Shown here piece by piece: positions 1 through 44,990 of a stretch of 44,990 bases of DNA. Both the position numbers and the translations under genes were made by a program. Source of the stretch: Saccharicrinis sp. (GTDB lineage Bacteria > Bacteroidota > Bacteroidia > Bacteroidales > Marinilabiliaceae); the NCBI GenBank assembly GCA_024635555.1, contig JAGXIO010000122.1:1-44990 (forward strand), read 5' to 3'. Positions within the stretch are counted from its first letter, which is position 1, and every line of letters starts with the position of its first letter. A model generated the notes under the pieces. The model did not search any database. It worked only from the letters and a program-made list of their open reading frames with translations, and had not been told where the DNA came from.

Positions 1-64
1 TCATAAGGTTTTATCCTGTTTTATTGTTTTGCACCATAAAAATAAGTGATAAAACTTTACTATC

Positions 65-99
65 AAAACACTGTGCAATATTCTTTTGCACAGTGTTTT
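65..99. terminator. Perfect hairpin downstream of the CDP-ribitol enzyme gene
   Basis: Arms of 14 bp (65-78 and 86-99) pair perfectly around a 7-nt loop. The arms begin with AAAA and end with TTTT, so the T-run lies inside the stem on both strands. This suits a bidirectional terminator for the minus-strand gene ending at 139 and for any plus-strand transcription entering from the left. There is no long T-tract beyond the stem, so its efficiency is uncertain. Confidence 0.6.
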
Positions 100-138
100 A
101 CTTCTTTTAATCGGTTAGGAGTTTGCGTTTTTAAGGTA

Positions 139-1512
139 TTATTCTAATATTTTTTTCACATAAATAATTTGGCCGGTAAAATCGTTCAATAAGGTATTAA
201 GCGAAGTTTTGGCAACATCTTCTGCTTTTAACAGGGACTCTTCGGGTTCTAAGCCAAAATTCTTTGTACGCATTGGAGTTCTGGTGCGTTCCGGGTTAAT
301 GCAATTTACTTTAATATTATCGGTCTCCCATTCTTCGGCTAGCGCTTGCGTTAGGTTAACGATGGCAGTTTTGGAGGATGAATAAATGGAGTAAAAAGAA
401 CGACCTCGAGTATAAGAGCTAGAGGTATAGTTAAGTAGGTGTCCTTTGCTTTTGCATAGGAAAGGGTAACTTTCTTTGGCGATGATAATAACGCCTTTTA
501 AATTGATATCTAATGAGTTTTCAATGCATTCATAGCTCATTTGTGTTAAAGGCTGATGTTCGAGGACCGCTGCACTGTTTATTACGTAATCTATGTGTCC
601 GCATTCATTATTAACTTTTTCTAGGGCACCTCTTACGTTTTCGGGTTTGGTAATGTCAGTGTTGTTTAAACTTCGACTAAATCGAAACACTTTGGCTCCG
701 TATTGCGAAGCCAAGTCTGCTGTTGCTCCTCCAATTCCATCGTTACCTCCAAATACCACTATTACTTTATCTTTAATCAGGTTAAAATCTGTATGGTCGA
801 ACCGTTCTGTGTGGCGGACCTGGAATATTTTGTCGGAAATAAAAAGGTCTAATTCATGGGTGATTTTGATGTTAATTGGATCGCCTAAAACTACCATTAT
901 GGGCGTATCGGGCAGGTACTTTTTTATAACGCCACAATCGTCGGTCGCTTTAAAGTTTAGATCTTTTAAGCCTATGTCGTATGCTTTTTTAATGGTAGAT
1001 ATCTTAAATGCTTGGGGGGTTTGGCCATTCATGAGTCTGCTCCGATCCGGGATGGATACTATTTTGTTGTCCTTCACTTCAATAATGGTATCGGTAGCCG
1101 GTATGGCCACATCTACGGCATCGTACTCCATCAAAGCATTCTGAATGTCAAAAAGTATCCGGTTTGATACAAACGGGCGCACTGCATCATGAAAAACTAG
1201 GTTTACCTCATTATTACTTTTAGGATCCCAATAGGCATTTATAGCGGAAAGGCTTGATTCATTTCTGGTATTGCCACCCAGCAATATTTTTTTTACTTTG
1301 CTAAATCCATTGAGGATAACAATTTCTTCAACCTCTTCAACATAGCCCTTATGGGTTACAATAGCCAATTCGTCGATGTATGTTGAGTTTTGGAAAGCTT
1401 CTATGGTATGTTCAAGTATTTTTCTTCCGGCAACCTTCATAAATTGTTTTGGCTTTTGGCTTCCAAACCGTATTCCACTGCCACCGGCTAATATTACTCC
1501 TATTGTTCTCAT
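139..1512 (-). CDS. Bifunctional CDP-ribitol pyrophosphorylase / ribulose-5-phosphate reductase-like protein (IspD-SDR fusion)
   Basis: This 457-aa protein has two domains. Residues 1 to about 230 form an IspD/TarI-type cytidylyltransferase with the N-terminal signature VILAGGSGIRFG followed by KPKQF. Residues about 245-457 form a short-chain dehydrogenase with a glycine-rich nucleotide loop (GGNDGIG) and the catalytic pair YSSSK. The order and length match the Bcs1/Acs1 family of Haemophilus influenzae capsule loci (about 470 aa), in which ribulose 5-phosphate is reduced to ribitol 5-phosphate and activated with CTP to CDP-ribitol. By inference it supplies CDP-ribitol, or a related CDP-polyol, to a surface glycopolymer made by the neighbouring glycosyltransferases. 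A lone IspD role is unlikely because of the fused reductase. The ATG directly abuts the stop codon of a decayed GT90 gene, so the two were once translationally coupled. Substrate specificity is not proven by sequence. Confidence 0.82.
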   Translation of the reverse strand: MRTIGVILAGGSGIRFGSQKPKQFMKVAGRKILEHTIEAFQNSTYIDELAIVTHKGYVEEVEEIVILNGFSKVKKILLGGNTRNESSLSAINAYWDPKSNNEVNLVFHDAVRPFVSNRILFDIQNALMEYDAVDVAIPATDTIIEVKDNKIVSIPDRSRLMNGQTPQAFKISTIKKAYDIGLKDLNFKATDDCGVIKKYLPDTPIMVVLGDPINIKITHELDLFISDKIFQVRHTERFDHTDFNLIKDKVIVVFGGNDGIGGATADLASQYGAKVFRFSRSLNNTDITKPENVRGALEKVNNECGHIDYVINSAAVLEHQPLTQMSYECIENSLDINLKGVIIIAKESYPFLCKSKGHLLNYTSSSYTRGRSFYSIYSSSKTAIVNLTQALAEEWETDNIKVNCINPERTRTPMRTKNFGLEPEESLLKAEDVAKTSLNTLLNDFTGQIIYVKKILE

Positions 1513-1809
1513 TTATAATAATTTAGTTCTTTTAAAACACTTTGTAAGCACCAGTGCGGAAACTAGGTTTTCTCTATTTGTGTTTTTGAATTGTTTTACA
1601 TACTCATTTCCTTCTCACGAAAGTATAAATTTATATTGCAACTAGTCCTTTATACATAGCTTTAGTTTTAGCCTCTGGTTCCAAATTTTATTTTCGAAGT
1701 GTTTTTTCTAAAAAAACTATTTTTTATGGTTGGCATTTCAGATGTTACCCTCCAGATTAACATGTAATGTTTTTTTAGTGGTCGGGCTTATAGTAAACTA
1801 ATTAAAGTA
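1513..1809 (-). pseudogene. Decayed 3' part of a GT90/CAP10 glycosyltransferase gene
   Basis: The DNA aligns with the 3' end of the intact GT4-GT90 gene at 4260-6362. Segment 1534-1611 matches 4281-4358 without gaps, 1616-1674 matches about 4573-4630, and 1697-1809 matches about 4686-4810. The intervening pieces, about 213 nt and 33 nt, are deleted. Translated on the minus strand, the last piece gives YVKQFKNTNRENLVSALVL, against YVNQFKNEKREELISVLVL in the intact protein (13 of 19 identical). It then ends in a TAA at 1513-1515, directly before the ATG of the CDP-ribitol gene. The upstream part has in-frame stops, for example just after a conserved YFN. This is a real, old gene remnant. Confidence 0.85.
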
Positions 1810-1825
1810 GGATTTAAAGTTATTT

Positions 1826-1908
1826 TCAAAATATCAGGTGGTTAAATGTGTTGTTATGTAAATCGTTTTTATAAAAATAATCCTTTTCGGTATTGTATTT
1901 TCCAGCAC
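1826..1908 (-). pseudogene. Remnant of the C-terminus of a GT2 glycosyltransferase
   Basis: This stretch matches the 3' end and downstream flank of the GT2 gene at 3335-4156. On the minus strand it reads LENTIPKRIIFIK where the intact protein has LENAIQKKIVFCK (8 of 13 identical), and the similarity continues past the stop codon into the spacer. Only the last 25 or so codons survive. Together with the adjacent GT90 remnant it shows that a second copy of this pair of gene tails once stood here. Confidence 0.7.
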
Positions 1909-1931
1909 AGAAGGGCGATGGAGTTTATTAA

Positions 1932-2126
1932 AAGGGTGTAAATAACTTTAAGCACTACGCAAAAAAAGCCACAGCTACATTCGCGGATTGCTACAAAAAC
2001 ATAAATTTCATTCGGCACACCTTAATTGAGACGAATATAGTACATGATGCACCTGAAACATTAAGGCTGCTGCGTGATGCTAGTATAATGGCAATAGCCA
2101 AGAGAGATATTGTGAGGCCAGATTAA
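1932..2126 (+). pseudogene. Unassigned 64-codon open stretch, probably a gene fragment
   Basis: A plus-strand frame is open from just after a TAA at 1929-1931 to a TAA at 2124-2126, with no convincing start codon. It ends in LRLLRDASIMAIAKRDIVRPD's last residues and looks protein-like (mixed charged and hydrophobic residues), but I do not recognise the family. It runs opposite to the surrounding glycosyltransferase genes and sits inside a block of gene debris. It could be the 3' end of an unrelated gene or a mobile-element remnant left by the rearrangement. The rest of the 1909-2215 gap shows nothing I can name. Confidence 0.3.
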
Positions 2127-2215
2127 GATCTAGATAATCGAACCAATTGATTATTATTTAGGGAACGTAAGAACAAAAGATTATCACCTAGTTACGGTAC
2201 TCCGAAACTTGAGTT

Positions 2216-3175
2216 TTAACATTTATGTTTTGTTGAAAAATAATATGCATACTTGATAATTGATGGTAATTTAATGAATCGCTTTGTTTTATAAAAAAAT
2301 GATTTTGAATTTTTCATTATTAAATAGAAGCACCGGAAATTGAAGCCTGATATCAAAGTACTTACTAACAAATTCGCTAAACGTATACTCAATAATTTGT
2401 CCGATCTACTAATTCCAGGTATGTTGACGGCGGATCTGAGTTGGTCGATGACCTCTAGTTTATACTCAGTGCTTTTTTCATTTCTGGGCCTTTGTTTTAT
2501 GGACTGATTGTTTTGATGAACTCTTTGATAAACAAGAACTTTGTTAACGTAACTCAATCCACCATTGCAACAAGAAACCATCGCAATCCACCAATCGTAA
2601 TACCCCTTAGAGGGAAATGGCAAAATGTTTTTTAAAAATTCCTTCTTTAGCATTATAGCGTGCCCACTAACAGTATTATACAAAAAAAGCCTTTTAACGC
2701 AAGTCCCATGCACTCGCCTATATGAATTTGAGGGCTTTAAAGCATAGGGAATTTTATCTCTAAATCGAAGAGAGTTACAATACACAACAGATGAACCTAT
2801 TGTAAAGCCGGATGCAAGAAATTCCAGTTTTTCTCTTACCCAAATGTCATCTTGGTCTGATATTGCAATTAAATCGTAAGTAGCCAATCCAAGTGCTTTC
2901 TCAAAATTCTTATTAAACCCCAAACGGGTTTCATTAATAATTACCCTAATTTGACTATATCTTATTTTAAATTCATTCAGTATCAGAACAGTTCCATCAG
3001 TCGAGCCGTCATCACAAACGATTACTTCTGCGGGTGGTAAAGATTGACTCATAATGGACTCTAGTTGCGCTTCTAAATACAAAGCTCCATTGTAAGTGCA
3101 CATTACAACGCTTACTAACGGTTGATTAAAAGTCATATCTCCGAAATTAAAAGTAGGTTTGCCTAAATTCTTCAT
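2216..3175 (-). CDS. GT2-family glycosyltransferase (rhamnosyltransferase-like)
   Basis: This 319-aa GT-A-fold glycosyltransferase opens, after a short lead, with VSVVMCTYNGA. It has the nucleotide-sugar motif CDDGSTDGT near residue 55 and a second acidic motif, SDQDDIW, near residue 105. This motif pair is typical of WcaA/RfbF-like rhamnosyl- and glucosyltransferases, which add single sugars to a lipid-linked glycan on the cytoplasmic face of the inner membrane. The C-terminal 100 residues are basic and lack clear membrane segments. The gene follows another GT2 gene in the same direction after a 159-bp gap. The sugar donor and acceptor cannot be predicted. Confidence 0.85.
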   Translation of the reverse strand: MKNLGKPTFNFGDMTFNQPLVSVVMCTYNGALYLEAQLESIMSQSLPPAEVIVCDDGSTDGTVLILNEFKIRYSQIRVIINETRLGFNKNFEKALGLATYDLIAISDQDDIWVREKLEFLASGFTIGSSVVYCNSLRFRDKIPYALKPSNSYRRVHGTCVKRLFLYNTVSGHAIMLKKEFLKNILPFPSKGYYDWWIAMVSCCNGGLSYVNKVLVYQRVHQNNQSIKQRPRNEKSTEYKLEVIDQLRSAVNIPGISRSDKLLSIRLANLLVSTLISGFNFRCFYLIMKNSKSFFYKTKRFIKLPSIIKYAYYFSTKHKC

Positions 3176-3334
3176 ATTTCTTACCGTAGGTGTCCGAACA
3201 AGTTTGGATATTATAAACGCTCAATAAATGCTATATGTGTTGTTTGCTAAATTATTTGGTCATGTAAATATGAAGTCATGTTTTTTTAGCTGAAATAATG
3301 GAGTTTTTAGAGTCCTTTTCAATATATCAAGTTG

Positions 3335-4156
3335 TTAAGAATTGTGGTTAGATAAACCGTTTTTACAGAAAACAATTTTTTTCTGTATTGCATTTTCTAA
3401 AATTGCATGATTTATATTAAGTTTTTCTCTTGAATTAGATGGATGATGAATATGGTACTGTATGGCATCAAATTTTATTATTTCTCTATTTTTACCGGCA
3501 TTTATAAGCCTAACACAAATTTCCGAATCCTCTCTACCCCAACCTGTCATCGCTTCATTATAGCCATTGATTTCAATTAAATCTGTTTTCCAAAAACTCA
3601 TATTGCAACCTCTAGCACTAGTGGCTACTTTTGCAGAATCGGTAGTTGTACTTTTTAGTAGTATTGACAAAAATGGCAGATACAGAGCATTCATTTTATT
3701 TAATAATCCAGGGATATACCAATCATACTTAATCTTTTTATTCTGCAATATATTTGTAGAAAACGAGTCTGATAATAGGACTCTAGATCCTCTTAAATAC
3801 GTATCTTTTTTCGCCATTTTTAGATGACCCTTAATGAAATTTTTATGTAAAATTACATCGCCATCTATTTGAATAATATAATCGAAAGATGCTTTACTTA
3901 TCGCCTTATTTCGAATTTCTGCCAATTTGAATCCATCATCTTTATGCCATACGTGAATTAGAGGAATCGGAAAATTTTTTTGAAAATTCTGAATTAAGGC
4001 TCTGGTTTTTTCAGTTGAGCCATCATCTGCAATAATCACTTCATTGGGTAATAAAACTTGCTTTTGAACGCTCATTAATACCAGTTCTAATGCCTCTGGC
4101 CAATTGTAAGTTGCAATAATTAATGATGAAGTAGGATATTTAGTCATTATGTTCAT
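3335..4156 (-). CDS. GT2-family glycosyltransferase with GT27-like C-terminal part
   Basis: This 273-aa protein has an N-terminal GT-A domain: SLIIATYNWPEAL, ADDGSTE near residue 42 and the metal-binding IDGDV near residue 97. It is followed by the galactosyltransferase-type motif GWGREDSEICVRL near residue 205, as in chondroitin-polymerase-like and GT27-like enzymes. A cytoplasmic sugar transferase for LPS or capsule is the likely role. An ATG three codons in (4147) is an equally possible start. A minus-strand TATTTTTG element lies 17-24 nt upstream. The last 25 codons and downstream spacer are duplicated as a remnant at 1826-1908. Confidence 0.85.
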   Translation of the reverse strand: MNIMTKYPTSSLIIATYNWPEALELVLMSVQKQVLLPNEVIIADDGSTEKTRALIQNFQKNFPIPLIHVWHKDDGFKLAEIRNKAISKASFDYIIQIDGDVILHKNFIKGHLKMAKKDTYLRGSRVLLSDSFSTNILQNKKIKYDWYIPGLLNKMNALYLPFLSILLKSTTTDSAKVATSARGCNMSFWKTDLIEINGYNEAMTGWGREDSEICVRLINAGKNREIIKFDAIQYHIHHPSNSREKLNINHAILENAIQKKIVFCKNGLSNHNS

Positions 4157-4172
4157 AATTTTAAATTTGAGA

Positions 4173-4180
4173 CAAAAATA
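4173..4180 (-). promoter_or_regulatory. Possible Bacteroidota -7 element upstream of the GT2 gene
   Basis: On the minus strand this reads TATTTTTG, fitting the TANNTTTG consensus, 17 nt before the ATG at 4156. No well-spaced TTG -33 element is present, so it is weak evidence for a separate promoter inside the glycan cluster. Confidence 0.3.
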
Positions 4181-4259
4181 GTAAAACTATAAATAGCTGT
4201 AAAGAGCAATTGCAATATGCAAGATGTTAATAAACAACACATTAAATGATTTCGCAGCG

Positions 4260-6362
4260 TTATGATAATTTGGTTTTATCAAAATATTTATCCAAAACTA
4301 ACACTGAAATCAGCTCTTCCCTTTTTTCGTTTTTGAACTGATTTACGTACCCATTTGCATTCAACCGTATTTCTTCTGCTCTGTCAGGATTACGGATATA
4401 GTATTCCAATTTTTCGTTTAAATCGGAATAGTCGTCCTTAATATGGATATAATGGATGTCTGGCTTTAAAGTGCCTTCCATAAACCAGGTTTCATATTTA
4501 GGTGTCGGCATTACGGCAAGAGAGTTCGACGACATAATCCACTTTAAATTGCTGGCCACATCGTTACCTTCGAGCGAAAGAATAAACTTATACTGCAACT
4601 GTTCGCTTATACTTAGTTTATTCTTTAGCCAATGCGTTTCAAAATCCGTTTGGCTCACTTGACCAAGATCGCACATTCTATTATTGAAGTATTTTTCTAA
4701 AAAATCTATTCGTTGTGGTTGGCGTTTCCAGATGTTGCCTCTCCAAACTAACATGTTATGTTTTTGGTGCAAGCTGAGCTTATCATAAACAAAATTAAAG
4801 TGGCGCACCTTATTCAGTTTTAATAAAATAGCATTTTGGTTGTCATCCGAGATGGGGCGGCTTTTTACGATGGTGGGCTGATCGGGTATGGTGGTAACAT
4901 CGCCAAATTCGTAGGCAAATTTATGTTCAGGCTTAAAAAGCCGTGTATAAATCCAAGTGTCGAAAAAGTAAGTTTTTAGTTTGCCCGTATAAACAAATTC
5001 ACGCAATGTTTTGGTCTCACCTTTTAAGCTAATGTTACCGTTCAATTTGTTATAGTAATTCACTCTACTTTTAAGGTAGTCTTTATCAAAACGGTTTACG
5101 AGTTTCAACTTTTTATTAAGACCATTGCTGGAAAAGGCCGAGAGGAATTTGAGCTTTGCAAAGTTGGATAGATAGTAGGCGAATTTAAAGTTTTTGTGAC
5201 TCAAGTTTTTGAGCCTTGAAACTTTTTTTTTTAAGAAAAAAGGCTTTTTTGATGAATGCGAGTCATCCTGTTCTTTGAGTATTTGTTGTAGATATGCTTC
5301 AACGTGATTCACCGAGCGGTCTAAACTAAATTTATTTAAAACGGTATCCTTGGCCTGAGCTGCTATTGTGGCTGCTACCTGAGGGTTGTTGATTACAAAT
5401 TTTATTTTTTGATAGATGGCATTGGCGTCCTTAATGGGTATAAAAAAACCAGTTTTCGATTCCTCAATAAGCTCTACCGCACCGTTTACCGGGGTTGTAA
5501 CCACCGGTACCATTTCGAGCATCGACTCCAAAAGAACATTGGGCATTCCCTCGTACAAGGAGGGTAGCACAAAAATATCGGCACCCTCAAATAAGGTATG
5601 TATATTTTCGACAAAACCGAGTAAGAATATATTTTGCTCGAGTCTGTTATCAGCGATTAGTTTGCTTAGGTATTTAAACTGTTTACCTGTGCCGGCAATA
5701 AAGAATTTGATGTCGTCGTTATTATCTTTTGCAATTTTGGCGGCTTGTATCAGGTACGCAAACCCTTTCTGTTTATCCAACCTGCCTGCGCTCAGTACCA
5801 CCTTTGTATGGGGATTTAAATGGCATATTTTGGAGTAGTCGAAAGGCTGTTGGCAAGTGTCGGTTTGCGATATGCCGTTGTAAATCACTTTAACAAAGGA
5901 ATCGTCCCACCAATTATAACCATCGTAAATGTTTTTAAGGGATTGGGAGTTGGTTAATATGCCGTGCGATAATTTTTTGAAGGTAAATTTATACTTCCAT
6001 TTTTTGGTGATGAGCTGAACTCCCTGGCGACCTATCACTTTAGTTTTGTTTTCGGACAGCAGTGCGGCAAAGCCGGCTATCCGTACATCGCGGTTTAGGC
6101 TGGCCACGATTACCGACACATTATTTTCGTTGATGTATTTGGTAAGTCGTAAAGAACTAAATAGGCTAAAGTCGCTACGGTAGTTAATGTGCATAGTGTC
6201 TAAACCCTTTTCCTGCGCATTTTTTATTAAAACGGAATTGGGTCTACCACCTACAATAACCTTATGACCCAAGGCTTGCAAACCATATGCAGTGTTAACA
6301 ATCCATTTTTCGCCACCGCCCCATTTATTTTTGCCGATGGAGTTAATAAATAATATGGTCAT
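4260..6362 (-). CDS. Two-domain glycosyltransferase: GT4 fused to GT90 (CAP10)
   Basis: This 700-aa protein joins two glycosyltransferases. Residues 1 to about 365 are a GT4/GT-B enzyme with an N-terminal GGGEKW, the donor-site SAGRLDKQKG near residue 192, and the EX7E motif (EGMPNVLLE near residue 270). Residues about 430-690 are a CAP10/GT90 (LpsA-like) domain with LVWRGNIW near residue 545 and the conserved FILSLEGNDVASNLKW stretch near residue 595. GT90 members in Gram-negative bacteria add glucose or galactose to LPS inner core. By inference both domains act on successive positions of the same glycan. Each domain alone would be a normal full-length enzyme, so this is a genuine fusion. 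A lone GT90 tail copy persists at 1513-1809. Confidence 0.85.
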   Translation of the reverse strand: MTILFINSIGKNKWGGGEKWIVNTAYGLQALGHKVIVGGRPNSVLIKNAQEKGLDTMHINYRSDFSLFSSLRLTKYINENNVSVIVASLNRDVRIAGFAALLSENKTKVIGRQGVQLITKKWKYKFTFKKLSHGILTNSQSLKNIYDGYNWWDDSFVKVIYNGISQTDTCQQPFDYSKICHLNPHTKVVLSAGRLDKQKGFAYLIQAAKIAKDNNDDIKFFIAGTGKQFKYLSKLIADNRLEQNIFLLGFVENIHTLFEGADIFVLPSLYEGMPNVLLESMLEMVPVVTTPVNGAVELIEESKTGFFIPIKDANAIYQKIKFVINNPQVAATIAAQAKDTVLNKFSLDRSVNHVEAYLQQILKEQDDSHSSKKPFFLKKKVSRLKNLSHKNFKFAYYLSNFAKLKFLSAFSSNGLNKKLKLVNRFDKDYLKSRVNYYNKLNGNISLKGETKTLREFVYTGKLKTYFFDTWIYTRLFKPEHKFAYEFGDVTTIPDQPTIVKSRPISDDNQNAILLKLNKVRHFNFVYDKLSLHQKHNMLVWRGNIWKRQPQRIDFLEKYFNNRMCDLGQVSQTDFETHWLKNKLSISEQLQYKFILSLEGNDVASNLKWIMSSNSLAVMPTPKYETWFMEGTLKPDIHYIHIKDDYSDLNEKLEYYIRNPDRAEEIRLNANGYVNQFKNEKREELISVLVLDKYFDKTKLS

Positions 6363-6388
6363 ATTAAGTGTGTCATTTTACTAAAATG

Positions 6389-6396
6389 CAAAAATA
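6389..6396 (-). promoter_or_regulatory. Possible Bacteroidota -7 element upstream of the GT4-GT90 gene
   Basis: The minus strand reads TATTTTTG (consensus TANNTTTG) 27 nt before the ATG at 6362. No clear TTG element sits 18-20 nt further upstream. It is consistent with the 172-bp gap (6363-6534) holding a promoter, but is not decisive. Confidence 0.3.
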
Positions 6397-6534
6397 GCAT
6401 TATTGCCGTAAATTAAAGACGTAAAGATGATAAATAATTGTTTTGTACAAGCAACTATGCGTATCCCTATCAGGCAGGGAAGTATGTATCATTTAAAAAT
6501 TACGTTCTGTGAGCATTGGCATCATTGATTTTGT

Positions 6535-7542
6535 TTATTCAGGAAAGCTCCTATTCACTTCTGCCACAATCTGTTCTGGAGTAATATCTACCAGGCATTT
6601 TTTAATTTCTTTTATTTTGCATTTGGTGTTTCCATGTTTGCTGCATGGCTGGCAGGGTAAACCTAAATTAAATATCTTCATCTTTTCGCCCGTTGGAAAA
6701 CCAAATGCTGTGGGTCCCATGAGTGCACATCCGGCCACGTCAAACAAGTCGGCAGCATGTAAAAATCCAGTGTCGCCACTTATCACGTATTTTGACTGTG
6801 AGGTAACGCAGAAGCTTTCTAATAACGAGGTTTTTCCGGCCAAGTTAATAACCCTATCGGGGGCACTATCAGCAATGTCCTGGCAAAAGTGATCCTGTGG
6901 ACCGGCTAAAATGGTAAAATTAAAGTGGGGGAGAAGGGTAATCAGTTTTTTCCAGTGTGCCACAGGCCACCGTTTCAGCTCCCAGGCAGCCGATGGTACC
7001 AACGTTATGTTTTTGGCCGTTTGATTCTTAAGCAATTGTTCACACTTTTCCTCCGTTTCTGCCGGGAATTCCCAGTTATCCTGAGGTGTATCAAAATTGG
7101 TAATTCCCCATTTTTCGAGTGGTTTGCGGAACGATTCAAAGGCTTTGAATGGATTGGGTAGCAGGTTTATCTGAAAATTAAACAGCAACATCCGTTTTAG
7201 CCTATGCTTACGGCGCGTTATGAGTTTGCTACCGATGCCCAATGGACAAATAATATTTTTAAGTATATTGGAGCGGATGTTGCTATGGGCATCGTAAACA
7301 CGGGTATAGCCTTCTTTTTTTAGGTCGAAGGCCATTTTAAATATCCCTGCCATCCCTTCATCGCGGTCAAACTCGATAAGGCGGTCGATACGTGGATCTA
7401 TTTTTAAGAGAGTTGCCAAATCCTTGCGTACAATCCAATGAACCTCGCAACCCGGGTAATGGTTTTTAAAGCCCGCAGTTACCGACATACACTGAATAAT
7501 GTCGCCAATAGAACTTAGTCTGATAATTAATATCTTTTCCAA
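6535..7542 (-). CDS. GT9-family (heptosyltransferase-like) LPS glycosyltransferase
   Basis: This 335-aa protein has the ADP-heptose:LPS heptosyltransferase layout. It starts MEKILIIRLSSIGDII, the usual N-terminal strand and loop of GT9 enzymes, then VHWIVRKD near residue 35. The C-terminal Rossmann half has LVPSAAWELKRWP near residue 180, the donor-binding VISGDTGFLHAADL near residue 250 and LMGPTAFGFPTG near residue 275. GT9 enzymes transfer heptose or related sugars to the LPS inner core. A C-terminal cluster of cysteines (CQPCSKHGNTKCKIKEIKKC) is common in Bacteroidota GT9 proteins and may bind metal or form disulfides. It is upstream of, and in the same direction as, the GT4-GT90 gene, which fits core-LPS assembly. 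Confidence 0.88.
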   Translation of the reverse strand: MEKILIIRLSSIGDIIQCMSVTAGFKNHYPGCEVHWIVRKDLATLLKIDPRIDRLIEFDRDEGMAGIFKMAFDLKKEGYTRVYDAHSNIRSNILKNIICPLGIGSKLITRRKHRLKRMLLFNFQINLLPNPFKAFESFRKPLEKWGITNFDTPQDNWEFPAETEEKCEQLLKNQTAKNITLVPSAAWELKRWPVAHWKKLITLLPHFNFTILAGPQDHFCQDIADSAPDRVINLAGKTSLLESFCVTSQSKYVISGDTGFLHAADLFDVAGCALMGPTAFGFPTGEKMKIFNLGLPCQPCSKHGNTKCKIKEIKKCLVDITPEQIVAEVNRSFPE

Positions 7543-7749
7543 AAGTTATTTTATTAGATTTTTGAGAGATTGGATTGGTGAACCAGCTTCGCCGTCCACC
7601 AAATATGAACCACGAATTTAGCGAATTAAACGAATTTTTGATTCAAATTGCGCAGGGCTTTAAAGTTGTTCATCCTGTACTTTTCGCCAAGAGGGCTTGA
7701 ATTTATTTATCTACATACTCGTTTCGCAACCCTTTTCACTTTCAACTTT
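7543..7749. other. Gap with degenerate CGAATT-rich spacer repeat
   Basis: The gap between the GT9 gene and atpC holds a short A/T-rich string in which CGAATT recurs three times (about 7611-7637). This kind of spacer repeat is scattered through many Bacteroidota genomes. No gene, terminator or clear promoter was found here. Confidence 0.35.
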
Positions 7750-7998
7750 CTACTCACTGCCCATCAACACGGTTGCTTGGTTGTTGCTACATTCAAAAAC
7801 GCCTTCGATACAATCAAAAAAATCTTCTTTTCCATCCTTACCTATCACCCTTATTTTTCCTTTTGCTAAGGTTGAAACTATGGGGGCATGACCCTTTAAT
7901 ACCGTGAAGCTGCCTTTTACCCCCGGCAATTGTATAAATCCCACATCGGCCGAATACAATATTTTTTCGGGTGTTATTATTTTTAAGTTTAAATCCAT
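7750..7998 (-). CDS. atpC: F1Fo ATP synthase epsilon subunit (short form)
   Basis: At 82 aa this contains only the N-terminal beta-sandwich of AtpC: it starts MDLNLKIITPEKILYSADV and has the conserved PGVKGSFTVLKGHAPIVSTL. The C-terminal helical hairpin found in the 130-140 aa proteobacterial epsilon, which inhibits ATP hydrolysis, is absent. This short form is normal in Bacteroidota, so it is not a truncation. It is part of the central stalk of F1 and couples rotation to catalysis. It follows atpD in the same direction after a 164-bp gap. Confidence 0.93.
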   Translation of the reverse strand: MDLNLKIITPEKILYSADVGFIQLPGVKGSFTVLKGHAPIVSTLAKGKIRVIGKDGKEDFFDCIEGVFECSNNQATVLMGSE

Positions 7999-8086
7999 AT
8001 AAATTTCTTTAAAACCTATTATTCACTAATTATTAAATGGGGACGAAGCTTTCTCCATTTACTCGGTTCGCGACATTTACTATTTA

Positions 8087-8122
8087 TAGACGCTGTCAGG
8101 TCTATGGACGCTGACAGGTCTG
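8087..8122. repeat. Two-copy 18-nt tandem repeat between atpD and atpC
   Basis: TAGACGCTGTCAGGTCTA is followed directly by TGGACGCTGACAGGTCTG (15 of 18 identical). It is followed by an unusually GC-rich string (about 8125-8160, CGCC/CGCTCC motifs) ending at the atpD stop codon. The function is unknown; it may be a genome-wide spacer repeat. Confidence 0.6.
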
Positions 8123-8162
8123 ATTGCCCGGCGCCTCACGCCCCACGCTCCTTGCTCCCCGC

Positions 8163-9761
<1,599 letters not shown>

Positions 9762-9777
9762 TTTAAACCTTAAACTT

Positions 9778-10761
9778 TTACTTTGTACGTTGCATCAGTT
9801 TACTTGCATAATCCATCAATTCTTGCTTCACTGTTTGTTTGCCATCAACTTTTTTCAAACTGTCTATTGCTGTATCATAATACGTGTGCATTTTAGTTTT
9901 CGATTCGGTGTCCACTGCTAACTTTTGATATATCTTTTTTACCTCAGCAATTTTTTCATCGTTATCGGCATGTTGTACGCTAACCCAATTGTTAAGGTTA
10001 CTTTTATCGTGGCTTCCGGCTTTTTGTATAGCTGTTAACAATAAAAAGGTTTTTTTGTTGGCAACAATGTCGCCTCCTATTTTTTTTCCGAAGGTTTTTT
10101 GCTCGCCAAAGCTGTCTAAATAATCGTCCTGCAATTGAAAAGCCATGCCTATGTTTATACCGAATTGGTAAATAAGGTCGGCATCCTTTTCGGGGGCATT
10201 GGCCAAAATGGCTCCCAACTTTAGGCTTCCTGCCAATAGTAGGGCTGTTTTTAGCCTTATCATTTCCAAGTACTCATCAACAGTAACATCGTTCCGTGTT
10301 TCAAATTCCATATCATACTGTTGCCCTTCGCACACCCCAAGTGCTAAGCTATTAAAAAGCTCAATTGCTTTGGGTAATTTTTCGGCTTCACATTGGCAAA
10401 TAAATTGGTGCGCCTTTATCATCATGGCATCGCCCGAAAGTATGGCAGTATTGGCGTTCCATTTTTGGTGAACGGTAGGCTTGTTTCTGCGCACATGGGC
10501 ATTGTCCATGATGTCGTCGTGCAAAAGGGTAAAGTTGTGAAATATTTCTAACCCTAAAGCAGGGTACATTACTTTTTGGATGTCCTGACCAAATAGCTGT
10601 GCCGCCATTAAACACAGTACCGGCCTAATTCTTTTTCCACCCTGCGCCATGGTATAAACAATGGGTGCATAAAGCTGTTTGGGCTCGGCAATAAAATTTA
10701 TGTTGTCGAGTTCGGTATTTATTAGCTCTTGGATTTGTTTAATGTTAAGCATTTGTTTCAT
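9778..10761 (-). CDS. Polyprenyl diphosphate synthase family protein
   Basis: This 327-aa trans-prenyltransferase has both aspartate-rich motifs, LLHDDIMDNAHVRR (first, near residue 85) and FQLQDDYLD (second, near residue 213), plus the GGKRIRP substrate-binding loop near residue 36. It condenses isopentenyl diphosphate with allylic diphosphates to make a longer prenyl chain for quinones, carotenoids or lipid carriers. Product length cannot be fixed from sequence. The ATG at 10761 overlaps the end of the RND gene by 17 nt; an in-frame ATG at 10752 would overlap by 8 nt. Either way the two are coupled in one operon. Confidence 0.92.
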   Translation of the reverse strand: MKQMLNIKQIQELINTELDNINFIAEPKQLYAPIVYTMAQGGKRIRPVLCLMAAQLFGQDIQKVMYPALGLEIFHNFTLLHDDIMDNAHVRRNKPTVHQKWNANTAILSGDAMMIKAHQFICQCEAEKLPKAIELFNSLALGVCEGQQYDMEFETRNDVTVDEYLEMIRLKTALLLAGSLKLGAILANAPEKDADLIYQFGINIGMAFQLQDDYLDSFGEQKTFGKKIGGDIVANKKTFLLLTAIQKAGSHDKSNLNNWVSVQHADNDEKIAEVKKIYQKLAVDTESKTKMHTYYDTAIDSLKKVDGKQTVKQELMDYASKLMQRTK

Positions 10762-13177
10762 CTGTTTGTGAAGTGGGGTTGGATTTTTTGTTCGATTTGC
10801 CTTCTATTCGCAAATCATCCAGCTCAATGTCTTCGTCTTCGTTGTATATCTGAAGCAATGGTTCCCTAAACGATTTGTTGGTTAAATGTTTTTCTAAAGA
10901 TAATAATAACGAAGGTAAAAGTATTAAGTTGGATAAAAGTGCAATCAATAAGGTTATGGCGATGAGAATACCCAGGGCCACGGTTCCGCCAAAATTGGAG
11001 AAGCCGAAGATGCCAAATCCAAAAAACAGGATAATGGAGGTGTACATCATGCTCATACCCGTTTCTTTAAGAGCTAGAACAACAGCGGCCTTAATGCTCC
11101 AGTTGGTCTCGCTGAGCTCTTGGCGGTATTTGGCCAAGTAATGTATCGTATCGTCTACCGAAATACCAAAAGCAATACTAAACACCAGTATGGTAGATGG
11201 TTTTATGGGAATACCGAAATAGCCCATCAGGGCAGCAGTTGTTATCAGTGGTATTAAGTTGGGGATGAGAGAAACCAGCACCATCCGTTTTGACGAGAAC
11301 ATCCATGCCATAAAGGAAGCAATAAGTACAATAGCTAAAAATAGGCTGGTAAAAAGGTTGCGGATTAAATATTTAGTGCCCTTAAAAAACAGCACGCTTG
11401 CCCCTGTAACGGTTGTCTGGTATTTATCCGTAGGAAATATTTCGCTCACACTCTCTTCTACCAATTGGTATAATTCGGTCATTTTTGTGGTGCCAATATC
11501 TTTTATCCTAAAGCTAACCCTTGTTTTTTGCTTTAGCGAATCCAATAATGTGCTGATAACATTTTGTTGTTGGCCGTTTCCCTTTGAAACGTAAGATAAT
11601 AAAAAGTTGCGCTCCTGATTGCTGGGGATACCATAATATTTAGGATTGCCATTGTAAAAACCTTGTCGTGCAAATTTAACTACTTCCGATAAGGTTATGG
11701 CGGAAGAAATATCGGGGTGCGACGATAATTTTGTATGCAGCAGATCCATTTTTTGCAAGTTCGCAGTTTTTAAAACGCCATTGGGCGATTTGGTATCTAT
11801 CATTATCTCAAGGGGCATCAGGCCATCAAAGTTGTCCTCAAAAAACATTAAATCCAAATATAGTGGGTCGTGGTGGGGAATATCGTCAAGCATGTAGCCT
11901 GTAGTTTTAATATTGGCTATGCCTATGCCGCCCAAAATAAGTACTACGATGGTTGTAATATAAACGGTACGACGATGATGAAGACTAATGTGTATTAACT
12001 TGTTCACCATTTTATTTACCAGCTTGTTCTCTAAGTGGTTTAAATGCCTTTCTTTGGGCACAGCTAAAAAACTGAAGATAATGGGAATAAGCAGTATCGA
12101 CAATATAAACACACCAATAATGTTGATAGACGCAATAATACCAAATTCCACTAAAATGCGGCTGCTGGTAAATATAAAAGTGGAGAATCCCACAGCGGTA
12201 GTAACGTTGGTTAAAAAGGTGGCGTTACCAATTTTATAAATAACACGTTGCAACGCTTTTATCTTATTGCCATGTTTTTTGAATTCCTGATGGTATTTAT
12301 TGAGCAGAAACACGGAATTGGGGATGCCTATAACAATGATAAGCGGTGGTATCATGCCCGTTAAAATGGTAATTTTAAAACCTAACAAAGCCTGCGTTCC
12401 CACCACCCAAATAACTGCTGTACCCACTACCAGCATCGAATACATTACTACCTTAAATGATCTGAAAAACAAAAATATGATGAAGGCGGTGATACCGAGT
12501 GCTAATAAAATGAACATATTTAGTTCTTTTTTTATCATCTCAGCGGTGGTTACCCTAATGTATGGTAACCCCGAATAGTGCAGATCAATTTTTGAGTTGT
12601 GGGTAAATTCGTCGCCCACTTTTACTATCGCATTAATAAGGGCTACCCTTTCGGGGCTTTGCAGCAACTTGGGATCCAGGGTAATAGCCATTAAATAGGC
12701 ATCTTTTTCTTTATTATAAATGTTGCCTCTATAAAAAGGCAGCTCGTAAAGCCTGTTTTTAATAGAATCGAGCTCATGTTGCGATGATACCTTATGTTTA
12801 AAAAGAGGTTCAAGTTCAAATCGCTTGAGTTCTTTGTTTTTTACAAGATCGAAGGATTCCGATACCGAAAAAACGGAGCTCACCCCTGGTATTAAATTGA
12901 TATTCGACCTTAATTTGTCCCAGTTTTTAAAGTGTTCGAGTTTAAAAAAATCATTGTCCGTAATGCCTATAACCATTAAGTTACCCTCGTTGCTAAAAAC
13001 CTTTTCAAAGGCTTCGTACTCTAAATAGGCCGGATCGTCTTCGGGTAATAAAGGGGCATACTGGTACGACATTTCCACCCCGCGACCCTTGTACGCCATA
13101 AAAGCGGTGATTATAAACAGGATGCTTAAAAATAGAATCCTGTTTTTTAATATGGTACGTGCAATATAAATCCACAT
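10745..13177 (-). CDS. RND/MMPL-family exporter (HAE3-like)
   Basis: This 810-aa inner-membrane protein has the duplicated RND plan: one N-terminal helix (about residues 13-30), a large periplasmic loop, five helices around 215-390 (sterol-sensing-domain-like), one helix near 405, a second periplasmic loop, and five more helices around 615-775. Charged residues in the second helix bundle (GISVDDTIHY near residue 675) fit proton relay. The length is shorter than AcrB and suits the HAE3/MMPL group, which moves lipids, hopanoids or pigments to the outer membrane. No adaptor or outer-membrane channel gene is adjacent. The C-terminal tail (about 40 aa) is acidic and polar. The neighbours suggest an isoprenoid or aromatic lipid cargo, but this is inference. 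Confidence 0.88.
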   Translation of the reverse strand: MWIYIARTILKNRILFLSILFIITAFMAYKGRGVEMSYQYAPLLPEDDPAYLEYEAFEKVFSNEGNLMVIGITDNDFFKLEHFKNWDKLRSNINLIPGVSSVFSVSESFDLVKNKELKRFELEPLFKHKVSSQHELDSIKNRLYELPFYRGNIYNKEKDAYLMAITLDPKLLQSPERVALINAIVKVGDEFTHNSKIDLHYSGLPYIRVTTAEMIKKELNMFILLALGITAFIIFLFFRSFKVVMYSMLVVGTAVIWVVGTQALLGFKITILTGMIPPLIIVIGIPNSVFLLNKYHQEFKKHGNKIKALQRVIYKIGNATFLTNVTTAVGFSTFIFTSSRILVEFGIIASINIIGVFILSILLIPIIFSFLAVPKERHLNHLENKLVNKMVNKLIHISLHHRRTVYITTIVVLILGGIGIANIKTTGYMLDDIPHHDPLYLDLMFFEDNFDGLMPLEIMIDTKSPNGVLKTANLQKMDLLHTKLSSHPDISSAITLSEVVKFARQGFYNGNPKYYGIPSNQERNFLLSYVSKGNGQQQNVISTLLDSLKQKTRVSFRIKDIGTTKMTELYQLVEESVSEIFPTDKYQTTVTGASVLFFKGTKYLIRNLFTSLFLAIVLIASFMAWMFSSKRMVLVSLIPNLIPLITTAALMGYFGIPIKPSTILVFSIAFGISVDDTIHYLAKYRQELSETNWSIKAAVVLALKETGMSMMYTSIILFFGFGIFGFSNFGGTVALGILIAITLLIALLSNLILLPSLLLSLEKHLTNKSFREPLLQIYNEDEDIELDDLRIEGKSNKKSNPTSQTDETNA

Positions 13178-13235
13178 GTTATGTAAAGATGTTTTAAATA
13201 CAAAAGAAACTAACGTTTGAGTAAGGTTTTTGTTA

Positions 13236-14315
13236 TTAACTTATCAAACCTTCTATTTCAACTAACAACGTTGGGTTGTTGGGGATGCAATTTACAAAAA
13301 GGGTTTGTATTTGTGGTAGCGAACCTTTTATTAGCTCTTCCACTTTTTTATAATCCTGCCCTTGGCTAACGCTCACCTTCAAAAAACTAAGCGCAGCCTC
13401 GGTGTTTAATTGCGACTGACTGGCCTTAGTGAGCTCCACAATGCTTTTTAAGTGCTGTATGGTTTGTTTTTCAATATCTTGCTTTTGCAGCTGTTGGGTA
13501 TTGTTGTCGGATGCGGCAATAGCGAGGGTAGGTTTGGTCGAAAACCAGAGTTCGGTTGCACCATCAATAGGCCGCTTTACTTTTAAATCGGTATGGTTGT
13601 TCAGCCAGCTTATATCTTGTTTAGGCTCCGCTTTGCTTTTGTTTTCATCTGCAGCAAACGCAATAAAATTAATTAGTAGCGTATCGTGAACGTGATGTAT
13701 GTTGTTGCTGATAGGTTTGCCGCTTGTAAAGAGTGTCTCTTCGTAATAGAAATCTTGTATTTCGTCAAAAACAGATAGTCCATCTTTGTCGAGGAGTGTC
13801 CGTTGGGTCGTTTGTTTGGCACTGGGTATGTAATTCCATTGACGGTAAATATGTCCAAAGTGCATGTCTTCAGCCATTAAGATCTGTTCGGCTAGGTCAA
13901 AACAGCGCTGCGCTGAAAATAATAGCGAATCTTCGTTAAAGCATATTCCGCCCGAAAAAAGCTCAATACCAGTTTTGTTTTTTACAATAACGTAAGGATG
14001 TGCGAGCAATGTTTTATATTCTATCTCTAAATTATCATCGTACATCTGATACAGAATCGTGAATTCGCTGCCATTACAAATGGGAACATAAAATATGGAC
14101 GATGCTGGAATTTTATTCTTAAAAGTTGTTTTAATAGCTTGCTGAATACAATCTTTTTCATCGTTAAAAGCCTCTATATGAGCACTGTTTACAAATATTT
14201 CTAACTTAACAATATGCTTACCCTTATTTTCCTTCAAGAAAGAATTAAGCGTATTTTTAATTCTTATTTCAAAAGTATCGCCGTCGTCCGGTTCTACTAT
14301 TTTTACAAATCTCAT
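13236..14315 (-). CDS. Chorismatase/RidA-like protein
   Basis: This 359-aa soluble protein has no signal peptide. The middle has IYRQWNYIP near residue 158, resembling the RxWNYIPxIN signature of chorismatases (FkbO, Hyg5, XanB2 types). The C-terminus is RidA/YjgF-like: FLKVSVSQGQDYKKVEELI, then VNCIPNNPTLLVEIEGLIS, where the Cys and the VEIEG glutamate fall where chorismatases carry active-site residues. Chorismatases cleave chorismate to a hydroxybenzoate or dihydroxy acid plus pyruvate. Several otherwise conserved residues of the family are not obvious, so it may be a divergent or non-catalytic relative. It is first in a minus-strand run with the RND exporter 58 bp downstream. Confidence 0.5.
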   Translation of the reverse strand: MRFVKIVEPDDGDTFEIRIKNTLNSFLKENKGKHIVKLEIFVNSAHIEAFNDEKDCIQQAIKTTFKNKIPASSIFYVPICNGSEFTILYQMYDDNLEIEYKTLLAHPYVIVKNKTGIELFSGGICFNEDSLLFSAQRCFDLAEQILMAEDMHFGHIYRQWNYIPSAKQTTQRTLLDKDGLSVFDEIQDFYYEETLFTSGKPISNNIHHVHDTLLINFIAFAADENKSKAEPKQDISWLNNHTDLKVKRPIDGATELWFSTKPTLAIAASDNNTQQLQKQDIEKQTIQHLKSIVELTKASQSQLNTEAALSFLKVSVSQGQDYKKVEELIKGSLPQIQTLFVNCIPNNPTLLVEIEGLIS

Positions 14316-14336
14316 TCTATAAATATTTATTTAGCA

Positions 14337-14344
14337 CAAATTTA
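14337..14344 (-). promoter_or_regulatory. Candidate -7 element for the chorismatase-like/RND operon
   Basis: The minus strand reads TAAATTTG (consensus TANNTTTG) 21 nt upstream of the ATG at 14315. A matching TTG -33 element is not evident. It lies in the divergent gap shared with the chemosensory operon. Confidence 0.35.
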
Positions 14345-14489
14345 TTTTAAATATTGATTATGGCCACATTTGACCGTGGTATTTTTAACTTGCAGACGTT
14401 TTTCATCATTTTATAAATAAATTTAGTAACCTAATGGTAGGAGTGGCCGTAACAGGGGAGAGGTAAATAATTTATTTAAGAAAAATGTG

Positions 14490-15002
14490 ATGAAAAAAAT
14501 AGTACTATTATTCGTTCTGGTATTACTGATGCCAAAAGTTGGCTTTGCTCAGATAGAAAAGTATAAATCGGTGTTCACCTTAAATTTTATCCGATATATA
14601 GGATGGCCGGAGCAAGCGAAAAAGGGTGATTTTATAATAGGTGTATTAAAAGAAGACAAGATAGTTGAATGGTTAGGCTCACAATCGGATGGTAAAAAAT
14701 TTGGTTATCAGGATGTGGTCATTAAAACTTTCAACTCCGTTGAGGAGGTAAGTAAGTGCCAGGTATTGTATGTGTCTTCGAGCATTAACTTTTCGAGACA
14801 TGCCGAGGCTTTATTGTCGAAAATTGGAAGTAATGCTTTAGTGATAACTGAAACGGAGGGTGCTACCAAATACGGCTCGGTAATTAATTTTGTAGTGCGC
14901 GACGAAGTTTTGAAATTTGAGATTGATGATGCTAACGCACAAAAATTGGGACTTAGCATCAGTTCAAAATTAACCAGTATGACTGCCGCCATCCAAATGT
15001 AA
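14490..15002 (+). CDS. YfiR-like (DUF4154) exported protein
   Basis: This 170-aa protein has a signal peptide (hydrophobic residues about 5-18, then GFAQ) and a YfiR/DUF4154 body: [18 protein letters not shown] near the start, the VLYVSSS strand in the middle, and [12 protein letters not shown] at the end. In Pseudomonas, YfiR is a periplasmic repressor of the diguanylate cyclase YfiN (TpbB). Here no cyclase is adjacent; the next gene is a chemoreceptor with a periplasmic domain, so it may be a periplasmic sensory partner for that receptor (inference). ATG at 14490 is preferred over the GTG just before it at 14487. It is the first gene of the chemosensory operon, 19 bp before mcp. Confidence 0.85.
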
Positions 15003-15021
15003 AACAAATATTTTTAATGAG

Positions 15022-16731
15022 ATGAAATTGAATTTAAGTATAGCGCAAAAGTTGATGGCCGGAATCAGTTTGATTCTATTGGCAATTTTAATTAATGGTA
15101 TTAGCACGTATGTTACGTTAAATCATAGTCGTACGTTAAGTGAGGAAATCACCAAGGTATATAGTCCGTCGCAACAAAATATTCAGTTGTTTAAGGATAT
15201 GGTGCTAAATTCAAAAGCACTTATTAAAAGCTGGGTGTTTATAGACAAGCAGTCGGGCACGGCCGACAAGGTGGCGCTGGAAAATTTACATGCCAATGAT
15301 TATCCTGCACTTGTTCAAAAGCTTGATGCTAATAAAAATAATTGGGATAGTGCCGATCAATTAACTTACAGTACTATTAAGCATAAAGCTGACTCCTTGT
15401 TTGAGATGCAACAAATTGTTATGAGTAACCTTAGCACTTTTGAAGCTTACGATGATGTGATGGTAATTTTTGAAGTAGAGCCTATGGTAAGCGAAGGGGG
15501 TGACATAATGCTATTGAGCAACGAAATTATTGAGGAGTTAACTTTACTTGGCGATAAATTTAGCAAACTTAATTCAGCATCTTTAAATGAAATGGAGAGC
15601 ACCTTTGGATGGTTTGGCATTTTTATTATCCTGATGATTTTGCTATTAGTATTAGTAAGTATATCGGTGGCCTATTGGTTGTTTAATAGCATTATTAAAC
15701 CTCTTAATAAAGCGGTGGTTTTTACTCAAACCATTGGGAGTGGCGATTTAACGGCACATTTGGATGTGGATCAGAATGACGAAATAGGTAAGATGGCAGA
15801 AGCGCTCAAAGCAATGGCTCTTAATATTAAAAAAATAGTTATCTCCATTAAGGATAATGCCAACGACCTAGTTACTAGTGGACAGAACGTTAAGGACAGT
15901 TCGGTACAATTGAGCAAAGGTTCGGCCGATCAAGCAGCTTCTGCCGAGGAGGTATCCACTTCGATAGAGGAGATGGTGGCCAATATCGACCAAAATACTG
16001 ATAACGCGGTACAAACTGAAAAAATAACCGTAGAAACTGCCAAGGATGTAAATGTGGCCGACAAGTTATCTTCACAGGCGGCTGAAGCAATGAAGAGTGT
16101 GGCTTCAAAAATCACCATCATTGGCGACATCGCGTTTCAGACCAACATATTAGCTTTGAATGCAGCAGTTGAGGCTGCCCGCGCTGGTGAGCATGGCAGA
16201 GGTTTTTCTGTTGTAGCCTCTGAAGTGCGCAAGCTGGCCGAGAGAAGCAAAGTGGCCGCCGACGAAATACATAGCCTTGTTAACGGAGGTTTAAAAGTAT
16301 CGCAGGAGGCTGGTGAAAAATCGCGGTTATTGGTTCCGGATATCGAAACTACAACCCAGCTTATTAAAGAAATATCTGCCGCCAGTTTAGAGCAAAAAAC
16401 AGGTGCCGAACAAATTAATATGGCCATGCAGCAGCTCAATCTTATTACGCAAGAAAATGCTTCTTCGTCGGATGAGCTTACACAAAGTGCAGAGCAGCTA
16501 GCCGTATTAGCTGAAAAGCTGAAGGAGTCAGTGAGCTTTTTTGTAATAGGTGACGAGGACGAGATGAAGGCTGAGGTAAAAACCGACAATGAAGTGAAAA
16601 GGAAAGAAAGCACCCAGCAAACCCAACGTGGAAAAGTTCAATCGACGCACATAGAAAAAAATATTTATCCAAAGAACAGCCTTATAAATTTGGAAAGGGA
16701 AATGGATATGGATAATTATGAGAAGTATTAA
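15022..16731 (+). CDS. Methyl-accepting chemotaxis protein
   Basis: This 569-aa transmembrane receptor has a first membrane helix at about residues 11-31, a periplasmic helical domain of about 160 aa resembling the four-helix-bundle sensor, a second helix at about 194-219, a HAMP domain at about 220-273, and a coiled-coil signalling domain. The hairpin tip is near canonical ([20 protein letters not shown] at about 372-391), so it should bind CheA and CheW. The C-terminus ([13 protein letters not shown]) has no NWETF-type pentapeptide, so CheR probably docks on the helices directly. It is the only receptor in the operon and immediately follows the YfiR-like gene, which suggests that they act together. 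Confidence 0.95.
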
Positions 16732-16747
16732 GAATTGGCGGTTTACC

Positions 16748-16791
16748 TTAGCTCTGAGAGATTAGTAAAATCAGTTTACTTCCGGAGCTAA
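16748..16791 (+). promoter_or_regulatory. Stem-loop between mcp and the STAS gene
   Basis: TTAGCTC (16748-16754) pairs with GAGCTAA (16785-16791), and AGTAAA (16764-16769) pairs with TTTACT (16775-16780) inside it. There is no T-run after the hairpin, so it is more likely an mRNA processing or stability element that sets receptor level relative to the downstream genes than a full terminator. Confidence 0.4.
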
Positions 16792-16821
16792 TCTTAAATG
16801 TGTATTAAATAAATTAGTGCT

Positions 16822-17133
16822 ATGAATAAATCTTTTTCAATCGATATAAAGCAGCAGAGTAATGAGCAAGAGATTATTTTCTCGGGCGAATTGATCATTA
16901 ACCATGTAAATGCTATTAAAGAAGAGCTTATGGGGTTAATCGACTATGCAAAACCAATTAACATGCGGTTAATTAACCCAGCCGGTATAGACATTACCTT
17001 TATCCAACTTGTATTGGCTATAAAAAAGGCTTATCACGATAAAGGTATAAACTGTAAATTACAGGGAACAATTAACGAAGAAACATTCAATTTGCTGGCA
17101 AATTCAGGTTTCAAAAATCTATTTAAACTTTAG
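16822..17133 (+). CDS. STAS-domain protein of the chemosensory operon
   Basis: This 103-aa single-domain protein has the STAS (anti-sigma-antagonist-like) pattern: ISFSGEL-like beta strands (here IIFSGELI), a central conserved loop INPAGIDITFIQLVLAIKKA, and a final helix ending NSGFKNLFKL. The residue usually phosphorylated in SpoIIAA-type STAS proteins (Ser in DSxGL) appears replaced by Ile, with a Thr next to it, so phospho-switching is doubtful. STAS genes occur between mcp and cheY in several chemosensory operons, but their role is poorly known. It is 17 bp upstream of cheY. Scaffold or output partner functions are both possible. Confidence 0.75.
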   Translation: MNKSFSIDIKQQSNEQEIIFSGELIINHVNAIKEELMGLIDYAKPINMRLINPAGIDITFIQLVLAIKKAYHDKGINCKLQGTINEETFNLLANSGFKNLFKL

Positions 17134-17150
17134 AATTAATATTACTAATT

Positions 17151-17516
17151 ATGGCTAAAACAGTACTTATTGTCGACGATTCAGAAAGCATTAGAGAAGT
17201 CGTTAACTTTACTTTAGAAAATGAGGGGTATGAGGTATTGGTGGGAGTAGACGGAGAAGATGCGCTTCAGTTTTTAGACGGTCGCAACATTGACATCGTT
17301 ATTACGGATTTGCATATGCCCAATCTTGATGGTTTGGGGTTAATTCGCAAGATACGGGAAATTGACGCTTATAAGCACATTCCTATTTTGTTTTTGACCA
17401 CGGAATCGCAAGCAGCAAAAAAAATGGAGGCAAAACAAGCCGGTGCAACCGGATGGATCATTAAGCCGTTTGTGTCCGCGAAACTTTTAAGTGCTATTTC
17501 ACGGGTTTTACGATGA
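17151..17516 (+). CDS. cheY: CheY-type single-domain response regulator
   Basis: This 121-aa receiver domain has no output domain. The acidic pocket is D9/D10, the phosphoacceptor is D53 (ITDLHMP), the switch threonine is T83 and the conserved lysine is K105 (IIKPF). All are intact, so it should be phosphorylated by CheA. In flagellated bacteria CheY-P binds the motor switch; no motor gene is in this window, so the target here is unknown. Its stop codon overlaps the next gene's ATG (ATGA), giving tight coupling to the stand-alone Hpt protein. Confidence 0.95.
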   Translation: MAKTVLIVDDSESIREVVNFTLENEGYEVLVGVDGEDALQFLDGRNIDIVITDLHMPNLDGLGLIRKIREIDAYKHIPILFLTTESQAAKKMEAKQAGATGWIIKPFVSAKLLSAISRVLR

Positions 17517-17887
17517 TAGAAAAAATAAGGAAAAAATTTATTGCCGACACACTTCAGAGCTTATATGCAATTGAAGCTTGCTTGCGCAAGGATGAGGACG
17601 GAAGCGATACTAAAGTCCTTATTGAAGATATATTTATGGTATTGCATCAAATTAAAGGTACGGCTCCAATGTTGAACATATACAACATTGCGGAGATGGT
17701 ATCGCCCGTTGAACGGGTATATTCGGCCTTGCGCGAAGGAAATTTTTCTTTTTCACAAGAAATAAAATCAAATACCATTCACCTTGTTATGGCCATAATA
17801 GCCAAACTAGCAGTTAACCAACAGGACAATCTCAATTCAGAAGACAAACGCAATACGCAATGTTTTTTTGAATCATTGGTTTTGTAA
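17513..17887 (+). CDS. Stand-alone Hpt-domain protein resembling the CheA P1 domain
   Basis: This 124-aa protein has one histidine phosphotransfer domain. H45 lies in VLHQIKGTAPML, the same residue number as H45 (MHSLKGGGAMFG) in the neighbouring CheA. The two proteins align along the P1 helices, starting MIEKIRKKF against MIDKFRAKF. It therefore looks like a duplicated P1 domain that became a separate protein. It could accept phosphate from CheA's kinase core in trans, or relay it between regulators. The ATG overlaps the cheY stop and cheA starts 11 bp after its stop. It is not a frameshifted piece of CheA, because CheA has its own full P1. Confidence 0.85.
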   Translation: MIEKIRKKFIADTLQSLYAIEACLRKDEDGSDTKVLIEDIFMVLHQIKGTAPMLNIYNIAEMVSPVERVYSALREGNFSFSQEIKSNTIHLVMAIIAKLAVNQQDNLNSEDKRNTQCFFESLVL

Positions 17888-17898
17888 AATGCAGGAAC

Positions 17899-19941
17899 AT
17901 GATTGATAAGTTTAGGGCTAAGTTTGTTGAAGAATCACTCGACAATGTACATGATTTAGAAGAAGCCATGCTGCTTCTGGAGAAAGACCCGACAGACAAA
18001 GAAATAATAGAACGCATATTTAGGGCTATGCACTCCCTTAAAGGTGGTGGAGCCATGTTTGGATTCAACGATCTAAGTAGTTTCACACATCACTTAGAGA
18101 CGATTTACGACTGGGTGCGAAATGGAAAACTTAAGGTTACCGAAGATATAATTACGGAAACATTTAACGCTATCGATCAAATTAAGTATTTGTTAGAAGT
18201 AGGTGATGTAAGCGATGAATCAGAAAAGCGTGAGTTAGCTCAATTAACACAAAGGATTCAAAGCTTTGTGGATATAAGCAAAGAGGATAATGAAGCTAAA
18301 AAGGGTGCAAAAAGCAAAGAGGAAGACTCTCTAGAATCTTTATCAAGCGAGGACTCTAAAACCTATCTTATCCATTTTAAGCCACATGTTAATATCCTGT
18401 TAAACGGAACCAACCCGCTTTATTTATTGGACGATTTGCATGCATTGGGTAATGCCATTGTTTTGTATCACGATGAAAATGTACCTGAATTAAACGAATT
18501 AAACCCCGAGAATTGTTTTGTTTCCTGGGATATTGTGTTGAATACAACCGAGGGTATCAACGAAATACAGGACGTGTTTATTTTTGTGGAAGATGAATGC
18601 GATTTAAATATTACCGAAATATTTAACGGAGATATACTAAGGCATTCCGAATTTATTAAAATAGTTGAAAAGTGTGAATTAGGCCAGGAAAAACTTACGG
18701 CAGAGCTTTTAAAAGGAATATTCTGGGGCGAAGAAGAAAATAAAACCGCGTCGGATAAGAAGAGAGTACTTTTAAAAGAGCACAAGATTTCGAGTATAAG
18801 GGTGGCCTCCACCAAAATTGATGAGCTAGTAAACCTAGTTAGCGAGCTCGTAACCATTCAGGCACAGCTGCATTTGTATGCCGAAACCAATAGGGAGCCT
18901 AAAATGTTGGATTTGTCAGAAAATATTGAGAAGCTTACCCGACAGCTGCGCGATAATGCCTTTGAAATAAGTTTGATACCTCTGCAAAATGATTTGATGC
19001 GTTTTCAACGTCTGGTGCGCGATTTGTCAAAGGAACTGAACAAAGAAATTGATTTTATAATAGAGGGCGGCGACATAGAGCTGGATAAAAATATTATTGA
19101 GCATCTTACTGATCCACTGCTCCACATGATTCGCAATTGTGTAGATCACGGTATTGAAATGCCGGAGGAACGTATTAAAAAAGGTAAAAACCCAAAAGGG
19201 AATGTCATTTTTAAAGCTTATTACGAAGGCTCCAACGTAATTATAAAAATAATTGACGATGGTATGGGCATGGATCCCCAAGTTATTTTAAGCAAAGCTA
19301 TAAAAAAAGGTCTGGTTGAAGAAGGGCATGATTTAAGCAAAAAGGAGATTCTCGACCTTGTGTTTCAAAGTGGATTCACCACCAAAGAAGAGGTGTCGGA
19401 TCTATCGGGTAGAGGCGTGGGGATGGACGTGGTGAATCGCAAGATAGGAGAAATTAGGGGTGAGGTTTCCATAGATTCAGAATTGAATAAAGGCACAACT
19501 GTTACCTTGGTGTTACCCTTAACTTTATCTATTATTGATGGACTATTGGTAAGCGTGGCCGATGGACAATATGTGATTCCTATTTCGGCGATAGAAAAAA
19601 TAATTCCGATCCAGCCTAACGACCGCGAAACCATATTTAATGGTATTATTAAATTGGGCGAAGAGCATTTCCCGGTTATCGATCTCCATAATATATTTAA
19701 CGAGTTACAAAGCCCCGAAAAGCAGCATATTATCCTTGTTAAATTTGAGGATAGACGGTTTGGTTTAATTGTGGATAAGGTTATCGGAGAGTATCAAACT
19801 GTGGTTAAACCTTTGGGTAGGATGATAAAAGATCAGGAAGTTATATCCGGAGCCTCCATCATGGGCGACGGGACTATTTCAATGGTTATTGATACCAATA
19901 GGCTTATTCATTCATATGGAAACCAAAAAATTCACAAATAA
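17899..19941 (+). CDS. cheA: Chemotaxis histidine kinase CheA
   Basis: This 680-aa protein has the full CheA layout: P1 Hpt with H45 (HSLKGGGAMFGF), an acidic linker, a ferredoxin-like P2 region at about 153-245, a P3 dimerisation hairpin from about 297, the P4 ATPase with N box HMIRNCVDHGIE near 405, G1 IIDDGMGMD near 455 and G2 GRGVGMDVV near 504, and a P5 CheW-like domain from about 540 to the end. Every catalytic motif is intact. It phosphorylates CheY and CheB under receptor control at the inner membrane. It lies between the stand-alone Hpt gene and cheW (2-bp gap). Confidence 0.97.
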   Translation: MIDKFRAKFVEESLDNVHDLEEAMLLLEKDPTDKEIIERIFRAMHSLKGGGAMFGFNDLSSFTHHLETIYDWVRNGKLKVTEDIITETFNAIDQIKYLLEVGDVSDESEKRELAQLTQRIQSFVDISKEDNEAKKGAKSKEEDSLESLSSEDSKTYLIHFKPHVNILLNGTNPLYLLDDLHALGNAIVLYHDENVPELNELNPENCFVSWDIVLNTTEGINEIQDVFIFVEDECDLNITEIFNGDILRHSEFIKIVEKCELGQEKLTAELLKGIFWGEEENKTASDKKRVLLKEHKISSIRVASTKIDELVNLVSELVTIQAQLHLYAETNREPKMLDLSENIEKLTRQLRDNAFEISLIPLQNDLMRFQRLVRDLSKELNKEIDFIIEGGDIELDKNIIEHLTDPLLHMIRNCVDHGIEMPEERIKKGKNPKGNVIFKAYYEGSNVIIKIIDDGMGMDPQVILSKAIKKGLVEEGHDLSKKEILDLVFQSGFTTKEEVSDLSGRGVGMDVVNRKIGEIRGEVSIDSELNKGTTVTLVLPLTLSIIDGLLVSVADGQYVIPISAIEKIIPIQPNDRETIFNGIIKLGEEHFPVIDLHNIFNELQSPEKQHIILVKFEDRRFGLIVDKVIGEYQTVVKPLGRMIKDQEVISGASIMGDGTISMVIDTNRLIHSYGNQKIHK

Positions 19942-19943
19942 CT

Positions 19944-20399
19944 ATGGAAGGTGATTTTAAAACATTGATTTCGTTTGGCCTGCAAGGGCAAACCTTTGCC
20001 TTTGATAGCCTAATGGTTCGTAACATATTGCCCTACGAAGGTCAACTTACCAAAGTGCCAAACGCACGTAATTTTATTTTGGGTGTTATCAATTTACACG
20101 GTAATATTTTACCGGTAATCGATATGCGCAAAATAATGGATATAGACCAACAGGAAATAACAAAGGATACCTCTATTATTATTGTGTCGCCCGAGGATAA
20201 AATAGAATCACAATTCGGAATTTTGGTGGATATGGTAAAAGAGGTTTTTGAGGTTAAAACGGAAAGAATAACACCGCCTATCTTCCAAAATAAAATGGGT
20301 CTAATAGAATCATTTCAGGGAGATGTTCAGGAAAATGGCGTGATGATACACCTGATCGATCTGTTACATCTTGTTTCACAAATCGAAAGTAAAAAATAG
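19944..20399 (+). CDS. cheW: CheW coupling protein, first copy
   Basis: This 151-aa protein is a single CheW domain. It starts with a strand pair (LISFGLQGQTFAFDSLMVRNIL), then has VPNARNFILGVINLHGNILPVIDMR, the conserved core of the family, and ends with LIDLLHLVSQ. CheW links receptors to CheA in the signalling array. The start ATG lies 2 bp after the cheA stop. It is followed by a second, more divergent CheW. Confidence 0.93.
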   Translation: MEGDFKTLISFGLQGQTFAFDSLMVRNILPYEGQLTKVPNARNFILGVINLHGNILPVIDMRKIMDIDQQEITKDTSIIIVSPEDKIESQFGILVDMVKEVFEVKTERITPPIFQNKMGLIESFQGDVQENGVMIHLIDLLHLVSQIESKK

Positions 20400-20403
20400 G
20401 GAC

Positions 20404-20889
20404 ATGGAAGATAGTAATAACTCTTATCTGTCGTTTAAAGTAGGTGACGAAATTTTTGCTTTACATGCAAGTAAAGTAAACGAAATACGCGAGTACGAAA
20501 AGCCCCGTAATATGCCCGGTAAACTTACTTTTATGCGAGGCGTGATTGACTACCTTGATGAGGTAATACCAGTTATTGACACGGGCGTTAAATTTGGCAT
20601 GCAACCTGTTAAGCTAACATCACAAACTTGTATCATTATTATTGATGTGGAACGCGCAGATAATGCTTCGTCGTTTAGGGTGGGCATACTTACAGATGAA
20701 GTAACCGATGTGTTTGAAGCGGAGGAGGAAGATTTTAAACTTATAGATGCCGATTACAGTCCGCAATATATAAAGGCAACATGTAGTCGCAAAAATGATT
20801 TTTATCTGATATTGAATTCAGACCATGTGTTCAGTAAAAACGATGTACTGGAATTAAGTCGCATCCTTGAGCAAATAAAAAAACAGTGA
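20404..20889 (+). CDS. CheW coupling protein, second copy
   Basis: This 161-aa CheW-domain protein has YLSFKVGDEIFALHASKVNEI, then RGVIDYLDEVIPVIDTGVKFG and LIIDVE-like strands (here IIIIDVE). I chose ATG at 20404, 4 bp after the preceding stop; the longer reading from a TTG at 20371 would overlap the first cheW and adds residues unlike CheW. The two CheW proteins differ throughout, so they are not a recent duplication. They could couple different receptor sets or form alternating CheW rings in the array. Its stop overlaps the GTG of cheR. Confidence 0.9.
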   Translation: MEDSNNSYLSFKVGDEIFALHASKVNEIREYEKPRNMPGKLTFMRGVIDYLDEVIPVIDTGVKFGMQPVKLTSQTCIIIIDVERADNASSFRVGILTDEVTDVFEAEEEDFKLIDADYSPQYIKATCSRKNDFYLILNSDHVFSKNDVLELSRILEQIKKQ

Positions 20890-21758
20890 AAGCAAACAGT
20901 AACATAGATGTCAATGGATTGGATTGTTTTAAGGCTCAACTAACCGAAAAGGATTTTGAGGCCTTCAGCAAATTTATATATGGCGAATTTGGAATTAAAA
21001 TGCCACCTGTTAAAAGGATTATGCTGCAAGGTCGCTTGTTAAAGAGGATACGTGAACTCAATATGAGCTCGTATAGCGAGTATAAAGATTATTTGTTTAG
21101 TAAGGAGGGACATCAGGAAGAAATATTTAACTTTTTAAATGTTGTTACCACAAATAAAACAGATTTTTATAGAGAGCCTGTTCATTTCGACTTTTTGAAA
21201 AGCCATGTTTTGCCAAAGTTCACCGAAAAAGCAACACGTGAACCTTTTAACATATGGAGTGCAGGTTGTTCTAGTGGAGAGGAGCTTTATACCATTGCTA
21301 TTACCCTGAGTGAGTACAAGCGGGAGCAGCCTTCCTTTAGTTTTAAAATGCTGGGAACCGACATATCACATAACGTACTGGATAAGGCAGCCAAAGGAGT
21401 TTATGCCATAAATAAGGTTGACATTGTGCCCTTGGAGCTTAAAAAAAGATACTTATTAAAGAGTAAGGACAAAGAGAACCAAACAGTTAAAATAATACCA
21501 GAGTTAAAAAATAATCTGAACTTAAAGTATTTAAACTTGATGGACACCACTTATTCAAATATAAGCGAAAAGTTTGATGTGGTGTTTTGTCGAAATGTTT
21601 TAATTTATTTTGATAGATTTACCCAAGAAAGTGTTATAAATAAATTGAGCACCTATTTAAAACCAGGCGGTTATTTTTTTATAGGCCATTCCGAATCATT
21701 GACTGGGATGGACGTTTCATTAGAACATATTAAGCCAACTATTTTCAGAAAATTATAA
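20886..21758 (+). CDS. cheR: Chemoreceptor methyltransferase CheR
   Basis: This 290-aa protein has the N-terminal helical CheR domain (FSKFIYGEFGIKMPPVKRIML), then a SAM-binding Rossmann domain with WSAGCSSGEELYTIAI near residue 124 and FDVVFCRNVLIYFD near 230, and ends SLEHIKPTIFRKL. It methylates glutamates on the MCP, using S-adenosylmethionine, for adaptation. The start is GTG at 20886, whose TG is shared with the TGA of the second cheW; no better in-frame ATG follows before the conserved region. It has no TPR extension. Confidence 0.95.
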   Translation: MKANSNIDVNGLDCFKAQLTEKDFEAFSKFIYGEFGIKMPPVKRIMLQGRLLKRIRELNMSSYSEYKDYLFSKEGHQEEIFNFLNVVTTNKTDFYREPVHFDFLKSHVLPKFTEKATREPFNIWSAGCSSGEELYTIAITLSEYKREQPSFSFKMLGTDISHNVLDKAAKGVYAINKVDIVPLELKKRYLLKSKDKENQTVKIIPELKNNLNLKYLNLMDTTYSNISEKFDVVFCRNVLIYFDRFTQESVINKLSTYLKPGGYFFIGHSESLTGMDVSLEHIKPTIFRKL

Positions 21759-21776
21759 AAGTTCAAAACTATAACA

Positions 21777-22679
21777 ATGAATAATTTAACAGACAGACAG
21801 TTGTTGAAGGAGCTAAAAGAGCGACTTGAATACGGAAAAAAGAACGATAAGGAGATCAGGGAGCTGACCGTGGAATTGCAAAACGTTTCAAAAAAACTGA
21901 AGGATTCGGAGGCACTCAAAAGTCACTTTATATCCAACATTTCAAACGAAATTGTAAATCCATTTACTTCAATCTTGGGTTTGTCTAAAGTTATCCTGTC
22001 GGTTGAAAAGCACGATTGGAAAAAAGTGGTTTCAATGGTGGCATTGATTCACTCCGAGGCTTTTAACCTCGATTTTCAGCTGAAAAATATTTTTGTAGCG
22101 GCAAAAATTGAGGCAGGCGAAATTGCTCCCAACGTGGCCAAAGTAAACATTAGAACCTTGCTGCAAAACGTAATGGATTCATTTAATATTATTTCGCGCA
22201 AGATGGGTATCACATTCGATGTCCAGTTTAATATAGAACACGGTTTTGGTAAAAACTTTTATTTTAAAACCGATTCGGAAAAACTAAAACTCATATTAAG
22301 TAACCTAATAAATAATGCTTTAAAATACAGTTATAAAGACAGTAAAGTTATTTTATCGGTGTGGTTAGACGATGAAGATGTGTTAAAGTTATCGGTACAG
22401 GATTTTGGTACCGGTATATCCGAAAAAAATCAGCAAACCATATTTCAACGCTTTAAAAGATTAGACACGGGCATCAATTCTATTAATAGAGGGCACGGTT
22501 TAGGTTTGTCTATTACAAAAGCATTGTTAGATGTAATAAGTGGACAGATTGAAATATCAAGTGTTAAGGGTGAAGGTTCTACTTTTACCATCAGTGTGCC
22601 CGAATCCAAAAACATTGTGGATGGATTTAGTGGAGAGGGTAACGATATTTTCTTTGATGAGGAGGATGAGATTTTTTAA
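21777..22679 (+). CDS. Histidine-kinase-like protein with Asn in place of the phosphoacceptor His
   Basis: This 300-aa soluble protein has an N-terminal coiled coil (about residues 8-48), a DHp-like helix pair, and an intact HATPase domain: N box NLINNALKYSY near residue 178, G1 DFGTGISE near 211 and G2 GHGLGLSIT near 240. At the site where kinases have HE, the sequence is ISNEIVNPF, with codon AAC (Asn57). The remaining H-box pattern is otherwise normal, so the loss is specific. It may be unable to autophosphorylate in the usual way, or may act as a phosphatase or scaffold. It sits between cheR and cheD, with no response regulator or sensor domain attached. Confidence 0.85.
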   Translation: MNNLTDRQLLKELKERLEYGKKNDKEIRELTVELQNVSKKLKDSEALKSHFISNISNEIVNPFTSILGLSKVILSVEKHDWKKVVSMVALIHSEAFNLDFQLKNIFVAAKIEAGEIAPNVAKVNIRTLLQNVMDSFNIISRKMGITFDVQFNIEHGFGKNFYFKTDSEKLKLILSNLINNALKYSYKDSKVILSVWLDDEDVLKLSVQDFGTGISEKNQQTIFQRFKRLDTGINSINRGHGLGLSITKALLDVISGQIEISSVKGEGSTFTISVPESKNIVDGFSGEGNDIFFDEEDEIF

Positions 22680-22689
22680 GGATAAATAA

Positions 22690-23160
22690 ATGAACTATTA
22701 TTTACAACATTTTCTATATCCTTCCTCACTATTTGTAAGCAAGGAGCCTTACCTTGTGAAAACCATACTGGGTTCGTGCGTGGCGGTATGCATGTGGGAC
22801 TCGAAATTAAAAATTGGAGGCATCAATCATTTTATGCTGCCAAACTGGAACGGTAACGACTTGGCATCGCCAAAATATGGTAACATTGCCATTGAGAAAC
22901 TGATCGATAAAATGCTTTTTCTGGGATCGAAACACGAAGACCTGCAGGCAAAATTATTTGGCGGTGGCGAAATGATGGATAGCGGTGCTGGCAGAATCAT
23001 GATTGGGGAAAGAAATATCAGAGTAGCCCGTTTAATGCTAGAAGAACGTAAAATACCGGTAATGGCATCAAGCACAGGAGGTAAGCGAGGAAGGAAAATT
23101 ATATTTTTTACGGACACAGGTGAGGTAAGGCATAAGTTATTAGATAAAACAACTAGATAA
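22690..23160 (+). CDS. cheD: Chemoreceptor glutamine deamidase CheD
   Basis: This 156-aa protein has the CheD active site: T25 and C30 in KTILGSCVAV, and H47 in GGINHFMLP, followed by AKLFGGGEMM. It deamidates specific glutamines on chemoreceptors to glutamates, making them available for CheR methylation. In Bacillus it also cooperates with CheC; no cheC is present here. It lies 10 bp after the kinase-like gene and 67 bp before cheB. Confidence 0.95.
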   Translation: MNYYLQHFLYPSSLFVSKEPYLVKTILGSCVAVCMWDSKLKIGGINHFMLPNWNGNDLASPKYGNIAIEKLIDKMLFLGSKHEDLQAKLFGGGEMMDSGAGRIMIGERNIRVARLMLEERKIPVMASSTGGKRGRKIIFFTDTGEVRHKLLDKTTR

Positions 23161-23227
23161 AACGACTATTTGGTCTTTTTATATGCAGATTAAACACCAC
23201 CGATAGAGAATAAATATTGATGATGAG

Positions 23228-24337
23228 ATGAAAAAGATCCAGGTATTGGTTGTCGATGATTCGGCAGTGGTGAGGCAAAGTTTAACTTCTATTTTAGAGT
23301 CGGATCCTGAAATTTCAGTGATGGGTACCGCTGCAGATCCTATAATAGCAGTAAAAAAAATTTTGAAGGAGGTGCCGGATGTAATCACATTGGATATTGA
23401 AATGCCGCGTATGGACGGATTAACGTTTTTGCGCAAAATCATGTCACAATATCCTATTCCAGTGGTTATTATTTCGTCGCTCACCACCGAAGGAACCGAA
23501 GTGGCTATGAAAGCACTTGAATATGGAGCTTCCGAAATAATTGGTAAACCAGCTATGAATGCCGCTAAGTTTATCAACGAATCCAAGATACTTATTTGCG
23601 ATGCTGTAAAAGCTGCTGCCCAATCCAAGCTCTCACGGAAAAAAAATAGTGGCCAAAGTGCGGGTAGCTCTGCCCAGGAGTTACCAGTTCCAAAGGTAAA
23701 TGCGCCCTTGCAGGTACAGCCAAAATACTCTGCTGATGTAATTCTAAAAAAGGCTTCAGCAGCCGATCGCATTAGTGTCACTGAAAAAATAATAGTGTTA
23801 GGTGCGTCAACAGGAGGTACGGAAGCCATTAGGCATTTTTTGAAAAATCTGCCCGATAAAATGCCAGGTATTGCTATTGTACAGCATATGCCCGAAGGTT
23901 TTACCAAATCCTTTGCCAACAGCCTCAATAATATTTGCGAGTTGGAAGTTAAAGAAGCCGAAAATGGCGACAAACTTTATCAAGGAAGGGTGTTAATTGC
24001 CCCGGGAAATTACCATATGCTACTTAAAAGGGTAGGTAAGGAATACTCTGTGGAGGTAAAGGAAGGGCCTTTGGTTAACAGGCATCGTCCTTCGGTGGAT
24101 GTGCTTTTTCGGAGTGCAGCGCGCTACGCGGGCAATAACGCTACGGGCATACTGCTCACCGGAATGGGAAACGATGGAGCTAAAGGTTTGCTGGAGTTAA
24201 AAGAGGTAGGCGCACATACCATCGCTCAGGACGAGGCCAGTTCGGTAGTGTATGGAATGCCCAAGGAAGCCGCCAAGTTAGGAGCAGCTGATAAAATATT
24301 ACCGCTGGACCAAATAGCACCCTATCTACTAAAGTAA
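23228..24337 (+). CDS. cheB: Chemotaxis response regulator methylesterase CheB
   Basis: This 369-aa protein has a receiver domain (D10/D11, phosphoacceptor D56 in [10 protein letters not shown]) and a C-terminal methylesterase with the Ser in [10 protein letters not shown], the His in VQHMPEGF and the Asp in [12 protein letters not shown], the catalytic triad. When phosphorylated by CheA it removes methyl groups from receptors. The linker (about residues 137-182) is Ala/Ser/Gln-rich and longer than in E. coli. It closes the operon; 163 bp of noncoding sequence without a clear terminator separates it from the convergent glycosyltransferase gene. Confidence 0.97.
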
Positions 24338-24500
24338 AAACACCTAAAAATTGAGTTAAAGCGACAAACTTCTATTGCAGGTTTGCGTAAGAAAATTATC
24401 ATCCAAAAAAATTGTTAGATATAGTAAGCTAAAGCCCAATTGAATTATAAATCTTAGTGATCCGTTGTATTCCATAGTGTTTCTTTGAGCTTTTTCTGAC

Positions 24501-25427
24501 TTAGTGGTGATTTCTTTTTTTTAATCTCATTATCGCCCTTTGTGTTTTATACCAATTAATGACCCTCCGATACATCGAGGTGTTATAAAACTGCTTAAAA
24601 CTGCTTCCTATTTCATCGTAAATAAAATGATCAGGACAATAAATAAAATCCGTACTTGCCCCTGAAACTAATTCAGAGTCATATTTACCGCTTTTCTTCA
24701 TGTTGGTGCCACTACCATCGGTGCCCATGTTGTTGATGTGGGATTGCGTGGGATATACGGAGGGTAGGTTGTTTATATAGGCTGCATAATTAAACCTAAC
24801 CGACCACGAGTGGATGATTTGCTGCTGCTGCTTGAGCAACATAATAGAAAGGTCGTTTCCGCCCCGCTCAAATTGCTGTCTTTTGTTCTTATCTATAAAA
24901 AAATCCTTAAAATCTTTTACATCCCAGTCGGTACTTTCCCAGTTTTGCTTCCATGTAGCCCATCCCCAGCTGCAATTGCGATGTGCCAGGTAGGTGTTGT
25001 AAGCGTAGTCAATGGGGATTTTTATATTGGGCGTATACGCTGCAATACTCCATATTTTATTTGGCACATAGTAGTTTAAGGCGTCGTTCATATAACTCAA
25101 AAAGTGGGGCGATGTTTCCAAATCGTCTTCCAGTACTATCACCTTCTCGTAAGTTTTAAACACCTCGCTCACCCCTTCTATGATGCTGGTTGCGAGACCT
25201 TTATTTTGATTATGAAAAACTGGAGTAACACTTTTAAAACCTCTTATATTTTTTAAATAGGTGCGCACCAAGTGCACTGCGTCCTGGTCTTCCGGTGCTT
25301 TGGCCTCGTCAGAAAAAATATACAAATGGCTTGCAAACGCCAACGGATTTTTTAAAAGCGCCTCTACCGTTTTGCGGGTATGGTGCGGCCTGTTATAGGT
25401 AAATAGGACAATGGGAGCGAGTTTCAT
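24501..25427 (-). CDS. GT-A-fold glycosyltransferase
   Basis: With ATG at 25427 the protein is 308 aa and starts MKLAPIVLFTYNRPHHTRKT, the usual start of this family. The longer reading from 25514 adds a 29-residue hydrophobic lead with no homologous feel, so I reject it. The motifs are FSDEA near residue 42, the metal-binding VLEDDLETSP near 91, and SWGWATWKQNW near 152, as in glycosyltransferases of the sugar-transferase/GNT-I-like group in Bacteroidota. It probably adds a sugar to a surface polysaccharide. It is divergent from the flippase gene. Confidence 0.8.
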   Translation of the reverse strand: MKLAPIVLFTYNRPHHTRKTVEALLKNPLAFASHLYIFSDEAKAPEDQDAVHLVRTYLKNIRGFKSVTPVFHNQNKGLATSIIEGVSEVFKTYEKVIVLEDDLETSPHFLSYMNDALNYYVPNKIWSIAAYTPNIKIPIDYAYNTYLAHRNCSWGWATWKQNWESTDWDVKDFKDFFIDKNKRQQFERGGNDLSIMLLKQQQQIIHSWSVRFNYAAYINNLPSVYPTQSHINNMGTDGSGTNMKKSGKYDSELVSGASTDFIYCPDHFIYDEIGSSFKQFYNTSMYRRVINWYKTQRAIMRLKKRNHH

Positions 25428-25535
25428 ATCTATATTCGTTTGCGTCACAAAAATTATAAGTGTGGATATATAACCGAACGTTAAAATTACTTTCTTTGCT
25501 AAATAATACTGCATTATTTCTAAAATACTTTAACA

Positions 25536-27017
25536 TTGGGCATTATCCTCAAACAAACCATTAAAGGATCTATTTATTCTTATATAGGAGTAATAATAGG
25601 CGGACTTAATGTGGCTATCCTTTTTCCAATTATTTTTTCTGAGGAAGAAGTAGGCCTAATCAATATCCTGATTACAGTTTCTGCTGTAGCTGCCCAATTT
25701 GCATCACTAGGGTCGGCGGGTATTATCAGTTACTTTTTCCCTAAGTTTAGGAACAAGGAAAATGCGCACAATTCATTTTTTATCTTTGTATCTCTTTTTA
25801 CAAGCATTGGATTGTTATTATTTACGGTAGTATTTTATTTTTGGGGTGATTTGTTCCTTGCAACTAAAGAGCTAGACACCCATCTACAAGACCAATACTA
25901 TCATCTAATATACCCGCTAACATTTTTTACGGTAGCTTTCATGGTAGTGGACATGTTTAGTGCTTCCACCTTTAATTCGGTAATAGGTAATTTGTACAAG
26001 GATGTTGTGGTACGAGTTATAATACTTGTGTTAAATATTTTATATCTATACCATTATATTTCGTTTAATGCATTTATGTTGCTATACACCTTAAATTTAG
26101 CAACCCCCGTTATTGCACTGTTGTTTTATATGGCAAATAAGGGCGATATCAATTTTAAATGGCCAAAGATATGGGTTTATGCAGCTCACTTAAAAAAAAT
26201 AACCAGTGTAGGTTTGTTTTATATCTTAGCTGGGTTTAGCGATATCCTAGCCAGTTACATCGACAAATATATGATCAGCTATTATTTGGGACTAAAGGCT
26301 ACGGGTATTTATTCTATCACAAACTATTTTGGTGCGCTCACCCGCATACCTCGCAGCTCGATGGGCAAGATAGGAACGCCCATTCTCGCCAAATTGTTGG
26401 ATGAACAAAACTATAGTGAACTTACTGTTTTGCTAAAAAAAAGTAGCCTATCGCAAATATTAATGGGAATTTTTATATTTATCAATATTTGGATAAATAT
26501 CGATTTGATATTAGGGTTTTTGCCGGCTTCCTACACGGAAGGCAAATGGGTGGTATTTTATATTTCTTTATCGCACATATTTTATTGCTTTTTGGGCTTG
26601 GGAGGTGTAATGCTCCAGGTGTCGAAGTATTATAAAAGCGGGACTTATTTTACCATAGTTTTAGGTGTGATGGTAGTTATTCTTAATTTATTGCTAATTC
26701 CAATATGGGGAATTAATGGAGCAGCAGTTTCTACGGCCATAGCCAAGTTAGTTTATGTGCTTATAACATTAACTTTTATCGGCCATAAAATGAAAATACA
26801 AGTAGTGTTTTTTGATTCGGTTAAGATTGTGGCAAGTGGATTTGCAGCACTATATCTTGTATCCTTTGTATCTACGATTCAAACAAATATGCACGAATAT
26901 GTAAGCTTAGGATTTAACTTGGCACTTAGATCCAGTATGGTTTCTCTAACTTTTGTTGTTTTTTTGTTTCTTACCCGATTTATCAAGAACACAAAACAAA
27001 TAAAAATGATGTTTTGA
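25536..27017 (+). CDS. Wzx-type polysaccharide flippase (MVF/MATE superfamily)
   Basis: This 493-aa integral membrane protein has about 14 hydrophobic helices across its length. It begins MGIILKQTIKGSIYSYIGVIIG, typical of Bacteroidota oligosaccharide flippases, and starts at a TTG codon. It has the membrane-interface motif GLFYILAGFSDILASYIDKYMI near residue 230 and LPASYTEGKWVVFY near 330. It would flip undecaprenyl-linked glycan units across the inner membrane. The neighbours, a glycosyltransferase and a methyltransferase, support an O-antigen or capsule role. Confidence 0.88.
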   Translation: MGIILKQTIKGSIYSYIGVIIGGLNVAILFPIIFSEEEVGLINILITVSAVAAQFASLGSAGIISYFFPKFRNKENAHNSFFIFVSLFTSIGLLLFTVVFYFWGDLFLATKELDTHLQDQYYHLIYPLTFFTVAFMVVDMFSASTFNSVIGNLYKDVVVRVIILVLNILYLYHYISFNAFMLLYTLNLATPVIALLFYMANKGDINFKWPKIWVYAAHLKKITSVGLFYILAGFSDILASYIDKYMISYYLGLKATGIYSITNYFGALTRIPRSSMGKIGTPILAKLLDEQNYSELTVLLKKSSLSQILMGIFIFINIWINIDLILGFLPASYTEGKWVVFYISLSHIFYCFLGLGGVMLQVSKYYKSGTYFTIVLGVMVVILNLLLIPIWGINGAAVSTAIAKLVYVLITLTFIGHKMKIQVVFFDSVKIVASGFAALYLVSFVSTIQTNMHEYVSLGFNLALRSSMVSLTFVVFLFLTRFIKNTKQIKMMF

Positions 27018-27030
27018 TTGGATTACCGAG

Positions 27031-27681
27031 TTAAATGCCGAGGCAATTGTTTTCTTTATAGAAAATAGAGGTGCACTTAAAATAAGCAACTATTGGCGCC
27101 AGACCCCAAAAATCCAATCTCTTATATCCTTGCGTCACAAAGTAATCATAAGCTTCTTGGTATTCAGTTCTATCCGAATCGTCCCATACAATTACGCCAT
27201 TTGTTTCTAGGGCAGCTATTGAATTTTTCCCACACTCCACTCGTTTACGTCCATCAATTATAATTATCTCAAATTGATTTGGGTAATCTAAAACCACCTT
27301 TTCGTATTCCTTATTTTCCAGTGTTTTAAAATTGTACTCAATGTTGGTATTTTGGTTAAGCTTAGTTTCTATATGTTTGTACCACTGTTTGTCATGTTCT
27401 ATGGAAACGACCCTTTTGGCCAATTTGCTAAACCAAACGGTTGAATTTCCACTGCCGTATTCAAAAACTGATAAATCCTTATTTATTCTGGTTTTTAGAA
27501 ATTCAATTGAAGAGTAGGTAAACCAAGGTAATTCATTGTTGTTGCCATCAACTGGGAGTCCCGATTTTACGCTATTATTCCATCCTAATTGTTTTAGGCA
27601 ATGTTTTATTAAAACATACGAGCTAACAAAGTGCCGACCCCGTGCAGTTTGTTTGATGAGAGTCAAAATTTTTTTATTCAA
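27031..27681 (-). CDS. Class I SAM-dependent methyltransferase-like protein
   Basis: This 216-aa protein has the motif I-type loop FEYGSGNSTVWFSKLAKRVV near residue 75, VSIEHD as the acidic residue at strand 2, and FEIIIIDGRKRVECG near 140. The start is a TTG at 27681. The C-terminal part (LDFWGLAPIVAYFKCTSIFYK) resembles Bacteroidota proteins that sit in glycan clusters. It may methylate a sugar or may be a non-methylating relative. The 3' end lies 13 bp from the flippase stop, in convergent orientation. Confidence 0.75.
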   Translation of the reverse strand: MNKKILTLIKQTARGRHFVSSYVLIKHCLKQLGWNNSVKSGLPVDGNNNELPWFTYSSIEFLKTRINKDLSVFEYGSGNSTVWFSKLAKRVVSIEHDKQWYKHIETKLNQNTNIEYNFKTLENKEYEKVVLDYPNQFEIIIIDGRKRVECGKNSIAALETNGVIVWDDSDRTEYQEAYDYFVTQGYKRLDFWGLAPIVAYFKCTSIFYKENNCLGI

Positions 27682-27706
27682 TAGATATGTTTTTTAAATT
27701 TAGGTT

Positions 27707-27714
27707 CAAAGATA
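27707..27714 (-). promoter_or_regulatory. Candidate -7 element for the methyltransferase gene
   Basis: The minus strand reads TATCTTTG (consensus TANNTTTG) 25 nt upstream of the TTG start at 27681. No convincing -33 TTG is found. It lies in the short divergent gap shared with the promoter at 27757-27785. Confidence 0.35.
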
Positions 27715-27756
27715 GTAAAATGCTAAACATACGGCTTTATGCGCCATTAAAATCAC

Positions 27757-27785
27757 TTGAAAACAGAGTTAAAAAAGTACTTTTG
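27757..27785 (+). promoter_or_regulatory. Bacteroidota-type promoter for the asparagine-synthase-like gene
   Basis: TTG at 27757-27759 and TACTTTTG at 27778-27785, separated by 18 nt, match the TTG-N~19-TANNTTTG consensus. The ATG is at 27803, so the leader would be short (about 10 nt). Confidence 0.55.
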
Positions 27786-27802
27786 CAAAAAACAAAATTG
27801 AT

Positions 27803-29371
27803 ATGAACGCTAAAATAGTGGGGTTTATCCTGTCGAAATATAAAATTGAGTACCTACCCCAATTAAACCCCAATATTCAGATAAAGGACATTGACTTGCC
27901 TATAGGAGTTCTGTCGCTGTATTGCTATGGCGAATTAAGTGCTTGCTTGGTAAAAAAGGGGGTGTATTCCATGGGTTTTCCGCCATCGGATAATTTATTG
28001 GACCACAACTTATTGATCAGTGTACGTGAAAATGAAGTTATCGTCGAAAACGATTGGCTGGGTATCATCCCTTTGTTTTATAACAGTGCAGAGGCCGTGG
28101 TATCAACATTTCCTAAAGTATGTTTGGGCTCCGACAAAACAATAGACAACCAGGGTTTGTTTGATTATTTAAAATATGGCTTTAGCGTTTTTGAACGGAC
28201 GGTTTTTAAGGAAGTCCGTTTTTTACCTTTTTATTCGAGCCTGCACTTTAAGGGCGGTGAAATAATCACGTACCAAAAGGAGGATCCCGTAAAACGGATA
28301 GATGAGTTTAAGGGAGCCACGGAACAAGATATTTGGAAAAAATTTGATGCTTATTGCCTGAGCAGAGAACAACAGACCAAGGGCGACATCGTGATACCTA
28401 CTTCTGCCGGTTTCGACTCTAGGATTGCCAATTACTTTATGCATGACCGATCGAGGGTGAAAAATTACACTTATGGTATCTCGGCCAATCAGGAGAGGAG
28501 CTTCGAAGTTCAGCAAGCTAAGCAAATATCGAAGAGACTAGGGCATAGCTGGCAGCAGATTCATTTAAAAGATGCTTTTCATTACATAAATCAATGGCAC
28601 GACCAATACGCCTTTGTGGCAAACCTGCATGGGATGTACCATATTGAATTCTACAGAAAAATAAATGAACTTTTGCAAGATAATCCAGCAAGTATGGTAA
28701 GCGGAATGGGAGGGGATGTGCTGTGTGGTATCAATAGCTACACGCTTTCGTCAAATCCAAAATATCTTTACCACTTGGCCTACACACATGGTTTAAACTA
28801 TAAATTGGATGGGGTTAAAGATGATTTCCAATCGGAACAACAATTTATGAATAAATACAACTACCTGATGGAAGACGTTCGGTTGTATCCAATAATTACC
28901 ATGCGCTTAAAGGCTGTGTTAATTAGTTATGTGCTTACAATTCCGTCCATGATGGGATTACCGGCTTGGACTCCATTTCTCAATTTTGAGATAGTTATGA
29001 GCATGTTGAACCTACCTGCAGAAAGAAGAAAGGACAGAACGTGGGTTCGCGATTTTTTTAAATCAAAAGATTTATTGCCCAGTCATAATATGTTTTTTCA
29101 GGACACAAAGAACAGGGTTAATATGCACCTTCACAATAATTACACGTTTGAGCCCCTTTCCGATGATTTTACTTTGCCCTACCTATCCGAAGAGCGCAAA
29201 CATGAAATCAATGAATACTTGGGAAACATAGGCTTAAAATCTAAAATAAAGTATCAACTCACCACCACAAGGGTTGTAAAGGAAATACTTAAAAAGTTTG
29301 GTGTTACAAATGAATTTTCGGATCTGCTTACGGATTATCAAACGCTTAAGGCCATTGAGATGAGTTTGTAG
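27803..29371 (+). CDS. Asparagine-synthase-like protein
   Basis: This 522-aa protein has an AsnB-type synthetase half from about residue 190. The ATP-pyrophosphatase loop reads TSAGFDSR instead of the usual SGGLDSS, and the later motif is SGMGGDVLCG, a variant of the GxGGDExxxG signature. The N-terminal half resembles a degenerate glutamine amidotransferase domain and does not start with the catalytic Met-Cys. Relatives sit in Bacteroidota polysaccharide clusters and may form amide bonds on sugars. Its 270-bp downstream gap (29372-29642) shows no gene or strong promoter. Confidence 0.72.
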   Translation: MNAKIVGFILSKYKIEYLPQLNPNIQIKDIDLPIGVLSLYCYGELSACLVKKGVYSMGFPPSDNLLDHNLLISVRENEVIVENDWLGIIPLFYNSAEAVVSTFPKVCLGSDKTIDNQGLFDYLKYGFSVFERTVFKEVRFLPFYSSLHFKGGEIITYQKEDPVKRIDEFKGATEQDIWKKFDAYCLSREQQTKGDIVIPTSAGFDSRIANYFMHDRSRVKNYTYGISANQERSFEVQQAKQISKRLGHSWQQIHLKDAFHYINQWHDQYAFVANLHGMYHIEFYRKINELLQDNPASMVSGMGGDVLCGINSYTLSSNPKYLYHLAYTHGLNYKLDGVKDDFQSEQQFMNKYNYLMEDVRLYPIITMRLKAVLISYVLTIPSMMGLPAWTPFLNFEIVMSMLNLPAERRKDRTWVRDFFKSKDLLPSHNMFFQDTKNRVNMHLHNNYTFEPLSDDFTLPYLSEERKHEINEYLGNIGLKSKIKYQLTTTRVVKEILKKFGVTNEFSDLLTDYQTLKAIEMSL

Positions 29372-29642
29372 ACATAGGTAATGGGATTTATTAATTTCTT
29401 ATTTATAGGTACAGAATTACAATAACTCTAATCTACAATCGTATTTTTACTTTTATGTTTCAACAAATCAGAATCTTCACGCTTTTGTCACGCGTTATTT
29501 CTGGATAATTCATATTATTTTATTACGAGTATATCTTTAAACAGCTGTAAATTAGTTAGATAATTTTTACCGCGTTTAACATTTATTTTTTTAATTAAAA
29601 ATATATTTCTTTGGGAATTACTTAACTAAAAAATATATAATC

Positions 29643-30782
29643 ATGGCTTTAAAAAAGATCACACTTCTCGCTGTTATGGCAATTTTATTATTTCTTACTT
29701 CTAATGCTCAGGTAAACAACTATTACACTTATTGGAAATTTGACGCAAATTTTAATGACGAAAGTAGCAATAGCAACGATGGAACACCATTTAGCAGTCC
29801 GGTATTTGTACAGGATAGAAATGATAATGCTACGAGTGCCATAAAATTAGACGGTGTTGACGATTACATTAGGGTTGCAAATGATAATAACCTATCACTT
29901 GCCGGAAGCTTTTCAATCAGTTTTTGGATCAAACCATATACGTATGGTCAAGGAGGATATGGCCGAATAATTGAAAAACGGGATGATACTTCTAATACAG
30001 GTTTTCACATTTATTTGAGTCAAACAACTAATGGAATTAGTTTTACTAGAATTGGTACGCAGATTTTATCATTCGAAAATTGTGTCGACTTAAACCAATG
30101 GCAACAGTTCACATTCACGTATGATGGAACTACACTTAAGGGCTTTAAAAATACAACACTTATTAATTCGTATCCATTAACCCCCTTGGTTGTTACTTCG
30201 GTTGACCTATTAATTGGACAAGCAACTAGTATGAGCCGTGCCTTTAATGGTGAAATTGATGACATCTATATTTTTGATCGGGTAATTACTGATAACGAAA
30301 TTTCATTATTATTTCAAACGGGAACGTCTCTTTGGTCTAAAACAGGAAACGATATTTACTACTCATCTGGAAACGTGGGTATTGGCACCTCCACACCCGA
30401 CCCCGACACCAAACTCGATGTGGCCGGTACTATACGGGCAAAAGAAATCCGCGTTGAAGATATTGCAGCTATTAACATGAACCTTTCTGGTGACATAGCC
30501 GCCAATAGCATCACCTTAAAAGCCAACGGAAACACCGCCGACTTTGTTTTTGAAGAAGACTATCAACTTAAAGACCTCTCCGAAGTAGAAACTTTTATCA
30601 GGGCAAACAAGCATCTTCCAGGCGTACCAAATGCCACCCAGATGGAAGAGCAAGGTGTAAACTTAGCCGAGATGAACAAGCTGTTGCTGCAAAAAGTGGA
30701 GGAGCTAACCCTATATATGATTCAACAACAAAAGGAGATAAATAGTCTTAAATGCAAAATCACTAACCAAGCAAGCAAATAA
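29643..30782 (+). CDS. Exported LamG-domain protein with tail-fibre-like C-terminus
   Basis: This 379-aa protein has a signal peptide (hydrophobic to LTSNAQ). A concanavalin/LamG-like beta-sandwich follows at about 25-225 (YWKFDANFNDESSNSNDG, then IKLDGVDDYIRV and FSISFWIKPY). The last 140 residues carry GNVGIGTSTPD, then TKLDVAGTIRAKEI and a heptad-rich helix (LAEMNKLLLQKVEELTLYMI). This tail is common in Bacteroidota next to RHS and T9SS genes, and resembles trimeric phage tail-fibre ends. It probably binds glycans at the cell surface. It is the first gene of the RHS locus, 3 bp before the next. Confidence 0.8.
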   Translation: MALKKITLLAVMAILLFLTSNAQVNNYYTYWKFDANFNDESSNSNDGTPFSSPVFVQDRNDNATSAIKLDGVDDYIRVANDNNLSLAGSFSISFWIKPYTYGQGGYGRIIEKRDDTSNTGFHIYLSQTTNGISFTRIGTQILSFENCVDLNQWQQFTFTYDGTTLKGFKNTTLINSYPLTPLVVTSVDLLIGQATSMSRAFNGEIDDIYIFDRVITDNEISLLFQTGTSLWSKTGNDIYYSSGNVGIGTSTPDPDTKLDVAGTIRAKEIRVEDIAAINMNLSGDIAANSITLKANGNTADFVFEEDYQLKDLSEVETFIRANKHLPGVPNATQMEEQGVNLAEMNKLLLQKVEELTLYMIQQQKEINSLKCKITNQASK

Positions 30783-30785
30783 GTT

Positions 30786-31814
30786 ATGGTAAAATATTTA
30801 ATGGCATTAATGTGTTTATGCGCTAATTTGACATCCTTATTTGCACAAAGCATTACTCCCCCTTACGAAATAGATTTCGATAATTTTGAAACCTTTTCTG
30901 ATTTTGAAGCACCTAGCTGGACTTTTGAAGGTCTGTGTCTTTCATTTGTTATGGAAAAAGAGTCAGATCACAATGACAAATACTTACTATTGCATACTGC
31001 AACGAGTTCCGGAACCGAATTAGGTGTATATGAAATGAATACTATTTCAAGCACTTTACATGTTGATTTACAGGAATCTCAAAATTACATATTGAGTTTA
31101 GATTTTAGATGTCTGAGCAATACATCGGATTATTGTAACGAATCCGATTTTGATCAATTGAGCGCAACTGAGGAGGATGGTATTTACTTGTGTACTTCTA
31201 CCGAAAATATTAGGATACACCACTTTAGTGATATAGAAGATAATTGGTTACAATTAAGTTTAGACATTGGATTTTTAGCTACTGCAAATAACATTAACAT
31301 ACAAGATATAACAGGTATAAAATTTCAATATGTATCTGTTATGGGTAGTATTTGGTACGAAGGAGTTATGGTTTGCTCGTTGGAGAAAACACTCTCATTA
31401 GACAATATTTCAATTACTCAATCAATAGGAGGCGAGGTCGCCACACGAACTGTGGAATACTTCTATGATGATCATGGTAATCGTACAAGAAGAATCTACC
31501 ATATAATTGAATTTTCAAGCCTAAAAAGTGCCCAATTAGATCCTCAAGAAATTGAGACAGCAGACAAGAAATCCAAAATATTAGTATATCCAAATCCAAC
31601 TAAAGGGCAACTTGGTATTGAAATTAATGATGTAGAAGAAGAATCAAATGGAACTATAACAATTTATGACGATTTAGGGAGAGTGGTTAGTATAAGCCAA
31701 TACAAAGGAAATGGTCGAACCAACATTAACCTAACAAACCATAAAAATGGAGTGTATATAATGACTGTTGAGTTATCAGGTAAAACAACTCACTTTAAAA
31801 TCATTAAGGAATAA
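30786..31814 (+). CDS. Exported T9SS cargo with RHS-like motif and type A sorting domain
   Basis: This 342-aa protein has a signal peptide (to LFAQS) and a beta-rich body without a named domain. After about residue 220 comes YFYDDHGNRTRR, an RHS-repeat-like motif. The C-terminal 75 residues form a T9SS type A sorting domain (VYPNPTKGQL near 270, then DDLGRVV and GVYIMTVELSGK). It should be exported by the type IX system to the surface. Similar RHS-motif-plus-sorting-domain genes are commonly placed directly upstream of RHS genes in this phylum. It overlaps nothing, and the RHS gene starts 25 bp downstream. Confidence 0.85.
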   Translation: MVKYLMALMCLCANLTSLFAQSITPPYEIDFDNFETFSDFEAPSWTFEGLCLSFVMEKESDHNDKYLLLHTATSSGTELGVYEMNTISSTLHVDLQESQNYILSLDFRCLSNTSDYCNESDFDQLSATEEDGIYLCTSTENIRIHHFSDIEDNWLQLSLDIGFLATANNINIQDITGIKFQYVSVMGSIWYEGVMVCSLEKTLSLDNISITQSIGGEVATRTVEYFYDDHGNRTRRIYHIIEFSSLKSAQLDPQEIETADKKSKILVYPNPTKGQLGIEINDVEEESNGTITIYDDLGRVVSISQYKGNGRTNINLTNHKNGVYIMTVELSGKTTHFKIIKE

Positions 31815-31839
31815 TCATACCTTATTAAAATTGTACATA

Positions 31840-34800
31840 ATGAACAAACATATATATATATTATTGGTTTGGCTGGGCATATTTCCTGCATTGACTTTTT
31901 CGCAAGAAACCGCTGAATCATTTACATTAAAAGATCCGTTAACCGGGAATATAGAATATATAGCCCGAGATTATATTAAGCTGATCAACGGCTTTCATTA
32001 TAACGCAACAAATAACGAATCTTTTAAGGCATACGTTGATAATGGAGTATTATTTGCGCCTACTGCAAATACTTATAAAACTCCTGATGGACAAATCACC
32101 ACAGATAAGACACTTGGTGGAGTTGTTGGTGCAATCCCAGGTAGTTTTAATGTTACAGGTTCTGGCGGAGCCTCTTATACTATACCTATCGAGGGGGTAA
32201 TGGGCATGGATGGCATGCAGCCTAACATGAGCTTATCCTATAACAGTCAAAGTGGATATGGAATAGCTGGTTTAGGATGGTCTATAGGTGGACTCTCTGC
32301 TATTACAAAAGTACCTAAAAATAAATATTTTGATGGTGAAATTACAGGTATGGAATGGGATGGTACCTATGCTTTAGATGGTGTACGTATGATTAACACT
32401 GTTGGTAACGAATATTATTTGGAAAATGACGTTACTCGCAAAATAATAAAAATTGAAGATTCTAATGGAGCGATTTACTTTAAAGTAAATACTAAAGAAG
32501 GGTTAGAAATAACCTATGGTATGAAAAAATCAGCAAAAAGTTATATTGGTTACAATAATGATGTTGATGACGGTGGAAATATATATACCGCATGGTATAT
32601 AGAAAGAGTTGAAAATAAGAACGGAGCCTACGTAGAGTATAATTATTTAAATGATTTATACAGTAGTACAAGCGATTGGGATTATTATAAAAACTTTAGA
32701 ATTGATGAAGCCATCTATGGCCATACTCAATCGAATAAAATTGGTAGTGTAAAGTTTAAATATGTAACTAGGACGGATGTTTCCAAAGGTTATATTGATG
32801 GATTTGAAGTTGTTAGTGACATGCGGTTAAGCTCTATTCAAGTAAAGGTTAGTGAAACTACCATTAGAACATATCAGTTAAGCTATACCGACAATAACAC
32901 TTATAGTTGGCTGGAATCTTTAGAATTGTTTGGTAGTGATGGCACTAAATATAATGCGACAGTATTTGAAAATTCAGCAAATAATATTGAGTACCAAACT
33001 AATAGTGTTGAAGATTTTATAATTCCACAAGGAAAAAGATTATTAACAACTTTAACGGCAGATTTTAGAGGTGATGGAAGAAGTGATTTCGCATATTTAT
33101 TTGGTATTCCTGACAATAATAATCAAGGGGGTGTTACAGATGTAGAGCTAGTGATATTTGATGACTGTGATCCACGAAAACAAAGATCAGAGAGTTATGT
33201 TTTAGGTTCATTATATTATGATCCAATTTCTGAAGGCAGAGGCTGGCCAGATTTTAAAGAATCACGTTTTGGAGATTTTGACGGCGATGGATCTGAGGAC
33301 ATGATCAAGCTTATGAATGGAAACAATAAAATAGGACTATGGTATTTTTCATTCAAAGAAAATGAACTAAATGATTCCCAATCAATTATTATAGATCAAA
33401 CATCAAACATAAAACCATTTATAGATATTTCGGATTTAACTGGCGATGGAATTCCAGAAGTAATTATAATTGAAAACAATCCAACTTATTTTAATGGGAT
33501 ATATACCTATGAAGCCAATATTTTGGTAGGATGGGGAGGAATGGTAAACGTAGAATTTAATATTTCTGTTAATTCCAAAATTACAAGTGTTAAAGGAGGC
33601 AACTTAATTAGTAATGGAAAATCAGATTTACTTTTAGTGCTAGAAAATTCAAATGTTATACTAGAAAATATATATGATGGTAACAATTACTTAGCATCCA
33701 CAGCATATCAAGATATTTCAAACCTTATTCCCGATTTTGAGGATGATAATTTTTATGACCTCGGTAATTTTAACAATGATAATTTAACGGACATTATTTA
33801 TCAATATGATAATAGCAAATGGAGAATTGCCTATAATAAAGGAAATGGTCAGTTCGTATTAAAAGATTATACTTTTAATAGTTCTGATCAAACTGGGGAT
33901 GGCGGTGATAATGATGATCCAGACCAAGATGCATTTTATATATGTGATTTAAATGGCGATGGATTAGCAGATTTAGTTTTTGGTGATGAAAAATTAAAAG
34001 AGTTTCCTGATATTTGGGGACCATATTTTAATTACGAGAATACAATTTGGAGCTACTATGTTCAAACGAAAGATGGGTTTAGTTTGCTAAAATCAGAAAC
34101 TAATAAGATAAGAGCTAACGAGGTAGTTGTTTTAGATTTTTATGGTAAAGGATATACCAATTTCTGCTTTAAACAGAGAAAAAACAATGATTTAGTTATC
34201 CAAGACATAAATTGTTCATTTAAGCCTACATTACTAAAATCTATTGAAACTGGTCTTGGATCAAAAATAAGTATAGTTTATAAAGGACTTATAGATGACA
34301 ACATATGGGATGATGAAAACCTAGGAGAAGAAGATTATGTACAGTCCTACAATTCAATGAATAACGTAGTTTGGAGTGTAAATGATGGTGTTAGTTTAAT
34401 GGCTTATAAATATAAGACACCTGTTATTCATAGAAATGGGAAAGGCTTTTTGGGTTTTTTAAGTACAGAAATAAATAATCTTACCACGGGTATTTCTTCA
34501 ATTACAAATAGCATCTTAAATACGGATGTATCTATACTAATCCCACAATCACAAATTCAAAGTTGTTCTAGAGGAAATATATCCATCAATAATACTACGT
34601 TTGAAGTTGAGCACGACACAGGTAACAAAAGGTATAGATTACTACTTACAAGAAATGAAGTTAATGATCAATTAAACTATCTTACCACTACTCAAAGTTT
34701 TGTTGATGCAAATAACAAACATACTTATGATGAATATAATAATCCTAAAAAAATAACAATAACAAAAGGCGATAATACTACCGTAACTGATATAATTTAT

Positions 34801-37800
34801 GATGACAATGGAGCTTGGTGTGCTAACAAACCAACCCTTACAACTATTACACAAACCAACCCAAACGGTAGTATTACCAGAAAGTATGAATCAATATACA
34901 ACGACAAGGGTAACCTTACGCTTAAAATTGACGATAAAGATGACCCCTTAGAAGTTAGAACTGATTACAATCTGCCTAATAAATTTGGTTATGCAACGCA
35001 AATCGTAAGCTCTACAGATGCTGCTTCTATAACTAAAACAATTGCTTATACGCCATCAGGAAGGTTTATAGAAAGTGAAACAGATGAAAACCTAGTTAAA
35101 ACAGTATCATATATATACAATGAAACTTTAGGTATACTTGAAAGTGAAACGTCCGAGATAGGAACAATAACGTACAAGTACAATGGATTCGAAAGGCTTA
35201 AAGAGACTGTATATCCAAATGGAACTAAAGAAGATAACGTTTTGCAGTGGGCTGGGGATGAAGGGCCTTTAGAAGCGAATTATTTTGCTTATTCCAGATC
35301 AACAATGCAATCGCCTATTTGGACCTGGTATGATAAAAACAATAGAAAAATACGTGAGGATTACTTTGAATTGAATGGAAAGGTGTATGTTGACACTAAG
35401 TATAAGGATGGAAGGTTATTTCAAGTTTCGGATCCATATTATGAAGGAGATACAAAAGTATGGGCAACAACCAATTTATATGACAGTTTTGGTAGACTGC
35501 TTAATTCTGAAACACCTTTAGGAAATATCGCATACGATTATTCAGAGGCCAGAACGGTAAAGGTCACTACCCCAAATTCTACTAAGGAAACAATTCTTAA
35601 TGCACAAGGTAATGTTGAGAAAAACATTGTTAACAATAAATCAGTAGAGTATTCCTATTGGCCTACGGGTAATGTGTTTACTGCAACGCCAGAAGATGGA
35701 ACTGCCGTAGAAACGCATTTTGATATTAAAGGTAACCGAACACTTTTAAATGATCCTAATGCTGGTATGGTAAGTACAACTTATAACGGTTTTGGTGAAA
35801 TATTGACTAATGAAAAAAGAGGACGTAACGACACTGAAATTATTAATACCATTTACACTTATGATGAGCATACTGGATTATTGGACTTAGTAACCAAAGA
35901 CGGCATTGTTACGGATTATGAATACTATGAAGACTTTCAATTAAAAACAATCTCAATTGATGGAGTCCATAGTGAAACATATTCATACGATGAGTTTAAT
36001 CGGGTAACAACGGTTAATGAAACTATTGAAGGAAGCAAACAGTTGGCTGAAACGATAGTTTATGACGATTATGGCAGGATTGGGAAAAAAATCTATCCCT
36101 CTGGATATATTGTTAATTATTACTATAACCAGTATAGCCAATTAACAAGTATTACCGATAAAAACAACTATCCTATTTGGACGGCGGTTGAATCAAATGC
36201 AAAAGGGCAATTAACAGATGCTCTGAAAGGAGGGCTCGAATGTACCTATGCTCATGATACTAGAAACCTGCCAAGTTCAATTAAAGTGGGTAATGTTGTT
36301 GATATGTCATACGAGTTTAATGATAAGGCACAGCTATTAAGCAGAACAGATAACGTAACCGATAACATGGAAGAGTTTAATTATGATTCAAAAAACAGGT
36401 TATTGGGATGGACTCTAAAAAGAACAAATGAAAATTCGGTGGTTAATTCGATGGTATATAACCCTACAACCGGTAGCATAGTGGGTAAGTCGGATATTAA
36501 ATATACCATGCACTATGGCGAAAATAATTTTGGCCCACATGCTATAACATCTGTCGAAGGTAAGCCTGTGAGTTTTTCAGATGATGAGCAGTTTATCAAA
36601 TATACCAGTTTTAAAAAAGTAAAAGAAATAACTGAAGGTAGTTTATCGCTTGAAATTAAATATGGTATTGACGAACAAAGAAGGAAAGCCTCATACTCAG
36701 GGGGCATACACGATGGTTTGACCAAGTACTATTTTAATAACTACGAAGAAGAGCATAAAGATGGTGAAGTCAGAAAAGTACATTATATTAGTGGCGGTAA
36801 TGGTTTAACAGCATTATATATCGAAACCAACGGAGTTGGTAAGCTATATCATGTGGTTACCGATTACCAAGGTTCTTTGATAGCAATAACCGATAAAGAT
36901 GGAATTATTGCAAGTTTTGAGGGTTCTGAGCAAAGGTTCGCTTTTGACCCATGGGGAAATCGGCGCGACCCACAAAACTGGACATTACCGGATAATCGTA
37001 CTTCATGGTTAACTGATCGCGGATACACCATGCACGAACATCTCGATGCTTTTGGCCTGATTAATATGAATGGCAGGGTATATGATCCGTTACTGGCTCA
37101 GTTTTTAAGTCCAGATCCTTATATTCAGTCTCCAGACAATTGGCTCAATTATAATAGATATGGGTATTGCCTCAATAACCCCCTCATTTATACTGACCCT
37201 GATGGGGAGTTTTGGCACTTGGTTATCGGTGCGGCTATTGGGGGAGTTTTTAATTGGGCTGCTAATGGAGCTGAATTTACTTGGGATGGACTTGGTTATT
37301 TTGGAATAGGTGCTGCAGCTGGGGCATTAGGTGCAGGTGTCGGAGCAGGGATTAGTTCCGCTATGGCAACTGGGGGTACATTTGGAGCAGGGTTTGTTGG
37401 TTCTTCTGCAGCCATGACAGCTTCTTCAAGTTTTGTGTCTGGAGCAGCAATTGGAGCAGGAGCCGGTTTTTCCAGTGGTTTCGTGTCAGGTGCCGGAAAT
37501 TCATGGATGGGAGGCTCAAATTTTGGAGAGGGTCTTTGGAGCGGTATAAAAACTGGAGGTATTGGAGGTGCTTCAGGTGCGTTGTTGGGCGGAATTGCTG
37601 GAGGCATGCATGCATACGATGGTGAAAGGAACTTTTGGAATGGAGATAATGTTGAAATAGGACGTACAAGGCTTTCTTTTAACAACTCTCCTGTTTCACC
37701 AGATAAATTATTCTATGTTGATGCCAAAGGGGATTTATATAGTTTAAGACAATTTAATAACCCTATAAACAGAAGAATTAATACCGCATTCTATACTGAA

Positions 37801-38127
37801 GAAGGTACACTTAATAGGCTAACCCATAATATTGACTTAGAAACGTTATCGCAGCCTAGAACAACAGCTAGTGTGAAAATACCCCAAGGATATAAAATAA
37901 AAGGATTTGCAGGGATTGAGACTGGCCAAAATTATTGGAAGGCAGCAGATGGTGTTTCTTTTACATCAAACAATGGCCTTAATCGTATTGTAACTTCTGG
38001 TCCAGGTAATTTTTCATTTCCTTCTAATGGATTGAGAACAGTTACAGGAAGAATTTTTGGTGCAGGAATAAATGATGGGACTATATTTGCCCCAAATACA
38101 TTTAGAGTTATCATTAGAATAAAATAG
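31840..38127 (+). CDS. SpvB/RHS polymorphic-toxin-like protein
   Basis: I start this 2095-aa protein at ATG 31840, which gives a signal peptide (MNKHIYILLVWLG to LTFSQ); an earlier in-frame ATG at 31768 lies inside the preceding gene. An SpvB-like domain follows (MNLSYNSQSGYGIAGLGWS-like, near residue 140). Calcium-binding DxDGDG-type FG-GAP repeats lie at about 400-700 (DFDGDGSED, DLTGDGIPE, DLNGDGLAD). RHS/YD repeats run from about 1000 to 1770. The RHS core signature ends at DPDGEFW (residue 1786). Beyond it comes a Gly/Ala-rich hydrophobic segment (about 1790-1905) and a variable tip of about 170 residues that I do not recognise. This matches the RHS design of an encapsulating cage with a C-terminal effector. 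The Gly/Ala segment may help translocate it. Confidence 0.9.
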   Translation: MNKHIYILLVWLGIFPALTFSQETAESFTLKDPLTGNIEYIARDYIKLINGFHYNATNNESFKAYVDNGVLFAPTANTYKTPDGQITTDKTLGGVVGAIPGSFNVTGSGGASYTIPIEGVMGMDGMQPNMSLSYNSQSGYGIAGLGWSIGGLSAITKVPKNKYFDGEITGMEWDGTYALDGVRMINTVGNEYYLENDVTRKIIKIEDSNGAIYFKVNTKEGLEITYGMKKSAKSYIGYNNDVDDGGNIYTAWYIERVENKNGAYVEYNYLNDLYSSTSDWDYYKNFRIDEAIYGHTQSNKIGSVKFKYVTRTDVSKGYIDGFEVVSDMRLSSIQVKVSETTIRTYQLSYTDNNTYSWLESLELFGSDGTKYNATVFENSANNIEYQTNSVEDFIIPQGKRLLTTLTADFRGDGRSDFAYLFGIPDNNNQGGVTDVELVIFDDCDPRKQRSESYVLGSLYYDPISEGRGWPDFKESRFGDFDGDGSEDMIKLMNGNNKIGLWYFSFKENELNDSQSIIIDQTSNIKPFIDISDLTGDGIPEVIIIENNPTYFNGIYTYEANILVGWGGMVNVEFNISVNSKITSVKGGNLISNGKSDLLLVLENSNVILENIYDGNNYLASTAYQDISNLIPDFEDDNFYDLGNFNNDNLTDIIYQYDNSKWRIAYNKGNGQFVLKDYTFNSSDQTGDGGDNDDPDQDAFYICDLNGDGLADLVFGDEKLKEFPDIWGPYFNYENTIWSYYVQTKDGFSLLKSETNKIRANEVVVLDFYGKGYTNFCFKQRKNNDLVIQDINCSFKPTLLKSIETGLGSKISIVYKGLIDDNIWDDENLGEEDYVQSYNSMNNVVWSVNDGVSLMAYKYKTPVIHRNGKGFLGFLSTEINNLTTGISSITNSILNTDVSILIPQSQIQSCSRGNISINNTTFEVEHDTGNKRYRLLLTRNEVNDQLNYLTTTQSFVDANNKHTYDEYNNPKKITITKGDNTTVTDIIYDDNGAWCANKPTLTTITQTNPNGSITRKYESIYNDKGNLTLKIDDKDDPLEVRTDYNLPNKFGYATQIVSSTDAASITKTIAYTPSGRFIESETDENLVKTVSYIYNETLGILESETSEIGTITYKYNGFERLKETVYPNGTKEDNVLQWAGDEGPLEANYFAYSRSTMQSPIWTWYDKNNRKIREDYFELNGKVYVDTKYKDGRLFQVSDPYYEGDTKVWATTNLYDSFGRLLNSETPLGNIAYDYSEARTVKVTTPNSTKETILNAQGNVEKNIVNNKSVEYSYWPTGNVFTATPEDGTAVETHFDIKGNRTLLNDPNAGMVSTTYNGFGEILTNEKRGRNDTEIINTIYTYDEHTGLLDLVTKDGIVTDYEYYEDFQLKTISIDGVHSETYSYDEFNRVTTVNETIEGSKQLAETIVYDDYGRIGKKIYPSGYIVNYYYNQYSQLTSITDKNNYPIWTAVESNAKGQLTDALKGGLECTYAHDTRNLPSSIKVGNVVDMSYEFNDKAQLLSRTDNVTDNMEEFNYDSKNRLLGWTLKRTNENSVVNSMVYNPTTGSIVGKSDIKYTMHYGENNFGPHAITSVEGKPVSFSDDEQFIKYTSFKKVKEITEGSLSLEIKYGIDEQRRKASYSGGIHDGLTKYYFNNYEEEHKDGEVRKVHYISGGNGLTALYIETNGVGKLYHVVTDYQGSLIAITDKDGIIASFEGSEQRFAFDPWGNRRDPQNWTLPDNRTSWLTDRGYTMHEHLDAFGLINMNGRVYDPLLAQFLSPDPYIQSPDNWLNYNRYGYCLNNPLIYTDPDGEFWHLVIGAAIGGVFNWAANGAEFTWDGLGYFGIGAAAGALGAGVGAGISSAMATGGTFGAGFVGSSAAMTASSSFVSGAAIGAGAGFSSGFVSGAGNSWMGGSNFGEGLWSGIKTGGIGGASGALLGGIAGGMHAYDGERNFWNGDNVEIGRTRLSFNNSPVSPDKLFYVDAKGDLYSLRQFNNPINRRINTAFYTEEGTLNRLTHNIDLETLSQPRTTASVKIPQGYKIKGFAGIETGQNYWKAADGVSFTSNNGLNRIVTSGPGNFSFPSNGLRTVTGRIFGAGINDGTIFAPNTFRVIIRIK

Positions 38128-38128
38128 A

Positions 38129-38932
38129 ATGAAACAAATAATATCAATTATCTTTTTGCTTTACGGTACTGTTTCTGGTGCATTAGGGCAAGAAGGACTT
38201 AAAGAAATAGTCTCTTTTACATATCATTTAAGTTATGATGATGCTGTTTGGTATATCATAGAACCTTGTTTTAAATACGACAATGGAGTAATCAAGTGCG
38301 AAAAGGATAGCATTCTTAGTATAGACGTTAGGTTGTCTGATGTTTTCCCATTCACATATGAAATTGATAACGGTTGGTTTATAGGTAAAAGATGTTTTAG
38401 GCATAATAATCTTGAAAAATGTAATGTTGATAGCATCTTAATTTATACCCCTTTTAAATATTTTAGTGACGAAAATAAACCTAATAAAGAAGATACATTA
38501 TCTGTTGTTGATTATTCAGCTCTATTACATAAGTTAGGAGAACCTAAGATATTTGGAACAAATACAGAAAATGATATTCTCCGGTTTATACTTATATCGA
38601 AATATGAAGTAGATATTTTTCGTTTGAGTAAAAAACAAGAAGTAATATCAATGAATTACAAAAATATAATGTTAACTGAGGACATGAAAGTTACTAACGA
38701 CACTACATGCGTAATTAGTTTAAAAGCCTATTATAAACTAATAAAAAAATTGCATAAGGGTAATTATTGGGAGTTGAATAAGAGTGTTGCAATATCACCA
38801 AGAAATATCTTAATAGAAACTCTTTTAAATGGTCAGTATTATTTTCTTAATAAGAACTCTAAAGAAATAGAGTTAGAAAATAAAGAATTATTGAAAATTT
38901 TTCCCTTTCTGAAAAGACTTATAAAAAGTTAA
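38129..38932 (+). CDS. Small exported protein with internal Cys repeat, candidate RHS partner
   Basis: This 267-aa protein starts 1 bp after the RHS stop. It has a signal peptide (ending LGQ, about residue 21). Residues 41-63 and 83-104 are an internal duplication: W-[YF]-I-x3-CF-[KR]-x-[DH]-N-x-x-x-x-KC-x-x-DSIL, with the pairs C47/C57 and C89/C98. The rest is not recognised. Position, tight spacing and export signal fit an immunity or chaperone-like partner of the RHS tip, but nothing proves it. It could instead be an independent surface protein. Confidence 0.6.
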   Translation: MKQIISIIFLLYGTVSGALGQEGLKEIVSFTYHLSYDDAVWYIIEPCFKYDNGVIKCEKDSILSIDVRLSDVFPFTYEIDNGWFIGKRCFRHNNLEKCNVDSILIYTPFKYFSDENKPNKEDTLSVVDYSALLHKLGEPKIFGTNTENDILRFILISKYEVDIFRLSKKQEVISMNYKNIMLTEDMKVTNDTTCVISLKAYYKLIKKLHKGNYWELNKSVAISPRNILIETLLNGQYYFLNKNSKEIELENKELLKIFPFLKRLIKS

Positions 38933-38976
38933 TGCTAAATACACTAGCTATATTAAGATTTTATCCCCCGCTATCG

Positions 38977-39144
38977 CACAGCCTGCTCCGTCACAACGGA
39001 GATTGTATCGTGTGATATAAAGAAAACTAATTGGGTATATTACTAGCATAAGACAACAAAAGCTGCATTAGAAACAATGCGGCTTTTGTTGTTTTTAGGA
39101 AGAAGCAATCCAATACAATATTCGTTTTAACCGAGCAGGCTGTG
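38977..39144. repeat. 12-nt inverted repeat flanking the terminator
   Basis: CACAGCCTGCTC (38977-38988) is the exact reverse complement of GAGCAGGCTGTG (39133-39144). Between them lie a small hairpin, CTCCGT-CACA-ACGGAG (38986-39001), and the terminator. The pair may be the ends of a small mobile or repeat unit, or chance. Confidence 0.4.
39053..39096 (+). terminator. Strong intrinsic terminator of the RHS locus
   Basis: ACAACAAAAGCTGCATT (39053-39069) pairs with AATGCGGCTTTTGTTGT (39076-39092) over 17 bp with one G-U pair and a 6-nt loop, followed by a T-run to 39096. It is placed about 120 bp after the stop of the last RHS-locus gene, so it should end that transcript. Confidence 0.8.
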
Positions 39145-39168
39145 AAGTAATTGAGGGGGGGAGGTTTT

Positions 39169-39318
39169 TTATTTAAACGGATTTACAATAGTAAGGCTGT
39201 TTTCAATAAACTGTCCGTCCTGCATATCTTCGGAATAGAGTGTTTTGCAGTTACAAGATAATGCAGCCGAAACAATCAGCGAATTATAAAAAGAATACTG
39301 GTATTTATTCGCATTTGG
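39169..39318 (-). pseudogene. Truncated PIN-domain (VapC-like) toxin remnant
   Basis: On the minus strand this reads NKYQYSFYNSLIVSAAL, then CKTLYSEDMQDGQFIENSL and TIVNPFK before TAA at 39169-39171. This is the usual C-terminal end of PIN-domain ribonuclease toxins (YDSLIV, YSEDM, NPF). The aspartate of the YDSL motif has become Asn, and the N-terminal two thirds are missing, so it is a decayed toxin gene. Confidence 0.75.
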
Positions 39319-39319
39319 C

Positions 39320-39339
39320 AAGCCCGAGCAATCGGGCTT
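39320..39339 (+). terminator. Short hairpin inside the decayed toxin-antitoxin region
   Basis: AAGCCCGA (39320-39327) pairs with TCGGGCTT (39332-39339) around GCAA, followed by TTT. It reads as a plus-strand terminator, but no plus-strand gene precedes it, so it may be incidental. Confidence 0.4.
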
Positions 39340-39344
39340 TTTAA

Positions 39345-39461
39345 TTATCTATTTTTCCATAACTCAGGGTCTCGGCTTGTATGCAATACAGCCGAAATGA
39401 TTATGGTTTCATTTTTTTCATCAATTGTAAAGTGAACCATAAACGGGAACACATTTAAAAC
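39345..39461 (-). pseudogene. RelE/ParE-type toxin remnant
   Basis: The minus strand reads VFPFMVHFTIDEKNETIII, then SAVLHTSRDPELWKNR before TAA at 39345-39347. This is the C-terminal half of a RelE/ParE toxin, and follows the antitoxin stop with the usual overlap. The N-terminal half is missing, so the gene is dead. Confidence 0.78.
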
Positions 39462-39690
39462 TGCAGTTCTTTTTCAATATCGTCCATAGCAGAATCAAAA
39501 TCCATTGCAGAACCTGGGTTTTGCTTGTAATCATCAAGGCGTTGCCTTACCAAATCTTTGTGCCATTCTGGAATATCGATATCTTCCCTTTCAATATTTT
39601 GTATTTATTTTTAAGGTCGTTCCATTCGTTTATCGGAATGAATACACCTGTTGTTTGTCCTTTGCTGTCTGATATTTATTGTAAGTTCAT
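39455..39690 (-). pseudogene. Decayed addiction-module antitoxin
   Basis: From ATG at 39690 the minus strand reads MNLQ, then TAA, then ISDSKGQTTGVFIPINEWND in frame, then a one-base frameshift, then DIDIPEWHKDLVRQRLDDYK to DIEKELQF and TAA. This is a typical antitoxin of the addiction-module family that pairs with RelE/ParE toxins. An in-frame stop and a frameshift make it nonfunctional. Regions 39145-39168 and 39691-39768 hold nothing further that I recognise. Confidence 0.8.
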
Positions 39691-39818
39691 AATCGTTTAA
39701 ATGTAAGATGTGTATGCTTTAATCCTGCATGCTAACAATACAAAAATAACTAAATTATATAGCATAAAAAAAGAGGCACCAAATGATGCCTCTTGAATTA
39801 TTTGTTTTTACAATACTG

Positions 39819-40499
39819 CTATTGCAATACAAAGTTAATAGGTACAGTATACGATACCTTAACGGACTTACCACGTTGCTTACCAGGTTTCCATTTAGGC
39901 ATGGACTGAACAACACGAATTGCTTCTTTGTCCAGGTTTGGATCTACGCCTCGGGCAACTTTAACCTGTGTAACGCCACCGTCGGTGCCTACAACAAATT
40001 GAACGTAAACACGTCCTTGAATACCATTTTCCTGTGCAATAACCGGATATTTTACCGACTGTGCAATGTATTTTCTTAATTCACCATCTCCACCTGGAAA
40101 CTCGGGCATTTCCTCCACGATAAAAAATACAGCAGCATCATCAGATTCCTCTTCTTCTAAGGAAACATCAAATTCAATCTCCGTATTCTCATCAATCTCG
40201 GTATCTTGAATATCAAGTTCCTCATCCAATTCCACATCATCATCCACAATGTTTAAAACATCGGTAACCCTTGGTGGTGGGGGTGGAGGGGGTGGTATAA
40301 CTTCCTCCTGCCTAGTGATGGGCACAATTTCCTCCTCAGCTGCAACTTCATCAGTCATGTTGAACTTGTTCGCATCTATGTCGGTAGTTTTCCATTCAAA
40401 TGCAATTAATACAAGTGCTAAGACCACTACCAAACCAATCTGCATGAAAACTGCTTTTTTGTTTTCAAGATCCGCTTTTGGTGACTTTTTTACTTCCAT
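39819..40499 (-). CDS. TonB-family energy transducer
   Basis: This 226-aa protein has a cytoplasmic lead, one membrane helix at about residues 18-36, a periplasmic stretch with eight prolines (about 70-77) and many acidic residues, and a C-terminal TonB domain from about 128. The domain holds the Bacteroidota box EMPEFPGGDGELRKYIAQ and the closing VKVSYTVPINFVLQ. It would couple proton motive force from ExbB/ExbD to outer-membrane transporters. No exbB or exbD gene is adjacent. It is divergent from tetR, with a 242-bp shared gap. Confidence 0.92.
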   Translation of the reverse strand: MEVKKSPKADLENKKAVFMQIGLVVVLALVLIAFEWKTTDIDANKFNMTDEVAAEEEIVPITRQEEVIPPPPPPPPRVTDVLNIVDDDVELDEELDIQDTEIDENTEIEFDVSLEEEESDDAAVFFIVEEMPEFPGGDGELRKYIAQSVKYPVIAQENGIQGRVYVQFVVGTDGGVTQVKVARGVDPNLDKEAIRVVQSMPKWKPGKQRGKSVKVSYTVPINFVLQ

Positions 40500-40667
40500 A
40501 ATAAAATTAGTTTTTGATGTCTAAAGATAACCATTTCTGCAAGGTTAATCAATTATTTTTAATATTTAATATCTGGGTTGTTTTTTTTGAGAGCATAAAA
40601 ATAGGACTTTAATCTAAAACCAAAGATTATTTGCTCATTTATTTCTAAAAATTACAACTAAAATATT

Positions 40668-40697
40668 TTTGTAGCAATTAAAATATACATATATTTG
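40668..40697 (+). promoter_or_regulatory. Promoter of the TetR-efflux operon
   Basis: TTTG at 40668-40671, an 18-nt spacer and TATATTTG at 40690-40697 fit the Bacteroidota consensus TTTG-N~19-TANNTTTG. The transcript would start about 40 nt before the tetR ATG. The first TetR half-site overlaps the -7 element. Confidence 0.6.
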
Positions 40698-40737
40698 AAC
40701 CCGAAACTCAAAAGTTCAAATAGTATATTGTTCAAAT
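40693..40737. promoter_or_regulatory. Three-half-site operator candidate for the TetR regulator
   Basis: ATTTGAAC at 40693-40700 is the exact inverse of GTTCAAAT at 40714-40721, and a second GTTCAAAT follows at 40730-40737, just before the tetR ATG at 40742. This is where an autoregulating TetR protein would bind, over the -7 box and start region. Confidence 0.5.
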
Positions 40738-40741
40738 TATC

Positions 40742-41311
40742 ATGACAGATAAACAAAATACCAAGAATAAATTGCTCGATGTGGCTCATCAGGTTTTTAA
40801 ACATTATGGTGTTCGCAAGACAACACTCGATGATATTGCCATAAAATTCGGAAAAGGGAAAACGGCTATCTATTATTATTATACTAGTCGCGATGCTATT
40901 TTTAAAGCAGTGCTGGTTAAAGAGGTACAGTCAGCAATTACGGAAATTCAGACTGCAGCAGAGCACAAAAACACCCATACCGAGCAGATTAAGGCATTTG
41001 TTGACGCGCGATTAAAAGTGGTGGCTCAGACTCCGGTTTTAAATGAAGCTTGTCTGGAGGAGAAATTCAAAAACAACAAATGGATTGAGCAATTGAGTCA
41101 GAAGTATATGCAGGATAAAATAAACATCCTCTCAAATATTTTGCAAGATGGAATTCATAGTGGCGTTTTTAAATTGGATAATCCTCAATTAGTGGCACTG
41201 GCCATCGAAACTGCATTAAAAGGACTTGATGCTTATCATCTAACCAACGGACAGGATAAAAAGCATCGGGAAAAGTTGATTAATATCTTGTTCTACGGTT
41301 TGATGCAATAA
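40742..41311 (+). CDS. TetR-family transcriptional regulator
   Basis: This 189-aa protein has an N-terminal helix-turn-helix (TTLDDIAIKFGKGKTAIYYY, residues about 29-48) and a helical ligand-binding C-terminal half. It is first in an operon with TolC, HlyD and ABC-2 genes, so it should repress this efflux system and release on binding a substrate. Autoregulation is suggested by the repeats in its own leader. Confidence 0.92.
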   Translation: MTDKQNTKNKLLDVAHQVFKHYGVRKTTLDDIAIKFGKGKTAIYYYYTSRDAIFKAVLVKEVQSAITEIQTAAEHKNTHTEQIKAFVDARLKVVAQTPVLNEACLEEKFKNNKWIEQLSQKYMQDKINILSNILQDGIHSGVFKLDNPQLVALAIETALKGLDAYHLTNGQDKKHREKLINILFYGLMQ

Positions 41312-41357
41312 ATAGTCAATAAAATTTTACCCCCAATAATTTAATAGTTTTAAAAAA

Positions 41358-42833
41358 ATGAAGCAAAAAATATTACGGACTTGCTTTTTTAGCGGACTGA
41401 TCATCACAGGGATGTCTGTTCAGTCTGTCAATGCTCAAAATCAACTGCAATGGATGGTAGAGCGTGCATTTGAAAAGAGTAGTGAAATAAAGATAAGTCA
41501 GAAGGAAGTTGAGAAAGCCCGAATCGATCGTTCGCGTGCATTCTCGGCCTATCTGCCTAAAGTTACTGCCGAAGCATCGTACACTTATATGAATGCCCCT
41601 ATTGAATTCCCCGGGGATTTGCAGTCCTTACTTACCAAAACCCAAAGTATGCTGGTGAAAGAAACGGCAGCCATGGCAACATATTCGTTACCTTTAGGTA
41701 CTCCGGGAAAAGTCGATTTCTCTACACCATATCAGGTAACTATGCCGGATGGTTCAGTAGTTCAAACGCCTTTGGGTACGCTGGTTTCGGATAACGTTAA
41801 AGGGATACCGGCTATTCAGGATCAGGACTTTTTAAAAGTCAATGTCAATGCACAGATGTTGTTGTTTAGTGGTTTAAAGGTGCCATACTCCTTAAAAGCA
41901 GCTAATCATCAAATTGCTGCACGTCAGCTTCAGGCCGAAGGTCAAGAGGCCGACCTTGTGACCCAAGTGGTGGAGGTGTATGACCAGATGGCTGTATTGG
42001 CACAAAGTGAGAAGACGATCAATCAGACGGAAACATTGTTGGCCGAGCAGAAGCGATTTGTTGACAAAGCATTGGCCAATGGTTTGACCATTGATCTGAA
42101 TCGTCAAAAAATTGATCTGGCTATCGAACAACTCAATGTGAAACGGATTGAACTCAATTCAGGACGCCGATTATTAAGTATGAAAATGGAGGAGTTGACG
42201 GGTATATCTTCTGATTCGATTATGACGTTATCGTTTGTGATTGAACCTTGGAGTGTACGTGGCGGAGAGGCTATGAATGCGAATCAACGTCCAGAGATAC
42301 GAGCCTTAAACGAAGCCATTATAGCAAGCGATTATAAACGCAAATCGGAAAATACGGACTATGTGCCTAAGGTGATGGCCTTTGGAAAAAAGGAATTGAT
42401 AACTGAAAGCCTCACCATGCTCGATCCCGAATGGTATGTAGGCGTGGGCGTAAAATGGACGCTATTTGATGGTTTATCGGCACGAAATAATGCACGACAA
42501 ACAGCCATTGAGCGCGATATTTTATTGGAGAAAAAGAGCAATACATTGGAGATGGCCAATATAAAACTGGAAAAAGACAGGTTGGACATTATTAAAGGCA
42601 ACCAGTTAATTGAAACGGCTAAAAAGCAAAAAGAGCTTGCTGCCGGCATGGTACGCCTTAGCCAGCGCCAAATGGAACAAGGATTGGTAACACTTAACGA
42701 CCATCTTAGCATAATCAATGAATATGAAAAAGCCAGCCTTTATCTTATTCATAGTATTGCCGATCAGCGAAAAGCATCGGTTTCTTACTTGCAGTCGGCT
42801 GGAATGCTTACCGTGGATAAACTTCCCCAATAA
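41358..42833 (+). CDS. TolC-family outer-membrane efflux protein
   Basis: This 491-aa protein has a signal peptide (to VNAQN) and long alpha-helical repeats with beta strands, the TolC/OEP pattern: ERAFEKSSEIKISQKEVEKA near residue 35, a second helical repeat near 305, and RLSQRQMEQGLVTLNDHL near 435. It forms the outer-membrane channel of a tripartite pump with the next two genes. It is 46 bp after tetR. Confidence 0.92.
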   Translation: MKQKILRTCFFSGLIITGMSVQSVNAQNQLQWMVERAFEKSSEIKISQKEVEKARIDRSRAFSAYLPKVTAEASYTYMNAPIEFPGDLQSLLTKTQSMLVKETAAMATYSLPLGTPGKVDFSTPYQVTMPDGSVVQTPLGTLVSDNVKGIPAIQDQDFLKVNVNAQMLLFSGLKVPYSLKAANHQIAARQLQAEGQEADLVTQVVEVYDQMAVLAQSEKTINQTETLLAEQKRFVDKALANGLTIDLNRQKIDLAIEQLNVKRIELNSGRRLLSMKMEELTGISSDSIMTLSFVIEPWSVRGGEAMNANQRPEIRALNEAIIASDYKRKSENTDYVPKVMAFGKKELITESLTMLDPEWYVGVGVKWTLFDGLSARNNARQTAIERDILLEKKSNTLEMANIKLEKDRLDIIKGNQLIETAKKQKELAAGMVRLSQRQMEQGLVTLNDHLSIINEYEKASLYLIHSIADQRKASVSYLQSAGMLTVDKLPQ

Positions 42834-42895
42834 CCCCAAATATTAAATTAGCAATACACACGAATTATTTTTGACTTCTCGAAAAAAACAGAATT

Positions 42896-43855
42896 ATGAA
42901 ATACACTTTATATATAATTTCAGTAATAGCCCTCCTACTTAGTGGCTGTAATCATCCTCAGGAAACCATATTCGAAGGAAGAGTAAAACGGGAAACCATT
43001 TCTGTTGCTCCCAAATATGCTGGTCGCATTGAGCATCTCGGCGTACAGGAAGGTGATATAGTGCAATTGGGCGATACGCTGGCCATACTTAATATACCGG
43101 AAGTGGAAGCAAAAAAACAACAGGCCGAAGGTGCAGTACATGCAGCCACTTGGCAGTATCAAATGGCAGTGCATGGTGCTACACCGGAACAAAAAAATCA
43201 GGTAAGTGCCATGTTCAATGCGGCAAAAGAGCAATTTGAGTTTGCCGAAAAATCATTGGAGCGGGTTCGTAACATGTATAACGATAGTTTGGTGGCACCA
43301 CAGGCATACGATGAAGCGTTGACCAAATATCTGATGGCGCAATCGCAATACGAAGGTGCTCTGGCCAAACGTGAGGAAGTAATGGGCGGACTGAGGGATG
43401 AGCAAGTGCAGATGGCGTTAGGACAAAAGCAACAAGCCGAAGGAGCATTGAAAGAGGCCAAAGTGGTATTTTCGGAGCGCTTTCTTATTGCCCCCAAAGA
43501 AATAACCATCGAAACCATATCACTTCACGAAGGAGAACTTGCGCTTCCCGGTTATAATATTTTTGTGGGCTATGATGCCCAATCCACCTGGTTTCGGTTT
43601 ACGGTAAATGAGGCGCATATTGCCAAATTTAAACAAGGGAAAACGTATGAGATTACACTGCCGTTCGAATCAAACCGTGTTATTAAAGCCACATTGGTGT
43701 CGGTGAACGAATTGGCAAAATATGGAAATCGGTCGTCATCGTACCCTAATTACGAACCTGGACAGGCGGTGTACGAACTGAAACTACAGCCTCTGAATCC
43801 GGACGAAGCATCCCATCTTTTTACCAACTATACGGTCAATCTCACCATCCAATAA
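42896..43855 (+). CDS. HlyD-family membrane-fusion lipoprotein
   Basis: This 319-aa protein is predicted to be a lipoprotein: LLLSGC gives the lipobox, with Cys18 as the first mature residue. It has the biotinyl-lipoyl-like part (ISVAPKYAGRIEHLGVQEGD), an alpha-hairpin with Ala/Gln/Glu repeats (about 75-190) and a beta-barrel (FRFTVNEAHIAKF). It bridges the ABC permease and TolC. The YbhG/HlyD type is the closest match. The next gene starts 10 bp downstream. Confidence 0.92.
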   Translation: MKYTLYIISVIALLLSGCNHPQETIFEGRVKRETISVAPKYAGRIEHLGVQEGDIVQLGDTLAILNIPEVEAKKQQAEGAVHAATWQYQMAVHGATPEQKNQVSAMFNAAKEQFEFAEKSLERVRNMYNDSLVAPQAYDEALTKYLMAQSQYEGALAKREEVMGGLRDEQVQMALGQKQQAEGALKEAKVVFSERFLIAPKEITIETISLHEGELALPGYNIFVGYDAQSTWFRFTVNEAHIAKFKQGKTYEITLPFESNRVIKATLVSVNELAKYGNRSSSYPNYEPGQAVYELKLQPLNPDEASHLFTNYTVNLTIQ

Positions 43856-43865
43856 ACTCATTGTT

Positions 43866-44990
43866 ATGTTTCGACAAATATTTAAACGCGATTCGCAAAA
43901 AGCAAAACCTTCGCAAGTACGTTTCCAATGGAAAGTAGGCCCATTTTCGATGAAGAGGTTTGTGCTACTGATGAAACGCGAGTGGAACCTTTTCCTGAGC
44001 AATCAGGTGGCTATGCTTATTTTTATTGGCGCACCCATTGCCTATGCACTCATCATTGGCTTGGTATATAAAGATGCTGCACTGCGTGATATTCCGGTGG
44101 TTGTGGTGGACAAAGACAATACGCCATTGAGTCAGAAAATGATTGACGCACTGGATGACAATCAATACCTCAAAGTATCGCAGGTGCTGATGGCAGAAAG
44201 TAATGGCCGCAGCCTGATGATTGATGAGAATTTGGCTGCCATCATCACCATTCCCGATCGTTTTGAGGCCGATATTCAACAGAAACGTTACCCTGAGGTG
44301 AGTGTTGATGTCGATGGATCCAATCTGGTAACGGCTAACTACGTTTCTACCGGAATTCAAACCACTTTGGCTGTGCTCAATGCGGGTATGGAAATTGAAG
44401 GCCTTAAAAAGAAGGGTATGCCGACACCCATTGCCATGGATCAGTTTGAGATGTTTAAAATCACCCAAACACGTTACTACAATCCATCGTCAAACTATCT
44501 GTTGTTTTTGTTTCCGGGTATGTTGGGAACCATCGTGCAACAGGTATTTCTGATTGTGCTGGCATTGAGCTTTGCCCGTGAGTATGAGGATGGCACCTTT
44601 CGCGATTTGGTTCGCTACACCCGCAGACCAATGAATTTATTGATGGCCAAAACAGTTCCTTATTTTATAATTGGCATTGCCATTTGGGTACCGTTGATCA
44701 ACATCTTTTTCCCGGTATTTCACTTGCAAATGCCTCCTAACCTCGGATTATTTTATGGGGTGTCAGCTTTGTTTATTTCGGCAGTGACATTTATGGGCGT
44801 GGCCGTAAGTATTATGATGAAAAGTCAGTTAAAGGCAACAGAAGTGCTAATGGTGATTGCTACGCCAAGTTTTATTATTAGTGGACAAACCTGGCCGCTC
44901 GAATACATGCCCAAATCAATACAGATGATAGCCAACACCATTCCGCTGACACATTATTTAGAAGCTTTTAGAGCCATGATGACCTATGGA
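43866..44990 (+). CDS. ABC-2-type transporter permease, partial (runs off the window)
   Basis: The frame opens at ATG 43866 and continues to the window end (375 codons) with no stop. It has a first membrane helix at about residues 48-68, a large extracytoplasmic loop to about 210, and then several helices (LLFLFPGMLGTIVQQVFLIV near 214, and SIMMKSQLKATEVLMV near 320). EYEDGTFRDLVRYT near 240 is the usual coupling region of ABC-2 permeases of the YbhS/YhiI group. The short basic cytoplasmic N-terminus has no ATPase domain. It should be the pump's inner-membrane channel. Confidence 0.88.
   Translation, partial: MFRQIFKRDSQKAKPSQVRFQWKVGPFSMKRFVLLMKREWNLFLSNQVAMLIFIGAPIAYALIIGLVYKDAALRDIPVVVVDKDNTPLSQKMIDALDDNQYLKVSQVLMAESNGRSLMIDENLAAIITIPDRFEADIQQKRYPEVSVDVDGSNLVTANYVSTGIQTTLAVLNAGMEIEGLKKKGMPTPIAMDQFEMFKITQTRYYNPSSNYLLFLFPGMLGTIVQQVFLIVLALSFAREYEDGTFRDLVRYTRRPMNLLMAKTVPYFIIGIAIWVPLINIFFPVFHLQMPPNLGLFYGVSALFISAVTFMGVAVSIMMKSQLKATEVLMVIATPSFIISGQTWPLEYMPKSIQMIANTIPLTHYLEAFRAMMTYG

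What the first reader, a model, noticed from the sequence alone, without database searches (positions are those of the whole stretch)
21777..22679. Kinase-like protein with Asn57 instead of the catalytic histidine
The N, G1 and G2 ATP boxes are intact but the H box reads SNEIVNP. A targeted loss of the phosphoacceptor in a chemosensory operon suggests a pseudokinase that binds ATP, a phosphatase for CheY or the Hpt, or a scaffold. The operon has no CheC, CheX or CheZ phosphatase.
Basis: partly seen in the sequence, partly recalled or inferred. Interest (0 to 1): 0.7.

Follow-up and report, generated by a model that had tools for sequence, protein, structure and literature searches.

The report
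Conserved histidine-less kinase in chemotaxis operons
A protein built like a bacterial histidine kinase, but with asparagine fixed in place of the essential histidine, sits in the chemotaxis operons of many Bacteroidales bacteria and most likely switches the chemotaxis signal off rather than on.

Summary
Window 21777-22679 (+) encodes a 300-aa HisKA/HATPase protein ("NHK") with Asn57 where the phospho-accepting His belongs. It is neither an error nor strain-specific: Asn57 is in 77 of 77 non-redundant orthologues down to 35% identity and in two from other orders; codons AAC:AAT 39:38. In the same genome 59 of 60 kinase matches keep His. NHK is one clade. Of 108 loci, 95 have CheR directly upstream, 104 CheD directly downstream. 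In the order sample it occurs only with CheA: 67 of 81, against 0 of 214 without. ATP boxes and Asn61, the residue HisKA phosphatase activity needs, are kept. CheC/CheX: 1 of 66 NHK genomes, in a separate cluster; CheZ none. Best reading: a kinase-dead phosphatase for CheY~P, occupying CheC's usual place beside CheD (about 0.5). Main rival: a DivL-like reader of CheY~P. Against: kinase residue Glu58 is conserved too; one operon (G308) lost NHK with no known phosphatase; 11 of 13 CheA genomes without NHK also lack CheC/CheX/CheZ. No biochemistry.

The parts
21777..22679 (+). NHK: HisKA-like DHp + HATPase_c protein, 300 aa, Asn57 in place of the phospho-His
21945..21947 (+). codon of Asn57 (position of the phospho-accepting His)
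   Evidence: invariant in 77 of 77 rows
21957..21959 (+). codon of Asn61, the +4 residue that HisKA phosphatase activity needs
   Evidence: invariant in 77 of 77 rows; role in other HisKA proteins from PMC3510030, passages
22605..22676 (+). conserved acidic, aromatic C-terminal tail (residues 277-300), last residue Phe in 67 of 77 rows, predicted disordered over 287-300
14487..15002 (+). YfiR/HmsC-like (DUF4154) gene at the head of the gene run
15022..16731 (+). MCP chemoreceptor (HAMP + MCPsignal)
16822..17133 (+). STAS-like protein (just under Pfam's cut-off)
17151..17516 (+). CheY, single receiver domain, Asp53, Thr83 and Lys105 present; proposed partner of NHK
17513..17887 (+). stand-alone Hpt-like protein with His45 (just under Pfam's cut-off)
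17899..19941 (+). CheA with Hpt His45, dimerisation, HATPase and CheW domains
19944..20399 (+). CheW, first copy
20413..20889 (+). CheW, second copy
20886..21758 (+). CheR, gene directly upstream of NHK
22690..23160 (+). CheD, gene directly downstream of NHK
23228..24337 (+). CheB (receiver + methylesterase)

Best explanation
NHK is a soluble, sensor-less descendant of a HisKA histidine kinase that lost the phospho-accepting His once, before the lineages sampled here diverged, and was kept as a fixed component of one kind of chemosensory operon (cheY-cheA-cheW-cheR-nhk-cheD-cheB). It cannot autophosphorylate on the usual residue. I propose that its DHp hairpin binds phosphorylated CheY as a kinase binds its regulator, and that the amide of Asn61 (with Glu58 in an E-x-x-N arrangement like that of CheX) places the water that hydrolyses CheY~P; the bound nucleotide holds the CA domain in a phosphatase posture or gates it. 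It would thus do the job of CheC/CheX/CheZ, and its position next to cheD suggests that CheD may regulate it as CheD regulates CheC. Shown: sequence, conservation, clade, gene order, co-occurrence, absence of known phosphatase families. Inferred: dimerisation, CheY~P as substrate, phosphatase activity, nucleotide gating, link to CheD.
For: Asn57 in 77 of 77 rows with synonymous codons mixed and in 108 of 108 loci; single clade of 79 NHK plus one frameshifted fragment, support 1.0, while 92 of 92 ordinary kinases in that tree have His. Asn61 and Pro62 invariant; in CrdS, HK853, HK1190 and HK4262 the +4 Thr/Asn is needed for phosphatase and not kinase activity, and CrdS H371A still cuts the CrdA~P half-life from 53.5 to 2.6 min (wild type 0.7, N375A 47.6) (PMC3510030, passages). 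CheX uses E-x-x-N (same passages). NHK is in 67 of 81 CheA genomes and in 0 of 214 without CheA in the order sample (Fisher p about 8e-53, not corrected for kinship). Of 66 NHK genomes tested, 65 have no CheC or CheX, the other (G070) has CheX in a second cluster with its own CheA; CheZ in 0 of 80. CheD is in 66 of 66 NHK genomes and in 4 of 13 CheA genomes without NHK. In one operon of this class that lacks NHK (G196, L272) the genome holds a CheX with an E-x-x-N motif. The model's close PDB neighbours include HK853-RR468 complexes.
Against: No enzymatic data. [quoted passage not shown] Loss of the His abolished both activities in PleC. DivL keeps the HK boxes and yet lacks phosphatase activity (PMC4211667, passages), so motifs do not prove activity; DivL is also the top Foldseek match. 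G308 (L271) has lost NHK from between cheR and cheD and has no CheC, CheX or CheZ. 11 of 13 CheA genomes without NHK lack CheC and CheX too, so their absence is not peculiar to NHK genomes. G196's CheX gene is not in the che operon. A mirror-tree signal favouring CheY vanished when the family was analysed apart.
Confidence: 0.5

Rival explanations
1. A DivL-like reader: NHK binds CheY~P through its DHp domain without dephosphorylating it and passes the information to CheA, CheD or the adaptation enzymes CheR and CheB, as DivL reads DivK~P and controls CckA.
For: DivL has Tyr for the His, keeps the HK boxes, lacks kinase and phosphatase activity and binds DivK~P; DivL 4q20 is the best Foldseek match and a sequence match. 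NHK sits between the adaptation genes cheR and cheD-cheB.
Against: NHK has no PAS domains, which control phospho-specific binding in DivL. DivL binds ATP weakly, whereas the NHK ATP boxes are invariant or nearly so. CheC and CheX are missing from 65 of 66 NHK genomes.
Confidence: 0.27
2. A trans-acting kinase: the CA domain phosphorylates a His on another protein (the stand-alone Hpt or the CheA P1 domain), like split CheA kinases that lack their own P1.
For: ATP boxes and Glu58 are conserved; Hpt and CheA P1 carry His45.
Against: The stand-alone Hpt was recognised mainly in Marinilabiliaceae loci and rarely elsewhere (weak detection of a short gene possible), NHK is much wider; CheA has its own full kinase core; a HisKA DHp with an invariant +4 Asn has no evident role in this model.
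Confidence: 0.1
3. A structural scaffold or array component that uses the kinase fold only for binding; the conserved tail is the docking element and nucleotide binding is structural.
For: Conserved acidic, aromatic tail ending in Phe in 67 of 77 rows, predicted disordered; fixed operon position.
Against: Does not explain why Asn57, Glu58 and Asn61 are more strictly kept than most of the protein (mean column identity 54%).
Confidence: 0.1
4. A sequencing error, a strain-specific mutation or a decaying gene.
For: One orthologue, in G215, is frameshifted (L214).
Against: 108 of 108 loci have Asn, with both Asn codons in use, intact reading frames and conserved ATP boxes.
Confidence: 0.01

Closest known systems
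HisKA sensor kinases (HK853, CrdS, EnvZ type)
   Same: DHp hairpin plus CA domain; N, G1, G2 boxes; Glu at +1 and Thr/Asn at +4; clear PDB sequence and fold matches
   Different: Asn instead of the phospho-His in every orthologue read; no sensor domain; HisKA only below Pfam's threshold in P0001; lies in a che operon
DivL pseudo-histidine kinase (Caulobacter)
   Same: HisKA-type fold with the phospho-His replaced and conserved in orthologues; top Foldseek match
   Different: Tyr or Ala rather than Asn; DivL has PAS domains and a cell-cycle role; different phylum and gene context
CheC / CheX / CheZ, dedicated CheY phosphatases
   Same: Proposed task; E-x-x-N spacing as in CheX; neighbour of cheD, as CheC partners CheD (recalled)
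   Different: Unrelated fold: no Pfam CheC, CheX or CheZ match in P0001
Rhodobacter sphaeroides CheA3 kinase-phosphatase
   Same: A chemotaxis phosphatase activity housed in a kinase protein (title and abstract start of PMC2924250 in the listing; the rest recalled)
   Different: That activity belongs to a CheA protein with its own phosphorylated Hpt domain (recalled); NHK is a separate, His-less HisKA protein

Membership tests
Functional HisKA histidine kinase | phospho-accepting His in the H box | tested here: not met
   Asn in 77 of 77 rows, 108 of 108 loci
Functional HisKA histidine kinase | HATPase_c domain with N, G1, G2 boxes | tested here: met
   77 of 77 members match PF02518; box residues
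Functional HisKA histidine kinase | HisKA DHp domain by profile | tested here: inconclusive
   71 of 77 members match PF00512 at E up to 1; P0001 at 19.3 bits against a cut-off of 26.9; model has the two-helix hairpin
HisKA phosphatase | Thr or Asn at +4 of the H box | tested here: met
   Asn61 in 77 of 77 rows
HisKA phosphatase | dephosphorylation of a response regulator | not testable with these tools
   needs an assay
CheC/CheX/CheZ | match to the family profile | tested here: not met
   no match in P0001
DivL family | His replaced by Tyr (Ala in one species) | tested here: not met
   Asn in all rows
DivL family | PAS domains before the DHp domain | tested here: not met
   300 aa, one long helix before the H box, no PAS match
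DivL family | binds a phosphorylated response regulator without turnover | not testable with these tools
   needs binding and turnover assays

The most novel reading that the evidence does not exclude
NHK is a fourth, independently evolved kind of CheY~P phosphatase, made from a whole histidine kinase by deleting its phospho-acceptor, using the old HisKA Asn61 (with Glu58) as catalytic pair, gated by ATP/ADP so that signal lifetime follows energy state, and controlled by CheD in the way CheD controls CheC. It is the standard off-switch of the flagellum-independent chemosensory systems of Bacteroidales and some neighbouring orders.
Probability: 0.2. Interest if true: 0.85.

Novelty: new variant of a known kind. 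Interest (0 to 1): 0.62.

Why it matters
Chemotaxis needs a way to end the CheY~P signal, and three unrelated phosphatase families are established (CheZ, CheC/CheX/FliY types; recalled, with CheX, CheZ and CheC named in PMC3510030). Here a whole branch of chemosensory systems, in which no FliM was found in the 35 NHK genomes tested, carries instead a conserved kinase that has given up its one essential residue. If it is a phosphatase, it is a natural phosphatase-only histidine kinase, which would make the long-debated split between kinase and phosphatase chemistry of HisKA enzymes directly testable. If it is a phospho-CheY reader, it would be a DivL-like pseudokinase outside alphaproteobacteria.

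Tried and rejected
Sequencing error or strain mutation: rejected by homologues. Orthologue with His: none found; the NHK-profile hits in the 14 CheA genomes without a strong NHK were ordinary SHE-type kinases, apart from the frameshifted NHK of G215. Phylum-wide single-sequence search: 395 genomes, only the window's own above E 1e-38, with 5 candidates scored per genome, so weak for distant members; the class search with the profile found two more lineages, G906 and G951, and one ordinary His kinase, G395.

Mutual exclusion with CheC/CheX: suggestive only. G196 fits (no NHK, has CheX), G308 does not (neither), and 11 of 13 CheA genomes without NHK have neither. Mirror-tree: over 45 loci NHK correlated best with CheY (r 0.89, partial 0.52), but not within the 32 loci outside Marinilabiliaceae (partial 0.22, lower than CheA, CheR and CheD) and inversely within the 13 inside (r 0.44), so it is dropped as evidence. 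Structure: single-chain AlphaFold2 model, pLDDT 78.5, pTM 0.70, lid 225-240 and tail 287-300 below 50; no complex with CheY could be modelled. Literature: ten searches showed no listing that describes a His-less kinase in Bacteroidales che operons; the library is open-access only. Papers seen as passages: PMC3510030, PMC11784639, PMC4211667, PMC9491836, PMC5231405; all others only as listings.

Full report
What is there. The ORF 21777-22679 (+) encodes a 300-residue protein with a long first helix, a DHp-like helical hairpin and a HATPase_c domain. Its H box is SNEIVNP. Asn57 falls on the phospho-His and Asn61 on the +4 Thr of HK853. The ATP boxes are intact. It has no sensor domain by Pfam. 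I call it NHK.

The gene run. On + from 14487 to 24337: YfiR/HmsC-like, MCP, STAS-like, CheY, Hpt-like, CheA, CheW, CheW, CheR, NHK, CheD, CheB. That it is one operon is inferred from spacing and conserved order. The genome belongs with Marinilabiliaceae: the close hits are Saccharicrinis, Labilibacter, Plebeiobacterium and kin.

Is Asn57 real and selected? Orthologues: 40 of 61 relatives at E up to 1e-45, 43 of the 44 loci of the GTDB contig scan (the 44th, L081, is an unrelated Bacilli kinase), 67 of 295 genomes of the order at E up to 1e-38 (8 candidates scored per genome in most). Every orthologue read has Asn: loci L001, L009-L080 and L082-L146, sets that partly overlap. In the 108 loci with long flanks it is 108 of 108. 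A non-redundant alignment of 77 rows (76 at under 88% identity plus the window protein; L144 left out as too short, it also has Asn) has N57, N61 and P62 invariant and E58 in 76 (Gln in L128). Codons at 57 are AAC 39 and AAT 38. Of 69 own-genome matches, 60 cover the H box; 59 have His. In a tree of 172 sequences the 79 NHK form one clade with the frameshifted G215 fragment, support 1.0; all 92 ordinary kinases with that column have His.

Is it tied to chemotaxis? In the order sample CheA's dimerisation domain is found in 81 of 295 genomes. All 67 NHK genomes are among them; none of the 214 others has NHK (Fisher p about 8e-53, kinship not corrected). The neighbours of NHK in 108 loci are: upstream CheR 95, a CheY-like ORF 6 (CheR lies next to it), contig edge 6, none recognised 1; downstream CheD 104, edge 3, none recognised 1. 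The same order cheA-cheW-cheR-nhk-cheD-cheB occurs in two genomes of other orders, G906 and G951. CheD is in 66 of 66 NHK genomes tested, in G215, and in 4 of 13 CheA genomes without NHK.

Is there another CheY phosphatase? CheC in 2 and CheX in 3 genomes: G196 and G210 (no NHK; both families) and G070 (NHK; CheX). G070's CheX lies in a separate cluster with its own large CheA (L217). CheZ: 0 of 80. Results against a simple replacement story: 11 of the 13 genomes without NHK have none of the three either. Two operons of this class were seen without NHK between cheR and cheD: G196, whose genome has a stand-alone CheX with an E-x-x-N motif, and G308, whose genome has no known phosphatase.

Output. 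FliM was not found in 40 of 40 genomes, 35 of them with NHK, so CheY does not act on a flagellar switch there; gliding or another surface behaviour is likely (inference).

How it most likely works. In HisKA proteins the Glu after the His is needed for kinase activity and the +4 Thr/Asn for phosphatase activity; CrdS without its His remains a good phosphatase (half-life 2.6 min against 53.5 without enzyme, 0.7 for wild type, 47.6 for N375A), but PleC without its His loses both activities (PMC3510030, passages). NHK has lost only the residue that kinase activity cannot do without and has kept the residue that phosphatase activity cannot do without, as Asn in every row, whereas in the same genome +4 is Thr in 47 of 60 and Asn in 5 of 60, NHK included. 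E58-x-x-N61 also has the spacing of the CheX pair. I therefore favour a CheY~P phosphatase, at about 0.5. The conservation of Glu58 is unexplained by the single-residue HisKA mechanism; a CheX-like pair or a role in DHp-CA docking could account for it.

Main rival. DivL shows that such a protein can keep the HK boxes, bind its phosphorylated regulator and have neither activity (PMC4211667, passages). It is the top Foldseek match (4q20, E 4e-20), just ahead of HK853-RR468 complexes. An H-box-less archaeal kinase, RdmS, binds and hydrolyses ATP without autokinase activity (PMC11784639, passages). ChrS shows a further path, where a truncated kinase promotes phosphotransfer from a paralogue (PMC9491836, passages). 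Only assays can decide.

Tail. Residues 283-300 carry a conserved pattern (consensus GFSxDGNExFF...EIF), Phe last in 67 of 77 rows, with pLDDT under 50 over 287-300. It may be a docking peptide, in the manner of the CheZ C-terminal CheY-binding peptide (recalled); this is speculation.

Verdict. NCBIfam has no model above its cut-off for it among the best 25 listed. Ten paper searches gave no description (listed in Tried and rejected). Kind: a new variant of known things, a pseudo-histidine kinase in the seat of a chemotaxis phosphatase.

Noticed in passing
window 15022-16731: The chemoreceptor ends in NYEKY, which resembles the NWETF-type CheR/CheB docking pentapeptide (recalled); seen.
   Followed up: no
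window 14487-15002: A YfiR/HmsC-like (DUF4154) gene heads the che gene run in the window and in most Marinilabiliaceae loci, hinting at a link to c-di-GMP control (YfiR role recalled).
   Followed up: partly
window 17513-17887: A stand-alone Hpt-like protein with its His at position 45, the same position as in CheA; recognised mainly in Marinilabiliaceae loci.
   Followed up: partly
L110, L111, L118, L127, L129, L148: In six loci a CheY-like ORF lies directly between cheR and nhk; in three of them (L127, L129, L148) it is long, over 500 codons.
   Followed up: no
L214 (G215:C136), about 6662-7526: The NHK gene is split over two frames; both pieces match and the H box reads Asn. Assembly error or a decaying gene.
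   Followed up: partly
L128: The one orthologue in the alignment with Gln instead of Glu58 (RNQIINP).
   Followed up: no
L215 (G210:C34), G210: Two CheX-like places, one of them also a weak CheC match, stand near several ordinary hybrid kinases; no NHK in this genome.
   Followed up: no
G000:C140 (L275) about 1133-1693; G000:C183: The window's genome has a second CheD outside any che cluster and a second CheA-type fragment on another contig.
   Followed up: partly
downstream of cheB, window 24338 onward, against L039-L080: Most Marinilabiliaceae loci have further CheR- and CheB-like ORFs after cheB; in the window a minus-strand glycosyltransferase-like gene follows instead.
   Followed up: no
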